A DNA stretch of 64,000 nt from Anaerolineales bacterium (GTDB lineage: Bacteria; Chloroflexota; Anaerolineae; Anaerolineales; UBA11579), in contig JAJTXV010000001.1 in assembly GCA_021463845.1 (NCBI GenBank), positions 582,174 through 646,173 on the forward strand, read 5' to 3'. The notes beneath the pieces are model-generated. The model saw nothing but the letters and a program-made list of their open reading frames with translations. It was not told the DNA's origin and searched no databases. Of this stretch, positions 1 to 64,000 are shown in pieces. How positions within the stretch are numbered: the first letter of the stretch is position 1; each line of letters opens with the position of its first letter. The position numbers and the translations under genes are program-made.

Positions 1-2
1 CA

Positions 3-692
3 GGTGCGCGCCTGTTGTTGATCAGACAGAAGAACCGTGTTGAGGGGCTGCGTTTCTTTGCAGCAGTGCTCGGTGAGCAGCCGGTCTTGTATAGATTTCA
101 GTTAGCCGGCTATGAAGACCTGACTGAACTCGACCTGGTCTCGATCGTGGCAGGCTCCGACAAATATTTAGACAACCTCACGGACGAGCCATTGTTATTA
201 GTTTGCACTAACGGACAGCGGGATGCTTGTTGCGTGCTGCACGGCATCGCCGTGTACAACGCGCTGTTCAGCCAGCTGGGCAGCACAGTATGGGAGAGCA
301 GCCACCACGGCGGCCACCGTTTTGCGGCCAATATCCTGGCCTTCCCCAGCGGGCGCTCCTATGGCCGCCTGCGGGCAGACAATGCGCTGGGCATAGCCCA
401 GGCCATTGCCAAAGGCAATGTGCCGGTTGAGTATTGCCGCGGCAACACGGCCTGGGCAGAGCCTGCCCAGGCCGCCGAGCTGCTGCTGCGCCAGCAGCTC
501 GGCATGCAGCAGGAAGGCGGGCTCCGGCTGCTGGATACGCAGCCAGCAGGCGATCATCGCTGGCGGGTGCGCTTTGCTGCTGACAGCGGCGAGCATGAAC
601 TGCTGGTCGAGCGGGTTGAGGGCGCGCCAGTGCATGCCTCGTGCGGAGACGAGAAGACAAGCCCGTCTATCGAGTATCGTTTGATTGACTGA
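3..692 (+). CDS. Sucraseferredoxin-like (thioredoxin-fold) protein, 5' truncated
   Basis: The reading frame is open from the first bases of the window, so the true start lies upstream; TTG codons at 15 and 18 are probably internal. The conserved core of the sucrase/ferredoxin-like family is visible: a CTNGQRDACC stretch (family form CTHGxRDxCC) followed by WESSHHGGHRFAANILAFPSG and YGRL. Such proteins have a thioredoxin-like [2Fe-2S] fold, with the CC and HxGGH elements as likely cluster or metal ligands. The cellular role is not established. The gene ends 25 bp before the aldehyde dehydrogenase gene, which seems to have its own promoter. Family assignment is fairly sure; function is unknown. 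Confidence 0.75.
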   Translation, partial: GARLLLIRQKNRVEGLRFFAAVLGEQPVLYRFQLAGYEDLTELDLVSIVAGSDKYLDNLTDEPLLLVCTNGQRDACCVLHGIAVYNALFSQLGSTVWESSHHGGHRFAANILAFPSGRSYGRLRADNALGIAQAIAKGNVPVEYCRGNTAWAEPAQAAELLLRQQLGMQQEGGLRLLDTQPAGDHRWRVRFAADSGEHELLVERVEGAPVHASCGDEKTSPSIEYRLID

Positions 693-717
693 AAGCAAGT
701 GTGGTTAAATTCGTGCT

Positions 718-2238
718 ATGAAATCACTCCTCCAAAAACTCAACATTCAAGACATTAATCCTGGCGCCTCCTTTGGGGCTGGTCATTGGATCGAAGACAA
801 AGCCGGCGCCGAGCTGGTGTCGTACAACCCGGCGACAGGCGAGCCGATCGCCAAGGTTATTCAGGCCACGCCAGCTTCCTATGATCAGGTGGTAAAGGCA
901 TCCCAGCAGGCATTTGAGAGCTGGCGCAACGTGCCGGCCCCGAAGCGCGGCCAGCTGGTGCGCGATCTAGGCGAAGCCGTACGGGAACTGAAGGAGCCCC
1001 TGGGCGAACTGGTTTCGCTGGAGATGGGCAAGATCCGCGCTGAGGGCTTGGGCGAAGTGCAGGAGATGATCGACATCTGCGAGTTCGCAGTTGGCCTGAG
1101 CCGCCAGCTGTACGGCCTGACCATGCACAGTGAGCGGCCCAACCACCGCATGTACGAGCAGTGGCACCCGCTTGGCCCGGTGGGCGTCATCAGCGCGTTC
1201 AACTTCCCGATCGCGGTGTGGTCGTGGAATTCGACCTTGGCCAGTGTTTGCGGCGACACGGTGATCTGGAAGCCTTCCGAACTGGCGCCGCTGGCCGCCA
1301 TCGCCACCCAGCATATTTGCAACCGCGTCATGGCCGATCATGGCCTGAGCGGTATTTTCAGCCTGGTGATCGGCACCGGCCAGGAAGTAGGGGAGCTGCT
1401 GATCAATGACCCGCGCATTCCGCTGGTCTCGTTCACTGGTTCCACCAAGGTCGGGCGCCACGTCAACCAGACGGTGGCCGGGCGCTTTGGCAAAACCCTG
1501 CTGGAACTGGGCGGCAACAACGCCATCATTGTGGCCGAGGACGCCAACCTGGATCTGGCGGTGCGCGCGATCCTGTTTGGCGCAGTGGGGACTGCGGGCC
1601 AGCGCTGCACCAGCACGCGCCGCATCATTGCCCATAAGAGCATTGTGGATGAACTCACCCAGCGCCTGGTGAAGGCGTACGGCCAAGTAAGCATTGGCGA
1701 CCCGCTTGACGAGGGCACGCTGATGGGGCCGCTGGTGACCCCGGCTGCGGTGGAGAAAATGGAAGCTGCGCTGCAGAATGCCAGCCAGGCGGGCGGCACC
1801 GTGCTGACCGGCGGCAAGCGCATCGAGCGCCCAGGTAACTATGTTGAGCCCACGATCGTGCGCATGCCCAAGCAGAGCGATGTGGTGAAGGAAGAGACCT
1901 TTGCGCCGGTGCTGTACATCTTGGACTATGACAGTGTGGATGAGGCCATGCGCATCCATAACGATGTGCCGCAAGGCCTGAGCAGCGCTATCTTCACGGA
2001 CAGCATGCAGACGGTAGAGCGCTTCCTCTCCTCTGGAGGCAGCGACTGCGGCATCGCCAACGTCAACATCGGCACCTCCGGCGCCGAGATCGGCGGCGCG
2101 TTCGGCGGCGAGAAGGAAACCGGCGGCGGCCGCGAGAGCGGCTCCGACTCGTGGCGGGCCTACATGCGCCGCCAGACCAACACGATCAACTGGGGCAAAG
2201 AGCTGCCGCTGGCGCAGGGCATCAAGTTCGGCGACTAG
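718..2238 (+). CDS. Aldehyde dehydrogenase, ALDH7 (alpha-aminoadipic semialdehyde dehydrogenase-like)
   Basis: A 506-residue NAD(P)-dependent aldehyde dehydrogenase of normal length. The substrate-binding and Rossmann parts are intact (GPVGVISAFNFPIAVWSWN, then WKPSELAPLAA), the catalytic Glu lies in LELGGNNAI, and the nucleophilic Cys lies in GTAGQRCTSTRR. The FPIAVWSWN and GQRCTSTRR versions are typical of ALDH7 (antiquitin), which oxidises alpha-aminoadipate semialdehyde in lysine breakdown, although other semialdehydes are possible. A -10-like TTAAAT at 705-710 ends 7 nt before the ATG and there is no Shine-Dalgarno sequence, so the mRNA may be leaderless. A bidirectional terminator follows. 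Confident on family, less so on substrate. Confidence 0.88.
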   Translation: MKSLLQKLNIQDINPGASFGAGHWIEDKAGAELVSYNPATGEPIAKVIQATPASYDQVVKASQQAFESWRNVPAPKRGQLVRDLGEAVRELKEPLGELVSLEMGKIRAEGLGEVQEMIDICEFAVGLSRQLYGLTMHSERPNHRMYEQWHPLGPVGVISAFNFPIAVWSWNSTLASVCGDTVIWKPSELAPLAAIATQHICNRVMADHGLSGIFSLVIGTGQEVGELLINDPRIPLVSFTGSTKVGRHVNQTVAGRFGKTLLELGGNNAIIVAEDANLDLAVRAILFGAVGTAGQRCTSTRRIIAHKSIVDELTQRLVKAYGQVSIGDPLDEGTLMGPLVTPAAVEKMEAALQNASQAGGTVLTGGKRIERPGNYVEPTIVRMPKQSDVVKEETFAPVLYILDYDSVDEAMRIHNDVPQGLSSAIFTDSMQTVERFLSSGGSDCGIANVNIGTSGAEIGGAFGGEKETGGGRESGSDSWRAYMRRQTNTINWGKELPLAQGIKFGD

Positions 2239-2257
2239 CGCGAACGGAACAGGCAAA

Positions 2258-2281
2258 AAAAACGGCCGCAAGGCCGTTTTT
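2258..2281. terminator. Bidirectional Rho-independent terminator
   Basis: A 10-bp stem AAAAACGGCC / GGCCGTTTTT around a GCAA loop, with an A-run on one side and a T-run on the other. It can terminate the aldehyde dehydrogenase gene from the left and the minus-strand hypothetical gene from the right. The latter's stop codon (2280-2282) lies at the stem edge. Confidence 0.85.
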
Positions 2282-2657
2282 ATTTGGCAGCGATGCGTGC
2301 CATCAGCAGCATGTTGAGCGCCTCGCGGGCGGCGGGCAGGGTGCGCATGGCATCCCAATTCTCGACAAACTCTTTGGCGGATGGCTTGCTGAGCACGGCC
2401 AGGAACGGATCGCCGACCACTAGCTCGCCTTTGACGCGGGCTGTGCGCCAGTGCGGCTCAAGCTCGGCGGCGAGGGCCGGGTAGGCCGCCTGCAAACGTT
2501 CCTGCGCTTCAAAGAAGCGCGCTTGCTGCTCCACAGTCAGCGACTTCTGCTGATAGATCTCGATCACCAGTTCAGTGACTGCATCCCAGTCCGTGGCAAA
2601 GGCGGTTAGCTGCGGATCGTTGAGTTGCTGGAGCAGGCCGTGGGTAACAGGATTCAT
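2280..2657 (-). CDS. Hypothetical protein, 125 aa
   Basis: I do not recognise a family. The 125-residue product is soluble and mostly helical, rich in Ala, Leu, Glu and Gln, with no signal peptide or membrane segment. It reads like a small adaptor or helical-bundle protein. It is a real gene rather than a shadow: it ends in a proper terminator and starts from a divergent promoter region shared with glucokinase, where the palindromic ATTATAAT gives a TATAAT on this strand 12 nt before the ATG. Function unknown. Confidence 0.6.
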   Translation of the reverse strand: MNPVTHGLLQQLNDPQLTAFATDWDAVTELVIEIYQQKSLTVEQQARFFEAQERLQAAYPALAAELEPHWRTARVKGELVVGDPFLAVLSKPSAKEFVENWDAMRTLPAAREALNMLLMARIAAK

Positions 2658-2669
2658 GAGGTGCGCGGG

Positions 2670-2677
2670 ATTATAAT
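2670..2677. promoter_or_regulatory. Palindromic -10 element serving two divergent genes
   Basis: ATTATAAT is its own reverse complement, so each strand reads TATAAT. On the plus strand it ends 9 nt before the glucokinase ATG; on the minus strand it ends 12 nt before the ATG of the 125-aa hypothetical gene. Both genes would have little or no 5' leader. Confidence 0.6.
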
Positions 2678-2686
2678 GCCGCCGTT

Positions 2687-3688
2687 ATGGCTGACTATAT
2701 TCTTGCCGGCGACCTGGGCGCCACAAAAACCAACATTGCACTATTCGACGCGGGCAACCTGCAGGCTGGCCCACAGTTCACCGAGTCGTACTTGAATGCA
2801 GAGCATGATGGCCTGCACGCGGTTGTGCGCAAATATCTGGCGGGCAAATCGGCCAGCATCCAAATGGCCTGTTTCGGCGTGGCCGGGCCGGTGATCGACA
2901 ACCATGTGCGCATGATCAACCTGGATTGGGAAGTGGATGGGGCTGAACTGTGCGCAGAGTTTGGTTGGCAAGCGGCCTGGCTCATCAATGATCTCAAGGC
3001 GCTGGCGAATGCCGTGCCATTTCTGCAGGGCGAGGATGTGCATACATTCCAGGCGGGTGTACCGGAGCAGGGTGGCAGCATCGCAGTGATCGCGCCGGGC
3101 ACGGGCTTGGGGATCGGCTATCTGACTTGGGCTGGCGGGCGCTATACCGCGTACGCCACCGAAGGCGGTCATGCCAGCTTTGCTCCTGAGACGGACCTGC
3201 AGCATGAACTGCTGCAGTGGTTGCGCCCGCAGTTGGGTCAGGTGGCGATCGAGCATGTGTGTGCAGGCGTGGGCTTCCCGAATCTGTACGGTTTCCTGAA
3301 GGCGAGCGGGCATGCCAACGAACCCGAGTGGCTGGCCAAGGAGCTGGCGGCTGAGGGCGATGACAACAATGCCATCATTGTCAAGCATGCCTTGCAGCAA
3401 ACGCCTGGCAGCGAGATCTGCCAGCTGACTCTGCAGCTGTTTGTGGAGATCCTGGGCGCTACCAGCGGCAACCTGGCCCTGGGGCTGGGCGCCACGGGCG
3501 GTGTGTACGTGGGCGGCGGCATCCCGCCGCGGATCATGCCTGCGCTAGAGCGCGATGGCTTCATGAAATTCTTTCTGGGCAAAGTGGGCTACGAGGAGTA
3601 TCTTTCCCGCTTCCCCGTCCATATGATCCTGCAGCCTACGGCGGCATTGCTGGGGGCGGCCGCCTACGCCAAGCAACAGGCTGCCTAG
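2687..3688 (+). CDS. glk: Glucokinase
   Basis: Phosphorylates glucose with ATP to glucose-6-phosphate in the cytoplasm. The 333-residue protein follows the bacterial hexokinase-type glucokinase family: an N-terminal phosphate loop GDLGATKTNIALFD, a sugar-binding INDLKALANA segment, APGTGLGIGYL, the EGGHASFAPETDLQHELL stretch, and the adenosine-site GGVYVGGGIPPRI. Length and motif order match E. coli Glk rather than ROK-type kinases. The start is the ATG 9 nt after a TATAAT box; no Shine-Dalgarno sequence is seen. Glucose released from trehalose or maltose by gene products elsewhere in the window could feed it (inference). Confidence 0.88.
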   Translation: MADYILAGDLGATKTNIALFDAGNLQAGPQFTESYLNAEHDGLHAVVRKYLAGKSASIQMACFGVAGPVIDNHVRMINLDWEVDGAELCAEFGWQAAWLINDLKALANAVPFLQGEDVHTFQAGVPEQGGSIAVIAPGTGLGIGYLTWAGGRYTAYATEGGHASFAPETDLQHELLQWLRPQLGQVAIEHVCAGVGFPNLYGFLKASGHANEPEWLAKELAAEGDDNNAIIVKHALQQTPGSEICQLTLQLFVEILGATSGNLALGLGATGGVYVGGGIPPRIMPALERDGFMKFFLGKVGYEEYLSRFPVHMILQPTAALLGAAAYAKQQAA

Positions 3689-3785
3689 CTTCCTAAGCTT
3701 GCACTAATCTAGGGCAAACATTTCATTAATACGCCACCCGCAGAATGATTGCGTAGTGGTCGCCCTTTTACGCCAATAGCCTAAA

Positions 3786-3827
3786 AACTGAATACTCAGT
3801 TCAGGCTGGGAAGAGCCTTTCGGCTCT
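3786..3827 (+). other. Inverted repeats in the glk-rpoD intergenic region
   Basis: Two small inverted repeats lie in the 232-bp gap: AACTGA/TCAGTT at 3786-3801, and AGAGCC-TTTC-GGCTCT at about 3812-3827. Neither is followed by a good T-run, so they are weak terminator candidates; they could shape the rpoD leader. A possible -35 TTGACG occurs at about 3843, but I cannot fix a matching -10. Confidence 0.35.
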
Positions 3828-3920
3828 GCGTTGTGTCATTTATTGACGATCAGGCGTTAACCACACATGTAAGGTTTGGTTGGTTGAAAGACTCTGAAGA
3901 GTACGGAGGCATAGTATCGA

Positions 3921-5150
3921 ATGAGCAATACGATCGAAGCATTTGAAAACGAGGAAATCTCGCTAAGTGAAGATGAGGCTCTGGAGCGCTTGATCCGGTT
4001 GGGGCGCAAGCAGGGCTTTGTAAGCATTGACAATGTGCTGCAACTCGTGCCGGGCGAGCAGCGCCAGTCTGAGCATTTGGAAGAGATCTTTGAGGCTTTG
4101 CTGAACGAAGGCATCCCCCTGGTGGAGGATGACGATACGGACGGAGCCGAGCTCTCTGACGCCGACGTGGAGATCGAGGACGAAGAGCCGGCCAACGAGC
4201 GCAGCAAGATCTATGCGCCCGATGACCCGCTGGCTGAGGCTGAGACCGGCGACCTGGTGCGCCTGTACTTCAACGAAGCTGCCAGCGTACCGCTGCTGAC
4301 CGCCGCCGAAGAGGTGGATCTGGCCAAGAAGATGGAGCGCGGCAACAAGGCGCGCACCCAGCTGGCCCAGAAGGGCCTGAGCGCCGCCAAGCGGGCTGAG
4401 CTGCAAGAGGCTGTGCAGGTGGGCTGGGATGCCCGTCAGCACATCATTGTGGCCAACAGCCGCCTGGTGATCAGCATCGCCAAGAAGAACATGAACCGCG
4501 GCCTGCCGCTCATCGACCTCATCCAAGAAGGAAACATCGGTCTGATGCGGGCGGCCAAGAAGTTTGACTACCGCCGTGGTTTCAAGTTCAGCACGTATGC
4601 CACCTGGTGGATCCGCCAGGCGATCACGCGGGCGATCTCCAACAAATCGCGCACCATCCGCATCCCCGCCCACATGGGCGACAAGATCGCCAAGATGATG
4701 CGTATGAAGAACACGCTGAAGCAGGAGCTGAAGCGTGAGGCCACCCTGGCCGAGCTGGCGGAGGCGCTGGAAGTGAGCGCCGAGGAGATCGAGCTGATCA
4801 CCACCGCCGGCTACCAGCCGCACTCGCTGGAGACGCCGATCGGCAGCGACGAAGACTCCGTGCTGGGCGAGCTCATCGAAGATGAGACCGCCCCCTCGCC
4901 GGAGGAGAGCACGGCCCAGTCCCTGCTGGAGCAGGACCTGGCCCGCACGATCGACGAGACCCTGCCGCTGCGTGAAGCTCGCATCCTGCGCCTGCGCTTC
5001 GGCCTGGATGACGGCAAAGTGCACAGCCTGAGCGATGTGGGCCGCAAGCTGGGCGTCACGCGTGAGCGTGTACGCCAGATCGAGGCCCAGGCGCTGCGCA
5101 AGCTGCGTGACCCGCGCGTGCGCTCCCGACTCAAGGATTACGTCAACTAA
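3921..5150 (+). CDS. rpoD: RNA polymerase primary sigma factor (sigma-70)
   Basis: Housekeeping sigma factor that recruits RNA polymerase to -35/-10 promoters. The 409-residue protein has an acidic N-terminal region 1.1 (to about residue 90), region 1.2 around [18 protein letters not shown], a complete region 2 ([36 protein letters not shown], covering core and -10 binding), region 3, and a region 4 helix-turn-helix ending in [19 protein letters not shown]. This layout is that of a group 1 factor. The ATG is preceded by GGAGG about 11 nt upstream, so this mRNA has a leader, unlike many neighbours. A strong terminator follows. Confidence 0.93.
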
Positions 5151-5165
5151 ATGTTGGCGAGCAAC

Positions 5166-5199
5166 AAAAAAAGCGCTGCCGAAAGGCAGCGCTTTTTTT
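5166..5199. terminator. Bidirectional Rho-independent terminator
   Basis: A perfect 15-bp stem of seven A/T pairs plus GCGCTGCC/GGCAGCGC around a GAAA tetraloop. It lies between convergent rpoD and the P450 gene and should end both transcripts. Confidence 0.92.
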
Positions 5200-5216
5200 G
5201 TTTGGCAGCGGGGAGC

Positions 5217-6557
5217 TTAGCGTTTGGTGTAGCGCACGGTTACGGGGGTGGGCTTGCTGGAGCCGCCGCGGTTGACGCCGATGCTTTCGTAGGGGGTGAC
5301 GAGCTCAAGCTCGTACTTGCGGAAAAGCAGGGCCAGAATGATCGACATTTCAGTGCGGGCAAAGTTCATGCCGGTGCATTTGTGCAGGCCGCCACCGAAG
5401 GTGATGAGATCGAAGCCGCGGCCCTCGCCGCGCTCGGTGAAGCGAGCCGGGTCGTAGGCGTGTGGGTCAGCGAAGTATTCGGGAATGAAGTGGGCCGCCG
5501 CGGTGGAGGTCATCACGAACCAGCCGGCGGGGATGCGGTAGCCGTCCAGCGTGATGTCTTCCTGCACTTCGCGGATCAGGGTCTCGGCCGAGGGGCGCAG
5601 GCGCCCGGTTTCCTGGACGGCGGCGTTGATCTGAGCGATCTCACGCATGTGGACATGGTTCACTTCGGCGGAGTCACCCAGCACGCGCTGCGCTTCTTCT
5701 TGCACACGGGCACTGTGCTGCGCATCGTTGATGAGGTGAATGATTGACCAAGCGGCCTGGCCGGCGGTGGTCTCGTGCCCGGCAAACATGAGGGCGGCGA
5801 AGAAGTTGGCCACGATCTCGTCAGGCAGCGGCTCGCCCGAGCCGTCCGGCTGCTCTAGCAGATACTGGAAGCCGTCGTCGACGGGCTGCCGGCGGCGCTC
5901 CTCGATCAAGGGTTGCAGGATGGCGCGGATCTTCTCTTTGGCCTGATCGCGGCGCTTGAACTTGGGCAGCGGCAGCTTGTAGAGCAGGGGGTCCAGCGAT
6001 TCGCTGAGTGCATCGTATTGCGCCCAGAAGCCAGCAGCTTCCAGGCGGCGGTGGACCTCGTCGCCCAGGAAGCAGCGGCCAGCGACTTCTTTGACGATGT
6101 GGGTCATCTCGTTGGTGAGCTCAATTTCGCCACTGTCGCCCAGGCGCTCCAGCCATTCGTTGACCACCTGGCTCATCACCGGCAAGTACTTGGCCATCTG
6201 GTCACGCGTGAACAGGCTGTGCAGGATGGGGCGGTGCAGCTTATAGGTTTCGTGGGAACCGAGGAAGGCAATGCGCCCGAACATGGCCGCCAGGAACTGG
6301 TAGGGCTTCTCCATGCTGAGCTCTTTGTCAGTGCTCTTGAAAAAGAAGGATTGCTCCTGCGGGCCGACCAGGATCGCCATGGGTTGGCCGAGGAGCTTGA
6401 TGCCGAAGACGTTGCCGTGCTTGCTGTAGCCACGACGGAAGAAGGCTTCCTGGTCGCGGTAGAACTCGATCGCATGGCCAATGTAGGGCAGCCCGCCGCT
6501 GAGCATGGGTGGGGTAGGTAGTTTAGAAGGGGTCGAGACAGTTTCCGTATTGATCAT
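5217..6557 (-). CDS. Cytochrome P450
   Basis: Heme-thiolate monooxygenase of 446 residues. The I-helix oxygen-activation motif MFAGHETTAG, the K-helix ExxR (ETGR), and the heme-binding FGGGLHKCTGMNFA with its Cys ligand (near residue 395) are all present. The N-terminus lacks a membrane anchor, as in soluble bacterial P450s. The overall style (GGLPYIGHAIEFYRDQEAFF, then MFAGHETTAG) recalls CYP51 or CYP120-like enzymes, which act on sterols, retinoids or fatty acids; the substrate here cannot be read from sequence. A GTGACA/16 bp/TATACT promoter with the -10 ending 6 nt before the ATG suggests a leaderless mRNA. No ferredoxin partner is adjacent. Confidence 0.9.
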   Translation of the reverse strand: MINTETVSTPSKLPTPPMLSGGLPYIGHAIEFYRDQEAFFRRGYSKHGNVFGIKLLGQPMAILVGPQEQSFFFKSTDKELSMEKPYQFLAAMFGRIAFLGSHETYKLHRPILHSLFTRDQMAKYLPVMSQVVNEWLERLGDSGEIELTNEMTHIVKEVAGRCFLGDEVHRRLEAAGFWAQYDALSESLDPLLYKLPLPKFKRRDQAKEKIRAILQPLIEERRRQPVDDGFQYLLEQPDGSGEPLPDEIVANFFAALMFAGHETTAGQAAWSIIHLINDAQHSARVQEEAQRVLGDSAEVNHVHMREIAQINAAVQETGRLRPSAETLIREVQEDITLDGYRIPAGWFVMTSTAAAHFIPEYFADPHAYDPARFTERGEGRGFDLITFGGGLHKCTGMNFARTEMSIILALLFRKYELELVTPYESIGVNRGGSSKPTPVTVRYTKR

Positions 6558-6603
6558 GAGCCCAGTATACGCCCTTTGTGAACATTGTCACTTTAACATT
6601 GGG

Positions 6604-7032
6604 TTAAGGGCTTGCCCAAAGTTTGGCCAGGCGTCCTAGCACATCGTTCCAGCCTTGGCGCAGGTTGGCGCCATCACCAGCTTGCGGCGATAGATAGTGG
6701 GTTAAGGCCAGAGTAGTGCCGTTGTTGGCGGGCTCAAAGTGGAGGTCAACAGCTTCTTCGACCTCACTCACGCCATCATTCATCCAATTCCATGTGAGAC
6801 GGATGTGGCTGGGCGGCTGCAGGGTAACGAACTGGCCGCGCACGCCGATGCCGGCCATCTGCGAGCGGATCTCGTAGACGCCGCCTGCACGCGCATCGAG
6901 GGCATAGGTCGTATCAGGGATATGCGGCCACCACCATTGGGCCAGTAGGTCAGCCTGCGTGAATGCGTCAAAGACTTGCTGGCTGGTAGCACCGGGGATG
7001 CTTTGGGTCAGCTCGAGCGTCTGGCCGCTCAC
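6604..7032 (-). CDS. SRPBCC (AHSA1/Aha1-type START-fold) domain protein
   Basis: A 142-residue single-domain protein of the SRPBCC ligand-binding superfamily. Signs are an N-terminal beta strand with IPGATSQQVFDAFTQADLLAQWWWP, the GGVYEI turn, the RLTWNWMNDG strand typical of the AHSA1 branch, and a C-terminal amphipathic helix (GWNDVLGRLAKLW). These proteins bind hydrophobic ligands; the ligand is unknown. Its start overlaps the end of the exonuclease III gene by 4 bp, so it is probably translated as the second gene of that operon. Family assignment is good; role unknown. Confidence 0.8.
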   Translation of the reverse strand: MSGQTLELTQSIPGATSQQVFDAFTQADLLAQWWWPHIPDTTYALDARAGGVYEIRSQMAGIGVRGQFVTLQPPSHIRLTWNWMNDGVSEVEEAVDLHFEPANNGTTLALTHYLSPQAGDGANLRQGWNDVLGRLAKLWASP

Positions 7033-7796
7033 TTGAGTTCCAGCATCACGGGGCAGTGATCGGAGCCAGTGACATCGCTAAAGATCGTGATGTCCTTGAC
7101 CTTCTTTAGCAGCGGCTTGGACACTAGAAAGTAATCCAGACGCCAGCCGATGTTATTAAGGCGCGCCGAGGGGAAGCGCGCCGTCCACCAGCTGAACTGT
7201 TGCTTGTCAGGGTAGAACTCGCGGAAGGTGTCCACCAGGCCGGCGTCAAAGTACAGGCCGAGGGCGGCGCGCTCTTCCGGCATGAAGCCGGAGGTGCGCT
7301 GGTTGTCCTTGGGGCGGGCCAGGTCGATCTCGTTGAAGGCCGTGTTGAAGTCGCCGGTCAGGATCAGATTCTCGCCGGCCTTGTGCAGCTTCTTGATGTG
7401 CTTCAGCAACGCCGAGTAGAACTCGAGCTTGAACTTGACGCGCTCCATGCCGGTGGTGCCGCTGGGGAAGTACACGTTGAGCAGGGTGAAATCGTCAAAG
7501 CGGGTTTGGATGACGCGGCCCTCGATGTCGAACTTGGGCACGCCGAAGCCAATGATGTCCTCTTTGCTTTTCTTCGCCACCATTGTGGCGACGCCGCTGT
7601 AGCCGGGGCGCTCGGCTGGGTTCCAGGCTACGGTGTAGCCTTTGAAAGTTTCCATCTGGGCATCGGTGAGCTGCTCAGGCTTGCTCTTGATCTCCTGCAG
7701 GCAGATGACGTCTGGCTTCTGCTTCAGGATCCACTTCCAGGCATCTTTTTTGAGGTGGGCACGTAGCCCGTTTACGTTCCAGCTGATGAATTTCAT
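7029..7796 (-). CDS. xth: Exodeoxyribonuclease III (AP endonuclease)
   Basis: DNA repair enzyme of the exonuclease III/APE1 family: cleaves at abasic sites and degrades 3' ends. The 255-residue protein shows the full motif set: ISWNVNGLRA with the Asn ligand, LQEIKS with the metal-binding Glu, the central GDFN catalytic Asp/Asn, LDYFLVS, and the terminal SDHCPV histidine. Length is normal. A TACAAT box ends 7 nt before the ATG on this strand, again suggesting a leaderless message, and points away from hisS across a short gap that contains a heptad repeat. The SRPBCC gene is coupled downstream. Confidence 0.92.
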   Translation of the reverse strand: MKFISWNVNGLRAHLKKDAWKWILKQKPDVICLQEIKSKPEQLTDAQMETFKGYTVAWNPAERPGYSGVATMVAKKSKEDIIGFGVPKFDIEGRVIQTRFDDFTLLNVYFPSGTTGMERVKFKLEFYSALLKHIKKLHKAGENLILTGDFNTAFNEIDLARPKDNQRTSGFMPEERAALGLYFDAGLVDTFREFYPDKQQFSWWTARFPSARLNNIGWRLDYFLVSKPLLKKVKDITIFSDVTGSDHCPVMLELK

Positions 7797-7825
7797 AGGG
7801 GAAATTGTAATGGGTTTGGCAAGTA

Positions 7826-7867
7826 GAGAATAGAGATTGGAGATTCTGAAATCTCTATTCTCAAATC
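7826..7867. repeat. Inverted array of degenerate heptamers (element A)
   Basis: Six 7-nt units: GAGAATA, GAGATTG, GAGATTC, then TGAAATC, TCTATTC, TCAAATC. The second trio is the same kind of unit on the opposite strand. The outer 13 bases (7826-7838 and 7850-7862) are perfect inverted repeats. It sits between divergent xth and hisS. Architecture matches element B at 24518-24586. Confidence 0.7.
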
Positions 7868-7898
7868 TTGTTCTTTCGTTCTCCTGGTCTTATATAAT
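7868..7898 (+). promoter_or_regulatory. hisS promoter, leaderless type
   Basis: A perfect TATAAT at 7893-7898 ends 6 nt before the hisS ATG (7905), placing the expected transcription start at the start codon. The best -35 is TTGTTC at 7868-7873 with a long 19-bp spacer. Confidence 0.7.
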
Positions 7899-7904
7899 GC
7901 TCAC

Positions 7905-9170
7905 ATGCCCAACATCATTCAGGCTGTACGCGGTACTCAGGACTATTACCCGGAAGAGATGGCGGTGCGCTCATGGCTGTATGCCAAGATGCGCCAGGTG
8001 TCTGAGTCCTTTGGGTATCAGGAATACGACGGCCCGTTCCTGGAGCGCTTCGAGCTGTATGCAGCCAAGTCGGGCGCCGAGCTGGTGGAAAAGCAGTCGT
8101 ATGTCTTCGAAGACCGCGGCGGCGAGCGCATCACCCTGCGCCCGGAACTGACGCCTACACTGGCGCGCATGGTGGCCACCCGCCAGCGCCAGCTGACCTA
8201 CCCGCTGCGCTGGTGGTCCTTCGGGCCGTTCTGGCGCTACGAGAAGCCGCAGAAGGGCCGCACGCGTGAGTTCTTCCAGTGGAACATTGACATGGTGGGC
8301 GAAGATTCGCCTGAGGCGGATGCTGAGCTGGCCACGATCGCGGCCACTTTCCTGAAGACCATCGGCCTCCAAGCCAACGAGGCCCAAATTCTGGTCAACA
8401 ACCGCCAGCTGATGCAGGCCGAGCTGGAAGCGCTGGGGATCGCCGGCGCGCTGCGCAGCGAGGTCTTCGGCCTGATCGACCGCAAAGACAAGCTGAGCGC
8501 GGAGGCCTGGCAGGCGCGCGGCAAGGAGCTGGGGCTGGATGCTGCTCAGATGCTGGGTGTTGAGACGCTAATTGGCAATCAGGAGCTGTGGCAAAAGTCA
8601 GAGTCGCTGCAGCGGTTCTTCAAGGCTGTGGAAGCGCAGGGCGTGGCTGACTACGTGCGCTATGCGCCGCACATCATCCGTGGCCTGGACTATTACACCG
8701 GCACCGTCTTTGAGGCCTGGGACACCGCTGGCGAGTTCCGTGCAATCTTTGGCGGCGGGCGCTACAACGACCTGGTGAACGCGGTAGGCGGCGAACCCGT
8801 GCCGGCGGTTGGCTTCGCGGTGGGCAATGTGGTCATCAGCCTGCTGCTGCAGGCGCTAGGCCACGCGCCGGATGTGAGCGGGCGCGCCCCGATCTACGTC
8901 ACCGTGTTTGACGCGGACGGCTTGGCGGGCTCTCTCTCGCTGGCGGCTGAACTGCGGGCCGCCGGGCTGCAGGTGACCAGTCAACTGCAGCCGGACAAGC
9001 TGCAGAAGCAGTTCAAGCAGGCGGACCGCAGCGGGGCGCGGGTGGTGCTGGTGCTCGGGCCGGATGAGGTTGCCCAGAACGCGGTGAGCGTCAAGGACCT
9101 GCGCACTGGCGAGCAGCGCAACCTGCCGCGGGCAGGCTTGGCTGCAGAGCTTGCTAAGTTGCTGGCCTAA
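7905..9170 (+). CDS. hisS: Histidine-tRNA ligase
   Basis: Class II aminoacyl-tRNA synthetase that charges tRNA-His. The 421-residue protein starts with IQAVRGTQDYYPEE (the RG-TQD motif), has motif 2 around FGPFWRYEKPQKGRTREFFQWN, the histidine-specific RGLDYYTGTVFE, motif 3 (PAVGFAVGNVVI), and a C-terminal anticodon-binding domain (PIYVTVFD to the end). The start is fixed by a TATAAT 6 nt upstream and by the family N-terminus. The tRNA-His gene lies 42 bp downstream on the same strand, so enzyme and substrate are neighbours and might be co-transcribed. Confidence 0.94.
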   Translation: MPNIIQAVRGTQDYYPEEMAVRSWLYAKMRQVSESFGYQEYDGPFLERFELYAAKSGAELVEKQSYVFEDRGGERITLRPELTPTLARMVATRQRQLTYPLRWWSFGPFWRYEKPQKGRTREFFQWNIDMVGEDSPEADAELATIAATFLKTIGLQANEAQILVNNRQLMQAELEALGIAGALRSEVFGLIDRKDKLSAEAWQARGKELGLDAAQMLGVETLIGNQELWQKSESLQRFFKAVEAQGVADYVRYAPHIIRGLDYYTGTVFEAWDTAGEFRAIFGGGRYNDLVNAVGGEPVPAVGFAVGNVVISLLLQALGHAPDVSGRAPIYVTVFDADGLAGSLSLAAELRAAGLQVTSQLQPDKLQKQFKQADRSGARVVLVLGPDEVAQNAVSVKDLRTGEQRNLPRAGLAAELAKLLA

Positions 9171-9212
9171 CCTGCACGCAGCCCAGTCTGCATGATAAAA
9201 TAGCGCCTTCTT

Positions 9213-9286
9213 GGTGGATGTAGCTCAATCGGCAGAGCACCGCATTGTGGATGCGGTGGTTGCGGGTTCGATTCCCGTCATCCACC
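9213..9286 (+). tRNA. tRNA-His (anticodon GTG)
   Basis: Acceptor stem GTGGATG/CATCCAC at 9214-9220 and 9279-9285, with the extra G at 9213 pairing with C9286, the identity mark of tRNA-His. D arm, anticodon loop TTGTGGA (anticodon GTG at 9247-9249) and GGTTCGATTCC T arm are all present. CCA is not encoded. An A/T-rich GATAAAAT about 15 bp upstream may be the -10 box. Confidence 0.95.
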
Positions 9287-9291
9287 CTGGC

Positions 9292-9319
9292 AAAAAAATC
9301 GGCGAAAGCCGATTTTTTT
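9292..9319. terminator. Bidirectional terminator after tRNA-His
   Basis: Stem AAAAAAATCGGC / GCCGATTTTTTT around GAAA, ending the tRNA-His transcript and, from the other side, the dinB-nuclease-like operon. Confidence 0.9.
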
Positions 9320-9327
9320 GATTCGTT

Positions 9328-10020
9328 TTATTGGCTGCAAGGGGCCAACAGCAATGATTTGCCTTGTTTCCCGACGCTTTCCAGTGCGCCCATTTTACGC
9401 AGGCAATAGCTCATGCGGGTCGTCATCCATACCGGCGCGCCCATGGCGCTGGCCAGCTGCTTGTGGGTGAACGGGGTGGGCAGGCCGGGTGGGATCAGGC
9501 CCAAATAGTCTCCCAGACTGTCAAAGCGCTGGCTGCCGGTGACCTTGAGCAACTGCCGGTCGGCAATGCTCCAATGCTTGCGGGTCCAGCTGCCGCGGCG
9601 GTCATCGCGCCAGATCTCTTCCTGGTGGGTGAAGACGGCCATGCAGTTGAAGTTGGGATGGGCCGCCAGTTGGGGGATATAGAGCAGCTCGCCGAAGAGA
9701 TCTTCGATGCGGCCGCGCTTGGGCGATTTGCGCCGCGTGATCTGGCGGCCGCGCTTGGTTTGGCGCACGATCCATTTGCTTTCAGCGATCGGGTGCACCA
9801 GCAGCACTTTGTGATTTTGCAGCAGCTTGCCCAGCTTGGTTTTGAGGGCGCTGAAGTTGGCGGTCTGGATCTCGATCAGCGTGTCGCCGCGCACAATATC
9901 GATCTGGTAGCCGTCTACGCGCTGCTCCGGCGCATCGCCGGGTTTGGCCAGCCACTGCTTCAGGGCAGCATGCAGGCTCTGCTCGGTGAGGGTGCCGATG
10001 TGTGTGCCGGGCTGCATCAT
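9328..10020 (-). CDS. Hypothetical protein, possible PD-(D/E)XK nuclease fold
   Basis: 230 residues, starting at an ATGATG that overlaps the dinB stop codon; a longer upstream reading frame would run through dinB and is rejected. The N-terminal third has TEQSLHAALKQWL followed by YQIDIVRGDTLIEIQT, which resembles the E...D...ExK/ExQ order of PD-(D/E)XK nucleases with Gln in place of Lys. A very basic stretch (RQTKRGRQITRRKSPKRGR) follows, then a C-terminal part that may be a winged helix (FTHKQLASAMGAPVWMTTRMSYCLRKM). Coupling to DNA polymerase IV suggests a DNA-damage role. The nuclease reading is inference. Confidence 0.7.
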   Translation of the reverse strand: MMQPGTHIGTLTEQSLHAALKQWLAKPGDAPEQRVDGYQIDIVRGDTLIEIQTANFSALKTKLGKLLQNHKVLLVHPIAESKWIVRQTKRGRQITRRKSPKRGRIEDLFGELLYIPQLAAHPNFNCMAVFTHQEEIWRDDRRGSWTRKHWSIADRQLLKVTGSQRFDSLGDYLGLIPPGLPTPFTHKQLASAMGAPVWMTTRMSYCLRKMGALESVGKQGKSLLLAPCSQ

Positions 10021-11240
10021 TTCTGCTTGTCCTTGGGCTTGGAGCGCAGGCCGCTGGCGGCCACCAGGCTGCCGGCGCCAAAGCGCTCCTGCAGGCTCTT
10101 GAGGGCAGTGTCCAGCCGGTCTTGTTTCTCGAACTCCTTGGGGTTCCAGTCCCACAGTTTGGGCTGAAAGCTGGGCGGAACCAGATTGCTGGCGCGCACA
10201 CCCAGCAGCCGCACTTTGCGGCCCGGCTGCCAGTGGGCGGCCCACAGTTTACGGGCGGCCTGTTCGATGAGCTTGGCGTCAGCGGTTGGCTCCGGCAGAG
10301 TGAGCTGGCGGCTGATCTTGCTGAAGTCAGGCCAGCGAATTTTGATGGCGACGGTGTTGCAGTGCAGGTTCAGCTTGTGCAGCTGCTTACTGATTGACAC
10401 GCTTTGCTCGCCGAGGATCTGCAGCAGCTCAGCCTCATTGCTGGTGTCACGCGCAAAGGTCTCTTCATGACTGACAGATTTGGTTTCATGGTCGCTGTGC
10501 ACCGGGCTGTCATCAATGCCCTGGGCGCGGTAGTGCAGCGCTGCGCCGGTTTGGCCCAGCATGCGTAGCATGTCTTGCAGTGGGAAGCGGGCGATATCGC
10601 CGACCGTGTGGATGCCTAGCGAGGCCAGCCGCTCGGCGGTCTTGGGGCCGATGCCCCACAGCGCGTCGGATGGAAGCGGGTCAAGGAAGGCGGCCTCTTG
10701 CCCATGCGGCACGACTTGGATTGCATAGGGATAGTCGCCCGTCTTTGCGCTGGCCTTGCCAACATTGGTGGCTATTTTGGCCACCAGCTTGTTGCTGGCA
10801 ACGCCCAGTGAGGAGGGTAAGTGTAGATGGTCACGGATCTGGGTCTGGAGTTGCTTGGCATACACAACACCCGGTTCGGGCAGATGGCTGACATCAATGA
10901 ATGCTTCGTCGATGGAGATAGGCTGCATGATCTCAGAATAAGTAGCAAGCATGTCCATCACTTTGGCGGATAGCTCGGTGTAATCGCGAAAGTGATGGCG
11001 CACGATCTTGAGCTCAGGGCAGAGCCGCAGGGCGCGGGCCATCGGCATGGCGGAGTGGATGCCGAATTTGCGGGCCGCATACGAGCAGGTGGCGACCACG
11101 CCGCGGCCCTCTGGGCTGCCGCCTACGGCGAAGGGAATGCCGCGCAGGCTGGGGTCACGCAGCTCTTCCACCGCGCAGAAGAACGCGTCCAGGTCCAAGT
11201 GGATGATGGTGCGCTGGGTCGGGAGCAGGTCGGCGTGCAT
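10017..11240 (-). CDS. dinB: DNA polymerase IV (Y-family, translesion)
   Basis: Error-tolerant polymerase that copies past damaged bases. The 407-residue protein has the N-terminal catalytic IIHLDLDAFFCAVEEL, the palm SIDEAFIDVS with two more catalytic acidic residues, the thumb helix-hairpin-helix (LWGIGPKTAERLASLGIHTVGDI), and a little-finger domain ending in a Lys-rich tail (RSKPKDKQK) that may serve as a clamp contact. Length is slightly above the usual 350. It lies 37 bp downstream of the CoA-transferase stop codon and overlaps the next gene by 4 bp, making a two-gene unit with the possible nuclease. Confidence 0.92.
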   Translation of the reverse strand: MHADLLPTQRTIIHLDLDAFFCAVEELRDPSLRGIPFAVGGSPEGRGVVATCSYAARKFGIHSAMPMARALRLCPELKIVRHHFRDYTELSAKVMDMLATYSEIMQPISIDEAFIDVSHLPEPGVVYAKQLQTQIRDHLHLPSSLGVASNKLVAKIATNVGKASAKTGDYPYAIQVVPHGQEAAFLDPLPSDALWGIGPKTAERLASLGIHTVGDIARFPLQDMLRMLGQTGAALHYRAQGIDDSPVHSDHETKSVSHEETFARDTSNEAELLQILGEQSVSISKQLHKLNLHCNTVAIKIRWPDFSKISRQLTLPEPTADAKLIEQAARKLWAAHWQPGRKVRLLGVRASNLVPPSFQPKLWDWNPKEFEKQDRLDTALKSLQERFGAGSLVAASGLRSKPKDKQK

Positions 11241-11277
11241 ATCAGCTAAATGCGCATAGCCACAAGCGAATTGAGTG

Positions 11278-12483
11278 CTAGATCACATCTTGTTCTTTGA
11301 GCTGTTGGATGGCAGCCGCATCCATGCCCAGCTCGGTTTGCAAGATGTCCGCGGTGTGCTCGCCGAGGGCGGGCGGCGGGTAGCGCAGCTGCATGGGACT
11401 GGTGGGCACTTTGAGCGGCGAGGCCAGCATGTCAATCGCCTCGCCGTTGCTGAGCTGGCCATGCAGCACCATCTCGCGGGCCAGCACCTGGGGATCAGTG
11501 AACACCTGGTCAACTGTGTTGATCGGGCCGGCCGGTACGCCAGCCTGCTCGCAGATCGCCAGCCACTCGCCCACCGGGCGAGTGGCGAACAATTCCTCCA
11601 GGAGTGGGATCAGCGCGTCACGGTTCTCGACGCGCTTGGGGTTGGTGGCGAAGCGTTCATCCTGGGCAAGCTCGGGGCGGCCGGCGGCGGCGCAGAACTT
11701 GCTCCACTGCCCGTCATTGCCGCTGGCGAAGGCGAAGTAGCCATCGCTGCCGCGGAAGGACTGGTAGGGGACGATGTTGGGGTGCCCGTTTCCGTAGCGG
11801 CGGGGCGGCTGGCCGGAGATCAGGTAATTGCTGGCCACGTAAGACAGCGTGCCGACCTGGGCATCGAAGAGCGAAATGTCGATTCGCTGCCCTGTTTTTT
11901 GGCGTTCGCGTGCGAAAAGCGCGGCAGTGATCGCATTGCACGCATAAATTCCCGAAAGCAGGTCGGCGATCGCAAGACCGACGCGTACGGGTTCGCCGTC
12001 GGCGGGGCCGGTGATGCTCATCAGGCCGCCGCGGGCCTGGGCAATGAAGTCGTACCCAGGCTTGTGGCTCTCCGGACCGGTGTAGCCGTAGCCGCTGATG
12101 GTGCAATAGATGATGTCTTTACGCAGGGCCTGCAGCTCGGGATAGCCCAGGCCTATGCGCTCCAGCGTGCCGGGTTTGAAGTTCTCGACCAGCACATCGC
12201 TGGAGGCGATGAGCTGGCGCAGGATCTCGATGCCCTTGGGACTTTTCAGGTTCAGGGTCAGGCTGCGTTTGTTGCGGTTGGCCGAGATGAAGTAGGCCGA
12301 AATGCCAGCTTGCGTGAAGGGAGGGCCCCATTGGCGGGTGTCGTCGCCCTTACCGGGCGCCTCTACCTTGATGACATCGGCGCCCATATCGCCCAGCAGC
12401 ATGGTGCAGTACGGGCCAGCCAGCACCCGGGTGAGGTCCAGCACGCGGATCCCGTCCAGCATTCCAGTCATTTTTTGAGCCAT
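11278..12483 (-). CDS. CaiB/BaiF family (class III) CoA transferase
   Basis: Moves CoA between carboxylic acids through an enzyme-bound aspartyl-CoA. The 401-residue protein shows the family's LDLTRVLAGPYCTMLLGDMGADVIKVE, RNKRSLTLNLKSP, VLVENFKPGTLERIGLGY, and HKPGYDFIAQARGGLMSITG, where the Asp after GY is the expected nucleophile. I chose the ATG at 12483 because a TATAAT (12495-12490) ends 6 nt upstream; a longer frame from 12621 would run through the promoter. Substrate unknown. It lies close to the heterocycle-degradation island and could activate an acid product, but it is a separate transcript. Confidence 0.88.
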   Translation of the reverse strand: MAQKMTGMLDGIRVLDLTRVLAGPYCTMLLGDMGADVIKVEAPGKGDDTRQWGPPFTQAGISAYFISANRNKRSLTLNLKSPKGIEILRQLIASSDVLVENFKPGTLERIGLGYPELQALRKDIIYCTISGYGYTGPESHKPGYDFIAQARGGLMSITGPADGEPVRVGLAIADLLSGIYACNAITAALFARERQKTGQRIDISLFDAQVGTLSYVASNYLISGQPPRRYGNGHPNIVPYQSFRGSDGYFAFASGNDGQWSKFCAAAGRPELAQDERFATNPKRVENRDALIPLLEELFATRPVGEWLAICEQAGVPAGPINTVDQVFTDPQVLAREMVLHGQLSNGEAIDMLASPLKVPTSPMQLRYPPPALGEHTADILQTELGMDAAAIQQLKEQDVI

Positions 12484-12489
12484 TGGCCG

Positions 12490-12495
12490 ATTATA
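12490..12495 (-). promoter_or_regulatory. -10 box of CoA-transferase gene
   Basis: TATAAT on the minus strand, 6 nt before the ATG at 12483, implying a leaderless transcript and fixing the start codon. Confidence 0.6.
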
Positions 12496-12662
12496 GTTCA
12501 AATATTCTATGATGTTCTGGCGTAGCTTTTGGTAATTTGGCGGGTTGTAAATTTGCAGTATGGTGAAATTCTTTGCCAAAGAGGAGGTGCCTGGGGGCGT
12601 CTTGCATACTGTCCTTCCCACTCGCAGGTCTCGCTTTTATTCACTATCTTTGAGGAGAGTTT

Positions 12663-14087
12663 ATGGCTGCTAATCAGCGCATGGGCTATTTGCCCAATGA
12701 GACCCCGCCCATGGGTCAGCTTATTCTTTTGGGCTTCCAGCACGTTCTGACCATGTTCCCGGCCACCGTTTTGGTGGCTGCTTTGTGTGGCTTCCATGTC
12801 AACACCGTGCTGTTCGCCTCGGGTGTTTCCACCATCGTGGCGCTCATTCTGTCCAAGATGGGCATCGGTAAGTTCATCCCCTTGTTCTACGGCTCGAGCT
12901 TCAGCTACATTGCGGCCTATGTGGCCGTAGTGACCGCCATGACCGGCGCAGCGCCGGCCTTTGGTGTGCCGGCCCCGGATGAGGTGATCAGCACCATGCA
13001 GGCCGGCATCATTGTGACCGGTTTGCTCAACATCGTGCTGGGCTTCATCATCCGCGCGGTAGGCAAGAGCGCTCTGGACAAGGTGCTGCCTCCGGTGGTC
13101 ACCGGGTCTGTGGCCGCCATCATCGGTTTCGGTCTGGCCTTTGCCGCTCTGGGCATGGCCTCGGCCAACTGGGCAGTTTCGCTCGGCACGCTGCTGGTCA
13201 CCATTTTGTTCTCGGTGTACCTGCAGAACCGCGGCTTCCTGGGCATGCTGCCCGTGCTGCTCGGCGCTCTGGCCGGCTTCCTGCTCTCGGCCGTGCTTGA
13301 CGGCGGCTCGGTGAACTTTGCCGGTGTGGCTGCTGCGCCTCTGTTCCAGATGCCGCACTTCACCTTCCCCGCTTTTGGCGGCGCGTTTGTGGCTACGGCG
13401 GTGTTCAGCATCGCCATCATGGCCATCGCCACCATCCCTGAATCCACCGCTCACCTGTACCAGATCAGCCTGTATGTGGACCGCTTCGCTGAGGAGCGCA
13501 AGGCCAAGAAGTACGAGCTGGATAAGAACGTTGGCTTCAACCTGATCCTGGATGGTGTGGGTGACTTCACCAACGGTCTGTTGGGCGCCACGGCTGGCAC
13601 CAACTACGGCGAGAACAACTCGCTGATGGCCATCACTCGCAACTACTCCGGCCCGGCTTTGATCGCGGCTGGCGCCATCTCCATCCTGCTGGCCTTCGTT
13701 GGCAAGCTGGCTGCGCTGGTGAGCGCTGTGCCCCTGGCGGTCAGCGGTGGTCTGGCCATCTACCTGTTCGGTGTGATCGGCATGCAGGGCATCGCCCTGA
13801 TGCAGGAGCACAAGGTGAGCATGTTTGACCCGCGCAACCTGGCTATCGGCGCCATCATCATGGTGGTTGGTATCGGTGGCAACATTGGTTACGATGGCGG
13901 CTTCCTGCCCATCCCGTTCCTGCAGGGTATCTTCCCCAGCGGCCTGCCGGCCATCGCTACTGCGGCCGTGCTCGGCATTTTGCTGAACGCCGTGTTCCTG
14001 ATCTTTGCCCCTGAGGGCGAGAGCAAGGCCGCCGCAAGCAAGAAGAAAGCTGTAAAGAAAGCTGCTCGCTCCAAGAGCCGCCGCTAA
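12663..14087 (+). CDS. NCS2 family uracil/xanthine permease (UraA-like)
   Basis: Proton-coupled nucleobase importer of the inner membrane. The 474-residue protein has about 14 hydrophobic segments. FYGSSFSYIAAYVAV, the ATIPESTAHL motif with its Glu and TNYGENNSLMAITRNYS with a second Glu match the substrate and proton-site residues of UraA-type carriers more than the xanthine branch. The C-terminus ends in a Lys/Arg-rich tail (KKKAVKKAARSKSRR). GAGGAG lies about 6 nt before the ATG. It converges on the Mo-hydroxylase operon across a shared terminator, which suggests it supplies that pathway's substrate. I saw no purine riboswitch in the 180-bp upstream gap. Confidence 0.87.
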   Translation: MAANQRMGYLPNETPPMGQLILLGFQHVLTMFPATVLVAALCGFHVNTVLFASGVSTIVALILSKMGIGKFIPLFYGSSFSYIAAYVAVVTAMTGAAPAFGVPAPDEVISTMQAGIIVTGLLNIVLGFIIRAVGKSALDKVLPPVVTGSVAAIIGFGLAFAALGMASANWAVSLGTLLVTILFSVYLQNRGFLGMLPVLLGALAGFLLSAVLDGGSVNFAGVAAAPLFQMPHFTFPAFGGAFVATAVFSIAIMAIATIPESTAHLYQISLYVDRFAEERKAKKYELDKNVGFNLILDGVGDFTNGLLGATAGTNYGENNSLMAITRNYSGPALIAAGAISILLAFVGKLAALVSAVPLAVSGGLAIYLFGVIGMQGIALMQEHKVSMFDPRNLAIGAIIMVVGIGGNIGYDGGFLPIPFLQGIFPSGLPAIATAAVLGILLNAVFLIFAPEGESKAAASKKKAVKKAARSKSRR

Positions 14088-14102
14088 CAGTTGAGTATCC
14101 AC

Positions 14103-14137
14103 AAAAAAGAGCAGCGCATTTGCGCTGCTCTTTTTTT
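14103..14137. terminator. Bidirectional terminator
   Basis: Stem AAAAAAGAGCAGCGCA / TGCGCTGCTCTTTTTT around TT. It ends the permease transcript and the long minus-strand catabolic operon. Confidence 0.92.
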
Positions 14138-14152
14138 GTTGCACGTAGATCA

Positions 14153-14995
14153 CTACCCTGCGTCTAGTTCGCGGGCCAGAAAGTCTGCAAAGTGGGTGGG
14201 CTCGCGCTCGAGCAAGTGCGCCAGTGTGTGGCTGCTGGCAGCGAAGCCGTGAGCATCATAGTAGGCGAACATGGCCGCCAGCGTGTCACGCGTATAGGTG
14301 GGTAAGTGCGCGTTGGCGGTTTGCCAGTCAGCCAGCGTCTGCTGGACGGCGGTGACTGGGCGGCCAATCTGCTGAGCGGCGTGTTGGGCCATCTCGACTG
14401 AGTTCAGCACATCCGGCCCGGCCAATTGGTAGATGGCGCCCGTGTGGCCCGGCTCGAGCAGTGTGCGGGCGGCAACCACGGCCACATCTTCAAGATCAAC
14501 CGGGCTGAAAGCGGCGCTGGGGGAGTAGGGCACGCGGTATTCGCCGTGCTCGCGCATGCTGGCTATGTAGGGCAGGATGTTCTGAATATAGCTGGCTGGC
14601 TGGAGGATAGTGAAGTCAAGGCCAGATTGGATGAGGGCTTCTTCCACGCGTAGTTTCTGCCAGTGGTGCGGCATGGCTTCAATGTGAGGATAGAGGACAG
14701 AGTGATAAACGAAGCGGCGCACGCCGGCGGCCTTTGCCGCCGCAACCCAGGCCGCACCGATGGTCTGCTCCTGAGGGTGCACATTAGGCACGATGAAATA
14801 CAGCGCATCCGCCCCGGCCAAAGCCGCGGTCATGGTGACTGGGTCTTCAAGGTTGCCTTGCATACTCTCGCTGGCAAGTGTTGGCTGCGGAGTGCGCAGC
14901 AGAGCGCGGGTTGCTGCGCCGCGGGCCTGCAGTGCGGATAACACGGCGCGGCCGGTTTTGCCGCCGGCGCCCGTGACCAGAATCATGCTTGCCAT
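14153..14995 (-). CDS. NmrA-like NAD(P)-binding protein
   Basis: 280-residue atypical short-chain dehydrogenase fold. The N-terminal Rossmann loop MILVTGAGGKTGRAVL (GxxGxxG type) is intact, followed by GADALYFIVPN, RRFVYHSVL and the LQPASYIQNILPY segment typical of NmrA/HSCARG-like proteins. Members sense NAD(P) redox state or reduce quinones, so an enzymatic or regulatory role is equally possible. It is the last gene of the long operon and its start overlaps the DUF2877 gene by 13 bp. Confidence 0.82.
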   Translation of the reverse strand: MASMILVTGAGGKTGRAVLSALQARGAATRALLRTPQPTLASESMQGNLEDPVTMTAALAGADALYFIVPNVHPQEQTIGAAWVAAAKAAGVRRFVYHSVLYPHIEAMPHHWQKLRVEEALIQSGLDFTILQPASYIQNILPYIASMREHGEYRVPYSPSAAFSPVDLEDVAVVAARTLLEPGHTGAIYQLAGPDVLNSVEMAQHAAQQIGRPVTAVQQTLADWQTANAHLPTYTRDTLAAMFAYYDAHGFAASSHTLAHLLEREPTHFADFLARELDAG

Positions 14996-15876
14996 CCTTG
15001 CAGCATACCTAGGAACCCTGCCAACGCATCAGCGCCAGAGGTGTGCCCAGTAGGCAGAATGCGCATCACGGCCGCAGTCAGGGCGGCACGATCATTGACG
15101 ACTATGGCGTCGAAGAGTTGGTGCCAAGGCGCGGCGGCTTCGCCGCGGGCGCCAGCCGCCAGCCAGGCGGCCGAGAGGGCATGGGTGCGCTCGGTAGCAA
15201 TCGCGGCAATGGCCTCGGCGGTTTGTTTGGCGGCAGCAGACGGCTGCGTGGCCCACAGGCCGTACATAGCGCCTAGCAGCAGGTCGTCGCCAGCGGGGGT
15301 GAGGCCAGGGCCGAGGCCAGCCAGTTTTTTGGCCGCCTGGCGCAGCATGGGATCGTCTTGCTGGTGCAAGCCAGCAAAGAGCATGGGAATGTTTTGCTCG
15401 GCAGCCTGCAGAATACGCGCTGGCAGCGGCGAACTGGCGGCAGGGTCGAGCACCAGGCGAGCCAGACTGTCGGCAGGGGCGTGCTGGGCCAGCAGGTCCG
15501 CAATCTGGCGGCCTGCTGGCGGGAGCAGATCGGGCTGTGAGCGCAAGGCAGCCCAATTCGGCACAGGTTGCCAAAGCACAGCCTCCTCGGCGTCGATGAG
15601 CCAGTCATCCAGCCACAGGCCATTTTCGAACACAAGCAGGCTGCTGTCCGCATGTGCGCCTGACGGAAAATCTTCGAGCACGATCGAGAAAGGCCCGTCG
15701 CCCAGATGTGCGCTGACCAGCGAGAGCACCTCGGCGTCCTCGTTGACCAGGTTCACCACCGCATCAAAAGCGTACAGTACGCGAGCATGCTGGCTGGTTT
15801 CCAGCCAGCGGCGAGCGGCGGGAGCGATACTGCGCGCTCGCAGGCGTCGGTCTGTGTTCCGTGGATCGGTGTTCAC
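14983..15876 (-). CDS. allH: DUF2877 protein, AllH-like oxamate carbamoyltransferase subunit
   Basis: 297 residues with the two DUF2877 signatures: LAGLGPGLTPAGDDLLLGAMYGLW near the middle and GHTSGADALAGFL near the C-terminus. In E. coli, AllH (YlbF) acts with FdrA (AllF) and AllG (YlbE, DUF1116) as oxamate carbamoyltransferase, which moves a carbamoyl group from oxalurate to phosphate. All three families are in this operon, but here AllH is separated from the other two by five genes. The start is a GTG at 15876, 27 bp after the previous gene; AGGG lies about 12 nt upstream. Substrate of this complex is inferred, not shown. Confidence 0.8.
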   Translation of the reverse strand: MNTDPRNTDRRLRARSIAPAARRWLETSQHARVLYAFDAVVNLVNEDAEVLSLVSAHLGDGPFSIVLEDFPSGAHADSSLLVFENGLWLDDWLIDAEEAVLWQPVPNWAALRSQPDLLPPAGRQIADLLAQHAPADSLARLVLDPAASSPLPARILQAAEQNIPMLFAGLHQQDDPMLRQAAKKLAGLGPGLTPAGDDLLLGAMYGLWATQPSAAAKQTAEAIAAIATERTHALSAAWLAAGARGEAAAPWHQLFDAIVVNDRAALTAAVMRILPTGHTSGADALAGFLGMLQGWQA

Positions 15877-15903
15877 TGTAAAGTACCCTGACGTGTCATG
15901 GGG

Positions 15904-18360
15904 CTATTCTGCACTTTTGTACGCGTCCAGTAAATATTGATACTGGCCGGTGTTCATTCTCCAGATGGTAACAAAGCGTTCTGGCGACCAGATGTCGCCT
16001 TGAACCAGGACTTGCAGCTTATCCCAGTATGCAGCGAGGTTCGCGTCTTCGATGTGGTTCCCATCTCCAAAGAGGGTCAGTCGGTAGCCTGCGGGTGTCG
16101 GTCGGCCGAAGTGCCCGATGCGCCAACCTTGCGCGAAGTCTGCAGGGAGCTTGGAAAGCAATGGGTCTGCCAGTGCGTATAAATCTATAAGAACATAATC
16201 TGGGCCTAGCCTGTAGCCAGACATACCGATGCTGTCCATCTCCAAAATGTCTACCGGTGAATTTTGCGTAGTCTGCCAGGTCAGCCAAAGGTTTTGTGTG
16301 ACGCCTTGCCCTGGAGAATTTCTGAGTAGGCCAGTTTGTGCAAAGAATACGGCGCGCTCATCGGCGATTTGGGCTGTGTCGAAGCGTGTCTCGTTTGGAG
16401 TACTTTGGCCGTAGTTCGTGTTGGCGTATAGAGGTGAGCGCGGATTGAGCAGGCCAAGCAGGCAAACCGCAAGCAAGATGGGGAGCACGATCGCTTGGCG
16501 AGGAACATCAACTGCAATTAGTCCAACCGACATGACCAAAGGAGCGACCAGGAAGCGTCCACTCATGAAGTCGCCGCCTATCCAGACTATATAAAGCAGA
16601 TACATAAGAACGCCGAGTGCGAAAAGGCTGTAGCGACGGTCGCGCTGATACAGTGCAAGGATGAGCGCCAGGACAATAGTCAACACTGCCAGCAAGTCCC
16701 AGCGGGCTGCATTGGCAAAGTAGGCCAACCCTTGCTCCAGGAGCTCGATGCGCGGGATACCGGTGTTTAGCTTGGCGAAGGCTGTATTTGGAACCAGGAA
16801 GCCAAAGTAGACAAGTGAGAAGGTATGCCAGGCAATAAGAGGAAGCAGACCAAAGGCTGCGCTGGACAACTCGCGCCACTTAGGGATGCGTTTCCAGATC
16901 AAGCAGAGCAGAGTAGGAAACAAGAGGAGTAATGCATCCTGTCGTGTGATGACGATGGAGCTCGCAACAAAGAATGGCCAGAAGAGTGACCGTTCATTCT
17001 GTAAATCCAGGTAGACCTGCCCCAGGAAACTCAGCAGAAGCACATTGAGCAGCGCGTTCTCCAGCCCCGAAACCGAATAGTCCACGAAGCTTTTTGAGAG
17101 CAGCAAGAGAGTGGCGGCGAAGAATGCAAGAGCTAAGTCTTTCTTAATGCCGATGCGAAAGAGGAGCACAAAGGTCAGCGCCGTCAGAAGGAGGCTTGTG
17201 AAAGCAGTTAGGTAATACAGCGAAGAGAAGGCGGCAGCTGGGAAAAGCTGATTTGTGATGAAGTACACGGCGGCTAAAAGCAGCATCCATAGTGGGTGAG
17301 TGAAAGCCTGTACGCGATATCCCGCGTTGAAATTGGGGCCATAGCCATGAACTAGATTTTCGATGACGCGCATCGTGATGAACTGATCTTCAACCACCCA
17401 AGCATTGCGTAAAAGCACAATCGCACAAGCCAGGGCAAATACTGCTAGCGCCACGATTGGGAAAGGCAGCCACTTGCGGTCTACTGTTAGGCCAAGCAAT
17501 GCGAAGAGCAATACTCCTGGGATGGTTAGTTTCGTCGCGTTCTCCATCACTGTTGCCGCGGTGGAGTACAGGGAAGGCCGTATTCCGATGGGCAGGAAGC
17601 GCAGACCGTCATCCAGAGTGGCGTGGGTGTAGAGGACGTCGTTGATCCAGACGTCTACGATTTGATAGCCGGAATTGGAATGTAGCAGGACCTCAATGTA
17701 ATCACCCGGCTGAGCTTGGAAGTGGCAGATCAGGTCGCGCTCCCCTGCATCGGCCGATGCAAGCTGACCAAGCCAGCCTTGCGACGCGTTCCCCCTGCAG
17801 GCACCGTCTGAAAGCCTCATTGGTTGGCTGCCGGTCAGAGCCGAGGATAGCTTTACTTCAACCAGTTCGATAGTTTCAGTTCCGTTGTCCGCCTCGAGGA
17901 GGCGAGAGAATTTCAGTTGATAGTTCGGGTCAGTAATTCCTGGGGGCAGAACGGCTCGCCAAGAAGTCAACGTAGAGGCCAAGGCTACTGCAAAAATGAA
18001 TGCAAAGGCCCATAGCCCCACGATCTTTGCGGCGGATGTCTGCTTCAAGACGGCTTTTGCTAAGGTTTCGAAAACTGCCCCCAGAATCGAAGAAAGCAGC
18101 GGAAAGATTGTTAGCAATAGCAATACCTTGATCAGAGGTACTCGGTACCAGAACAGAATATGGTTAGCCAGCAGGCTGCCCGCAACCAGAGTGCCTAAAA
18201 GTGCCCCAACAAGATACGGCCAATCGGGGCGGCGTGGGAATAGGGTGTTACCAATCGGTGCTAACTGACCGTTGCGAAGAATGTTGCCGGATGCAAGGCG
18301 CAGTAGCAACCAGCCCAGCACAACAAGCACAGCTGCACCAGTCAGGTGAATAAAGGGCAT
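15904..18360 (-). CDS. GT-C fold membrane glycosyltransferase, AftB-like
   Basis: 818-residue membrane protein with about a dozen transmembrane helices, an extracytoplasmic domain between helices near residues 150-280, and a soluble C-terminal domain from about residue 640. The segment VVEDQFITMRVIENLVHGYGPNFNAGYRVQAFTHPLWMLLL resembles AftB-type arabinofuranosyltransferases of mycobacteria: an acidic DxF-like catalytic motif then RVQxxTHPLW. Such enzymes use polyprenyl-phosphate sugars at the outer face of the membrane. It lies in the middle of a catabolic operon, 10 bp after the amidohydrolase. Codon and base use look more AT-rich than its neighbours, so it may be an inserted gene. Donor sugar unknown. 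Confidence 0.75.
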   Translation of the reverse strand: MPFIHLTGAAVLVVLGWLLLRLASGNILRNGQLAPIGNTLFPRRPDWPYLVGALLGTLVAGSLLANHILFWYRVPLIKVLLLLTIFPLLSSILGAVFETLAKAVLKQTSAAKIVGLWAFAFIFAVALASTLTSWRAVLPPGITDPNYQLKFSRLLEADNGTETIELVEVKLSSALTGSQPMRLSDGACRGNASQGWLGQLASADAGERDLICHFQAQPGDYIEVLLHSNSGYQIVDVWINDVLYTHATLDDGLRFLPIGIRPSLYSTAATVMENATKLTIPGVLLFALLGLTVDRKWLPFPIVALAVFALACAIVLLRNAWVVEDQFITMRVIENLVHGYGPNFNAGYRVQAFTHPLWMLLLAAVYFITNQLFPAAAFSSLYYLTAFTSLLLTALTFVLLFRIGIKKDLALAFFAATLLLLSKSFVDYSVSGLENALLNVLLLSFLGQVYLDLQNERSLFWPFFVASSIVITRQDALLLLFPTLLCLIWKRIPKWRELSSAAFGLLPLIAWHTFSLVYFGFLVPNTAFAKLNTGIPRIELLEQGLAYFANAARWDLLAVLTIVLALILALYQRDRRYSLFALGVLMYLLYIVWIGGDFMSGRFLVAPLVMSVGLIAVDVPRQAIVLPILLAVCLLGLLNPRSPLYANTNYGQSTPNETRFDTAQIADERAVFFAQTGLLRNSPGQGVTQNLWLTWQTTQNSPVDILEMDSIGMSGYRLGPDYVLIDLYALADPLLSKLPADFAQGWRIGHFGRPTPAGYRLTLFGDGNHIEDANLAAYWDKLQVLVQGDIWSPERFVTIWRMNTGQYQYLLDAYKSAE

Positions 18361-18370
18361 GACACTCTGC

Positions 18371-19573
18371 TCACTGAACTAGCGCACCGTGGCTGATGAC
18401 GTGCAGCGGGGCGCGGTGATAGCGCAGCGCCTCGCGCACGTTGGGCACATCCAGCACGACCAGGTTGGCTGGCGCACCTACCTTGAGTTCAAAATCTTGC
18501 AGACCGATCGCTTTGCCTGCCTCTGTGGTGACGAGGCTGTAGAGCGTGTCCATCTCGGCGCGCGATGTCATCCACAATAGGTGGGAGGCGAGGAAGGCGA
18601 CTTCGAGCATGTTGTTGTGGCCGTACGGGTAGTACGCATCGGAAATGTCGTCTTGCCCGATGCAGACAAAGGCGCCTTCCTCGAGCAGCTCGCGCACGCG
18701 GGCGTGCAGAGGGCCGGTTTGCGGGTCGCTGACCACGTACATGCGTGCCTGCTTGAGCAGGGCGATGACCTTTTGCAAATAGGGAACGGGGTAGAGAGCC
18801 ATGGCGCGGGCGTGGTGCGCCAGCACGCGGCCTTGCCAACCCTGTTTGATGGCCGCCAGCGCCATCATCTCCAGTGTGCGCAGGCCTGCGTCGCCGGCAT
18901 CGTCTACCAGCATCGAGACAGGCTTGTCGAATTCTTTGGCGATGGCGAACATGGCGTCCACATGTTGCTGGGCATCGGCATCGGTGAACTCGATCCACGG
19001 AATGCCGCCGACGACATCTGCGCCCATCTTCATCGCCTCGCGAATGAGCTCTTCGGTGCCTGGCTCGCGGCCCACGCCATCTTGCGGGAAGGCGACGATT
19101 TGTACATCCACAATGCCCCTGAACTCTTCGCGGGCCTTGATGAGCGCCTGCACGCCGATGAGCTTGGCCTTGCTATCTACATCGGCAAAGGCGCGGATGT
19201 GGGTGTTGCCGTTCCTGGCGGCCAGCTGCAGCGCTTTTCTCACATTGGGCAATATCCAGCTTTCGTCGTACTCGGCTTTGACGCGGCTGGCCAGCTCAAT
19301 GGCGTTCATGGCCTTACCCATGCCTGCGCCTTGGTAGCTCTGCAGGGCCAGCTCGTCCATGCGGTCGAGGGTGTAGACCTTGTCGAGATGCAAATGGGCA
19401 TTGACGAAGGATTCGGTCACTAGGTTGCCGCCGGCATCCAACTCAGTATCGGCATTGCCCTTGATCACTTTATCGATAGCAGCAATGCGTCCATCCTGAA
19501 TGAGGATGGAGACGGTCTCGCCAGCTGGATTATGGCGCAGCTGGGCGTTGGTGATGAGTATCGATGCGGGCAT
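18371..19573 (-). CDS. Cytosine deaminase-like amidohydrolase with altered active site
   Basis: 400 residues alignable along its length with E. coli CodA. The first metal pair is kept (NAHLHLDKVY; H60 and H62), as are QIVAFPQDGVG, GGIPWIEFTDAD, the second-shell His (AHHARAMALY, H253/H254) and the GQDDISDAYYPYG aspartates (D308/D309). The CodA HCDE tetrad, which supplies a metal ligand and the proton-shuttling Glu, is here LVDD (222-225), so the His is lost and Glu became Asp. The substrate may therefore differ from cytosine. AAGGAG lies 7 nt before the ATG. It sits mid-operon between the DinB-like and GT-C genes. Confidence 0.82.
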   Translation of the reverse strand: MPASILITNAQLRHNPAGETVSILIQDGRIAAIDKVIKGNADTELDAGGNLVTESFVNAHLHLDKVYTLDRMDELALQSYQGAGMGKAMNAIELASRVKAEYDESWILPNVRKALQLAARNGNTHIRAFADVDSKAKLIGVQALIKAREEFRGIVDVQIVAFPQDGVGREPGTEELIREAMKMGADVVGGIPWIEFTDADAQQHVDAMFAIAKEFDKPVSMLVDDAGDAGLRTLEMMALAAIKQGWQGRVLAHHARAMALYPVPYLQKVIALLKQARMYVVSDPQTGPLHARVRELLEEGAFVCIGQDDISDAYYPYGHNNMLEVAFLASHLLWMTSRAEMDTLYSLVTTEAGKAIGLQDFELKVGAPANLVVLDVPNVREALRYHRAPLHVISHGALVQ

Positions 19574-19602
19574 GGGTGAACTCCTTCCAGTCCAGAGGTT
19601 GC

Positions 19603-20094
19603 CTACTTGCGAACAGCCCTTACTGTCTTGGCGATCTGTGGCAAATGAATGCCTTCATGGTTGGCGAGGTTATGTGCGTAGTAATGTACGGTGCGTTCGT
19701 AGGTGCGATTTGCTGTCTTCACGGTTGCGCCGCGTTGCCAGGCTTGCGGTTTCAAGGCGGTCAAAACAGCGAGCAGCTTATCGCGCTGGCCGTTGAAGGC
19801 TTTGAATGACGAAGCAAAGTCCTGTTGGTTGTAATCGGTCTTGCGAATCCAGGTGCGGGGGCTTAAGTAGCGAAATGCGGGATGATCTTCATTCAGCATG
19901 CGGTCTACGTAACCACCCCATACATCACCACAAGCGCGTAGGTGACCCAGTATCTCTACACACGACCATTCGCCAGGTTCAGGTACTGTGCGCAGCTCGC
20001 TCTCGCTCAGGCCGGCCGTCATCGCAGCGATCTGCCCGGGCTGTGCGCTCAGCTGAGCAAGCACCGCCGCAGGTGGCATGAGCTCTTTGGCCAT
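19603..20094 (-). CDS. DinB superfamily protein
   Basis: 163-residue four-helix-bundle protein of the DinB/YfiT metalloenzyme type. EWSCVEILGHLRACGDVWGGYVDRML provides the first helical pair with a candidate His ligand, and the C-terminal NHEGIHLPQI carries two further His residues, matching the three-His metal site of the family. Members include thiol-dependent transferases and hydrolases; the reaction here is unknown. I start it at the ATG at 20094, just after the CoxL-type gene's stop codon (20097-20099). A longer frame from 20142 overlaps that gene and is not preferred. Confidence 0.75.
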   Translation of the reverse strand: MAKELMPPAAVLAQLSAQPGQIAAMTAGLSESELRTVPEPGEWSCVEILGHLRACGDVWGGYVDRMLNEDHPAFRYLSPRTWIRKTDYNQQDFASSFKAFNGQRDKLLAVLTALKPQAWQRGATVKTANRTYERTVHYYAHNLANHEGIHLPQIAKTVRAVRK

Positions 20095-20096
20095 AA

Positions 20097-22457
20097 CTAT
20101 CCTGATGTGGCACTGGCGTCGTGCTCCTGCGCCAGCTGCCACAGACGCAATGGGCTGAGCGGGATCTCGCGGATTTCAAAGCCTGGCATGTTCAGCGCAT
20201 CTTCCAGCGCTTGCGCCACTAGCGGGCCAACCGGAATGGCGCCAGCTTCGCCCGCGCCCTTCACGCCCATCGGATTCAGCGGCGATGGGGTGGTGGTGTG
20301 GTCAGTCTCCATGCGTGGCACATCCTGCGCGGCAGGCAGCAAATAGTCCATGAACGACGCGTTGAGGATTTGACCCATATCATCAAAGACCAACTGCTCA
20401 TAGAAGGCGTTGCCCAGGCCCTGAGCCACGCCGCCATGGATCTGCCCATCAAGAATCAGCGGGTTGATGACCTCGCCGCAGTCGTGCACCACAGCATATT
20501 TCTGGATGTCTATCATCATCGTGTCGGGGTCCACCTCCACGATCATGGCGTGCACGCCGTAGGCCGTCGTGCCCATCTCCGGGCCAAAGTAGTCGGTGGC
20601 TTCGAGGCCTGGCTCGGTGCCAGGCTTGACCGCGCCGCGCATCGGATTCGCCTTCTGTGCAAGAATGCCCAGCGGGATGGCCGTTTCCGGCGCGCCCAAG
20701 ATCTGCACCTTGCCGTCCACAAGCTCTAGCTTGTCGGCGGTCACTTCGCCCTCGAATTCTTCGATGGCTTTGGCAATGATCTTCTCGCGCACTCGTTTAG
20801 CCGCGGCATGGATGGCGTTGCCAGCGACCACTGCGCCGCGGCTGGCGAAAGTGCCGACACCCCAGTGGAACTGGTCGGTGTCACCCGTCACCAAGTCGAT
20901 CTGGTTCACGGGCACGCCCAACTGCTCGGCCACGATCTGAGCGTAGCTGGTGTAGTGCCCCTGGCCCTGGGTGCCGATGCCAGTGGCCACGCTGACGCGG
21001 CCGTTGGCCTGCACCTGGATGCGCGCCCCTTCGTATGGGCCAATGCCGGTGCCTTCCACATAACACACGATGCCCAAGCCGAGCTTCTTGCCGGCTTTCT
21101 CGGCGGCAGGCTTGAGCTCGCTGTAAAACTTGTCGTACTCGATCATCTTGAGCGCTTTGTCGAGCACCGGCTCGTAGTTGCCGCTATCGTAGGTCAACTC
21201 GCTGAAGTCTTGGTAGATGAGTTGGTGCTTGACCGGAAAATCCTCAGGTGGGATGAGGTTTTTGCGGCGGATAGCCACCTTGTCGATGCCCAGCTCTTTG
21301 GCGGCTGCGTCCAGCAAGCGTTCCATCACGAACACGCCGTGCTGGCGGCCTGCGCCGCGATAGGGGCTGACGATGGGCTTGTTGGTGAATACCGCGGTGA
21401 ACTCGCTGTAATAATCCGGCACCTTATACATGTTGAGCAGAGTGCATTGGGTGTTGATCGGCACGGTCAGGCCGTAGGGGTCATACGCTCCGTTGTCGTG
21501 CCAGAAGACGTCTTTGACGCCAACGATGGTGCCGTCTTTCATGATGGCCATCTCGGACTCATGAAACTGCCCACGCTCCTGGGTGGTGGAGTAGAAATTC
21601 TCGGCGCGGTCTTCGATCCACTTCACCGGGATATTCAGCTGCATACTGATCCACGGCAGCAGCATTTCTTCCGGGTAGAACATCAGGATCTTGGGTCCAA
21701 AGCCGCCGCCGATGAACGGCGCGATCAGGCGTACCTGATGTTCGGAGAGGCCCAGCATGCCGGCTATGCCGTTGCGGATGATGACAGGCGCCTGGGTGGT
21801 ATCCCACATGGTGAGCTTGCCGGCCTTGGCATCCCATGCCGCCACAATGCCGCGATTCTCCATCGCGGCGGCGGTGCCACGGTCGTAGAAGAACTCACGC
21901 TTGATGACAAGGTCAGCCTTGGCTTTGGCCTTCTCGTAATTGCCCTTTTCCTGCACTACGTGAGCGGCGATGTTGTTTTCTAGGTCGTCATGGATCAGCG
22001 CGGCTCCGTCTTCCAGCGCCTTGCGTGGGTCGATATGCACGGGCAATGCCTCGTAGTCCACCAGCACTTGGCCGGCAGCATCCTCGGCAATGTAGCGCGT
22101 CTCGGCCACGATACACACGATGACTTCGCCCACATGGCGTACCTTATCCTTGGCTAAGATGGGGTGCAGACGCTCGTTCAGGTAGGCGTTCTTGATGGGC
22201 GGTAGGCCAACGTTTAGTACGCCAGTACGCCAGAAACTGCCCAGGTCTTCGGCAGTGTACACGGCGATGACGCCGGGCAGGGCGCGTGCCGCGCTCGCAT
22301 CAATGGACTTGATGTGAGCGTGCGCGTAGGGGCTGCGCACGAAGGCGATGTGCGCCATGTCCGGCAGGTCTACGTCATCAACGAAGAGCGCCCGCCCGGT
22401 GAGCAGGCGGGGGTCCTCGTTGCGTTTGATACGTTGGCCGAAGTACCGCGTGGTCAT
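20097..22457 (-). CDS. Molybdenum hydroxylase large subunit (xanthine dehydrogenase/CoxL family)
   Basis: 786-residue molybdopterin-cytosine-dinucleotide or molybdopterin-binding subunit. It begins with FGQRIKRNEDPRLLTGRALFVDDV, the standard CoxL-family opening. The active-site loop reads SPYRGAGRQ (near residue 368), the form II version, not the AYxCSFR of true CO dehydrogenase. The C-terminal GVKGAGEAGAIP carries the catalytic Glu shared by xanthine dehydrogenase-like hydroxylases. The enzyme should therefore hydroxylate a heterocycle or aldehyde carbon, with electrons passing through CoxS [2Fe-2S] and CoxM FAD encoded upstream in the same operon. The start ATG follows the cyclase stop by one base. 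Substrate unknown. Confidence 0.9.
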   Translation of the reverse strand: MTTRYFGQRIKRNEDPRLLTGRALFVDDVDLPDMAHIAFVRSPYAHAHIKSIDASAARALPGVIAVYTAEDLGSFWRTGVLNVGLPPIKNAYLNERLHPILAKDKVRHVGEVIVCIVAETRYIAEDAAGQVLVDYEALPVHIDPRKALEDGAALIHDDLENNIAAHVVQEKGNYEKAKAKADLVIKREFFYDRGTAAAMENRGIVAAWDAKAGKLTMWDTTQAPVIIRNGIAGMLGLSEHQVRLIAPFIGGGFGPKILMFYPEEMLLPWISMQLNIPVKWIEDRAENFYSTTQERGQFHESEMAIMKDGTIVGVKDVFWHDNGAYDPYGLTVPINTQCTLLNMYKVPDYYSEFTAVFTNKPIVSPYRGAGRQHGVFVMERLLDAAAKELGIDKVAIRRKNLIPPEDFPVKHQLIYQDFSELTYDSGNYEPVLDKALKMIEYDKFYSELKPAAEKAGKKLGLGIVCYVEGTGIGPYEGARIQVQANGRVSVATGIGTQGQGHYTSYAQIVAEQLGVPVNQIDLVTGDTDQFHWGVGTFASRGAVVAGNAIHAAAKRVREKIIAKAIEEFEGEVTADKLELVDGKVQILGAPETAIPLGILAQKANPMRGAVKPGTEPGLEATDYFGPEMGTTAYGVHAMIVEVDPDTMMIDIQKYAVVHDCGEVINPLILDGQIHGGVAQGLGNAFYEQLVFDDMGQILNASFMDYLLPAAQDVPRMETDHTTTPSPLNPMGVKGAGEAGAIPVGPLVAQALEDALNMPGFEIREIPLSPLRLWQLAQEHDASATSG

Positions 22458-22458
22458 A

Positions 22459-23247
22459 CTAGTCTTGGGTGAAAGCTACCGCGCGGCAGAAGGCTGCCTC
22501 GCCGCCCTGGAACTTCCACGGGAAGGCGCCCAGGATCAAGCGCTTGTTGTGTAGCGCCGGGTTGCCGATCTCGCCGCCCAGGTTCTCGACATGGAAGCAG
22601 TCATGCGGGAAGAGCGCATTGTGGGTGAGCTGGTAGGCCTCAGCAGGGAACATCTCGTCTACCTTCTCGGAGCCGCCCAGCTTCTTCTCCACCAGCTTGC
22701 GCACCTTAGCCCAGTGCTCCAAGCCGCCTTTGCCGAGGAAGCGGCCGATGGGCAGGTTCATGGGATGGTCAGTGGAGATCATGTCCACGCCCCACAGGTG
22801 AATCTTCTTGTCCAGCAGCCACTCGCAGATGCTGTGGTGCGGGCCGGGGTGGCGCTGGATGTAACGCTCTTCGTCGCCCTGTGGGCTGAAGAAGGAGTAC
22901 TTGTGCCAGCCGGTGTGGATGAAGAGGATGTCGCCGTTCTTGATGTCGGCTTTCTTCTCGAGCATGTCCGGTGTGAATACGTCCAGGTCATCCAACTCTT
23001 TACTAAGGTCCACAATCACACCTTCGCCGTAGAGCCAGTCCAGCGGTAGTTGGTCGATGGTCTTGCCGTTAGTGACAAAGTGACGCGGCGCATCCAGGTG
23101 GGTGCCCATGTGGTTCGAGGTCATGATGTACTGCGCGTTCACACCGTGCTCGGCTTTGCGCTTGATGTACTTGACCTCGAACGGGGGGTAGAAGGGCCAG
23201 AACGAGGCGTCTTGGTTGAGGGGCTGGGACAGATCGTGGATTTTCAT
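22459..23247 (-). CDS. Cyclase-family metal-dependent hydrolase (kynurenine formamidase/isatin hydrolase-like)
   Basis: 262 residues. The family metal motif HxGTHxDAPxH is present as SNHMGTHLDAPRHF (near residues 55-68), followed by the GDILFIHTGWHKY strand and the WGVDMISTDHPMN region. Relatives hydrolyse cyclic or acyclic amides such as N-formylkynurenine and isatin, so this enzyme is a good candidate for opening an oxidised N-heterocycle. A strong AGGAG sits 4 nt before the ATG at 23247, which rules out the longer frame. It lies between the DUF1116 gene and the hydroxylase large subunit, tightly packed on both sides. Confidence 0.85.
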   Translation of the reverse strand: MKIHDLSQPLNQDASFWPFYPPFEVKYIKRKAEHGVNAQYIMTSNHMGTHLDAPRHFVTNGKTIDQLPLDWLYGEGVIVDLSKELDDLDVFTPDMLEKKADIKNGDILFIHTGWHKYSFFSPQGDEERYIQRHPGPHHSICEWLLDKKIHLWGVDMISTDHPMNLPIGRFLGKGGLEHWAKVRKLVEKKLGGSEKVDEMFPAEAYQLTHNALFPHDCFHVENLGGEIGNPALHNKRLILGAFPWKFQGGEAAFCRAVAFTQD

Positions 23248-23254
23248 ACGTCTC

Positions 23255-24499
23255 CTAGAGGTTGTAGTGCTGTGCATATGCAATCAGCGCATCTTCAAAG
23301 ATTTTCATCGGCGGGCGCACCAGGCCAGCGCCCACCTGGCCCACGCCCGCTTCGCGATGGGCGATGCCAGTGTTGACGCGCGGCGTGATGCCCAGCTCGA
23401 CGACTTTACGGATATCGATGCCAGTGGGGGTGCCGCGGAACTCGAGCTGCGGAATGGTGAAGTGGCTGTGCTCGGCGATGGTGATCTCGTACATTTCCAA
23501 CGTGGCGTTCAGCGCGTCCTGTGGCGTGCCGCTCACGAAAGTGACGATGGCCGGCGCTGCGGCCATGGCGAAGGCGCCGATGCCGGCTGTCTCGGTGATG
23601 GTGCTGTCGCCGATATCCGGGTTGGCGTCCTTGCTGGTGAAGCTGGGGAAGTACAAGCCATCCGGCACCTCAGCGGCGGCAGTGAACCACTGGTCGCCCA
23701 GGCCGCTTACGCGCATGCCAAAGTCTGTGCCGTTGCGGGCCATCGTGGTCACCATGGTGCTGCCCTCAACGCCGTGGGCGCTGGCGGACATGGCCTTGCA
23801 GGCCGCCATGACCGGATTCAGCACGCTTAGGGCATTTTCGCCTAGCGCTTTCAGCACCTCAGACTCCACATCGTTGTCGGCGGCCACTTTGGCGATCCAC
23901 GGGGCGAGCTTGGCGGTGTAGATGATCGAGCCGGCCTTGTTGCGGTTGTGGCCTTCGTCGCCCATGTGCAAGCTTTCGGAGAGCAGGGTGCGGATATCAA
24001 TGCCGCCACTGGCCTCGATGGCCTTGGCGAGCAACGGCCCCATGCTCTCGTTCATCCAGCGTAGCTTGGCAATCACTTCTTCGCTGAACGCGCCGTAGCG
24101 CAGCACCTTGCCATAACCTTCGTTGAGATTGGAGTAAGCTTTGTTGCCGTGCGTCTCATTCTCCAGAATGTAGACCATCATCGAGGAGGAGGTCACGCCA
24201 GCCATGGGGCCAACTGTGTCGTGATGGTGGCAGGGGGCGAACTCGATCTCGCCCTTTTCGACCAACGCCACGGCCTCTTGCTCCGTCTTGGCCAGGCCTT
24301 CAAAGATCAACGCGCCGATAACCGCGCCGCGCAGCGGGCCAGACATGCGCGCCCATTCGATGGGGGGGCCGGCATGCAAGAGCAAGTTCGGCTTCATGCC
24401 GGGAATCACATCCCTGGCCGGAGCAACGCCTTTAAGGATCGGGCGCGCCTCCATCATGCGGGAGACAGCCTGCTCATTTGCTTTGTTGATATCTGTCAT
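23255..24499 (-). CDS. allG: DUF1116 protein, AllG-like oxamate carbamoyltransferase subunit
   Basis: 414 residues matching DUF1116 (YlbE/AllG): an N-terminal ANEQAVSRMMEARPILKGVAPARDVIPGM, LLHAGPPIEWARMSGPLRGAVIGAL, the conserved FAPCHHHDTVGPMAGVTSSSMMVY, and HMGDEGHNRNKAG. In E. coli it forms oxamate carbamoyltransferase with FdrA and AllH. The ATG at 24499 has GGAG 9 nt upstream; a TTG four codons earlier is less likely. It follows fdrA after a 92-bp gap filled by a heptad repeat, and the cyclase gene begins 7 bp after its stop. Confidence 0.88.
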   Translation of the reverse strand: MTDINKANEQAVSRMMEARPILKGVAPARDVIPGMKPNLLLHAGPPIEWARMSGPLRGAVIGALIFEGLAKTEQEAVALVEKGEIEFAPCHHHDTVGPMAGVTSSSMMVYILENETHGNKAYSNLNEGYGKVLRYGAFSEEVIAKLRWMNESMGPLLAKAIEASGGIDIRTLLSESLHMGDEGHNRNKAGSIIYTAKLAPWIAKVAADNDVESEVLKALGENALSVLNPVMAACKAMSASAHGVEGSTMVTTMARNGTDFGMRVSGLGDQWFTAAAEVPDGLYFPSFTSKDANPDIGDSTITETAGIGAFAMAAAPAIVTFVSGTPQDALNATLEMYEITIAEHSHFTIPQLEFRGTPTGIDIRKVVELGITPRVNTGIAHREAGVGQVGAGLVRPPMKIFEDALIAYAQHYNL

Positions 24500-24517
24500 T
24501 TGTTTCTCCAATCAAAA

Positions 24518-24586
24518 GTGAATAGTGACTGGTGAACAGTGATCAGGGCCGTAACAGCCTGTTCACGGATTACTGCTCACCACTCG
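24518..24586. repeat. Inverted array of degenerate heptamers (element B)
   Basis: Left arm GTGAATA, GTGACTG, GTGAACA, GTGATCA (24518-24545); right arm CTGTTCA, CGGATTA, CTGCTCA, CCACTCG (24559-24586), which reads as the same kind of heptamers on the other strand. Imperfect inverted pair around a 13-nt centre, lying inside the operon between fdrA and the DUF1116 gene. Same layout as element A at 7826-7867. Confidence 0.65.
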
Positions 24587-24591
24587 CTAGA

Positions 24592-26262
24592 CTACTTACT
24601 CTTCATTTTCTCCAAAATGCTGGCCAACGCTTCGTTGCCACCAGCCGGCGGGCGCCAATCTACTTGCACGGCGTCGGCTCCCTGTACCTTGAGGCTGTCA
24701 AAGAAGCTCTCCACGCCCACGTTGATGGCGGCCAGCGGCTCGCTGAATGGCGGCAGGGCTTTGCCTGCTGGGCTGGGCGCGGCGGCCAAACGGGCGGCAA
24801 TGTAGTCAACCGCCATGGTGGTTTCACGGAAGATGCGTGCGCCAGCGGCTTCAAGCTTCTGAATCTGCTCGTCCGTATTCTGAGGATCTTCGTCTGTGCC
24901 GACCACCAACGCCACAAACTCAATGTCCGGACGGGTCTTGGCGTGGGCGGCGATGGCTGTGGCCAACTCGCCAGCCGGGTCGGCGTGCGAGCCTTCTCCC
25001 AGCACCACGTCCAGCAGCACCAAACCAGTTTCGGTGTCTTCAACTTCCTGCTTGAGGCGGCGTAGCCGCAGGTCATTGTCCATCATCGGGTGCAGGCGGC
25101 CAACGGTGAAGACGTCTTCGCCCAGATCAATGATCGTGTGGGCCTGGCTGTGCAACGGGTCGCCCATCTTTTGTGAACTGCGTATAGCCACATTCGAATA
25201 CATGGGATGCAGGAAATTCTGCAGCCCATTAAGCGCCTCATAGGCCAGCGTGCCGCCAGAGAACAGGCCGCGCAGATAACCGGCGCGCCGCTCGATAGTG
25301 GGCGGCGTCATGGCGCCAGTGCTCAGCCCTACGGCGATGCGCGCCGCCGAATCGAGCCCCTGGGCGAAATGCACATTGCCGATCTGCTCAGCCGGGGTGG
25401 CAAAGCCAATGAAGCACACCACCACGGGCTTGCCTGCTGTCTGTGCTTCGCTCAGCAGCCGGGCCGCGGTGGCCTCGTCGGGCGGCTTCGAGATGAGCAC
25501 GATTACCTGAGTGCTCTCGTCAACGGCCAGGTAGCGCAGCCCCTGCAGCATGCTGGCTGCACCGACCTCTGCCTTGAGATCGCGCCCGCCCGTGCCGATG
25601 GCTTGCGAAACGCCGCCGCCATAGTTGTGGATACTTACCGTTACGGCTTGCAAGCCGGTGCCGGAGGCGCCCACCAGGCCGATCGGCCCGCGGCGCACGC
25701 GGTTGGCGAAGCCGAGGCCCACGCCGTTGATGATGGCCGTGCCACAATCCGGCCCCATTACCAGCAGACCGAGCTCAGCCCCGCGCTGCTTGAGGGCGAT
25801 CTCCTCTTCAAGCTCAACATTGTCGCTGTACAGGAATACGTGCTTGCCATTGTCAAGCGCTTCATGCGCCACCTTGGCGGCGTAGCGGCCAGGCACTGAG
25901 ATCAGCACCCATTCGGCGGTGGGCAAGTTCTTGACCCCGGCCGCCAGGCTGCGCGGGCGGAAGGCTTGGTTCCCGCCACCACTGCTGCGCTGCTTGAGCA
26001 GTTCGTCTACCTGCGCCAGCGCACTCGTGGCCTCGGCCTCGCTGCTGGCGCGTACTACGATCAGCAAGTCTTCGGGGCGGGCCGCTTTGCCGGAGGCTTC
26101 AAGCAAGTCACTATCCGCCAGCAATTCAAGATTGGCGGGCGTAGCCATCACCACGCCGGCGTCTTCTACGCCGGGCAGGGCGGCCAGCTTGCGTTGCAAC
26201 TGCATCAGCACCACTGAGTCGTAATAGACCCCGGGGCGCACTTCACTCTTGGTTGCACTCAC
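24592..26262 (-). CDS. fdrA: FdrA-like acyl-CoA synthetase-fold protein (oxamate carbamoyltransferase subunit)
   Basis: 556 residues with a succinyl-CoA-synthetase-like layout: a first CoA-binding-type domain (LISVPGRYAAKVAHEAL), MGPDCGTAIINGVGLGFAN, a phosphate-loop-like GLVGASGTGLQAV, the GVSQAIGTGGRDL region expected around the phosphohistidine-type site of the fold, and a C-terminal ligase-like domain (LRGLFSGGTLAYEAL to LVVGTDEDPQN). E. coli FdrA (AllF) is a subunit of oxamate carbamoyltransferase. Translation starts at a GTG overlapping the amidase stop in a GTGA junction, so the two are coupled. Next to DUF1116, and with DUF2877 in the same operon, the carbamoyl-phosphate role is well supported. 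Confidence 0.88.
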   Translation of the reverse strand: MSATKSEVRPGVYYDSVVLMQLQRKLAALPGVEDAGVVMATPANLELLADSDLLEASGKAARPEDLLIVVRASSEAEATSALAQVDELLKQRSSGGGNQAFRPRSLAAGVKNLPTAEWVLISVPGRYAAKVAHEALDNGKHVFLYSDNVELEEEIALKQRGAELGLLVMGPDCGTAIINGVGLGFANRVRRGPIGLVGASGTGLQAVTVSIHNYGGGVSQAIGTGGRDLKAEVGAASMLQGLRYLAVDESTQVIVLISKPPDEATAARLLSEAQTAGKPVVVCFIGFATPAEQIGNVHFAQGLDSAARIAVGLSTGAMTPPTIERRAGYLRGLFSGGTLAYEALNGLQNFLHPMYSNVAIRSSQKMGDPLHSQAHTIIDLGEDVFTVGRLHPMMDNDLRLRRLKQEVEDTETGLVLLDVVLGEGSHADPAGELATAIAAHAKTRPDIEFVALVVGTDEDPQNTDEQIQKLEAAGARIFRETTMAVDYIAARLAAAPSPAGKALPPFSEPLAAINVGVESFFDSLKVQGADAVQVDWRPPAGGNEALASILEKMKSK

Positions 26263-27539
26263 TGCTTGCTCTCCGCTAAGGCTGTTTCAATTTCGGCGCC
26301 CCAGGCCAACAGCTGCTCGTCCTGCCCATAGACCGCGATCAACTGCGTTCCGAGCGGCAGGCCGGCCGTGTTCCAACCGGTGGGCAGACCCAGGGCGGGC
26401 ATACCGGCTTGGGTCCAAGGCAGGTTCATCACCGGGTCGCCTGTGCTGGCCAGGCCAATCGGCGCGGCATCCACGGCAGAGGGGGCCAGCCAGAGTTGGA
26501 AACCGTGAATGTTCATCAGCGCGCCCAGATCGTGGCGCAGGCCGCGGGCAGATTCCAGCGCGTCGTCCAGTTCGGCGGCGCGGATGGCGAGGCCTTCACG
26601 AACCAGCTCGGCCAGCTTCGGGCTGTAGAGATGCGAGTAGCGCGCAAACCAGCCTGCATGCGTCTGCGCCGCTTCGGCGGCCAGGATGCGGCGGTGGCGT
26701 TGTACTGTGGCGCCGAACTCATTGAGGGCGCGCACGCGTTTGACGTGATAACCCGCCTTGCGCAGCCGTTCGGCCACGGCCTCCAGATGTTCCAGCGTTT
26801 CCCCTGAGGCATGTGCGAGATACTCGCCGGTAGGAATTGCGATGCTGGGCTTGTCATCTGCATTTGCTGGCTGGCTGCCGAGCAGCACGCCCGCGGTACG
26901 GCGCACCAACTCCACGTTCTGCGCGAACACGCCCACATGGTCCAGCGAGCGCGCCAGTGGGATCACGCCTTCGGCCGAGATGCGGCCGTGGCTGGGCTTG
27001 TAGCCCACCACGCCGCAGAACGAAGCCGGGCGGATGACCGAGCCGATGGTTTGCGTGCCGAGGGCAATGTCCACCAACCCGGCAGCCACTGCCGCGGCCG
27101 AGCCGCTGCTGCTGCCGCCGGGCGTGTGGTCTGGGTCGTGCGGGTTGCGGGTTGGCCCCGGGGTGAAGTAGGCGAACTCGGTGGTGACGGTTTTGCCAGC
27201 CACCAGGGCGCCAGCGCGTTTCAGCGCGTTGACCGCGGCTGATTGTTTGCCACGCAAGGCACGCGGTGGCAGGTGGCTGCCCGCCCGCGTCTCGAAGCCG
27301 TCTACATGGAATATGTCCTTCACGCCCAGCAGCAAGCCGAACAGGGCAGGACGCTTCTCGGGCGCGGCGTACTTGCGCGCCAACCAACGGGCCTCGCTGC
27401 GTAAGCGCTTGAAGCGGTTCTCTTCAGGCACAAAGGCATGGACGCGCGGCTCACGGCTGGCATACAGCTGCTCGAACTCATCCAAGCGCGCGCTGAGTTG
27501 GGCACTGACCCTTTGCGGCGATACTTTTGTCTTTGCCAT
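26259..27539 (-). CDS. Amidase signature family enzyme
   Basis: 426-residue Ser-cisSer-Lys hydrolase. The Lys lies in GVKDIFHVDG, the cis-Ser in TPGGSSSGSAAAVAAG, and the nucleophilic Ser in QTIGSVIRPASFCGVVGYKPSHG. The family cleaves C-N bonds of amides, ureido acids, allophanate and the like; a ureido- or amido-acid intermediate of the heterocycle pathway is a sensible substrate. The ATG at 27539 overlaps the coxS-like stop (TAATG) and the stop overlaps the fdrA start, so it is translated as part of the operon. Slightly shorter than the usual 450-500 residues, with no obvious loss of core motifs. Confidence 0.88.
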   Translation of the reverse strand: MAKTKVSPQRVSAQLSARLDEFEQLYASREPRVHAFVPEENRFKRLRSEARWLARKYAAPEKRPALFGLLLGVKDIFHVDGFETRAGSHLPPRALRGKQSAAVNALKRAGALVAGKTVTTEFAYFTPGPTRNPHDPDHTPGGSSSGSAAAVAAGLVDIALGTQTIGSVIRPASFCGVVGYKPSHGRISAEGVIPLARSLDHVGVFAQNVELVRRTAGVLLGSQPANADDKPSIAIPTGEYLAHASGETLEHLEAVAERLRKAGYHVKRVRALNEFGATVQRHRRILAAEAAQTHAGWFARYSHLYSPKLAELVREGLAIRAAELDDALESARGLRHDLGALMNIHGFQLWLAPSAVDAAPIGLASTGDPVMNLPWTQAGMPALGLPTGWNTAGLPLGTQLIAVYGQDEQLLAWGAEIETALAESKQ

Positions 27540-28027
27540 TACTCTGCCACTTCGTTGAGTTTCTTGGCGGCCAGCAGGGTGGCATCCACAATATGCTGGT
27601 AGCCCGTGCAGCGGCACAGATTGCCGGAGATGGCCTCGCGCACCTCAGCTTCATTCGGGTTCTTGTTCTCTTCAAGGAATGGCACCAGCGTCATCAGAAT
27701 GCCCGGTGTGCAGAAGCCGCACTGCAGGCCATGCGCTTCCCAGAAAGCATTCTGGATCGGGTGCAACTTGTCTTCACTTTCGGCCAGGCCTTCCACCGTG
27801 GTGAGTTCATGCCCGTTGGCTTGCACGGCCAGCATGATGCAGCTGCGCACCGGCTTGCCGTCAAACAATACGGTGCACGCGCCGCACACGCCATGCTCGC
27901 AGCCCACGTGGGTGCCGGTCAGCCCGGCTTCATGTCGGATAAAGTCGGCCAGCAGCATACGCGGCTCAACCTGTTTCTCAATGGTCTTGCCATTGATGGT
28001 GACAGTAACGGGGTAACTGTTGCTCAT
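27539..28027 (-). CDS. Molybdenum hydroxylase small subunit, two [2Fe-2S] clusters (CoxS-like)
   Basis: 162 residues with both iron-sulfur domains of the family. The N-terminal plant-type ferredoxin cluster is bound by [10 protein letters not shown] plus the Cys in RSC; the C-terminal cluster by CGFCTPG and CRCTGY. This subunit carries electrons from the molybdenum site of the CoxL-type subunit to FAD in the CoxM-type subunit. It starts 3 bp after the FAD-subunit stop codon and overlaps the amidase start by one base. Confidence 0.93.
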
Positions 28028-28030
28028 GCG

Positions 28031-28921
28031 TCAGGCTGCCTTTGCTCGCTGAGTGGCGGTGGCTAGCGCACGCTCGGTCAACACTGCCGACAAGTGGCGC
28101 TGGTACTCCGGCGTGGCGTGCACATTGCCAAAGGGGTGCATGTCTTCCTGGCTTGCAATTCGGCCAGCTTCCTTGAAGGCCGCCGCCTCCGGCGCCTTGC
28201 CGATCAGGCTGGCGGCTGCCGCGCTAGCGTCCACCGGCCCGTCGCCCACATTCAGATAGACCAGCTTGGCCGCGGCGATCTTGTCGTTGGCATCCAGCTC
28301 CACGATGGCGGCTAAGCCAGCCATGGCGTAATCGCCGTGGCGGCGCGCCACCTCGGTGAAGCAGTAGCCGGTGCGCGCTGTCTTGGTGGGAAAGGCGATC
28401 TCAGTCAGAAGCTCCTCCGCCTGCAGCGTGGTGGCGAACAAGCCCGCGAAGAAGTCTTTGGCCTCGATCCAGCGCTCAGCCTTGCTGCTCTGGGCGCGGA
28501 ACCTGGCGCCGAGCGCCAGCGCTACCACGGGCAGCTCGGAGGCGGGGTCGGCGTGCGCCAGGCTGCCGCCAATGGTGCCGCGGTTGCGAATTTGGGGATG
28601 GGCGATGTTGGGGATGGCCTCGTGCAGCAAGGGCACGTGCTCGGCGATCAGGCTGTCACGCTCGGCACTGGACTGCAGCGTCATGCTGCCGATGTGTACG
28701 GCGCTAGCGCCGTTGGCTCCATTGGGCTTGGTGATGTGACGCAGCTCAGGGATATCGTTCAGGTCGATCAACAGGCTGGGCTGGGCCACGCGGAAGTTCA
28801 TGGCCGGGATCAGGCTTTGGCCGCCGGCCAATGGCTTGCCTTCATCTCCATGCTGGGCTTTGAGTTCAAGCGCAGAGTCCATAGAGGTGGGAGCATGGTA
28901 CTCAAACGGAGCAGGTTTCAT
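28031..28921 (-). CDS. Molybdenum hydroxylase FAD subunit (CoxM-like)
   Basis: 296 residues, first gene of the long catabolic operon. The two FAD-binding signatures are AGGQSLIPAMNFR (near residues 32-44) and TIGGSLAHADPASELP (near 110-125), followed by the CO-dehydrogenase flavoprotein C-terminal domain. It passes electrons from the [2Fe-2S] clusters to an acceptor. The ATG at 28921 begins the family-typical FEYHAPTSMDSAL. The upstream 140 bp, shared with the divergent thiolase gene, must hold the operon promoter, but I cannot pick convincing boxes on this strand. Confidence 0.92.
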   Translation of the reverse strand: MKPAPFEYHAPTSMDSALELKAQHGDEGKPLAGGQSLIPAMNFRVAQPSLLIDLNDIPELRHITKPNGANGASAVHIGSMTLQSSAERDSLIAEHVPLLHEAIPNIAHPQIRNRGTIGGSLAHADPASELPVVALALGARFRAQSSKAERWIEAKDFFAGLFATTLQAEELLTEIAFPTKTARTGYCFTEVARRHGDYAMAGLAAIVELDANDKIAAAKLVYLNVGDGPVDASAAAASLIGKAPEAAAFKEAGRIASQEDMHPFGNVHATPEYQRHLSAVLTERALATATQRAKAA

Positions 28922-29062
28922 GCGTTGCTTTTCGCCATTCTCGAAAAAGTGAACACGACTGGAACATTAATCGTACTACAAACTCCCAAACTGCACTTAA
29001 GCCAGCCATTTGAGGGGCGTTTGTCCCTTGCCGATAGCCCTATTGTTTGTCATCATGGCCGT

Positions 29063-30205
29063 ATGAGACCCGTAAGCATCGTCGCCGCCTCCCAGCTGCC
29101 CGTAATGAAATCCAATCCTGACAGTCTTAGTCAGATGGCATCCGCAGTAATGCAGGATGTGATGGATAGCGCTGGCGTGATCGGGGTTGAGGCGCTGTAT
29201 ATAGGCAACATGCTGGCCGATGAGCTGCAGAACCAAAAGCATCTCGGTGCCTTGTTTGCCGATGAAGCCGGCCTGCACGGCGTGGAAGCCATGCGGATCG
29301 GTGCGGCGACCGCTGGCGGGGCCGCGGCCCTGCGGGTGGCCTACCTGGCGGTAGCCAGTGGGGATGTGGACCTGGCCATGGTGGTGGGCGCTGAGAAGAT
29401 GAGCGAAGGCAGCGCCGTGCCGGCCTTGGCGAAGGCGCTGGATGCCAAGCTAGAGGTGCCGCTGGGCGCCAACATGATCAACCGCAATGCAGAGTTGATG
29501 CGCATGTACATGGAGCGCTACAAAGTGCCCAAGAACGGCTTTGTGAACTTTGCGGTCAATGCCCACAAGAATGCCAAGACCAATCCCAACGCCATGTTCC
29601 GCAAGCCAGTTTCCGCCGCCACCGTGCGCGGATCACGCGTGATCTATTCACCTTTGCGGCTGTATGACAGCGCGCCGATCTGCGACGGCGCCGCGGCCGT
29701 GCTGCTGGCGCCTGCCGACCAGGCGCGGGCATTCACTGACAGCCCGGTGCGGATACTGGCGTCTACCGTGGCCACAGACTACTTCCGGCTGGAGGACCGC
29801 CCAAGCCCGCTGCGCCTGCGCGCTGCTGAGCTGTCAGCTGAGAAGGCGTTCAAAACGGCTGGAGTGAAGCACGAGGATGTAAGCCTATTTGAAGTCCATG
29901 ATGCCTTCACCATTATGTCGGCCTTGCAACTGGAGGCGGCCGGGTTTGCTGCGCCCGGGCGCGGCTGGCGGCTGGCTCACGAAGACAAGATCGGCCTCAA
30001 GGGCAAGATCCCTATTACGACGATGGGCGGGTTGAAGGCGCGCGGGCATCCGATCGGCGCGACCGCTTTGTATCAGGCGTGCGAGTTGTTCTTGCAGCTC
30101 ACAGAGCAGGCCGGCAAGAACCAGGTGCGCAAGCCGAAGGTAGGCATGATGCAATCGATAGGCGGCGTAGCATCGACCGTGGTGACGCACATTCTGGGCA
30201 ACTGA
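29063..30205 (+). CDS. Thiolase-superfamily protein (SCP2-type) lacking the nucleophilic cysteine
   Basis: 380 residues of SCP2/archaeal-type thiolase fold. Late motifs are intact (LFEVHDAFTIMSALQLE; TTMGGLKARGHPIGATALYQ with its His). Where the family has EAACASGGAAL with the acyl-accepting Cys, this protein reads GAATAGGAAAL, putting Thr83 in the Cys position. It should not be able to form the usual acyl-enzyme. I start at the ATG at 29063, preceded by a plausible TTGCCG/17 bp/CATCAT promoter whose -10 ends 6 nt upstream; a much longer frame running back through the CoxM gene is an artefact. Divergent from the Mo-hydroxylase operon. Confidence 0.8.
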   Translation: MRPVSIVAASQLPVMKSNPDSLSQMASAVMQDVMDSAGVIGVEALYIGNMLADELQNQKHLGALFADEAGLHGVEAMRIGAATAGGAAALRVAYLAVASGDVDLAMVVGAEKMSEGSAVPALAKALDAKLEVPLGANMINRNAELMRMYMERYKVPKNGFVNFAVNAHKNAKTNPNAMFRKPVSAATVRGSRVIYSPLRLYDSAPICDGAAAVLLAPADQARAFTDSPVRILASTVATDYFRLEDRPSPLRLRAAELSAEKAFKTAGVKHEDVSLFEVHDAFTIMSALQLEAAGFAAPGRGWRLAHEDKIGLKGKIPITTMGGLKARGHPIGATALYQACELFLQLTEQAGKNQVRKPKVGMMQSIGGVASTVVTHILGN

Positions 30206-30206
30206 A

Positions 30207-30243
30207 AAAACTATCGGGCTGAGTTACTCAGCCCGATAGTTTT
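30207..30243. terminator. Bidirectional terminator overlapping the xdhC-like stop codon
   Basis: A 17-bp stem AAAACTATCGGGCTGAG / CTCAGCCCGATAGTTTT around TTA. The last codons and stop (30224-30226) of the minus-strand xdhC-like gene form part of the hairpin, so one element closes both convergent genes. Confidence 0.9.
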
Positions 30244-31207
30244 GGATGACTTCAGCCATGATGGAGAGCGCGATCTCCTCTGGCGTTTTGGCTTTGATGG
30301 CAAGCCCTATCGGCGCGTGCAGCCGCTCAAGCTCCTGCTCCGTCACGCCTGCTTGCAGCAAGCGCTCACGGCGCTGCGCTTGCACGCGGCGGCTGCCCAG
30401 TGCGCCGATATAAAATGCCGGGCTGCGCAGGGCGGTCATGAGGGCAGGCTCGTCGATCTTTGGGTCGTGGCTCAGTAGCGCGATGGCTGTGGTGTTGGTG
30501 ATGCCGATGTCCTCGAAGGCAAGCTGAGGCCAGACGGGTACAAGCTTGTCTGCGTTGGCAAAGCGTTCTTCGCTCATGAAGGCTTTGCGCGGGTCAATCA
30601 CCACTACGCGGAACTCCATCATGTGAGCGATGTTGACCAGGGCCGAGGCTACATGAGATGCCCCGACCAGGATGAGAGTGGGGGAGGCGGCCAAGGGATT
30701 TACGAACACCGTGCCGTCATCTTCCACACCGGCTATGCGTACGGTATGCGGCGCCGGGCCAGCGCCGCTGTGGGCGATGACTTGCCCCGTCTCATCGGAG
30801 AGGGTTTGGCTGCCCAGCTCATTGCCAGTAATGATGGTGCTCAGGGTCATGGACTGGTCTGCTTTGAGGCGCGGCAGCAGCTGTGCGAACAGTTCAGGGT
30901 CCAGCGGCTGCACGAAGACATCGATCTCGCCGCCGCAGGCCAGCCCAACATCCCAAGCCGTGTCATCCTGCACACCGAAGTGAAGCAGCTGGGGCTGGCC
31001 GGACTTAATGATCTCTTTGGAGGCGGTGAGCACGGCGCCTTCCACACAGCCGCCGCTCACGGAGCCAACCAGGCCGCCGCTTTCGCTCACCGCCATTACG
31101 GCGCCGGCCTGACGTGGGGCTGAGCCCCAAGTAGAGATGACCGTGCACAGCGCCACGCGCTCGCCCTTTGCCAGCCAGTGCTCCAGGTCAGGCAGCAGTT
31201 CGCGCAC
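30224..31207 (-). CDS. XdhC/CoxI family molybdenum-cofactor maturation protein
   Basis: Binds and matures (sulfurates) the molybdenum cofactor before insertion into xanthine dehydrogenase-type enzymes, so it likely serves the CoxLMS-type hydroxylase nearby. 327 residues: the N-terminal XdhC/CoxI domain has CTVISTWGSAPRQAGAVMAV and GLVGSVSGGCVEGAV with a conserved Cys; the C-terminal Rossmann domain has LILVGASHVASALV and YIGALGSRRVQAQRRERL. It starts at GTG with GGAG about 7 nt upstream, 11 bp after the CoxG-like stop codon. Confidence 0.9.
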   Translation of the reverse strand: MRELLPDLEHWLAKGERVALCTVISTWGSAPRQAGAVMAVSESGGLVGSVSGGCVEGAVLTASKEIIKSGQPQLLHFGVQDDTAWDVGLACGGEIDVFVQPLDPELFAQLLPRLKADQSMTLSTIITGNELGSQTLSDETGQVIAHSGAGPAPHTVRIAGVEDDGTVFVNPLAASPTLILVGASHVASALVNIAHMMEFRVVVIDPRKAFMSEERFANADKLVPVWPQLAFEDIGITNTTAIALLSHDPKIDEPALMTALRSPAFYIGALGSRRVQAQRRERLLQAGVTEQELERLHAPIGLAIKAKTPEEIALSIMAEVIQNYRAE

Positions 31208-31218
31208 GTGTTGCTCCG

Positions 31219-31665
31219 CTAGCTGGCTTCGATCTGCTTCTTGGCGCAGTCGAAGAATTCGCCGCTGAGCTTCTGGGTGACGCTGCCCATCATGCGTGAA
31301 GCCAGGGCTGCGATGGTGCCCAGCATGCTGATGTCGGCGGTCCAGTCAAGCTGGGTCACGCCGTTGCCGGCGTCGCTCAGCAGCATGGTGGCGGTCGCAT
31401 CCACGGCGCTGCCTGGGGCGGCGCCGTGGGCTTTGAGGGTGGCTTTGTCAGGCGCGCTGACCTCGGTGAATTCGAGGTCACCACTGAAGCGCACTTTCAG
31501 GTTGCCAAGGCCAACCGAGACGGTGCCTTTGAACTTCTTGCCAGCCTCGATAACTTCCAGGCTTTCGAGCCCGGGTGCACATTTCGAGACGAACTCAGGA
31601 TTGGTGAGGTACGTGAACACTTTGTCTTGAGGTGCAGCGATGGTGGTGGAACCTTTTACTTGCAT
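31219..31665 (-). CDS. CoxG family SRPBCC protein
   Basis: 148 residues of the CO-dehydrogenase subunit G (CoxG) family: VKGSTTIAAPQDKVFTYLTNPEFVSKCAPGLESLEVI, then a beta-rich START-like fold and a C-terminal helix (ALASRMMGSVTQKLSGEFFDCAKKQIE). CoxG proteins accompany Mo-hydroxylases and are proposed to recruit the enzyme to the membrane. GGGAG lies 6 nt before the ATG. First gene of a two-gene unit with the XdhC-like gene. Confidence 0.88.
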   Translation of the reverse strand: MQVKGSTTIAAPQDKVFTYLTNPEFVSKCAPGLESLEVIEAGKKFKGTVSVGLGNLKVRFSGDLEFTEVSAPDKATLKAHGAAPGSAVDATATMLLSDAGNGVTQLDWTADISMLGTIAALASRMMGSVTQKLSGEFFDCAKKQIEAS

Positions 31666-31721
31666 CGTGTCTCCCGGGCAATTGATATGCGTATAGCCAT
31701 GCCAATTCTATCCAAAATAAG

Positions 31722-32411
31722 TCAGTTGTTTTCTTTAAGCAGCACGGCCACACGGGGCGAATCTGCATAGACGCCGCGGTACTTCTCCGGCAGCAGGGCA
31801 GCAATTTGCGCCATGATCTCGTCAGTCTGGGCTTGCAAAAACTCAGCGCGGTCTTCTCTTGGCAGGGGCGGCACGATGAAAGGCTTGCCAACATTCAGAA
31901 CGATCTTGGAGCGTTTGAAACGCTTAAGGTTCATGCCCACCACGCGGTCCTCAGTGCCCCAGAGGGCCACCGGTATCACTGGTGCGCCGCTTTTGGATGC
32001 CAGGTAGGCGACGCCAGGCTTGGCATGCTGCAGGGCTTCGGTTTTGCTGCGAGTGCCTTCGGGGGCGATGAAGAGGATCCCGCCGCGGTCCAACCGGCGC
32101 AGGGTCTCCTTCAGCGTGCCAAAATCAGCCTCGAAGCGCTCGAGCCACAGCAGGTTGAGGGTCTTCACCAGCCAGCGAAAGAAGCCGTATTTCTTGTACT
32201 TCTCTGCTACGACCATGATCAAGTCTTTGCGATTGACCATGCGGAAAGCGTAGGCCGCATCCAGCATGCCGAGGTGATTGGCGGCCACAATCGCTTTGCC
32301 ACCCTCGGCCTGGTTGATGTTATCCAGGTTGTACAGGCGCGTTGAAGTAAGCAGCCGCAATGCAATCACGATCACAGTGCGGACAAAATGAAACTTGAAA
32401 GACTTCAACAT
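31722..32411 (-). CDS. plsC: 1-acyl-sn-glycerol-3-phosphate acyltransferase (PlsC family)
   Basis: Transfers an acyl group to lysophosphatidic acid in phospholipid synthesis at the membrane. The 229-residue protein has the catalytic NHLGMLD (HX4D) near residue 45, the glycerophosphate-binding FIAPEGTRSKT, and a VIPVALWG block, in the family order and spacing. An N-terminal hydrophobic helix (FVRTVIVIALRLLT) can anchor it. Its ATG overlaps the terC-like stop codon (TGATG), so the pair is translationally coupled. Specificity could extend to related lysophospholipids. Confidence 0.9.
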   Translation of the reverse strand: MLKSFKFHFVRTVIVIALRLLTSTRLYNLDNINQAEGGKAIVAANHLGMLDAAYAFRMVNRKDLIMVVAEKYKKYGFFRWLVKTLNLLWLERFEADFGTLKETLRRLDRGGILFIAPEGTRSKTEALQHAKPGVAYLASKSGAPVIPVALWGTEDRVVGMNLKRFKRSKIVLNVGKPFIVPPLPREDRAEFLQAQTDEIMAQIAALLPEKYRGVYADSPRVAVLLKENN

Positions 32412-33181
32412 CAGGCGGTTTTCTTTTTCTTCCCGGCTGGAGTGGGCGTAGCGCGCAGCTGAACAGGCTTCTTGCCGCGGGAGCGCAGGCGCAGGTTGAG
32501 AAACTCAACAAAGATCGAGAAGCCCATGGCGAAGTAAATGTAACCCTTTGGAATGTGCTGGTGCAGGCCTTCGACCACGAGCGAGAAGCCGATCAGGATG
32601 AGGAAGGAAAGCGCCAGGATCTTGACCGTGGGGTGGCGCTGCACAAAGTCGCTAATGAAGCCAACCGTCAGCACCATGGTGATCACCGCGATCACGACCG
32701 CGGCCACCATCACATAGATCGAGTCGGCCATGCCCACCGCGGTGATGACGGAATCGATGGAGAACACTGCGTCGAGCAGCAGGATCTGGATGACGACACT
32801 GGAGAAGGTGACGCCCTTACCGCCCTTGGCAGTCTTGTGCTCTTCTTCGCCTTCCAGCTTGTCGTGAATCTCGAAGGTGCTCTTGGCGATCAGGAAGAGA
32901 CCGCCGGCGAGCAGGATCAGGTCACGGCCTGAGATGGTGAAGCCGGCGATGCTGAACAGCGGCGCGGTGAGCCCGATGATCCAGTTGATGGAGAGCAACA
33001 AGGCGATGCGCATGAACATGGCCAAACCAAGGCCAATGCGCTCGGCGCGGTGCTGCTGGTCTTTGGGCAGCTTGGAGGCGAGAATTGAGATAAAGACCAG
33101 ATTGTCGATGCCCAGCACAATTTCAAGTGCGGTCAGGGTGAGCAGCGCAATCCATGCTTCGGGAGTCGATAGGAAGTCCAT
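32411..33181 (-). CDS. TerC family integral membrane protein
   Basis: 256 residues with about seven transmembrane helices. The family acidic-residue motifs are in LEIVLGIDNLVFISIL (helix 1) and LLLDAVFSIDSVITAVG (helix 4). TerC relatives act in tellurite resistance and, in several bacteria, export manganese, often to metallate secreted enzymes. The C-terminus is Lys-rich. TATAAT (33195-33190) ends 8 nt before the ATG, so the mRNA may be leaderless. Coupled to plsC downstream. Confidence 0.9.
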   Translation of the reverse strand: MDFLSTPEAWIALLTLTALEIVLGIDNLVFISILASKLPKDQQHRAERIGLGLAMFMRIALLLSINWIIGLTAPLFSIAGFTISGRDLILLAGGLFLIAKSTFEIHDKLEGEEEHKTAKGGKGVTFSSVVIQILLLDAVFSIDSVITAVGMADSIYVMVAAVVIAVITMVLTVGFISDFVQRHPTVKILALSFLILIGFSLVVEGLHQHIPKGYIYFAMGFSIFVEFLNLRLRSRGKKPVQLRATPTPAGKKKKTA

Positions 33182-33207
33182 AGGCGCGGATTATAAGGCC
33201 AAAAAAG

Positions 33208-34014
33208 TTAGCGCACGAGGCCGGAGAACAGTCCATTCAGGGCGGCGTCAATGCTGTGCTGGGGCACCAGAAGATAGACCGCAGAAAGGGCCACCGTGGC
33301 CAACACCACCCAGCGCACCCAGCTGGCGCCCTTGGTGGCGGCCATGCGGGCCGCCCAGCCGGCGCCGATCATATTGCCAACGCCCAAAACCAACCCGGCC
33401 ACCCAATCCACCTGGGCGTTGTTGGCGAACACGAGAAGCGAGCAGAAGGTGAAGACGAGGATGACCACTACTTTGACGGCGTTGGCACGCACCAGGTCAT
33501 AGCCGATGGAAAGCACCAGGGCCGCCAATAGGAAGATGCCTACGCCGGCCTGGATGAAGCCGCCATACAAACCGATCACAAACATGCTGGCGGCCTGCAT
33601 GAGGGTGAAGCCGCCCTTGGGCAGGCTTTGGAGGGTGCCCTGCAGCCAGCGCTCTGGCCGCAACACCATCACGACCAGCATCAATATCATGACCGCACCG
33701 ATGACCTGGCGCATCATGCGTTCGTCGAGGTTCACGGCGATCTGGGCGCCGATGATCGAGCCGGCCACGCTGGGGATGCTGAGCAGCAAGGCCCCGCGCA
33801 GGTCGAGCGAGCCGCTGCTTTTGAAGCTGGCGCCGGCCACGATGTTTTGCAGCACCACGCCGACCCGGTTGGTGCCATTGGCCACATTGGCGGGTAACCC
33901 CAGGAAGATCAGCGCGGGCAGAGTGATCAGCGAGCCACTGCCGGCGAGCGTGTTAATTACGCCGGCCAGCACCCCAGCCAGCATGACAAGTGCGTATTGA
34001 GGGATATGGTCCAT
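33208..34014 (-). CDS. TauE/SafE family permease
   Basis: 268 residues, about eight transmembrane helices, starting YALVMLAGVLAGVINTLAGSGSLITLPALIFLGLPANVANGTNRVGVVLQN, the signature N-terminus of this family of sulfite/sulfonate and organic-anion exporters. A second inverted repeat half begins near GLYGGFIQAGVGIFLLAAL. The ATG at 34014 is chosen because TATAAT (34029-34024) ends 9 nt upstream; a 22-codon extension would include the promoter. Promoter and start region closely resemble those of the terC-like gene. Substrate unknown. Confidence 0.87.
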   Translation of the reverse strand: MDHIPQYALVMLAGVLAGVINTLAGSGSLITLPALIFLGLPANVANGTNRVGVVLQNIVAGASFKSSGSLDLRGALLLSIPSVAGSIIGAQIAVNLDERMMRQVIGAVMILMLVVMVLRPERWLQGTLQSLPKGGFTLMQAASMFVIGLYGGFIQAGVGIFLLAALVLSIGYDLVRANAVKVVVILVFTFCSLLVFANNAQVDWVAGLVLGVGNMIGAGWAARMAATKGASWVRWVVLATVALSAVYLLVPQHSIDAALNGLFSGLVR

Positions 34015-34426
34015 AGGCGCGAGATTATAGTCCTGCGAGTTTGCGAAATCTTGGGAAGTGGTCCGTGCTGCGAAAAGCATTAATCATCATCATGGCTATT
34101 TGGAGGGGGAGGCCCTAGGCAGTTAATAGTTAAAGCTTTTTTCTTAAAGCCTTGCCCCTTATGTCGGACTTATAGCAGAACTTGCTAAGAAACAGCGCTT
34201 TCGATGGTGCCTGTCAAGCTACTAGGGCGGTAGGACCTGGAATGCCCACACGGACTTATGGTTTCGATAAGTATTATTATCGCAAATTATGCTATACTGT
34301 AGGCATAAGGCGAATTTGACTTGGTTTGAGCGAGCAACAAGATATGTGCAGTTTGCTGCGAAATTTGACGCAAGCGCACTATAGTACGGCGCAAATTGCA
34401 TCGCAACTCAGAATTGAGGCGAACTA
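34015..34426. other. Intergenic region with candidate dif site and recombinase promoter
   Basis: 412 bp without a gene. It holds the TauE-family -10 at 34024-34029, a candidate dif site at 34260-34287, and an inverted repeat TTATGC/GCATAA (about 34287-34308) that brackets a TATACT -10-like box. Further down a TTGACT at about 34318 may serve as an alternative -35 for the recombinase gene. I see nothing else in the first 200 bp. Confidence 0.5.
34260..34287 (+). other. Candidate dif (Xer recombination) site
   Basis: 28-bp element of the classic 11-6-11 layout: left arm GGTTTCGATAA, spacer GTATTA, right arm TTATCGCAAAT. The inner six bases of the arms (CGATAA/TTATCG) are perfect inverted repeats. 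By my hand alignment it matches E. coli dif at 7 of 11 left-arm and 8 of 11 right-arm positions, including the inner ATAA/TTAT and the outer AAAT. It lies 139 bp upstream of a Xer-like tyrosine recombinase gene. Confidence 0.6.
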
Positions 34427-35425
34427 ATGGCAACCCTAACTATCCAAGAGGCCGTGGAGAGATACCTGGACAGCGTGAAGCTGGCCAGGGCTCACAACAC
34501 GCTACTGACCTATAAGAAGTCAATGCAGTCTTTTCTGGACTGCCTGCGGGCTGAGGGTCTGGCGCCAGAGGCTCCCTTATCCGCCCTGAACGAAGATGCG
34601 GTGGCGCATTTTGCGGCTTATTCCAAGGACAGGTCGCCTGCCACAGAGCGCCTGCGGCTGCAGGCCGCGGCCGGCTTCTACGAGTTCCTGGCTGCGGAGC
34701 GCCTGGCCGAGCCGAACCTGCCACGCGTGCGTATGTTGATGCGCCAGCGTGGCCGGCGGCCTGGCCCGCGCCTGCCGCAGTTCCCGCGCGAAGCTATAGA
34801 ACAAATGTTGGAGTATGCAGACAGCCTGGACCAGCTCCCCGCCGAGGATGAAGTGGAAGCCCTGCGCAATAAACGCGACAAGGCTTTCATATTGACCCTG
34901 GGCGAGACGGGCCTGCGTGTGCACGAAGCCTGCAAGCTGACCCGCGGCGACATGCAACTGCAGGAAGGCAAAGCGATCGTGATCGGCAAAGGCAACCAGG
35001 AGGCTATGGTGCGCTTCTCCCGGCGGGCGATACGCGCCATCCGCAGCTATATACAGTCGCGCGGCAGCCTGGATGGCGCCAGCGGCCGCCAGCTGGGCAG
35101 CCTGCCCCTGTTTGCCCGCCACGACAAGGGCGCCGGTGCCAAGAAAGTGAAGGGGATCACGCCCAGCACCGGGCGCAATATCATTGCCCGCCATGTGGCC
35201 CGTGCCCTTGGCGAGGAGGCCAAGGGCACAATATCCCCCCACAGCTTCCGCCATTACTTCGTAACCACGGTGCTGCGCGGCACTGGCGGCAACCTGAAGA
35301 TGGCGCAGGAACTGGCGCGCCACAAGAACATTCAAGTTACCCAGCGCTATGCCCATCTGAGTGATGATGAGTTGGACCGTGGGTATTACGAAGTCTTTGA
35401 AAACTCAGGCGGTGGTGAAGATTAG
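34427..35425 (+). CDS. Tyrosine recombinase, XerC/XerD-like
   Basis: 332-residue site-specific recombinase. The N-terminal SAM-like core-binding domain covers about residues 5-110. The catalytic domain has all active residues: Arg in TGLRVHEACKL, Lys in VIGKGNQEAM, HxxR in SPHSFRHYFVTT, the second His in LARHKNIQVTQRYAHL, and that motif's Tyr nucleophile. It is close to the length of chromosomal XerC/XerD, slightly longer. GAGG lies 7 nt before the ATG. A dif-like site just upstream argues for a role in resolving chromosome dimers rather than an integrase; no phage genes are nearby. Confidence 0.87.
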   Translation: MATLTIQEAVERYLDSVKLARAHNTLLTYKKSMQSFLDCLRAEGLAPEAPLSALNEDAVAHFAAYSKDRSPATERLRLQAAAGFYEFLAAERLAEPNLPRVRMLMRQRGRRPGPRLPQFPREAIEQMLEYADSLDQLPAEDEVEALRNKRDKAFILTLGETGLRVHEACKLTRGDMQLQEGKAIVIGKGNQEAMVRFSRRAIRAIRSYIQSRGSLDGASGRQLGSLPLFARHDKGAGAKKVKGITPSTGRNIIARHVARALGEEAKGTISPHSFRHYFVTTVLRGTGGNLKMAQELARHKNIQVTQRYAHLSDDELDRGYYEVFENSGGGED

Positions 35426-36675
35426 GCTTTGGTCGCGCGACTGGCGTACTTATCGCCCTTGAGCTTATACATGCGCATATCTGCCAGGCTGAGCAGTTTG
35501 TCTGGGTCGGTTTCATCATCTGGAAACAGGCTGACCCCGCAGCTGGCGCCTATGACGGCATTTTGATTGGCAACTGTGAAGGTCTGCCCCAGGGCGGTCT
35601 CAATATCCATAGCTATTTTTTGCGCATCGCGGCGTGTTCCCACTTCTTCCAGGATCACACTAAATTCGTCACCACCCAAACGCGCCAGCGTATCTGTAGT
35701 GCGCAGTACTTCATGCAGACGCTTGGCTACCGCTTTCAGCAATAGGTCACCGGTGCGGTGGCCATAGGTGTCATTGACCTTCTTGAAGCCATCCAGATCC
35801 AGAAACAGTACCGCCATTTTGCGATTGTTGCGTTTGGCACGCTCGATGGCGCGCCACAACACCTCGGCAAACAAGGTGCGGTTGTACAGCCCGGTCAACT
35901 CGTCATGAGTGGCCTTGTGGTAGAGATCAACTTCCATCGCTTTCCGGTTGCGGATATCGCGCCCGATGGCTTGATAGTGCAAGGCGCGGCCTTGCGGGCT
36001 GCGGATCACAGCGGAGTCCATCTCGGCAGTAATGCGCAGGCCATCTTTGGATAAGAAGGTGCGCTCGTAGACCGGCAGACGAGCCTGGTTCCCGCGTATG
36101 ACGCCCACCCGCTGAGTTACATCTTCCTGTTCCTCCGGCACAATCACCTTGCGATAGGACGCACCTACAAGCTCCTCGCGCTTGTAGCCAAGCAAAAGCA
36201 GTGCTTCATCGTTGACATCCAGTATCTGCAGGTCAAGCCCCACTATAAATACCATGTCCACAGTTCGATCAAACAGGCCACGAAAGCGAGCCCGAGCCAT
36301 TTCTGATTCCGCCAGCTGCATGGCGAGCTTGCTGCGCAGGTGAAATCCATTGGTCAGGAAGTAAGTGACGGTGGCCATCACGATATGCGTGGCGATCAAT
36401 TCGATGCGCCCTTGCAGAGGCATGGACTCGCCAAGTTCAAGCAGTATCAAATAGTGCGGAACGGCCAGCATGAAAGCTGCAAACGCCCCTGGATAAGGGC
36501 CGAGCCATATCCCCCAGAAAATGCAAGGAACCAAACCAACTGCCAACCCTACCGTGCCAACATAGCCGTAAAGGACCGGCACCACAGGCAAATAAACGGC
36601 TAGCACAAGAACAGCCACCAGCCATTTTCGCAGCCGCCACCCCTGTTGGTCCTTGACAGTGAGTAGTTTTTCCAA
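35422..36675 (-). CDS. Membrane-anchored PAS-GGDEF diguanylate cyclase
   Basis: Makes cyclic di-GMP from GTP. 417 residues: several N-terminal transmembrane helices (about residues 18-105) forming a small sensor module, a PAS domain (about 145-255, FRGLFDRTVDMVFIVGLDLQILDVNDEALLLLGY), and a C-terminal GGDEF domain with the intact active site RLGGDEFSVILEE. The inhibitory I-site RTTD is also present at the right spacing before GGDEF, so product feedback is likely. There is no EAL domain. The start is a TTG at 36675 and is uncertain. The last codons overlap the convergent recombinase gene by 4 bp. Confidence 0.87.
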   Translation of the reverse strand: MEKLLTVKDQQGWRLRKWLVAVLVLAVYLPVVPVLYGYVGTVGLAVGLVPCIFWGIWLGPYPGAFAAFMLAVPHYLILLELGESMPLQGRIELIATHIVMATVTYFLTNGFHLRSKLAMQLAESEMARARFRGLFDRTVDMVFIVGLDLQILDVNDEALLLLGYKREELVGASYRKVIVPEEQEDVTQRVGVIRGNQARLPVYERTFLSKDGLRITAEMDSAVIRSPQGRALHYQAIGRDIRNRKAMEVDLYHKATHDELTGLYNRTLFAEVLWRAIERAKRNNRKMAVLFLDLDGFKKVNDTYGHRTGDLLLKAVAKRLHEVLRTTDTLARLGGDEFSVILEEVGTRRDAQKIAMDIETALGQTFTVANQNAVIGASCGVSLFPDDETDPDKLLSLADMRMYKLKGDKYASRATKA

Positions 36676-36793
36676 CGCTCTAAACCACAGGAAACTAAGT
36701 TGCTGGAGCTTATGCTATTATCGTGAAAATCTTTGTTTTGTACATGAAAAACTGATATGGCTATGCGCATTATCAGTTGGGAGCCCGTACCAC

Positions 36794-38077
36794 TTGGTAA
36801 CTACCGAGCTTGTCGTAATCATTGTCCTTATTCTTGTAAACGGATATTTCGCCGCCGCTGAACTGGCGCTGGTCACCTCTCGCAAGCACCGCCTCAAAGT
36901 AATTTCAGACCAGGGCGACAAGGCTGCTGCTGAAGTCATCAAGGTCAAAGAACAGCCGGGGCACATTCTGGCAACAGTGCAAGTGGGCATTAGCCTGGTG
37001 ACGTCTTTGGCCTCGGCGTATGGCGGTGCATCCATTGCGCCGATCCTGGCGCAGTGGATGGCGCAGGTGCCGGCGCTGCAGCCTTACGCGCAGCAGCTCT
37101 CGCTGTTGTTGCTGGTGCTGCTAATCACGTACGTCACACTGATCATTGGCGAGCTGGTTCCTAAACAGCTGGCGCTGCGCAATCCGGAGCGGATGGCCAC
37201 CCGGCTTTACCGGCCGCTGCGATGGTTAGAAAAACTCACGTCTCCGCTGGTAAAGCTGCTGTCCATCTCGACCGATGCAATATTGCGGCTGTTGCCGCGC
37301 AGCGCGCACTCCCCAAGCACAAGTTCAGAAGAGATCGAGCAGCTGTTGCAACAGGGCCGCGCGGAAGGCGTCTTCCAATTGAGCGAAGCAGCCTTCGTCA
37401 GTGGCGTTTTTGAATACGGCGACCGCCAGGCCCACGATGTGATGACCTCGCGCACAGAAGTTGCCGCGCTGGATGCCTCGCTGAGTCCGAAAGAAGCGCT
37501 CAACCAGGCCGCAGAACGCGGCTTCTCTCGCTTTCCGATATACGAAGGTAACCTCGATAACGTAATTGGCTATGCGCACATCAAAGATCTGATCTGGGGT
37601 GATGACACCATCACGATCAAGGATCTGGCGCGCCAAGTGATCCTGGTGCCGGAAAGCGCCACCCTGCCTGATGTTTACAAGCGGCTGACCACGGAGCGCT
37701 CACACATGGCGATCGTGCTGGATGAGCATGGCGGCACCGCCGGCCTGCTCACGCTCGAAGACGTGCTGGAAGTTATCGTTGGCGAGATCAATGACGAGTA
37801 TCACATCAGCCGCGGTGACGTTAACGCGCTGGGCAAAGGCACATGGCTAGTGGCTGGCGGAACCTCAGTAGATGAATTGAGCAGCGTCGTGGGCGTAGAA
37901 ATCGAAGAAGACGAAGCCTACAACACCGCCGCAGGGTTGGTAATGGCTCAGTTAGGACGAATACCCAATGTCGGTGAAGTTGTGCACTACAACAACCTCA
38001 CCTTTACTGTGCGCCAGATGAACAAACTCCGCATCGAGCTGCTTTTGGTTCAGCGAATCCAGCCCAGCCAACAGTAG
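36794..38077 (+). CDS. CNNM/CBS/CorC-domain membrane protein (hemolysin C-like)
   Basis: 427 residues in the order DUF21/CNNM transmembrane domain (from VVIIVLILVNGYFAAAELALVTSRKHRL), a CBS pair (VMTSRTEVAALDASL through GTAGLLTLEDVLEVIVGEI), and a CorC_HlyC C-terminal domain (WLVAGGTSVDELSSVVGVEI). Relatives take part in Mg2+ or Co2+ efflux; the hemolysin name is historical. I take the TTG at 36794 as start: GGGAG is 10 nt upstream and the family N-terminus begins right after. A frame opening at 36653 would add 47 unlikely residues and overlap the divergent gene's start. Confidence 0.82.
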   Translation: MVTTELVVIIVLILVNGYFAAAELALVTSRKHRLKVISDQGDKAAAEVIKVKEQPGHILATVQVGISLVTSLASAYGGASIAPILAQWMAQVPALQPYAQQLSLLLLVLLITYVTLIIGELVPKQLALRNPERMATRLYRPLRWLEKLTSPLVKLLSISTDAILRLLPRSAHSPSTSSEEIEQLLQQGRAEGVFQLSEAAFVSGVFEYGDRQAHDVMTSRTEVAALDASLSPKEALNQAAERGFSRFPIYEGNLDNVIGYAHIKDLIWGDDTITIKDLARQVILVPESATLPDVYKRLTTERSHMAIVLDEHGGTAGLLTLEDVLEVIVGEINDEYHISRGDVNALGKGTWLVAGGTSVDELSSVVGVEIEEDEAYNTAAGLVMAQLGRIPNVGEVVHYNNLTFTVRQMNKLRIELLLVQRIQPSQQ

Positions 38078-38108
38078 CCCCTTTTCATCCGTCTCTACGC
38101 ACCCTCGC

Positions 38109-38162
38109 TTGACAACTCTTAACAATCTCTTTATAGTTTACTAACACGCGTAACTAACACGC
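38109..38162 (+). promoter_or_regulatory. lacI-like gene promoter with 13-bp-spaced direct repeat
   Basis: TTGACA (38109-38114), 17-bp spacer, TATAGT (38132-38137): near-consensus housekeeping promoter. Immediately downstream the 10-mer ACTAACACGC occurs twice (38140-38149 and 38153-38162), 13 bp apart, across the expected transcription start. This is a good position for autoregulation, though direct repeats are not the usual palindromic LacI operator. Confidence 0.7.
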
Positions 38163-38169
38163 TTTAGTC

Positions 38170-39198
38170 TTGACAAATAACAGAGTTACCAGCCACGACG
38201 TTGCTCAAGCTGCGGGTGTCTCCCGAGCCACTGTTTCTGTTGTCTTAAACAATCTGCCCGGAATTGCGATCAGTGATGCGACCCGCCAGCGGGTTCTGGA
38301 TGTCGCAAAGCAGCTCAATTACTCCCCTAACTCTGCCGGCCGCAAGCTGGCCAGCGGAAAATCAAACACCATTGGCCTGGTGCTGCACCAGTCACCCGAG
38401 CAAGTGTACGCAGATGCCTTTCTTACGCGAGTTATGTTCGGCATAGAGCAAGCCGCCATGAAGCACGGCTACCATGTTCTCCTAAAGCAAGTCGACCCGG
38501 CTGACCCGACTGGCTACCGCCATCTGGTGAGCGAGAACCATGTTGACGGGATCATCCTGTCTGGCCCGCGACAGGATGATCCCGAACTTCTGCGCCTAGT
38601 GGAAGAAGGCGTACACATTATGCTGCTGGGCCAGATACCTGACAGCACGATCCCATTCGTTGACATTGACGCCACGCGCAGCGCCGAGCAGGCGGTACGC
38701 CATCTGGTTCAGCTTGGGCACACCCGCATCGCCATCATCACCAACGCCAGTTTGAGCTACACCTCAGCCCAGCAGCGCCTTATCGGCTACCAGAACGCAC
38801 TCGAGCAGGCCGGCCTTACTTTGGAGCCGGCTTACGTGAAAGAAGGCAACTACACGCCCGGCAGCGGCCTGGCTGCCATGAACCAACTGCTGGCTCTGCC
38901 CCAGCCGCCGACAGCCGTGTTCGTAGCCAGCGATGTAGTGGCGCTGGGCGCCATGCTGGCGGTCAAGAATGCCGGCCTGCACATTCCGCAAGACATGGCC
39001 TTCGTAGGTTTCGATGACATTGCGCTGGCCGAGTTCTACGACCCACCGCTGACCACTGTGCGCCTGCCCGGCTACAAGCTGGGGATGATGGCCTGTGAAC
39101 GTTTGCTGCAGCTCCTGAAATGGGGCAAGCTGAGCCAACCTGGCTATTTATTCGAAACTGATCTCGTCGTTCGTTCATCAAGCGTAACAACGCCATAA
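38170..39198 (+). CDS. LacI family transcriptional regulator
   Basis: 342 residues. The N-terminal helix-turn-helix and hinge (VTSHDVAQAAGVSRATVSVVLNNLPGIAISDATRQRVLDVAKQLNYSPNSAGRKLASG) bind an operator; the rest is a periplasmic-binding-protein-like sensor domain (NTIGLVLHQ to VFVASDVVALGAMLAVKNAGLHIPQDMAFVGFDDIALAEFYDPPLTTV). Start is a TTG at 38170. Placed directly before the alpha-glucoside ABC genes, it probably controls them in response to a sugar such as trehalose or maltose (inference). A hairpin at about 39260-39280 separates it from the binding-protein gene. Confidence 0.9.
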   Translation: MTNNRVTSHDVAQAAGVSRATVSVVLNNLPGIAISDATRQRVLDVAKQLNYSPNSAGRKLASGKSNTIGLVLHQSPEQVYADAFLTRVMFGIEQAAMKHGYHVLLKQVDPADPTGYRHLVSENHVDGIILSGPRQDDPELLRLVEEGVHIMLLGQIPDSTIPFVDIDATRSAEQAVRHLVQLGHTRIAIITNASLSYTSAQQRLIGYQNALEQAGLTLEPAYVKEGNYTPGSGLAAMNQLLALPQPPTAVFVASDVVALGAMLAVKNAGLHIPQDMAFVGFDDIALAEFYDPPLTTVRLPGYKLGMMACERLLQLLKWGKLSQPGYLFETDLVVRSSSVTTP

Positions 39199-39259
39199 TC
39201 CTGATCCATAGACAAATTTGTAAAAGGAGGTACTGCGCCAAAAACCCACAATTGAAGAT

Positions 39260-39290
39260 GCGCCCAAGCTGAGGCGCGTGTTTTGTTGAC
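39260..39290 (+). terminator. Possible terminator/attenuator between lacI-like gene and binding-protein gene
   Basis: GCGCC and GGCGC form a short stem around an 8-9 nt loop, followed by GTGTTTTGTT. An AAAGGAGG with no matching reading frame lies 35 bp upstream. Weak alone, but well placed to adjust transcription into the transport operon. Confidence 0.4.
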
Positions 39291-39316
39291 TCACTATCCG
39301 GAAGGAGAAGTAAGTT

Positions 39317-40648
39317 ATGTCCAAGCACTTCAAGTTTTTTCTAGCTCTGACCGTGTTCAGCCTGATCCTGGCTGCCTGCGGCGGCGGTGCGCCCGCCCCC
39401 ACGGCTGCGCCTGCTGAACCGACGACCGCCCCCTCCACTGATGCGCCGGCCGAGCCGGCAGACGACATGTGCTACGGTGCAGCGCCTGGTGACGAAGTCA
39501 CCATCCTGTACCAGTGGTCTGGCGCCGAGGAAGAAAGCTTCCACGCTGCGATTGCCCCCATCGTGGAGGCCTGTGGCCTGACCATCGTGCCTGAGTCCTC
39601 CCGTGACCAGGCCCTGTTGGAAACCCGCATCGAATCCGGTGACGCCTGGAACCTGGTGTTCTGGCCCACCGTTGGCCCGATCGGCTCCTATGGCGACCAG
39701 CTGGTCGCCCTGGACAGCCTGGGCGCCGACGCTGGCAACTACGCTCCGGCCTGGATGGCCACCTCGGGTGGCAGCTGGCTGGGCGTAGCCGTCAAGGCCG
39801 ACCCCAAGTCCATCGTTTGGTACAGCCCGGTCAACTTTGATGCGTTTGGCTACAGCGTGCCCACCACCTGGGATGACTTTGTGGCTCTGGCTGACCAGAT
39901 GGTCGCCGACGGCAATGTTCCCTTCGCGATGGGCTTTGAGAGCGGTGACGCCACCGGCTGGACCGCCTCTGACTTCATTCAGGACATTCTGCTGTCCACT
40001 CAGGGCAGCGCGTATGTGAATGGCATCCTGGATGGTTCGGTTGCCTACAACGATGCGGGTGTGGCTGGCGCGTACGAGATCTACAGCGGCTGGGCCACTG
40101 ACCCGGCTTACGCCGTGGGCGGCGCCGAGGGTTCCCTGAGCACCGCGTTCAGCGATGCGATCCTGCAACCGTTCAGCGACCCGCCGCAGGCCATGATGGT
40201 CAAGCAGTCCGGCTTTGCGGGCGGCGCGATCGCGGCGCAGTACCCCGAGCTTGAGTTCGGTACGGACTTCAGCTTCTTCCACTTCCCCGGCGCCGATGGC
40301 GTGCAGGGCGGTGCTGACTGGATGATGGCCTTTGCCGACACGCCGGCGGTACGCGCGATCGTGGCGTACCTGACCAGCGCTGAGGGTGGCGCCCACTGGG
40401 CCTCCACCGGCTTCGGTCTTTCCCCCAACAGCGGCTCGGCCGGCAACTATGCTGACCCGATCAACGCTGCTTTGGCTGACGTGCTGGCCGGCGCCAGCGC
40501 TGCCACGCCTGACATCGGCGACTCCATCCAGCCCAGCTTCGGCTCGGCCGAGTGGCGCGCGATCGTGGACGTGGTGAGCGGCGCCGCGAGCATTGACGCC
40601 GCACTGGCTGGCGCAGCTGAAGCACAGGCTGCCGACCAGGGCAACTAG
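39317..40648 (+). CDS. Sugar ABC transporter substrate-binding lipoprotein (alpha-glucoside type)
   Basis: 443 residues. A lipoprotein signal peptide (KHFKFFLALTVFSLILAAC) with lipobox LAAC is followed by a Pro/Ala/Thr linker and a family 1-type solute-binding fold (VTILYQWSGAEEESFHAAIAPIVEACGLTI; PTTWDDFVALADQM). It presents sugar to the two permeases encoded downstream; the AglE-like style suggests an alpha-glucoside. AAGGAG sits about 9 nt before the ATG. A strong hairpin without T-run follows, likely protecting this mRNA so that the binding protein is made in excess. No transport ATPase is nearby. Confidence 0.9.
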   Translation: MSKHFKFFLALTVFSLILAACGGGAPAPTAAPAEPTTAPSTDAPAEPADDMCYGAAPGDEVTILYQWSGAEEESFHAAIAPIVEACGLTIVPESSRDQALLETRIESGDAWNLVFWPTVGPIGSYGDQLVALDSLGADAGNYAPAWMATSGGSWLGVAVKADPKSIVWYSPVNFDAFGYSVPTTWDDFVALADQMVADGNVPFAMGFESGDATGWTASDFIQDILLSTQGSAYVNGILDGSVAYNDAGVAGAYEIYSGWATDPAYAVGGAEGSLSTAFSDAILQPFSDPPQAMMVKQSGFAGGAIAAQYPELEFGTDFSFFHFPGADGVQGGADWMMAFADTPAVRAIVAYLTSAEGGAHWASTGFGLSPNSGSAGNYADPINAALADVLAGASAATPDIGDSIQPSFGSAEWRAIVDVVSGAASIDAALAGAAEAQAADQGN

Positions 40649-40660
40649 CGCAACACAAGA

Positions 40661-40694
40661 CAACCGCCCCAGGGCATCTGCTCTGGGGCGGTTG
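40661..40694 (+). other. mRNA-stabilising hairpin after the binding-protein gene
   Basis: Perfect 12-bp stem CAACCGCCCCAG / CTGGGGCGGTTG around a 10-nt loop, not followed by a T-run. Such intercistronic hairpins shield the 5' gene of binding-protein operons from 3' decay. Confidence 0.65.
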
Positions 40695-40740
40695 GTTGGC
40701 GCCACTCGGCGCCGGCCAACGAGCGGAGAGGAGACCTCTT

Positions 40741-41700
40741 GTGAGCGAGCGCATTCCGAACATCATGCGGCAAGGCCGCATGGCGCCATGGCTTTACCTG
40801 GCGCCTGCACTCATCATCATTCTGGTGTACATCGTCTACCCAGCCTTCAACACGTTTCATCTAAGCTTGCTGGATAAGGATTCGCTCAACTGGGCATCCA
40901 GCGCATGTGTGCAAGGCCGCCCCTGCTGGGGCATTTTCGAGAACTATCGCTATGCACTGACCAGCGAGCTGGACACCACCAGCGCGGCCACGATCTGGCG
41001 CACCTTCTGGATCTCATCCTTTGGCAATAATCTCAAATGGATCCTGGGCCTGGTCACCGGCGCGGTAGCGCTTGGTTTGCTGATGGCGGTGCTGTCAGAC
41101 AAGGTCAAGTACGAATCGCTGGCGAAGTCGGTCATCTTTCTGCCGATGGCGATCTCGTTCGTGGGCGCCGGCGTGATCTGGAAGTTTGTGTATCACTTTG
41201 GCACAGACAATACGCAGATCGGTTTGCTGAATGCGATCGTGCGCTGGATAGGCGGAGAGCCTGTGTCGTTCATGACGCGCATCCCGCTCAACACCTTCAT
41301 GCTGATCGTCGTGGGCATCTGGATGTGGGCGGGTTTCTGCATGGTCATCCTCTCGGCGGCGATCAAGAGCGTGCCGTCAGAGCTGCTCGAGGCGGCCCGC
41401 ATGGACGGAGCAACGGAGTGGACCGCGTTCTGGAAGATCACCGTGCCCGTGATCCTGCCCACCATTGTGGTGGTGATCACGACGATGGTCATCAACACCC
41501 TCAAGATCTTCGACATCGTATTCGTGATGACGGGCGGCAACTACAGCACGGATGTAATTGCCAACCGCATGTATGCGGAAATGTACGTCAATCAGCAGAC
41601 CGGGCGCGGCACGGCGGTAGCCATGGTGCTGGTGCTGGCGATCATTCCCTTTATGTATCTCAACATCAAACGCTTTAGAGAACAGGAGGCTATGCGCTAG
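40741..41700 (+). CDS. Sugar ABC transporter permease 1 (AglF/MalF-like)
   Basis: 319 residues, about six transmembrane helices with a cytoplasmic EAA loop (ELLEAARMDGATEWTAFWKITVPVILPT) that docks the ATPase. Helix 1 is APWLYLAPALIIILVYIVYPAFNTFHLS. The first outer loop carries a pair of Cys (SSACVQGRPCW) that could form a disulfide. I use the GTG at 40741, preceded by GGAGAGGAG; the frame opening at 40696 lacks a ribosome site. Forms the channel with permease 2, whose gene starts 16 bp downstream. Confidence 0.9.
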   Translation: MSERIPNIMRQGRMAPWLYLAPALIIILVYIVYPAFNTFHLSLLDKDSLNWASSACVQGRPCWGIFENYRYALTSELDTTSAATIWRTFWISSFGNNLKWILGLVTGAVALGLLMAVLSDKVKYESLAKSVIFLPMAISFVGAGVIWKFVYHFGTDNTQIGLLNAIVRWIGGEPVSFMTRIPLNTFMLIVVGIWMWAGFCMVILSAAIKSVPSELLEAARMDGATEWTAFWKITVPVILPTIVVVITTMVINTLKIFDIVFVMTGGNYSTDVIANRMYAEMYVNQQTGRGTAVAMVLVLAIIPFMYLNIKRFREQEAMR

Positions 41701-41707
41701 CGCATAG
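41690..41707. repeat. 18-bp perfect palindrome at the permease 1 stop codon
   Basis: CTATGCGCTAGCGCATAG is its own reverse complement and spans the stop codon of permease 1, just before the start of permease 2. It could fold into a small hairpin or bind a dimeric protein, or be chance. Confidence 0.5.
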
Positions 41708-41715
41708 GGACTGCC

Positions 41716-42903
41716 ATGAGCGAACGCATGAAACGCTTCCTGTCGAGCCTGCCCTTGCACGTGATCGTGATCGGGATGGTGGTGCTATGGCTGCTGCCCA
41801 CGCTGGGCCTGCTGGTCACCTCGTTCCGCCCGGTGCAGGATGCTAATACCAGCGGCTGGTGGACCGCCTTCTCGGCGCCGAAAGCCGGCGCCGAGTACAC
41901 GGAGTTCTGCGCCGGCTGCCACGGGCCGGAGGGCGACGCCGTGCCGAGCGCGGACTTCAGCAATCCGGAATACGTAGCCCTGTTCCGCCGCTCCGTGCAG
42001 CTGGCGGGGACCTTCAACAACACGCTGCCGGATGGCAGCGTGCATGTGCCGGAGGATCAGCGCCCGAATGCGCAGCAGCTGGCCGACATTCTGACCCAGA
42101 TACGCGGCTTTGCCGGCGTGGAAGAGCGGCCGCGCTTCACCCTGAGCAACTATGTGGACGCGTTGGTGGGTTACCGCGGCCGCACGAGCTATGCCGAAGA
42201 CTGCGCTGCAGGCACCCAGTCCACTGACCTGACCTGTGACTTCGCCACTGATCTGGGCAACAGCCGCGGCATGGCGCGCGCTTTCGTCAACACGCTCATC
42301 GTCACGATCCCGGCCACCATCCTGCCGCTGATCTTTGCGGCGCTGGCGGCTTACGCCTTCTCGTGGCTGCATTTCCCGGGGCGCATGTGGCTGTTCGCGC
42401 TGCTGGTAGGCTTGCAGATCGTGCCGCTGCAGATGACCCTGGTGCCCATCTCCAAGCTGTATCAGCAGCTGGGGCTCAGCAGCACCTTCCTGGGCGTGTG
42501 GCTGTTCCACACGGGCTTCGGCTTGCCGTACGCCATCTTCCTGATGCGCAACTTCATCGGCTCGTTACCGCGCGACCTGTTCGAGTCAGCCTATCTGGAC
42601 GGCGCCAGCCACTGGACCGCCTTCACGCGCCTGGCGCTGCCGCTGTCACTGCCGGCGCTGGCCTCGCTGGCCATCTTCCAGTTCCTGTGGGTATGGAATG
42701 ACTTGCTGGTGGCGCTGGTGTTCCTCTCCGGCCGCCAACCGGTGCTGACCTACCAGATCAACGGCCTGGTGCAATCACTGGGCGGCGGGTGGCATCTGCT
42801 GACCGCGTCGGCGTTCCTCTCCATGCTGCTGCCGATGATCGTGTTCTTCGGCTTCCAGCGCTTCTTCGTGCGCGGCCTGCTGGCCGGCGCGGTGAAAGGC
42901 TAA
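41716..42903 (+). CDS. Sugar ABC transporter permease 2 (AglG-like) with c-type cytochrome-like insertion
   Basis: 395 residues. Helix 1 (residues 13-36), then a long extracytoplasmic segment, then five more helices from about residue 190 with a normal EAA loop ([26 protein letters not shown]). The outer segment, residues about 57-135, reads [20 protein letters not shown] and ends [14 protein letters not shown]: a CxxCH heme-attachment motif (C65, C68, H69) at the start and a terminal helix like mono-heme class I cytochromes c. It has no Met, so His110 would be the only obvious distal ligand. AglG relatives carry a large non-heme domain here. Base composition of the insert matches its surroundings. 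Heme binding is inferred. Confidence 0.85.
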
Positions 42904-42913
42904 GTCAACACAA

Positions 42914-42951
42914 AATAGCGGGGCGCAACCGCATGGTTGCGCCCCGCTATT
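42914..42951. terminator. Terminator after ABC permease genes
   Basis: Perfect 17-bp stem AATAGCGGGGCGCAACC / GGTTGCGCCCCGCTATT around GCAT. The A/T flanks are short, so termination may be partial and allow some read-through into treS. Confidence 0.75.
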
Positions 42952-42982
42952 GTTTGCCAACAACATTGCGTACAATCTGACC

Positions 42983-44611
42983 ATGCAAAAGACACCCCTC
43001 TGGTACAAAGACGCCATTTTCTACGAGCTCTACATCCGAGCATTCAATGACAGCGATGGCGATGGCCACGGCGACATCCGTGGAGTAATTGAAAAGCTGG
43101 ATTATCTGCAAGACCTGGGCATCAACTGCATTTGGCTGCTGCCCATGTTCCCCTCCCCACTTAAGGATGATGGCTACGATGTGGCCGACTTCTATAATAT
43201 TCACCCTGACTACGGCACGCTGCACGATTTTAAAGAGCTAGTCGACGAAGCCCACAAGCGCAGCATCCGCGTAATTGCGGACCTGGTGCTGAATCACACC
43301 TCTGACCAGCATCCTTGGTTTCAGGAGGCGCGCAAGGGGCCAGACAACCCCAAGCACGACTTCTATGTGTGGAGCGATACGCAGGAGAAGTATCAGGACG
43401 CGCGCATCATCTTTTTGGACACAGAAGATTCCAACTGGAGCTGGGACGAGGAAGCCAAGCGCTACTTTTGGCATCGCTTCTATTCTTCACAGCCGGATCT
43501 GAACTACGACAATCCCGAAGTCCAGGAAGCCATGCTGCATGTGGCCAAGTTCTGGCTCGACCTGGGCATCGATGGATTCCGCTGCGACGCGATCCCCTAT
43601 TTGATCGAGCGCGAGGGCACCAATTGCGAGAACCTGCCTGAGACCCATCTGTACCTGAAGAAGCTGCGCCGCTTCGTTGACGAGCATGCCGCGGACAGCA
43701 TCCTGTTGTCTGAGGCGAACCAGTGGCCCGAAGATGTGCGCGAATACTTTGGCGATGGCGATGAGATGCACATGGCTTTTCATTTCCCGGTCATGCCAAG
43801 GCTCTTTATGGCTATGCGCAAGGAAGACACCACACCCATCCGCGAGATCATTGAGCGCACGCCAGAGATCCCTCAGAATGCACAGTGGTGTACCTTCCTG
43901 CGCAACCATGATGAACTCACGCTGGAGATGGTGACCGAAGAGGAACGCCAGTGGATGTGGGAGCAGTACGCTCCAGAGCCGCGCATGCGCCAGAACCTCG
44001 GCATTCGCCGCCGGTTGGCTCCCCTGCTGGACAATGACTTCAACAAGATCGTGCTGGCCAATTCGCTGCTGTTCACGCTGCCCGGCTCCCCCATCGTGTA
44101 CTACGGGGACGAGATCGGCATGGGCGATAACATCTGGCTCAAAGACCGCGATGGGGTACGTACGCCGATGCAGTGGAATGCCAGCCCGCAGGCAGGTTTT
44201 AGCTCAAACGCGGAACCCTATTCGCCGGTGAACAATGAGGTGCCGTATGATCCGGCGCACGTGAATGTAGAAGACCAGATGCGAGACCTGGCTTCGTTGT
44301 ACTACGTCACCAAGAACATGATCGCGGTGCGCAAAACCCACCGCGCCTTCGGCTGGGGCACGTTTGAGTGGGCCAATAGCTCGCACCCCACGCAGGTGGC
44401 TGCCTACTACCGCCGCCATGAAGGCGAAGAGCTGCTGATCCTGAACAATCTGAGTGGCGAGAGTATTGACCTATGGGTTGAGATCCCTGAGCGCCAGCTA
44501 TTCTTCCCCCCACCCAACCTGTTCACCGGCCGCGCCACGGGCGAGCTGGTGGATGGCCGCTTGCATGTGAAGCTGGCCAGCCACGGCTACGAGTGGCTTA
44601 AGCTGACCTAA
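42983..44611 (+). CDS. treS: Trehalose synthase (maltose alpha-D-glucosyltransferase), GH13
   Basis: Interconverts maltose and trehalose in the cytoplasm. 542 residues starting [22 protein letters not shown]13 motifs are complete: [18 protein letters not shown] with the nucleophile D202, [11 protein letters not shown] with the acid/base E244, and [12 protein letters not shown] with D310. [12 protein letters not shown] and [10 protein letters not shown] are trademarks of TreS over other amylases. No fused maltokinase domain is present. TACAAT (42971-42976) ends 6 nt before this ATG, so I reject an upstream frame start. It fits the alpha-glucoside importer upstream. Its 3' end overlaps the convergent arsC by 14 bp. 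Confidence 0.9.
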
Positions 44612-45032
44612 CCTGGTTGAGCTCGCGCTCCAACAAAGCTGGCAGCCTGGCTGCCATATCTTTGAGCACCTGGCGGTAGATCGGCAGCACTTGCTCCTCG
44701 TTGCCGCGCGCGGTAGCCGGGTCAGGGAAGCCCAGATGCTGCTTGCGCCCGGGGCCGAGCCAGACCGGGCAATTCTCGGCGGCGTCGTCGCATAGCGTGA
44801 CGACCAGGTCAAAGGTCTCTTCCTTGAACACATCAGGATGTTTGGGCTCGCCCAAGTGCACAATGCCGATCTCGGCCAGCACTTTGCCGGTGCAAGGGTT
44901 CATGGCCGCGGCGGGCTGCACGCCGGCGCTGAAAGCTAGCCAGTTGTCGTTGAGGCGCGCATTCACAAGCGCTTCCGCCATCTGCGAACGGCAGGTGTTC
45001 CCCGTACACAGAAACAGAACCTTCTTGCGCAT
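44598..45032 (-). CDS. arsC: Arsenate reductase, thioredoxin-coupled (low-molecular-weight phosphatase fold)
   Basis: Reduces arsenate to arsenite for export. 144 residues with the phosphatase-type P-loop CTGNTCRS (catalytic Cys9) and a resolving Cys pair C81/C88 in [13 protein letters not shown], the three-Cys relay of thioredoxin-dependent ArsC enzymes; plain tyrosine phosphatases lack that pair. GGAGG lies 4 nt before the ATG and 12 bp separate it from the pstB stop. Being last in the phosphate-uptake operon makes sense, since Pst carriers also admit arsenate. A thioredoxin gene is at the window's right end. Confidence 0.88.
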
Positions 45033-45043
45033 ACGTCCTCCGT

Positions 45044-45841
45044 TTAGCCGAAGCGGCCAGTGATGTAATCTTCGGTGATCTTCTTCTCAGGGCGAGTGAA
45101 CATGGTCTTGGTGTCGCCATATTCCATCAGCATGCCGGCGCGCTTGCCATCGTCGGACAGTGAGAAGAATGCGGTGCGGTCAGAGACGCGGGCGGCCTGC
45201 TGCATATTGTGGGTCACGATGATGATGGTGTACTCAGTGGCCAAATCACGCATGAGTTCCTCAATCCGCAAGGTCGCGATCGGGTCGAGCGCCGAGCACG
45301 GTTCATCCATGAGGATGATGTCGGGCCGCACGGCGATGGCGCGGGCAATGCACAGGCGCTGCTGCTGGCCGCCGGAGAGCGACAGGCCGCTCTGATCCAG
45401 CTTGTCCTTGACCTCATCCCACAGCGCGGCGGCCGTGAGGCTGTTGTGCACCAACTCATCCATGTTGCCTTTGAAGCCGTTGATGCGCGCCCCCCAGGCC
45501 ACGTTCTCATAGACTGATTTGGGGAACGGGTTGGGTTTCTGAAAAACCATACCGATATGGCGACGCACTTCGACCGGATCAACATCTGATTTGTAGATGT
45601 TCTGCCCGCGAAACAGCACTTCGCCCGTGGTGTTGACATTGGGGATGAGCTCATTCATGCGGTTGAAGGCGCGCAAGACCGTGCTCTTGCCGCAGCCCGA
45701 AGGCCCGATGATGGCGGTGATGCGGTTGGGCTGGATATCCAAGTTGACATCACGTACGGCCTGAAAGCTGCCGTAGTAGATGCTGAGGTCTTTGCTTTCA
45801 ATGGCCGCGGTGGCGGCGGCCGCTGGTGCAATATCGGTCAT
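45044..45841 (-). CDS. pstB: Phosphate ABC transporter ATP-binding protein
   Basis: 265 residues. Walker [11 protein letters not shown]-loop, signature [14 protein letters not shown], Walker [14 protein letters not shown] and the H-loop [13 protein letters not shown] are intact. [25 protein letters not shown] is characteristic of PstB. It energises phosphate import through PstC/PstA. The ATG follows the pstA stop by one base with AGGAG inside the pstA end. Confidence 0.95.
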
Positions 45842-45842
45842 G

Positions 45843-47060
45843 CTACAGACTCCTGCGATAACGATTACGCAAAATAATGGCAGTGGCGTTCAGTGTGAGC
45901 AACAGGCCCAGCAGCACCAGGCTTGCGCCGCCGGCCAGATTGCGGAACACAGATTGCGGCCGCGCCGTCCACTGGTAGATCTGGATGGGCAGCGTTGTGA
46001 AATTGGAGAACGGGCCTTCGGGATCCACCTGGATGAAGGTAGACGCGCCGATCACGACCAGCGGCGCAGTCTCGCCAATGGCACGCGAGATGGCCAGGAT
46101 GGTTCCAGTCATAATGCCTGAGATGGCGTTGGGCAGCACGTGATGCCAGACCGTCTCCCAGCGAGTGGCGCCCAGGCCAAAGCTGGCCTGGCGCAGCGAG
46201 CTGGGCACGGCCTTGATAGCTTCCTGCGCGTTGATGATGATAAGCGGCAGCACCAGCATGCCCAGCGTCAAGCCTGCAGACAAGATGGTGCGCCCGTTGG
46301 ATGTGGTCGGGTCGCTGGCGCCAAAGGCCACGCCACTGGTGAAGTGCCCCAGGGCGCGTACAAAGATGGCCAGGCCCAGAATGCCATAGATGATGGACGG
46401 CACGCCAGCCAGGTTGGTGATGTTGGTTTGGATGATGCGGTTGATGAGGTTATCGGGCGCATACTCCTGCAGATACACGGCCGCGGCCACCCCAACCGGG
46501 AAGGCGAACAACACGGCGATCCCAATGGTCCACAGCGAACCGAGCACCGCAGTGCGCACGCCGGCGATCTCCGGATAGCTGGACTGTGGCGCGCGCAGGA
46601 AATGGCTGTTCAGCCAGCTGCGGAACTCCAGGCGGGCATTGGGGAAGTCCTGGGCAGCCGTTTGACGAATGGCGTCACGATTGGTGAGCGTCTCGTACAG
46701 CGACCATTGTGCCACGAACTTGGGCTCAACCACGCGCTCCAGGATCAGGTCGTAGACCTCGCCTGCCGAGCGCTCGGCAAAGGGTTTGTCAAACTCGTAG
46801 CGGGCAAACAAGCCAGCCGAGATGTGCGCTTGCAAAACCTGGATGAGCGTATCTTTGTCCTGCTCTTCGAGCGGAACGCCATTCACCGCCAAATCCTGGG
46901 GTGCGATGGTGTCTTCGATGGCTACATAGCCAAATGAGCCGTTGAGGATATTGAAGAGCAGCGCAGTTAGCGCAACAATCCCCGTCAGCAAGGCCACCTG
47001 AAACACCACCAGCCAGACCCGCCCCGTGCGGTGACGCTGCTGCAGGTTCGAGGCGCTCAC
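45843..47060 (-). CDS. pstA: Phosphate ABC transporter permease PstA, enlarged
   Basis: 405 residues, about 110 longer than typical PstA. Helix 1 lies near residues 15-38; the extra length is an extracytoplasmic region (about 40-170) between it and the transporter core, which starts [31 protein letters not shown]. The core is canonical: [18 protein letters not shown] and the cytoplasmic loop [33 protein letters not shown]. Starts with GTG overlapping the pstC stop (GTGA). Works with PstC, PstB and PstS. Confidence 0.92.
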
Positions 47061-48250
47061 TCGTACACCTCGCGGAAGCGGCGCACAATGTACTGGCTGA
47101 AGATGTTGAGCGCCAGGGTCATCACAAACAGCATGAGGCCAATGGCGAAGATGCTGTTGTAGTCCAGCGAGTCGTAGCTAAGATCACCGCCGCTGATGCG
47201 TACGATATGCCCAGTCATCGTTTCGGCGGCCTGGAACGGGTTGAACGTGAAGGCTGGCCCGGCGCCAGCGGCCAGAGCCACCACCATGGTCTCGCCCACG
47301 GCGCGGGAGATGGCCAGGATGGCGGCGGCCGCAATGCCTGAGAAGGCCGCCGGCAGCACGATGCGCACCGCGGTCTCCAACCGCGTGGCGCCCAGGCCAT
47401 AGGCCGCCTCGCGCAGCGAGCGCGGCACGGCGTTGAGGGCATCTTCGCTGATGGTGCTGACCAGGGGCAGGATCAGGATGCCGATGACAATGCCGGCGGA
47501 GGCGGTGTTGTAGATCTGCACCACATTCTGGCCAAAAATGGTTCGCAACAATGGCGTCATGAAGGTGAGCGCAAAGTAGCCGTATACCACTGTGGGCACG
47601 CCGGCCAGGATCTCAAGAATGGGCTTAAGCGTATTGCGCGCTCGTGGGGAGGCGTATTCGCTCAGATAGATGGCGGTTGCCAACCCTAGCGGCAGGGCTA
47701 CCAGGATGGCGATGCCAGAGACCATCAGCGTGGCGTTCAGCAATGGCAGCACGCCAAATTGCCCGGCGTGCGGCGCCCAGGTTGTGCCGGTGAAGAATTC
47801 AGCCAGGCTGGGGTCTACGCCTTTATGCAATACGGCGCCGGCGGCATGTGAAGCGGGCGCCGTATCCTGCACGCCGCGCTCCACGACGTAGATGCTGTCT
47901 TCGATAGCGATAAGGTGCAATACTTCCTGGTCGAGACGCAGAGTGTCACCCTCGCGCAAGGGGGTGCCGATCGGGCCAACCTCGATGCGGGTATCAGCTG
48001 GGGCAATGTCTGCAACAATGGGCTTGTTGGTCAGCTGCCATTGTGTACGCCCAAAAAAGAGCAGGGATTCTTTGCCCAGCTCATAAATAATTCCAGCGGT
48101 TACGAAAATGGAGAGCAAGCCGCAAACGAACAGCAGGCTCTGGATCACGAGCTCGCGCAGGCGCGGCTTGCGCTTGAGGGAAACATGGTCAGAGGTGCGA
48201 GTGGGAGCCATGGAGCTTGGGGTCGCTGCAGCTTGAAAATGGAATTTCAT
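47057..48250 (-). CDS. pstC: Phosphate ABC transporter permease PstC, enlarged
   Basis: 397 residues; helix 1 [23 protein letters not shown], then an extracytoplasmic insertion (about residues 75-150) absent from short PstC proteins, then the normal core ([79 protein letters not shown]). The ATG at 48250 overlaps a TATAAT (48254-48249); if that is a true -10 box, its transcript would start downstream and use the ATG at 48211, giving 384 residues. From pstS read-through, either start works. A hairpin separates it from pstS. Confidence 0.9.
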
Positions 48251-48271
48251 TATAACTGTCCCAACTCAGGC

Positions 48272-48309
48272 GATTGAGGCGGCCAGCAAATTGCCTGGCC
48301 GCCCCAATC
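48272..48309. other. Intercistronic hairpin between pstS and pstC
   Basis: 15-bp stem with one mismatch (GATTGAGGCGGCCAG against CTGGCCGCCCCAATC) and no T-run. As in the sugar operon, it lies directly after a binding-protein gene and may stabilise the pstS mRNA or limit read-through. Confidence 0.65.
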
Positions 48310-48339
48310 TTGCGAAGGAGAAGTGCCGCTAGCCTAAGA

Positions 48340-49344
48340 TTAGTTGCCTACAGCAGCGTCGAAAGCATCCAGCGCGGCCTGCAGAGCAGACTCGCTGGCC
48401 GGGAAGTAGCCCACTTCCACGATCTCCTCGTTCACGAACGCGAGGTAGAAGTGAAGGAAGGCTGCCACCTGAGGCTTGTCGTTCAGGATGTCAGCGGTGG
48501 TGTACAGGAACAGCGGGCGGGCCAGAGCGTAGCTGCCGTCTTCGACAGTGACGTCATCCGGCTCCACGCCATCCAGGCTCAGGATCTTCAGGGTGCTGGC
48601 ATTCTCAGCATAGTACGCGTAACCGAAGAAGCCGATCGCATACGGGCTACCCTGGATGCCCTGCACCAACACGTTGTCATCCTCGCTCAGCTGAGTGTTG
48701 CTAGCCGCCAGAATGGTGGTGGGGTCAGTGCCATACACATGCTCGACAAAGTAGTCGAAGGTGCCGGAGTCCGTGCCAGGGATGAAGCGCTGGATGGGCT
48801 CGTTCGGCCACTCGGGGCGAACATCAGACCAGTTGGTGGCCTCGCCAAAGATCAGGGCCAGTTCTTCCGTGGTCACATCGGTGACGAAGTCATTGGCCTG
48901 GCTCACAACAACGGAGAGCGCATCCGTGCCGACGCGGAACTCGATCGGGTCACGGCCGATGGACTGGCAGGAAGCAACCTCAGACTCGCGGATGCCGCGG
49001 CTGGAGTTGGCAACGTCCGTGTCGCCGGCAACGCAGAAGCGCTCGATGCCGGCGCCAGAGCCAATGCTGTCGATGGTGATGCTGCCGCTGAAGCCTTCAT
49101 CGCTGAAGCGCTCAGCCATGCGCTCCGAGAGCGGGAACACGGTGGAGCTGCCAGCAGTGATGATGTCGCCCGAAACAGCCAGCGGGCTGTAGGGGTCCAG
49201 CGTGGGGGCTGCGGTGGGCTCAGCCGGGGCGGAAGTGACTTCGGCCGGTGCCTGAGTTGCAGCGGGCGCAGAGGCGCCACAGGCGGCCAGCAGCACGCCG
49301 GCGATCACCAGCGCGGAGAGGCCAAGGTATAGCTTGCGGTTCAT
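48340..49344 (-). CDS. pstS: Phosphate-binding lipoprotein PstS
   Basis: 334 residues. Signal peptide with lipobox LAAC (GLSALVIAGVLLAACGAS), a Pro/Ala/Thr linker, then the phosphate-binding fold: ITAGSSTVFPLSERMAERF, DSIGSGAGIERFC, VANSSRGIRESE and IPGTDSGTFDYFVE, whose Ser/Thr/Asp residues clasp phosphate. GGAGGA lies 6 nt before the ATG at 49344, which decides the start. The upstream region carries PHO-box-like repeats, so it should be induced by PhoB under phosphate limitation. Confidence 0.93.
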   Translation of the reverse strand: MNRKLYLGLSALVIAGVLLAACGASAPAATQAPAEVTSAPAEPTAAPTLDPYSPLAVSGDIITAGSSTVFPLSERMAERFSDEGFSGSITIDSIGSGAGIERFCVAGDTDVANSSRGIRESEVASCQSIGRDPIEFRVGTDALSVVVSQANDFVTDVTTEELALIFGEATNWSDVRPEWPNEPIQRFIPGTDSGTFDYFVEHVYGTDPTTILAASNTQLSEDDNVLVQGIQGSPYAIGFFGYAYYAENASTLKILSLDGVEPDDVTVEDGSYALARPLFLYTTADILNDKPQVAAFLHFYLAFVNEEIVEVGYFPASESALQAALDAFDAAVGN

Positions 49345-49396
49345 AGATAGTTCCTCCTTAGGGAACTTGCACAAGGGTTTGAACACGAGGGCATGG

Positions 49397-49457
49397 TATC
49401 AACCCAGGGTTAAGTGCCCAGCGCAATGGATTAAAGGGATTGTTATGGATGTGTTAA
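49397..49457 (-). promoter_or_regulatory. PHO-box-like array upstream of pstS
   Basis: Read on the minus strand, five TTAACA-like hexamers lie in one 11-bp register: TTAACA (49457-49452), ATAACA (49446-49441), TTTAAT (49435-49430), TTAACC (49413-49408) and TTGATA (49402-49397), with one empty position between the third and fourth. The 11-bp spacing and TTAACA core match PhoB/PhoP-type sites. Confidence 0.7.
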
Positions 49458-49470
49458 CTGGAACTGGCTA

Positions 49471-50730
49471 TCAAGCCAGCGGCAACGTGAAGAAAAAGCG
49501 GCTGCCCTTGCCCACCTGGCTACTTACGCCGATGTGGCCGCCATGCGCCTCAACCGTGTGGCGAGCGATGGCCAGGCCGAGCCCGGTGCCCGTGCGGTTC
49601 CGGGCTGGGTCTGTCTTGTAAAAGCGCTCGAAGATACGCGCTTGATCCTCAGCAGCGATGCCCACCCCACTGTCCTGCACCGCGAATTCCACGAGACCCT
49701 CGCGGCTGGCGGCCTGGGCGGCGATGCGGCCGCCGCGCGGCGTGAACTTGATGGCGTTGTGGATCAGGTTCACCAGCACTTGCTCCACCCTGGCCGCGTC
49801 GGCTTTCACGGCGGGCAGATCGGCAGCGCAGTCCACCGCCAGCTGCAGGCCAGCGCGCTCCGCCTGCAGGCGGAGCCGCCCGGCGGCAGCGTTCAGCAGC
49901 ATGCAAGGGTCCACCGGGGTCAGCTGCAGCTGCACATCTTTGGATTCAGTGCGAGCCAGCTCGAGCAGCTCGCTCACCAGGGCAGACAGTGCATCGACCT
50001 CGGTTTCCATCAGGGTCAGAAAGCGCTGCGCAGTGGCTGGCTCTTTCATTGCTCCACCGCGCAGGCTTTCGGTCAGCAGACGCAGCGAGGTCAGCGGCGT
50101 GCGCAACTCGTGCGACACATTGCTGACAAAATCCTTGCGCACGGTCTCCAAGCGGTGCAACTCGGTGACATCTTCGAAGGCCATCAAGCTATGCTCACTA
50201 AGCTCTGCCGCCAGAGGCTGCACTGCGGCTCGCAGCATACGTTTGCTCTGCGGCACTTCGGCCACAACGGCCTGCGCGGTGCTAGTGCGTACCGCTTTCT
50301 GCCAAAGCTCTACAAACTGGTAGTGCCGCAGCAAATGCGGCAGCGTATCAGCGCGCAGCTCATCTTCACTTAGCGCAAACAGGGCTTGCATGCGGGTATT
50401 GGCCAGCAGCACGCGGCCGTCGCCGGCCACCAGCACTACGCCGGCCGGGCTGCCATCCAGCACAGCTTGCAGATACTGGCGCTGCCTGCGCAGCTCGGCC
50501 GATTCTGCGGTGCTCTGATCGAAAGTGTGCTCAGGCTCTGGCGACCAGGCCAGCAGCAAACCAATCCCGGCGCACAGCAATCCGGCAAACCAAAAGCCGC
50601 GGTTGAGCAGCAGCACCAGATCTGGATCTTCAACTAAAGGAGCGACTTGTGAGTACAGAAAAACGAGCAGCCCCGCCAACAAGGCGTAGGCCAGCAGCAG
50701 GCGGCCAATATTGATGCCGCGCAGGCCCAT
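49471..50730 (-). CDS. phoR: Phosphate regulon sensor histidine kinase (PhoR-like)
   Basis: 419 residues: two N-terminal transmembrane helices (about 8-30 and 45-65), a PAS domain (about 90-200, [24 protein letters not shown]), the HisKA phosphoacceptor [19 protein letters not shown], and a HATPase domain with N-box [17 protein letters not shown] and GTGLGLAI. It phosphorylates the PhoB-like regulator. The ATG at 50730 follows the phoB stop by one base; the longer frame in front belongs to shadow sequence over phoB. The gene ends about 130 bp before pstS. Confidence 0.92.
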
Positions 50731-50731
50731 G

Positions 50732-51430
50732 CTATCCCTCGAAGCGGTAGCCCACGCCGCGCACGGTGATGATGCGCTGCGGGTTCTCGGCATCCGCCTC
50801 GATGCGCGCCCGCAGCCAGCGCACATGCACGTCCACCGTGCGGCTGCCGCCGCTAAACTCCCAGCCCCACACTTTTTCAAGCAACTGCTCACGGGTGTAG
50901 GCGCGGCCGCGGTTCTGTATCAGGAACAAGAGCAGCTCATATTCCTTAGGCTTGAGGTCCAGCACTTTGCCGTCCAGAGTGACTTCGTGGCGGGTTTCAT
51001 CGATCGCAAGGTTGCCGCTCACCAGTTGCTGGGCTGCTGAGGAAGCCTGAGCCTCGCTATGCTCCATCTGCACACGGCGCAGCATGGCCTTCACACGTGC
51101 CAGCAGCTCGCGCATGGAGAACGGCTTGGTCAGGTAATCATCTGCGCCCAACTCGAGACCCAGCACGCGGTCGATCTCGTCATCACGCGCCGTCAACATC
51201 AGGATCGGCACGTTGCTTTCTTTGCGCAGCGTGCGGGTGACGTCAAAGCCGTCCATCTCAGGCAGCATAAGGTCCAGCACCACGAGTTGGGGCGCAGCCT
51301 TGCGTACGGCGGCCACGGCCGCGGCGCCGTCGCTCACGGCGTCCACGTCGTAGCCTTCGCGCGTCAAGTTATAGGTCAACGCTTCGCGGATGGCGGCGTC
51401 GTCTTCAACGACCAGCACTCTTTGCGGCAT
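50732..51430 (-). CDS. phoB: Phosphate regulon response regulator (PhoB-like, OmpR family)
   Basis: 232 residues: a receiver domain with the acidic pair VEDDAA, phosphoacceptor Asp in [10 protein letters not shown], Thr and Lys in LTARDDE and TKPFSMREL, then an OmpR-type winged helix ([48 protein letters not shown]). Position before phoR and pst genes gives the phosphate assignment. The ATG overlaps the upstream hypothetical gene by 26 bp, with GGAG 7 nt before it. Confidence 0.92.
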
Positions 51431-51833
51431 TCAGTTTCTCCCATGCCCCCACCCAGGGCGTACCCAGGCGGTGCTTGGCGGGCACATCAATATTCTGCAA
51501 ACGCTGGGCCAGGCTGGCAATGCCTTCGGCAATGCCGCCCATGTCATCGGCCAGCAGCGCTTGGCGCAGCTTGTTGGCAGTGGGTTCGGTCCAGGCCCAA
51601 TCCATGCGGAAGCGGTCGGCCTTCACCCAATAGCCGCGCTTCTCCCAAGGTTGTACGCTGCGCTCGACGCTTTGGGTCACGCCGTCGAGCGCGAAGACCA
51701 TGAACGCGGCCAGATCGCGGGCCTGGCTGTCAAAGCCCTGCTTGGCGATCAGCTCGCGCATGGCGATGGCCATGGCCTTCATCAGGCGTGTGCGGTCGGT
51801 GGCAACGTTCTCAGTTTTGATCACACGTGACAT
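51405..51833 (-). CDS. Conserved hypothetical protein, 142 aa
   Basis: No named domain recognised; the style ([30 protein letters not shown]) is one I associate with small helical proteins of Anaerolineae. Soluble, no signal peptide. Start taken at the ATG at 51833, since a TATTAT box (51846-51841) ends 7 nt upstream. The 3' end overlaps phoB by 26 bp, so expression of the two may be linked, and it may be the promoter-proximal gene of the phoBR unit. Confidence 0.7.
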   Translation of the reverse strand: MSRVIKTENVATDRTRLMKAMAIAMRELIAKQGFDSQARDLAAFMVFALDGVTQSVERSVQPWEKRGYWVKADRFRMDWAWTEPTANKLRQALLADDMGGIAEGIASLAQRLQNIDVPAKHRLGTPWVGAWEKLNAAKSAGR

Positions 51834-51888
51834 ATGCGCAATAATAATCCACGCCGCGCAGAAACGCGCCACGGGCAGCAAGCATTGC

Positions 51889-51894
51889 TATAAT
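51889..51894 (+). promoter_or_regulatory. -10 box of tRNA-Leu
   Basis: TATAAT 16 bp before the mature 5' end of tRNA-Leu; no clear -35. Confidence 0.55.
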
Positions 51895-51910
51895 TCGGCG
51901 CATTCCACAC

Positions 51911-51995
51911 GGGGAAGTGTTGGAATTGGCAGACAAGCATGACTTAGGATCATGTGCCGCAAGGCGTGAGGGTTCGACTCCCTCCTTCCCCACCA
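51911..51995 (+). tRNA. tRNA-Leu (anticodon TAG), CCA encoded
   Basis: Type II tRNA with acceptor stem GGGGAAG/CTTCCCC, D arm TTGGAATTGGCAGAC, anticodon loop CTTAGGA (anticodon TAG at 51945-51947), long variable arm TGCCGCAAGGCG, T arm GGGTTCGACTCCC, discriminator A and an encoded CCA at 51993-51995. It decodes CUA and related Leu codons. Confidence 0.96.
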
Positions 51996-51997
51996 GA

Positions 51998-52054
51998 AGC
52001 AAAACGGTGACATGCAGGGCTGGTTCTATTACTGCCTCATGTCGCCGTTTTGCT
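51998..52054. terminator. Long inverted repeat after tRNA-Leu, probable terminator
   Basis: 17-bp arms AGCAAAACGGTGACATG and CATGTCGCCGTTTTGCT (one T:G wobble) separated by 23 nt. It includes a CCGTTTTG tail in the forward direction. Confidence 0.6.
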
Positions 52055-52090
52055 TACATTACTCTGATAGTCCCGCAAACACCCACATGC

Positions 52091-52127
52091 TATAATCTCG
52101 CCCGTTCGTTCTATTTTCCTTAAGGAA
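52091..52127 (+). promoter_or_regulatory. Trigger factor promoter and ribosome-binding site
   Basis: TATAAT at 52091-52096, then a leader of about 33 nt with TAAGGAAG at about 52120-52127, 9 nt before a TTG start. This gene has a standard leader and Shine-Dalgarno sequence, unlike the leaderless set. Confidence 0.65.
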
Positions 52128-52135
52128 GCACAGAC

Positions 52136-53629
52136 TTGAAGATCACCAATCAAACCACCTCTGATGACCATCAGCTACATCTGACGGTTGAGATCGAAGC
52201 TGAGACCATGCAGAGCGCCAAGCAAAAAGCGGCTCGCAAGATCGCCAAACAGGTCAAGATCCCCGGCTTTCGCCCCGGCAAAGCTCCCTACAACGTAGTT
52301 GAGAAGCAGGTTGGCGAAGCCGCCATCCGAGACGAAGCCATCGACATCATGCTGGATGACGTATATCCCAAGCTGATCGCCGAGACCGGCGTGCAGCCGT
52401 ACGGCCCGGGCACGCTGGAAAAGATCGACGAGGAGAAGACCCCGCCGGTCTACGAGTTCCGTGTGCCGCTTTCGCCAGTGGTGAAGCTGAGCGACTATGA
52501 CAAGATCCGCCTTCCCTATGAGGAAAAGCAGCCCAGCGAAGAGGACATCCAGAAAGTCTTCACCAACTTGCGCGAGCAGAACGCCATGCTGACCCCGGCC
52601 GAACGCCCGGCGCAGGAAGGCGATATCGTTTACATCAAACTGAGCGCCACGCGCCAGGATGCCGCCGAGGGTGATCCCGAACTGCTGCCTGAGCGCAGCT
52701 ACCCCGTGGTGGTTGAGAAAGCCGATGTGGATACTAAGAATGAGTGGCCGTTCCCCGGCTTCTCACGCACCTTGATCGGCCTGAAATCAGGTGAAGAGAA
52801 GAGTTTCCCGCAGACTTTTGCCGAGGATTCCGAATTCGAAGACCTGCGCGGCAAGACGGCCAACTTCGCCGTCATAGTGGAAGAGATCAAGGCGCGTGAG
52901 CTGCCTGAATTGAACGACACTCTGGCACAAAGCGTAGGCGAGTACAAAACTGTTGACGAACTGCGCACTGAGATCGTGCGCCAGCTCACTGAGAACCTGA
53001 ACCGCCAGGCGCGCGACGAGTACGAAGACAAGATCGTCACGCAGATCATTAGCGAGAGCGAGATCAAGTTCCCGCCGCAAATGCTGCACCACGAAGTGCA
53101 CCACTACATCGAAGATATGGTGCCAGACCTGAATGCGCGCGGCATGGACATGGACGCTTACCTGGGCAGCCGCCAAATGACGATGGACGATCTTGAAAAA
53201 GAGGTCGAGCCCATCGTTGAGGAGCGCCTGAAGAAGTCACTGGTCATCATGGAAGCTTCTCGCCAGGAAAACATTGAAGTCCCTGAGGCCGAAATGCAAG
53301 GCATTGTCCAGCTCAAGCTGGCGCAGCTACAGCAGATGGTCTCAGCCCAGGACATGCGTAAGTTCCTGAACAATCGAGACAATATCCAGAGCCTGGTCAG
53401 CCGCACCATGAGCGAAGAGGTCATCCGCCGCACCCTGGCGCGCCTGAACGCCATCGGCCGCGGCAAGGGTGATGAGCATCGTAAAGAAACTGCCGCTGCC
53501 AGCGTCAGTACTGAAGAGACTGCTGCCAGCGAAGCGCAGCCCGTTGCCGAAGTTGAGGCCGCGCTTGCTGAGGCCGGCCAGCCGGCAGCCGAAGACACAG
53601 GAAAGGAAAATGACAATGAACAAGCCTAA
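52136..53629 (+). CDS. tig: Trigger factor (ribosome-associated chaperone)
   Basis: 497 residues. N-terminal ribosome-binding domain with the docking loop IPGFRPGKAPYNVVEKQ (GFRxGKxP signature, residues about 42-58), a central FKBP-type domain (about 150-250, GDIVYIKLSA, FPGFSRTLIGLKSGEEKSF), and a long helical substrate cradle. The C-terminal 50 residues are an acidic Ala/Glu-rich tail. It starts at TTG 52136 after AAGGAA. Its last codons overlap the clpP start, coupling chaperone and protease synthesis. Confidence 0.92.
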   Translation: MKITNQTTSDDHQLHLTVEIEAETMQSAKQKAARKIAKQVKIPGFRPGKAPYNVVEKQVGEAAIRDEAIDIMLDDVYPKLIAETGVQPYGPGTLEKIDEEKTPPVYEFRVPLSPVVKLSDYDKIRLPYEEKQPSEEDIQKVFTNLREQNAMLTPAERPAQEGDIVYIKLSATRQDAAEGDPELLPERSYPVVVEKADVDTKNEWPFPGFSRTLIGLKSGEEKSFPQTFAEDSEFEDLRGKTANFAVIVEEIKARELPELNDTLAQSVGEYKTVDELRTEIVRQLTENLNRQARDEYEDKIVTQIISESEIKFPPQMLHHEVHHYIEDMVPDLNARGMDMDAYLGSRQMTMDDLEKEVEPIVEERLKKSLVIMEASRQENIEVPEAEMQGIVQLKLAQLQQMVSAQDMRKFLNNRDNIQSLVSRTMSEEVIRRTLARLNAIGRGKGDEHRKETAAASVSTEETAASEAQPVAEVEAALAEAGQPAAEDTGKENDNEQA

Positions 53630-54269
53630 TCACATTACCGGCCAGTCCGGTTTCACTCCTCAATCCGTCATCCCGATGGTGATCGAATCCACCGGCCGCG
53701 GCGAGCGCGCCTTTGACATTTACTCGCTGCTGCTCAAGAACCGCATCATCCTGATCAGCCACCCCATCGACGACCAGATTGCCAATCTGGCCGTGGCCCA
53801 GCTCATCTACCTGAGCAATGAAGACCCGGATGCCCCCATTCAGATGTACATCTCGTCGCCCGGCGGCTCCATCTACGCCGGCATGGGCATCTATGACACC
53901 ATGCAAATGATCCCCAACCAGATCAGCACCGTGGCCGTAGGCTTCACTGCTTCATTCGGCACCATTCTGCTGACGGCCGGCGCCAAGGGCCACCGCTATG
54001 CGCTGCCCAACTCCACCATCCACGTGCATCAGCCGTGGCAGCAGGGCGGTGGCGGCCAGGCCAGCGACATCGAGATCCAGGCCAAGGAAATTCTGCGCCA
54101 GCGCGCCCGCCTCAACGAGATCCTGGTGGAGCGCACCGGCCGCACCATGGCTGAGATCGAGAAAGACACCGACCGCGACACTTACATGACCGCCCAGGAA
54201 GCCGTGGACTACGGCCTGGTGGACCAGGTGCTGCAGCCGCGTGAGCTCAAGCAGCTCACCGAGAAATAG
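53616..54269 (+). CDS. clpP: ATP-dependent Clp protease proteolytic subunit
   Basis: 217 residues from the ATG at 53616 (AAGGAAA 7-9 nt upstream); an ATG at 53610 is the alternative, and the long frame from 53469 is only overlap with tig. Catalytic triad: Ser in GFTASFGTILLTAGAKGHRYALP, His in STIHVHQPWQQGGGG, Asp in KDTDRDTYMTAQEA. The usual GMAASMG reads GFTASFG, a mild variation. The Pro/Gly turn ISSPGGSIYAGMGIYDTM is intact. Degrades proteins delivered by ClpX or ClpC; no unfoldase gene is adjacent here. Confidence 0.92.
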   Translation: MNKPNHITGQSGFTPQSVIPMVIESTGRGERAFDIYSLLLKNRIILISHPIDDQIANLAVAQLIYLSNEDPDAPIQMYISSPGGSIYAGMGIYDTMQMIPNQISTVAVGFTASFGTILLTAGAKGHRYALPNSTIHVHQPWQQGGGGQASDIEIQAKEILRQRARLNEILVERTGRTMAEIEKDTDRDTYMTAQEAVDYGLVDQVLQPRELKQLTEK

Positions 54270-54284
54270 TCTGAACTGAAACAG

Positions 54285-54315
54285 AAAGAGCCTCGCCGCG
54301 TGGCGAGGCTCTTTT
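54285..54315. terminator. Terminator after clpP
   Basis: 13-bp stem AAAGAGCCTCGCC / GGCGAGGCTCTTT around GCG(T), followed by T. Its tail provides TTGTTG (54314-54319), which lies 17 bp before the TATAAT of the next gene. Confidence 0.88.
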
Positions 54316-54348
54316 GTTGCCGCGGATACACAGCTATATAATCTGCAC

Positions 54349-55125
54349 ATGACCCAACTCAAAGCTTTACTTCTCGATATGGACGGCGTGCTGTGGCGCG
54401 GCACAGAGCCGATCGGCAGCGTGCCAGACAACCTGGCCGCCATTGCGGCCAAGGGCCTCAAGGCCGCCTTCGTCACCAACAACGCCACTCTCACCATTGA
54501 GCAATATCTCGAGAAATTCAAGAAGTTTGGCGCACAGGTACAGCCCGAACAGATCCACACCTCGGCCAACGCAGCCGCCCACTACCTGCACATGCAATAT
54601 CCGCAGGGCGGGAATGTCTACGTCATCGGCGAAACTGGCCTGCGCGAGGCGGTGCAGTCACGCGGCTTCACCATCAGCGATGCCGACTGTGTTGCGGTCG
54701 TCGTTGGGCTCGATCGCGAGCTGACCTATGAGAAGTTGCGCACCGCCACCCTGCTGATCGCCAAGGGCGCCGCTTTCGTCGGCACCAACCCTGACCGCAC
54801 GCTGCCCTCGCCGGCCGGCCCGGTGCCGGGCGCCGGCAGCATCCTGGCGGCGCTGCAGGCCGCATCTGGCGTGCAGCCCACCATCATCGGTAAGCCCGGC
54901 ACGGCCGGCTTCATGGCCGCCATGGATGCGCTAGGTGTCACTCCCGCCGAAACCATGATGATCGGCGACCGCGTGGATACTGACATTGCCGGCGCCCAGG
55001 CGGCCGGCTGCCGCACCGGCTTGGTGCTGAGCGGCATCACCACCGAAGCCGAGGCCCGCGCCTGGCAGCCGGCGCCCGATCACATTGCGCCGGACCTGGC
55101 AACTCTTTTGGCACAATTGCCATAA
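54349..55125 (+). CDS. HAD-superfamily (class IIA) phosphatase, NagD/PGP-like
   Basis: 258 residues. HAD motif I LLDMDGVLWRG (Asp nucleophile and acid/base), motif II VTNNAT, a C2-type cap, motif III Lys in IIGKPGTAGF and motif IV MMIGDRVDTDIAGAQAAG. Such enzymes dephosphorylate sugar phosphates, nucleotides or phosphoglycolate; the substrate is not predictable. TTGTTG/17 bp/TATAAT promoter with the -10 ending 6 nt before the ATG, so a leaderless message is likely. rlmN follows 18 bp downstream. Confidence 0.9.
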   Translation: MTQLKALLLDMDGVLWRGTEPIGSVPDNLAAIAAKGLKAAFVTNNATLTIEQYLEKFKKFGAQVQPEQIHTSANAAAHYLHMQYPQGGNVYVIGETGLREAVQSRGFTISDADCVAVVVGLDRELTYEKLRTATLLIAKGAAFVGTNPDRTLPSPAGPVPGAGSILAALQAASGVQPTIIGKPGTAGFMAAMDALGVTPAETMMIGDRVDTDIAGAQAAGCRTGLVLSGITTEAEARAWQPAPDHIAPDLATLLAQLP

Positions 55126-55143
55126 ACACAGTAACCTAGAGCA

Positions 55144-56226
55144 ATGGACACCCGTCCCCTCATCTACGACCTCAGCCAGCCTGAGCTGGCTGAGCAGCTA
55201 CGCGCCTGGGGTCAACCCGCCTATCGTGCCGCCCAAATATGGGATGGGCTGTATAAGCAATTCTGGGCCAAACCTGAGGATTTCACCAACCTTTCAAAAG
55301 AGCTGCGCAGCAAACTTGGCGAGCACTTCAGCTTCAGCCACTTGCTGCCCAGCATCACGCTGCACTCCACCGACAAGCAGACGCTGAAGACCTTGTTCAA
55401 GCTGCCGGATGGCAATGCCATCGAAACTGTCCTGATGCGCTATGACGACCGCGACGGCAGCCAGGGGCGCCGTACGCTATGCATCAGTACCCAGGCCGGC
55501 TGCGCTATGGGTTGCGTGTTCTGCGCCACCGGGCAGATGGGCTTCCGCCGCAACTTGACCAGCGGCGAGATCATCGAGCAGGTGCTGTACTTTGCGCGCC
55601 AACTCAAGCTTGACGGCGAGCGCGTCACCAATATCGTCCTTATGGGCATGGGCGAGCCGTTCCACAACTACGATGCCAGCCTGGCCGCCATCTCCCGCCT
55701 GAACGACCCGGATGGTTTCGGCCTTGGCAACCGCCACTTCACCATCTCCACCGTGGGTCTGATCCCAGCGATCAAGCGCTACACCAGCGAGAAGCACCAA
55801 ATGGGCCTGGCCATCTCGCTGCACGCCGCGGATGACGAGCTGCGCGCCAGCATGCTGCCGGTCAACAATCGTTACCCCATCAAGGACCTCATCCAGGCCT
55901 GCCGTGAGTATGTGCAGACCACCGGGCGCCGCATCACCTTCGAATGGGCGTTGATCAACGGGGTCAACGACACGCCTGAGCAGGCCCGCAAGCTGGCCGC
56001 CCTGCTGCAGGGTCTGAACTGCCACGTCAACGTCATCCCGCTCAACCCCACGCGCGGTTACCCCGGCCAGCGCTCCACGCGCGAGCGTGTGGCCGAGTTC
56101 CGCAGCATCCTCGAGGTGGCCGGCATCTCATGCACAGTGCGTGTGCGTCGCGGCATCGATATTCAGGCGGGCTGTGGCCAGCTGGCCGAATCTCAGGGCC
56201 AACAGCCGCTCCAGATCACTACCTAA
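55144..56226 (+). CDS. rlmN: 23S rRNA/tRNA (adenine-C2)-methyltransferase RlmN
   Basis: Radical-SAM enzyme that methylates C2 of A2503 in 23S rRNA and A37 of some tRNAs. 360 residues with the cluster motif QAGCAMGCVFCATGQMGF (CxxxCxxC), GEIIEQVLY, NIVLMGMGEP, the STVGLIP strand, SLHAADDELR, and the mechanistic second Cys near the C-terminus (AGISCTVRVRRGIDIQAGCGQL). The initiating ATG at 55144 has no clear ribosome site; TAACCT six nt upstream could act as a -10. Confidence 0.94.
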   Translation: MDTRPLIYDLSQPELAEQLRAWGQPAYRAAQIWDGLYKQFWAKPEDFTNLSKELRSKLGEHFSFSHLLPSITLHSTDKQTLKTLFKLPDGNAIETVLMRYDDRDGSQGRRTLCISTQAGCAMGCVFCATGQMGFRRNLTSGEIIEQVLYFARQLKLDGERVTNIVLMGMGEPFHNYDASLAAISRLNDPDGFGLGNRHFTISTVGLIPAIKRYTSEKHQMGLAISLHAADDELRASMLPVNNRYPIKDLIQACREYVQTTGRRITFEWALINGVNDTPEQARKLAALLQGLNCHVNVIPLNPTRGYPGQRSTRERVAEFRSILEVAGISCTVRVRRGIDIQAGCGQLAESQGQQPLQITT

Positions 56227-56248
56227 TCGGTGTACAATCAGCGCACTA

Positions 56249-56479
56249 ATGACTGAACAAGTCGTGCGCCTTATCTATCCGCCTGCTGCGGTCAATACGC
56301 CGGTTGTGAATCAGCTGATTCGCAATTTTGTTGGCTTGACTGTCAACATTCTGCAGGCCCAAGTGAACCCCGCCGAAGGCTGGCTTGAAGTGCAGCTGGT
56401 GGGCAGCTCAGCCATCATCGAATCATCGATCGATTGGCTGCGCTCGCAGGGAATTGAGGTGCAAGTCTTGGGGCATTAA
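56249..56479 (+). CDS. NIL-domain small protein
   Basis: 76 residues forming a single NIL (ACT-like ferredoxin-fold) domain: RLIYPPAAVNTPVVNQLIRNFVGLTVNILQAQVNP...GWLEVQLVG...IDWLRSQGIEVQVL. NIL domains usually cap methionine-importer ATPases or ferredoxins; free-standing versions may sense small molecules or partner with iron-sulfur proteins. The start is fixed by TACAAT at 56233-56238, 10 nt before the ATG. It lies 24 bp before mgtE. Confidence 0.8.
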   Translation: MTEQVVRLIYPPAAVNTPVVNQLIRNFVGLTVNILQAQVNPAEGWLEVQLVGSSAIIESSIDWLRSQGIEVQVLGH

Positions 56480-56503
56480 ATCCATTCATTTGTCGAGGTT
56501 GCT

Positions 56504-57871
56504 ATGAACGACCGAGTGCCTGATTTCGAACTCGAACTGGAGCGCATCCAGGAGCTGTTACGAGAAGAGAAGATAACAGAGGCACTCGAAGTGTTTAAGG
56601 GCCTCAACCTCGGTGACCAGATCGAGGTCTACAACCAGCTCTCTGAAGAACATCAGGAAGAATTCGTGCGCCTGCTCCCGCCTGAAGAGGTGGCCGAGCT
56701 GTTTAACCGTCTCAGTGACGCGCAGGCGGTCGACGCCGCCGAGCACTTGTCATCGGAGGCGCTGTCTGAGATCCTGGATGAAATGCAGCCTGACCAGGTG
56801 GCTGACATTCTGGGCGACCTGCCTCCTGAGCAAGCCAGCGAAGCGCTGCAGCAGATGGAAGACCCGGAAGACGTCATCCCCCTGCTGGGCTACCCCGACG
56901 AGACCGCCGGTGGCCGTATGACCACCGAATACATCGCCATGCGCCGCCACACTACCGCGGCCCAGGCCATCGACTTTCTGCGCCAGATCCACCCGGATCA
57001 CGAAGTGCCTTACTACGTCTTCGTGATCGACCGTGAGCGCCGCCTGTGCGGCGTAGTGGGCATGCGCGAGCTGGTGGTTGCGCCGCCGGCCAAGCTGGTC
57101 GAAGACTTGATGGACCCGGAAGTCATCTTCGTCACCGCCGGCACTGATCAGGAAGATGTGGCCCGAACCATGAGCAACAACAATCTCTCGGCCATCCCCG
57201 TGGTGAATGACGGCGGGCAGATGCTTGGCGTCATCACCCTGGATGATGTCATCGATGTGCTCAAAGAAGAAGCGGGTGAAGACATCCTGCAGCTGGGTGG
57301 TGTAGAGCCTGGCCCGCTGCTGGATGTGCCGTACTGGTCACAACGCATATCCCAGGTAGTGCGCTCGCGCTTCACCTGGCTGCTGACGCTGTTCATCGCC
57401 GAAACACTGACCGGTACAGTCATGCGCCACTATGACGAAGAGATCCAGACCGTGGTTTCGCTGGCGTTCTTTGTGCCCTTGCTGATCGGCACGGGCGGCA
57501 ACGCCGGGTCGCAAACCGTGGCCACCATCATCCGCGGCATGGCCCTGGGTGAGGTCAAGCGCAGCGAGCTGCTGTGGGTGCTGTGGAAAGAGTTCCGCAC
57601 CGGTATTGCGTTGGGCGTGCTGCTGGGCGTGGTTGGCTATGCGCGCGCCCTGCTATGGGGTGTGGATTGGCACTTGGCCGTCACGGTAGCGCTCACCATC
57701 ACCATCATCTGCATCTGGGCCAATTCGGTGGCCGCCATGGTGCCCATGCTGGCGGATAAAGTCGGCATTGACCCCACCATCATCTCGGGGCCATTCATGT
57801 CCACTCTCATTGATGCCACCGGACTGGTGATCTACTTCACGCTGGCGGCTTGGATATTGCCACAGCTATAG
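56504..57871 (+). CDS. mgtE: Magnesium transporter MgtE
   Basis: 455 residues: N-terminal superhelical domain (about 10-130, repeated LPPEEVAELFNRLSDAQAVDAAEHL pattern), a CBS pair (about 140-265, with MTTEYIAMRRHTTAAQAIDFL and DLMDPEVIFVTAGTDQ) that gates on Mg2+, a connecting helix, and a five-helix pore domain with the signature GTGGNAGSQTVATIIRGMALGEV. Exact family length. GAGG lies 7 nt upstream of the ATG. Confidence 0.93.
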   Translation: MNDRVPDFELELERIQELLREEKITEALEVFKGLNLGDQIEVYNQLSEEHQEEFVRLLPPEEVAELFNRLSDAQAVDAAEHLSSEALSEILDEMQPDQVADILGDLPPEQASEALQQMEDPEDVIPLLGYPDETAGGRMTTEYIAMRRHTTAAQAIDFLRQIHPDHEVPYYVFVIDRERRLCGVVGMRELVVAPPAKLVEDLMDPEVIFVTAGTDQEDVARTMSNNNLSAIPVVNDGGQMLGVITLDDVIDVLKEEAGEDILQLGGVEPGPLLDVPYWSQRISQVVRSRFTWLLTLFIAETLTGTVMRHYDEEIQTVVSLAFFVPLLIGTGGNAGSQTVATIIRGMALGEVKRSELLWVLWKEFRTGIALGVLLGVVGYARALLWGVDWHLAVTVALTITIICIWANSVAAMVPMLADKVGIDPTIISGPFMSTLIDATGLVIYFTLAAWILPQL

Positions 57872-57885
57872 CGCAAACTGACAGC

Positions 57886-58512
57886 ATGCGAAGCCTGCTA
57901 CGCGTCTTTTTCCACCTGCTCTACCAGCCCATGGCATGGAGCTATGACGTGGTGGCCTGGCTGGTGTCGCTGGGCCGCTGGCGCAGCTGGGTGAACAGCG
58001 TGCTGCCGGAACTCAGCCATGTTGGCAGCGTCCTGGAACTAGGTCATGGCCCCGGCCATCTCCAAGTGGCTATGCGCATTGCAGGCATTACGCCTTTCGG
58101 GATCGACCTAAGCGCGCAAATGGGCCAGCTGACCAGCCGCCGCCTGCGCACCGGCCGCCAGCAGTCCCTGCTGGTACGCGCAGACGGGCGCAGGCTGCCC
58201 TTCCGTGCGGGCGCTTTCCAGCACATCGTCGCCACCTTCCCCACTGAGTACATCCTGCAGGCCCGCACGCTGGGCGAAGCCCGGCGTACGCTGGCCGCAG
58301 GCGGCAGCCTGGTGCTGCTGCCGGTCGCGTGGATCACGGGCGGTGACTGGCTCAGCCGGGCCGCTGCCTGGCTCTTTCACATCACCGGCCAGGCCGGCGC
58401 CTGGGATGGCCGCTTCAGTGCGGCCATCCGCCAGCATGGCTTCGATGTTCATGAGAAGCGCGTGACCCTGCCCGGCTCAGAAGTCATGCTGCTGGTGTGC
58501 ACGCCGCAATGA
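57886..58512 (+). CDS. SAM-dependent methyltransferase (class I)
   Basis: 208 residues with motif I VLELGHGPGHLQVAM, motif II acidic residue FGIDLSAQM, and motif IV-like HIVATFPTEYILQARTLGEARRTLAAGGSLVLLPVA. Hydrophobic N-terminal and middle segments (FFHLLYQPMAWSYDVVAWLVSLG; WLSRAAAWLFHI) may lie on the membrane, as in ubiquinone/menaquinone or lipid methyltransferases. I start at the ATG at 57886; an earlier start inside mgtE is unlikely. The stop overlaps the next gene's ATG (ATGA). Substrate unknown. Confidence 0.82.
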   Translation: MRSLLRVFFHLLYQPMAWSYDVVAWLVSLGRWRSWVNSVLPELSHVGSVLELGHGPGHLQVAMRIAGITPFGIDLSAQMGQLTSRRLRTGRQQSLLVRADGRRLPFRAGAFQHIVATFPTEYILQARTLGEARRTLAAGGSLVLLPVAWITGGDWLSRAAAWLFHITGQAGAWDGRFSAAIRQHGFDVHEKRVTLPGSEVMLLVCTPQ

Positions 58513-59187
58513 GCGCGATCAGCGAGTTGCTTGACGCCATCTTTGAAGACAAACGGCCCGCCTTCTATCCAGAGTTTGAAGGCTGGCTGCGGCGGTCACG
58601 CCGCTTCCGCGAGTTCGCGTATGAATATCGCAACAAGATCCGCGCCAAGCTCAACAACGCCAAACACCCGGGCAGCCTGCAGGATCTGTATGCTGAGTTG
58701 CAGGCCAGCGCCGTGCTGCTCGGCAACCCGAGCTTCAGCGTAGAGTATGAGCAATATGCGGCCGCCAAGCAGCGCGGGCCCGATTTCACCGTCACTTTCA
58801 AATCTCATACTCAGTTCAATTATAGAGGTGCGCAGGATCACATCCGGGCCAGACAGGCTGGCCACCATCCTGTGCGAGAAGACTGGCCAGCTTCCTCCGA
58901 GTGTTATCAACATACTTTGGCTGGCCGCCGAGGATGCTATCGGTATGGATGCTGTGTGGGCAGCAGACCGCGAACTGCGCCAGGCGGCAGACAGCAAGGA
59001 CGAGGGCTTCTTTCAGAAGCGGGGCGCTGGCAGCATTGCCGAGTTCCGCAAGCGTTATCAACGCCTCAGCGGCATCGTGCTATTTCAGCATGTCAGCGTA
59101 TCCATCTGGCTCAACCCGCTGGCGCGGCACGAAGCCCCGCGTACCCTGGTATCCGCCTTGCGCCAGCTCAAGCTGGCTGGCAAATAG
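58509..59187 (+). pseudogene. Conserved hypothetical gene broken by a +1 frameshift
   Basis: The first part (ATG 58509 to about 58820) gives MSAISELLDAIFEDKRPAFYPEFEGWLRRSRRF...DFTVTFKSHTQFN; the continuation to a stop at 59187 lies one frame over (IEVRRITSGPDRLATILCEKTGQLPPSVINILWLAAEDAIGM...LRQLKLAGK). Removing one T at 58820/58821 joins them into about 225 residues with a smooth FNIEVRR junction. The left frame after the break reads as low-quality sequence through the next gene. No slippery heptamer is visible, so it is a mutation or sequencing error rather than programmed. Function unknown; it overlaps the methyltransferase stop by 4 bp. Confidence 0.75.
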
Positions 59188-59217
59188 ACCAACCGGGAAT
59201 CATTTACAATCCGCCCA

Positions 59218-59952
59218 ATGGAAATTCAGATCGGCGTAGCCAAGATCAACAAATACGCCATGTCCGAAAGCGGCGATACGCTGGAAGTCGTGGAGCGCCC
59301 GGCGGGCGGCATGTCGGTGGTGCTGGCCGACGGCCAGCGCTCCGGCAAGAGCGCCAAGTTCATCTCCACCATGGTGGTGCGCAAGGTCATCGCCCTGCTG
59401 GCCGAGGGCGTGCGGGATGGCGCCGCGGCCCGCGCTGCGTCAGACTATCTCTACACCCATCGCAACGGCCAGGTGCAATCGACACTCAACATCGTCTCGC
59501 TCGAGCTTGACAACCGCTGCCTGCTGATCACGCGCAACAACCCGCTGCCGGTGCTGGTCTACCAGGACAAGACCGTGCGCATGCTGGACGAGCGCAGCGA
59601 CGCGGTTGGCCTGCGCCGCGAAACCCGCCCCGTGCTGACCCAGCTTGCCCTGCAGCCCGGCCTGACCATCGCCGTGTTCACCGACGGCTTGCCCTTCGCT
59701 GGCGAGCGTAGCGGCCGCCCGATGGACATCCCGGCGGCCTTTAGCCGCCTGGTGGACGCCGGGGCCAGCCCGCAGGCCGTCGCCGACGGGCTGATGGCGG
59801 AGGCGCTCGCGCTGGAGAGCAATCGCCCGGGCGATGACATCAGCGTGCTGGTGGTCGGCGTGCGTGACGACTCCCCCGGTGACCAGGTGCGCCGTATGTC
59901 GGTGCACTTGCCGCTCGGCCCAGTGCAAGCCTCTGTGCCCAAGATAGAATAG
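59218..59952 (+). CDS. SpoIIE-type PP2C serine phosphatase
   Basis: 244-residue single-domain phosphatase. Metal-binding motifs of the SpoIIE/RsbU branch are visible: VVLADGQRSGKSAKFISTM, a Leu-rich central sheet with LDNRCLLITRNNPLPVLV, IAVFTDGLPFAG (the TDG Asp) and NRPGDDISVLVVGV. There is no sensor domain. Such enzymes dephosphorylate anti-sigma antagonists or related partners, but none is adjacent. TACAAT at 59205-59210 ends 7 nt before the ATG. The P-loop gene follows 4 bp after the stop. Confidence 0.85.
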   Translation: MEIQIGVAKINKYAMSESGDTLEVVERPAGGMSVVLADGQRSGKSAKFISTMVVRKVIALLAEGVRDGAAARAASDYLYTHRNGQVQSTLNIVSLELDNRCLLITRNNPLPVLVYQDKTVRMLDERSDAVGLRRETRPVLTQLALQPGLTIAVFTDGLPFAGERSGRPMDIPAAFSRLVDAGASPQAVADGLMAEALALESNRPGDDISVLVVGVRDDSPGDQVRRMSVHLPLGPVQASVPKIE

Positions 59953-59956
59953 TGGC

Positions 59957-60316
59957 ATGAGTAGTACCAAGCCGCGCGTTGGAGTGGTTGGGCCCTGCAA
60001 ATCGGGCAAATCCACCCTGGTGCGCGGCTTGCACGAAGCGGGCTACCCCGCCAATCAGATCGCTCAGGAACACTCGTTCGCGCCACGCATGTGGCAGCTC
60101 ATCTCCCCACCAGACATCCTGCTCTACTTGCACACGGAATATCCCAACACGGTCGCCCGCGGCCTGCAATGGCTGGAGCGCGACTATGCTGAGCAGCAGA
60201 CGCGCCTGGCCCACGCCCGCCAGCACGCGGATTTCGAGATCAGCACCGATGAATTGCCACAAGAGGAAGTGCTGCGGCAAGTATTGGCTTTTCTAGCTAC
60301 AGCGACTTCTGAATAA
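59957..60316 (+). CDS. Small P-loop NTPase-like protein
   Basis: 119 residues with a clear Walker A motif VGPCKSGKSTLVRGL near the N-terminus. A candidate Walker B strand is PPDILLYLHT. No NKxD guanine-specificity motif remains, so this is a minimal P-loop protein resembling truncated Ras-like or kinase folds. It follows the SpoIIE-type phosphatase closely and has a TAGAAT 6 nt before its ATG that may start a leaderless message of its own. Its 3' end overlaps the convergent peptidase gene by 20 bp. Function unknown. Confidence 0.7.
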   Translation: MSSTKPRVGVVGPCKSGKSTLVRGLHEAGYPANQIAQEHSFAPRMWQLISPPDILLYLHTEYPNTVARGLQWLERDYAEQQTRLAHARQHADFEISTDELPQEEVLRQVLAFLATATSE

Positions 60317-61766
60317 AGTCCACCAAGTGCTTGAACTGCGCTTTGAGCGAGGTCTCATGGATGTACATCATGTGGCCTGCTTCGTAATATTCCATTGAGA
60401 TATTGCCGCGCAGCTCAGGCGCAATCTGCAAGTGGTTGAAGGTGTATTCGGTTGCGAAGAACGGCGTAGCCAGGTCGTAGTAGCCATTGGCTACAAAGAT
60501 CTGCATGGCCGGATTAATGACCATGGCCTGGCGGAGCGTCTCGGCCACATTTAGATATTGGTTCTCGTTTTCCTTGTAGCTCCAGGGGTGCACCCGGCCC
60601 GTCAGGATCTCGTACGGCAGGTCGCTTTCAAATTCCAGCTCCGCCCGCACATACTGGTTGAGCGCGGCCGTGAAGGCGGCCTGGATGGCCGCATAGCTCG
60701 GGTCGAACTCGTAGTTCTCGCCAGCTGAGTCGCGGTCAGACGCAATGAAGCGGGAGTCCAGCCGGCCCACGGTCTTGCGCTCGCCGCGCAAGAGCTCTTT
60801 CGTGAAGCGGTGGATTTCCACCCGTAAGTTGGTGCGCTCAACATACTCCTGCGAGAGCCCGGTGTAGGCCGCCAGCCTGGCCGCGACCTGCTGGCGCTGC
60901 TCGGCTGGCAGGCTGTCGCCCTGGAACAAGGCGGCCGCGTACTCGCCGGCGGCAAAGCTGCGCACTTCGGCCAGCGTTTTGCTGAGCTCTTTTTGCAACT
61001 CAGGGCTCAACTGCTTGTGATACCAGGCCGTTGCGGCATAGGTCGGCAGAAACAAGATGTATGGCAGGTCATTGCCGGCGTTGAATATCAGGGTCGAGAA
61101 TTCGAGCACGGAAGAGATCAGCATGATGCCGTTTAGCGCCATACCGTGCCGCTCCAGCAGATGGCCAGACAAGGCTGCGGCGCGGGTGGTGCCATAGCTC
61201 TCGCCGATCAGAAACTTGGGCGAACTCCAGCGCTGGTGCCGCGTAGTGAACAAACGAATGAACTCGCCTACTGTTTCCAAGTCCTTCTGAAAACCGTGGA
61301 ACTGCTTGGCAGCTTCCCCGGCAACCGGGCGGCTGTAGCCCGTAGTCACCGGGTCAATGAATACCAGGTCGGTCTCCGCCAGGATGCTGTACTCGTTGTC
61401 CACTAGGTCAAACGGCGGGCGCGGCATCGAATCATCCAGCGGCATATCCACGCGGCGCGGGCCAAGCACGCCCAGGTGCAGCCAGACGGAGGAGGAGCCA
61501 GGCCCACCGTTGAACGAGAAAGTCAGTGGGCGAGGTTTGGCATCCTTGGTCTGTTCAACAATATAGGCCGTGTAGTACACGGAAGCCTTAGGCTTATGCT
61601 CGCCCTTCTCATCATCTTCCTCTTTAAGCACCAGCGTGCCGGCAATCGCGGTGTACTTGACGAGCTTGCCATTGATCTTGACGCTGTGCTGCGTCTCTAC
61701 ACGCTGCTCCTCAGCAGGCTTGCTCTCCGGCTTGGGTTCTGTCTTTGTGTCCTTGTCTTCACTCAT
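60297..61766 (-). CDS. Serine carboxypeptidase-like peptidase (family S10)
   Basis: 489 residues, alpha/beta-hydrolase fold. LTFSFNGGPGSSSVWLHLGVLGP is the S10 oxyanion region, GESYGTTRAAALSGHLL holds the nucleophile Ser, VANGYYDLATPFFATEY the Asp, and EYYEAGHMMYIH the His. There is no signal peptide: the N-terminus is a charged Lys/Glu stretch, so it seems cytoplasmic or exported by a non-classical route, unusual for S10. The ATG at 61766 has GAGG 7 nt upstream and a TATAAT further up; a GTG one codon earlier is the alternative. Confidence 0.88.
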   Translation of the reverse strand: MSEDKDTKTEPKPESKPAEEQRVETQHSVKINGKLVKYTAIAGTLVLKEEDDEKGEHKPKASVYYTAYIVEQTKDAKPRPLTFSFNGGPGSSSVWLHLGVLGPRRVDMPLDDSMPRPPFDLVDNEYSILAETDLVFIDPVTTGYSRPVAGEAAKQFHGFQKDLETVGEFIRLFTTRHQRWSSPKFLIGESYGTTRAAALSGHLLERHGMALNGIMLISSVLEFSTLIFNAGNDLPYILFLPTYAATAWYHKQLSPELQKELSKTLAEVRSFAAGEYAAALFQGDSLPAEQRQQVAARLAAYTGLSQEYVERTNLRVEIHRFTKELLRGERKTVGRLDSRFIASDRDSAGENYEFDPSYAAIQAAFTAALNQYVRAELEFESDLPYEILTGRVHPWSYKENENQYLNVAETLRQAMVINPAMQIFVANGYYDLATPFFATEYTFNHLQIAPELRGNISMEYYEAGHMMYIHETSLKAQFKHLVDFIQKSL

Positions 61767-61784
61767 CACTTTGCCTCACAGAGA

Positions 61785-62501
61785 TTATAGAGCTACGTTA
61801 TACACGCCCAGCAGTACGACCAGTACGGCGCCGGCACACAGGAATGGAGCATAGGGCATGGATGCGAACATAGAATATTTGCCGCGCAGCAGGCTTACGA
61901 ACACAAACACCAGGCTATACACGCCTGCCAACAGCACGCCTGCGAACAACGCTGGCATCACCGCCGGCCAGCCCATCAGCAGGCCAATCACGCCCGCCAG
62001 GTTGACATCGCCGAAGCCCAGGGCGGTCTCCTGCCAGGCCTGCTTGCGCAGCCGGGCCAGCAGGCGCCCGATCAGCTCGCCGGAGAAGTACAAGCCCAGC
62101 ATCAACAGGAAGCCGGCTGCCCCACCCAGCAGCGTGGGCAGGAGCTCGTGGCGCATAACGCCGATCGAACCCAGCGCCAGCGCCCCGAAGATGCTCACCG
62201 GGTGCAGCACCAGCCGGTGTTCGATGTCGATCACGGCCACCAGAACAAAGTAGGCCAACACAAAGGCAAGCAGATACGGGGAGAAGTCACCCGGCGGGTT
62301 TTGGAAGATATAGATGCTGGCGAGCAACAAGGCGATATGCACAACAAACTTGCGCGGCGAATGAATGTACTCGCCCACCGCCTGCGCAGTCAGCGGCCAC
62401 CAGGCTGGCGCGGTTAGCCGGCGTTCTGTGGGCAGCACATCCGCCAGGTAGTTGACGAGCAGCGCGGATAGCAGGCCTATGGCAATGGCGGCGATGAGCA
62501 T
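61785..62501 (-). CDS. Type IV prepilin peptidase (A24 family)
   Basis: Aspartyl membrane protease that cleaves prepilin leaders. 238 residues, about seven transmembrane helices. The two catalytic Asp lie in VLVAVIDIEHRLV and in the ALGFGDVNLAGVIGLLMGW (GxGD) loop. The N-terminal Cys-rich methylase domain of PilD is absent, as in short archaeal-like or TadV-type versions. Start at 62501 is chosen over 62531 because TATAAT (62514-62509) ends 7 nt upstream. No pilin genes are adjacent. Confidence 0.88.
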   Translation of the reverse strand: MLIAAIAIGLLSALLVNYLADVLPTERRLTAPAWWPLTAQAVGEYIHSPRKFVVHIALLLASIYIFQNPPGDFSPYLLAFVLAYFVLVAVIDIEHRLVLHPVSIFGALALGSIGVMRHELLPTLLGGAAGFLLMLGLYFSGELIGRLLARLRKQAWQETALGFGDVNLAGVIGLLMGWPAVMPALFAGVLLAGVYSLVFVFVSLLRGKYSMFASMPYAPFLCAGAVLVVLLGVYNVAL

Positions 62502-62593
62502 GCATCGGATTATAGAGCAGGTATTGGCCATGCCGAGCCAACTCTAGCCTGCATGCCATGCTAGTACAATGAGAACAGGCAGGGAATCACACG

Positions 62594-63403
62594 ATGCGTA
62601 CATGGCCAAATTCTAAAAACCCGAATGTGCTCATAAGCCTGAGCGTGTTTGTTGCGCTCCTGGCCGCTTGTAGCACTCTTACGGCCACCCCGGAACCAAC
62701 GGCTCAAGCAACACAGACTATCGAACAGCCTACTGTGACAGCTGAAGCCCCAACACAAGAGCCTACCGCGAAGCCCACGGCAGAACCGACCCTTTCCCCG
62801 ATCGAGCGCAACTACGAGTGGACGGATGGGGAAGCAGTAACCGTGAGAGCAGATTTCACTGAAGAGCAGCTGGCTGAAAAACTAGAAGGCCTTCACATCT
62901 TTCCATTGGTCAATAGTGAACATATAGGAATTTATCAACAAAGGTGTATCCTCGAGAACATATCGTTCTTAAAGGAAAATGCCTACATCAGAATTGGCGA
63001 CTTTGCCATCACTGTGACCGGGCAGTGTACGTATTTGGATGTGAACAGGGAGCGCCAGACTATCGCGGTGGCCTTGGTAGTACGAAACACCGTAAATAAA
63101 TCTGAATGGATCCCTCCTGGAAGAATCACCGCTTCTATAACAAGCCCAGAACTCATTCCCGAACGTTTTGCAATCGCCACAAGTGCAAGTGGAGCGGAAA
63201 TCACGGCTGGGTCAGAAATTTTTGTTCTTTTTAACCTCCAAAATCTAGCTAACCGAAAAAATTTCAAGGGGGCGGAGCACCATGGAGCACTGGTTGACGA
63301 ACTGTACACTCAAGAGATGATTGACCAGTATGTAAACACGGGCAATCCAGAAGCGTTTGAGAGTCCACTTCTTGTCCCCTTTTCCGTAATGAAATCACAG
63401 TAG
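62594..63403 (+). CDS. Putative lipoprotein of unknown function
   Basis: 269 residues. Signal peptide with lipobox LAAC (VLISLSVFVALLAAC), then a Thr/Pro/Glu-rich linker of about 45 residues, then a domain of about 190 residues of beta character with two Cys (QQRCILENI and TGQCTYLD) that may form a disulfide. I recognise no family. The gene is noticeably more AT-rich than its neighbours, which hints at lateral origin. TACAAT about 25 bp upstream and GGGAA before the ATG give it a leader. A terminator follows. Confidence 0.75.
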   Translation: MRTWPNSKNPNVLISLSVFVALLAACSTLTATPEPTAQATQTIEQPTVTAEAPTQEPTAKPTAEPTLSPIERNYEWTDGEAVTVRADFTEEQLAEKLEGLHIFPLVNSEHIGIYQQRCILENISFLKENAYIRIGDFAITVTGQCTYLDVNRERQTIAVALVVRNTVNKSEWIPPGRITASITSPELIPERFAIATSASGAEITAGSEIFVLFNLQNLANRKNFKGAEHHGALVDELYTQEMIDQYVNTGNPEAFESPLLVPFSVMKSQ

Positions 63404-63421
63404 CATGTACCACCATCATAA

Positions 63422-63452
63422 AAAAGACCGAGCTTGCGCTCGGTCTTTTTGG
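63422..63452. terminator. Bidirectional terminator
   Basis: Stem AAAAAGACCGAGC / GCTCGGTCTTTTT around TTGC, between the convergent lipoprotein and thioredoxin genes. Confidence 0.9.
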
Positions 63453-63467
63453 TTGTGCCTTCAGCGG

Positions 63468-63827
63468 TTAGTTCGCGTCCGTGGCCGGTTTGGCGGCCAC
63501 ATCGACGAACTGGTCGAACAGCTCGCGCAGCATCGGCTCGGGCAGCGCGCCCACCTGGCGATGCACCAGCTTGCCATTGGCGACGAACAGCATGGTGGGG
63601 ATGCCGCGCACGTCAAACTGGCCAGCCCATTGCGGGTTCTCGTCGGTATTGACCTTGGCGATCACCACTTTGCCGGCATATTCCCCGGCGAACTTGTCCA
63701 GGATCGGGGCTACGGCGCGGCACGGGCCACACCACGGCGCCCAAAAGTCCACCACGACCGGGGTTTCAGACTGCAAGACAGTCTTCTCGAAGGCTTCGTC
63801 AGTAACATGAATAGGTTCGTTGATCAT
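63468..63827 (-). CDS. trxA: Thioredoxin
   Basis: 119 residues with active site FWAPWCGPCRAVAPIL, the cis-Pro in VRGIPTMLFVANG, and standard thioredoxin length. It reduces protein disulfides and could recycle the thioredoxin-coupled arsenate reductase in this window (inference). I choose the ATG at 63827: GGAG lies 6 nt upstream inside an earlier in-frame ATG at 63839, which would itself lack a ribosome site. Confidence 0.93.
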   Translation of the reverse strand: MINEPIHVTDEAFEKTVLQSETPVVVDFWAPWCGPCRAVAPILDKFAGEYAGKVVIAKVNTDENPQWAGQFDVRGIPTMLFVANGKLVHRQVGALPEPMLRELFDQFVDVAAKPATDAN

Positions 63828-63905
63828 TCTCTGCTCCATTGTCTAGTTCTACAGCTTTGATGACCTCTCGCAAAGCAATCTTACCCTCAGGAGTATAATG
63901 CCCGC

Positions 63906-64000
63906 GTGGTTTCCCTTCTGCACCGAGACGCCCCCCAACCCTACACCGTAGATACGCCGGTTTACCAGGGCCCGCTGGACTTGCTGCTCCAGCTGATCGA
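63906..64000 (+). CDS. scpA: Segregation and condensation protein A, 5' part only
   Basis: The window ends 31 codons into this gene. From the GTG at 63906 the frame reads VVSLLHRDAPQP, then TVDTPVYQGPLDLLLQLI; the YQGPLDLLLQLI signature is the universal opening of ScpA, the kleisin that bridges SMC heads. TATAAT at 63894-63899 ends 6 nt before the GTG, another leaderless layout, which fixes the start. Divergent from thioredoxin. Confidence 0.8.
   Translation, partial: MVSLLHRDAPQPYTVDTPVYQGPLDLLLQLI

Follow-up and report, generated by a model that had tools for sequence, protein, structure and literature searches.

Bacterial ABC importers of the MalFGK2 type, with permeases such as MalG, UgpE, GlcU, and AglG (BPD_transp_1), are the transporters closest to the locus described here. 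They share with it the operon order, a binding lipoprotein, two permeases, the permease domain, and the EAA loop. The locus can also be compared to the class I cytochromes c, such as CcoP of the cbb3 oxidase, cytochrome c6, and KustC0563; the CxxCH motif, the fold, and the C-terminal helix are common to these proteins and to a segment of one of the permeases. A further likeness is to CydDC of E. coli, an ABC transporter with a link to heme that has been studied as a transporter of either heme or thiols (PMC10374445, PMC4785604).

A search of the literature (open PMC papers) brought up no ABC sugar importer described as containing a cytochrome c domain. The protein encoded at 41716-42903 of the window, i.e., of the 64,000 nucleotides of Anaerolineales DNA that were analyzed, very probably combines the two, having a heme c domain, with predicted heme binding, inside a sugar importer.

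The Importer and its Operon

The permease gene belongs to an operon with the order LacI-family regulator, binding protein, permease, permease, and trehalose synthase, and this order is conserved among the relatives inspected (Table 1). Pfam places BPD_transp_1 at residues 206-387 of the protein (5.8e-14), and the top NCBIfam matches are GlcU, UgpE, and MalG, each scoring under its curated cut-off. With BPD_transp_1 and the EAA loop, and with a binding protein, a second permease, and a sugar enzyme encoded alongside, the protein has the make-up of a MalG-type permease. The model of the full-length permease was made from 15 input sequences and is of low confidence (pLDDT 52).

Table 1. Features of the importer operon and of the cytochrome-containing permease. 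Positions are those of the window.
Feature	Position	Strand	Basis or remarks
LacI-family regulator	38170..39198	+	Equivalent place in relatives
Sugar-binding lipoprotein of the operon	39317..40648	+	Same-place relatives SBP_bac_1/SBP_bac_8, 56-61% identical
MalF-like partner permease, same operon	40747..41700	+	BPD_transp_1 4e-20; order conserved in relatives
Sugar ABC transporter permease of the MalG/AglG type, 395 aa, predicted cytochrome c domain built in	41716..42903	+	Intact ORF
TM1, approximately residues 15-37, ahead of the outer loop	41758..41826	+	Hydrophobic stretch; full-length model (low confidence) has helix 14-36
Predicted class I cytochrome c domain, approximately residues 55-137	41878..42126	+	Loop model; Cytochrome_CBB3 in 64/66 members
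CAGCH heme c attachment motif, residues 65-69	41908..41922	+	C65, C68, H69, and G70 each 66/66
His110, probable distal axial heme ligand	42043..42045	+	64/66 conserved
NY helix (FTLxNY), residues 143-151, conserved, opening the standard outer segment of the permease	42142..42168	+	Loop-model helix 99-107
Clade-specific hairpin with Cys163 and Cys174	42202..42237	+	Both Cys 66/66; kept in domain-less relatives too
EAA loop region	42583..42642	+	Conserved across 15 orthologues
Trehalose synthase (maltose alpha-D-glucosyltransferase)	42950..44611	+	TIGR02456 812.6 bits vs. cut-off 678

The binding lipoprotein itself gave no Pfam matches at E<=1. In one relative (L049:1270-3825) the binding protein is 851 amino acids long and consists of two tandem fused copies, each about 60% identical to the single copy of the window. 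The outer loop of the partner permease contains a pair of cysteines (SSACVQGRPCWG) that is kept in several relatives and possibly forms a disulfide.

Since a trehalose synthase gene adjoins the transporter genes, the putative substrate is of the trehalose/maltose type. The downstream enzyme varies in some relatives, being trehalose synthase, another GH13 enzyme, or GH65. In L108, a relative that does not have the cytochrome domain, a HAD hydrolase resembling beta-phosphoglucomutase and a GH65 enzyme (1578-2312 and 5921-8248) replace trehalose synthase, which suggests a switch to phosphorolysis. No redox enzyme was found in the operon of the window or in the operons of the relatives inspected. 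The minus strand of the window encodes two phosphate-type (PstA/PstC-like) permeases at 45843-48250, apparently with long extra stretches in the first outer loop.

A Cytochrome c Domain in the First Outer Loop

TM1 and the NY helix are separated by a loop of roughly 100 residues, which houses the cytochrome segment. An initial annotation of the locus placed a cytochrome-like domain at 41884-42120, and this was borne out, the extent now being 41878-42126. The same annotation took the module to have replaced the outer domain found in AglG. The presence of a cytochrome module in the loop holds, but the replacement does not; the module is read as an insertion between TM1 and the NY helix, where relatives of the subfamily have other loops. 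Within the NY helix, N145 is found in 65 of the 66 distinct loops, and Y146 and D148 in all of them. The two cysteines of the hairpin that follows it possibly form a disulfide.

When 15 full-length orthologues are compared, C65, C68, H69, G70, G73, G107, H110, and P117 are invariant. The distal Met usual in class I cytochromes is absent from the window segment, which, as had been pointed out in the initial annotation, contains no Met at all. The candidate it named in place of Met, His110, is conserved in nearly all of the loops (Table 1), and each of the two loops without it has a His two alignment columns upstream. The residue following His110 varies, being M in 38, L in 20, V in four, and I in three of the 66 distinct loops. 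In one relative (L096:5001-5432) a GQMP sequence, like that of ordinary Met-ligated cytochromes, is found near the distal-ligand site in place of the conserved His.

Using Pfam with a threshold of E<=0.01, Cytochrome_CBB3 was the more frequent match among the members (best 1.1e-8), while Cytochrom_C was found in 41 of 66; the member from the window, taken alone, falls under the Pfam cytochrome cut-offs. A profile search against the PDB sequences had CcoP cytochrome subunits on top (3.4e-6).

A model of the loop built from the 66 sequences reached a pLDDT of 90.3. The best Foldseek match, 5mxy, had a probability of 1.00, yet a weak E-value (0.15), and the top VIA-align score was modest (7o38, with Z 7.4 and an rmsd of 2.6 over 73 residues). 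The matches listed by Foldseek and by VIA-align are without exception cytochromes or chains containing cytochrome c, aligned over model residues 8-93, with the solved cytochromes c covering 11-93; as the VIA-align rows were taken from Foldseek's own list, the lack of other folds among them carries no weight. The VIA-align rows include the His/DOPA-ligated cytochrome 5xdh and a Met-to-His mutant (M58H) of cytochrome c6, 4h0k. A His as distal ligand is thus compatible with the class I fold, of which a Met ligand is no strict requirement. Sequence profiles, predicted fold, and motif agree, and the prediction that the loop adopts a class I cytochrome c fold is supported.

Occurrence and History of the Domain

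The 66 distinct orthologous loops with CxxCH all come from Chloroflexota (Anaerolineae), and two of the carriers are cultured isolates, Thermanaerothrix daxensis GNS-1 (L067) and Levilinea saccharolytica KIBI-1 (L097). Another 14 genomes of the order share this architecture. A scan of genome contigs gave dozens of loci with the insertion, every match being from Chloroflexota, with search patterns made from the conserved flanking stretches, which distant fusions would escape. Among 400 genomes sampled evenly across the phylum there were 11 matches, all from one order; 10 of these have the full domain, and one (G343) matches only the part following the domain. Misassembly or a chance CxxCH can be rejected as the source of the segment, since many independent genomes share the insertion, and the initial annotation, which had argued against misassembly, was right in this: the CxxCH is invariant in the 14 other genomes of the order and in the two isolates.

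At 16 of the genome contig loci this permease is encoded with no cytochrome segment. A permease tree was computed without the loop residues and with a domain-less outgroup. The domain-bearing and domain-less sequences form one clade (100/98) separate from the outgroup, and the domain-less ones are nested within it in two places. The simplest reading is one gain of the domain followed by two losses. The lineages that have lost it retain, nearly end to end, the binding protein (52-53% identical to that of the window) and the first permease (64-66%), which indicates that the domain is probably unnecessary for basic transport. Other related permeases of the order have at the same site either a different loop lacking CxxCH (L025-L034) or a short loop (L021-L024 and L035).

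Pairwise dN/dS values within the genus are 0.057-0.113 for the cytochrome segment and 0.004-0.046 for the membrane part. The segment is clearly under purifying selection, although this is looser than in the membrane part.

Genes for Heme Attachment and Respiration

CcmF and CcmC are present in the genome of the window, which also encodes further cytochromes c, COX1, and an adjoining COX2 fused to cytochrome c. Its locus L042 contains an apparently complete System I (Ccm) operon with ccmA, B, C, E, F, G, and H and one cytochrome c gene interspersed. Structure prediction, profile searches, orthologues, and maturation genes were named in the initial annotation as the places to look for support, and each of these came out in favor of a cytochrome: the loop model has a class I fold and cytochrome matches, Cytochrome_CBB3 and CcoP are the profiles recovered, the same fusion with its CxxCH occurs in numerous orthologues, and the genome has a complete Ccm operon.

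Ccm is present in 60 of 62 domain-bearing genomes vs. nine of 16 domain-less relatives (Fisher p 1.2e-4, treating the genomes as independent). One of the domain-bearing genomes without Ccm, L051, is apparently identical to G003, a MAG with 72% completeness. In a comparison of 42 genomes, COX1 was found in 16 of the 26 domain-bearing ones vs. two of the 16 domain-less. An independent-pairs test of domain loss against Ccm contains two events only, which is not enough for significance; as the tree permits just two independent comparisons, the association of Ccm and COX1 with the domain is suggestive only. The domain is tracked more closely by Ccm than by COX1, in line with heme c chemistry and not with oxygen respiration as such. 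Ten of the 26 domain-bearing genomes are without COX1, and a signal perceived by the domain can thus not be oxygen respiration alone.

Possible Roles of the Predicted Heme

Being conserved across a large bacterial clade, the domain is probably useful. We tentatively prefer to see it as a redox-responsive regulator of sugar uptake, with heme binding, ligand pair, and role all being predicted. The tie between sugar uptake and redox state drawn in the initial annotation is likewise an inference. Following export, the Ccm system would attach heme to Cys65 and Cys68, His69 would be the proximal ligand and His110 probably the distal one, giving a His/His instead of a His/Met pair. The heme might then equilibrate with the extracytoplasmic cytochrome or respiratory pool, and its redox state could be passed on through the loop leading into TM2, on the side at which the binding protein docks. 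Sugar uptake would thereby be tuned to respiratory demand. A more specific proposal, which we make with greater reserve, is that the covalent heme senses the redox state outside the cytoplasm and directly gates uptake in the membrane, bypassing transcription. A regulatory role is favored by the probable dispensability of the domain for basic transport together with an operon that has no redox enzyme, and it is favored over a part in docking since the relatives without the domain retain the remaining transporter. Electron transfer, docking or structure, and gas sensing rank behind it, in that order.

The domain could instead wire the surroundings of the importer to the respiratory chain, for example by docking to a respiratory complex or to an outer sugar-oxidizing enzyme. 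The predicted class I fold would suit this, as would electron-transfer domains such as CcoP being the nearest sequence relatives, and the genome has respiratory cytochromes and COX1. However, the operons of the relatives inspected contain no redox enzyme, and the neighboring gene encodes trehalose synthase, another GH13 enzyme, or GH65 and no dehydrogenase, so that this role is rather unlikely. It is also unlikely that the fold mainly contacts the binding protein or stabilizes the loop, the heme being structural. Such a function would agree with a location in the outer loop beside the binding-protein face and with the unrelated loops that occupy the equivalent place in related permeases, but the lineages that have lost the domain retain the orthologous binding protein and first permease, and heme chemistry is indicated by the strictness with which CxxCH and His110 are conserved and by Ccm being present almost throughout.

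Gas sensing, where NO, CO, or another ligand would displace the distal His and thereby gate uptake, is improbable. A His is found at the distal position in 64 of 66 loops, and anaerobic lineages and COX1-less genomes carry the domain, but the matches are to electron-transfer or enzyme cytochrome c domains and give no specific pointer to gas sensing. That the loop is a cytochrome remnant no longer binding heme, or an assembly artifact, is highly improbable in view of the invariant motif, the purifying selection, and the occurrence in more than 60 genomes and in isolates, although the window member by itself falls under the Pfam cut-offs.

Relation to Known Transporters and Cytochromes

Compared to the MalFGK2-type importers, the permease regarded here as subject to redox regulation has an additional cytochrome c domain in its first outer loop, and it stays below the curated cut-offs for the known subunits. 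Judged by motif, profile, and fold, the inserted part would be a class I cytochrome c that departs from the class in the usual Met ligand only. Class I cytochromes c are free or part of redox enzymes, whereas the present domain sits within a transporter, and the distal Met is replaced by His. To our knowledge CydDC represents an unrelated type of transporter and has no domain for attachment of c-type heme; in the present importer the heme would be covalently bound, and the cargo a sugar.

For a large group of Chloroflexota, the conserved combination suggests that sugar uptake is linked to the respiratory redox state. Should the heme control transport, nutrient uptake would be connected to the state of respiration directly, in the transporter, and in a way that can be tested; and if the heme does so by gating, carbon intake would be coupled to respiration without a transcription step.
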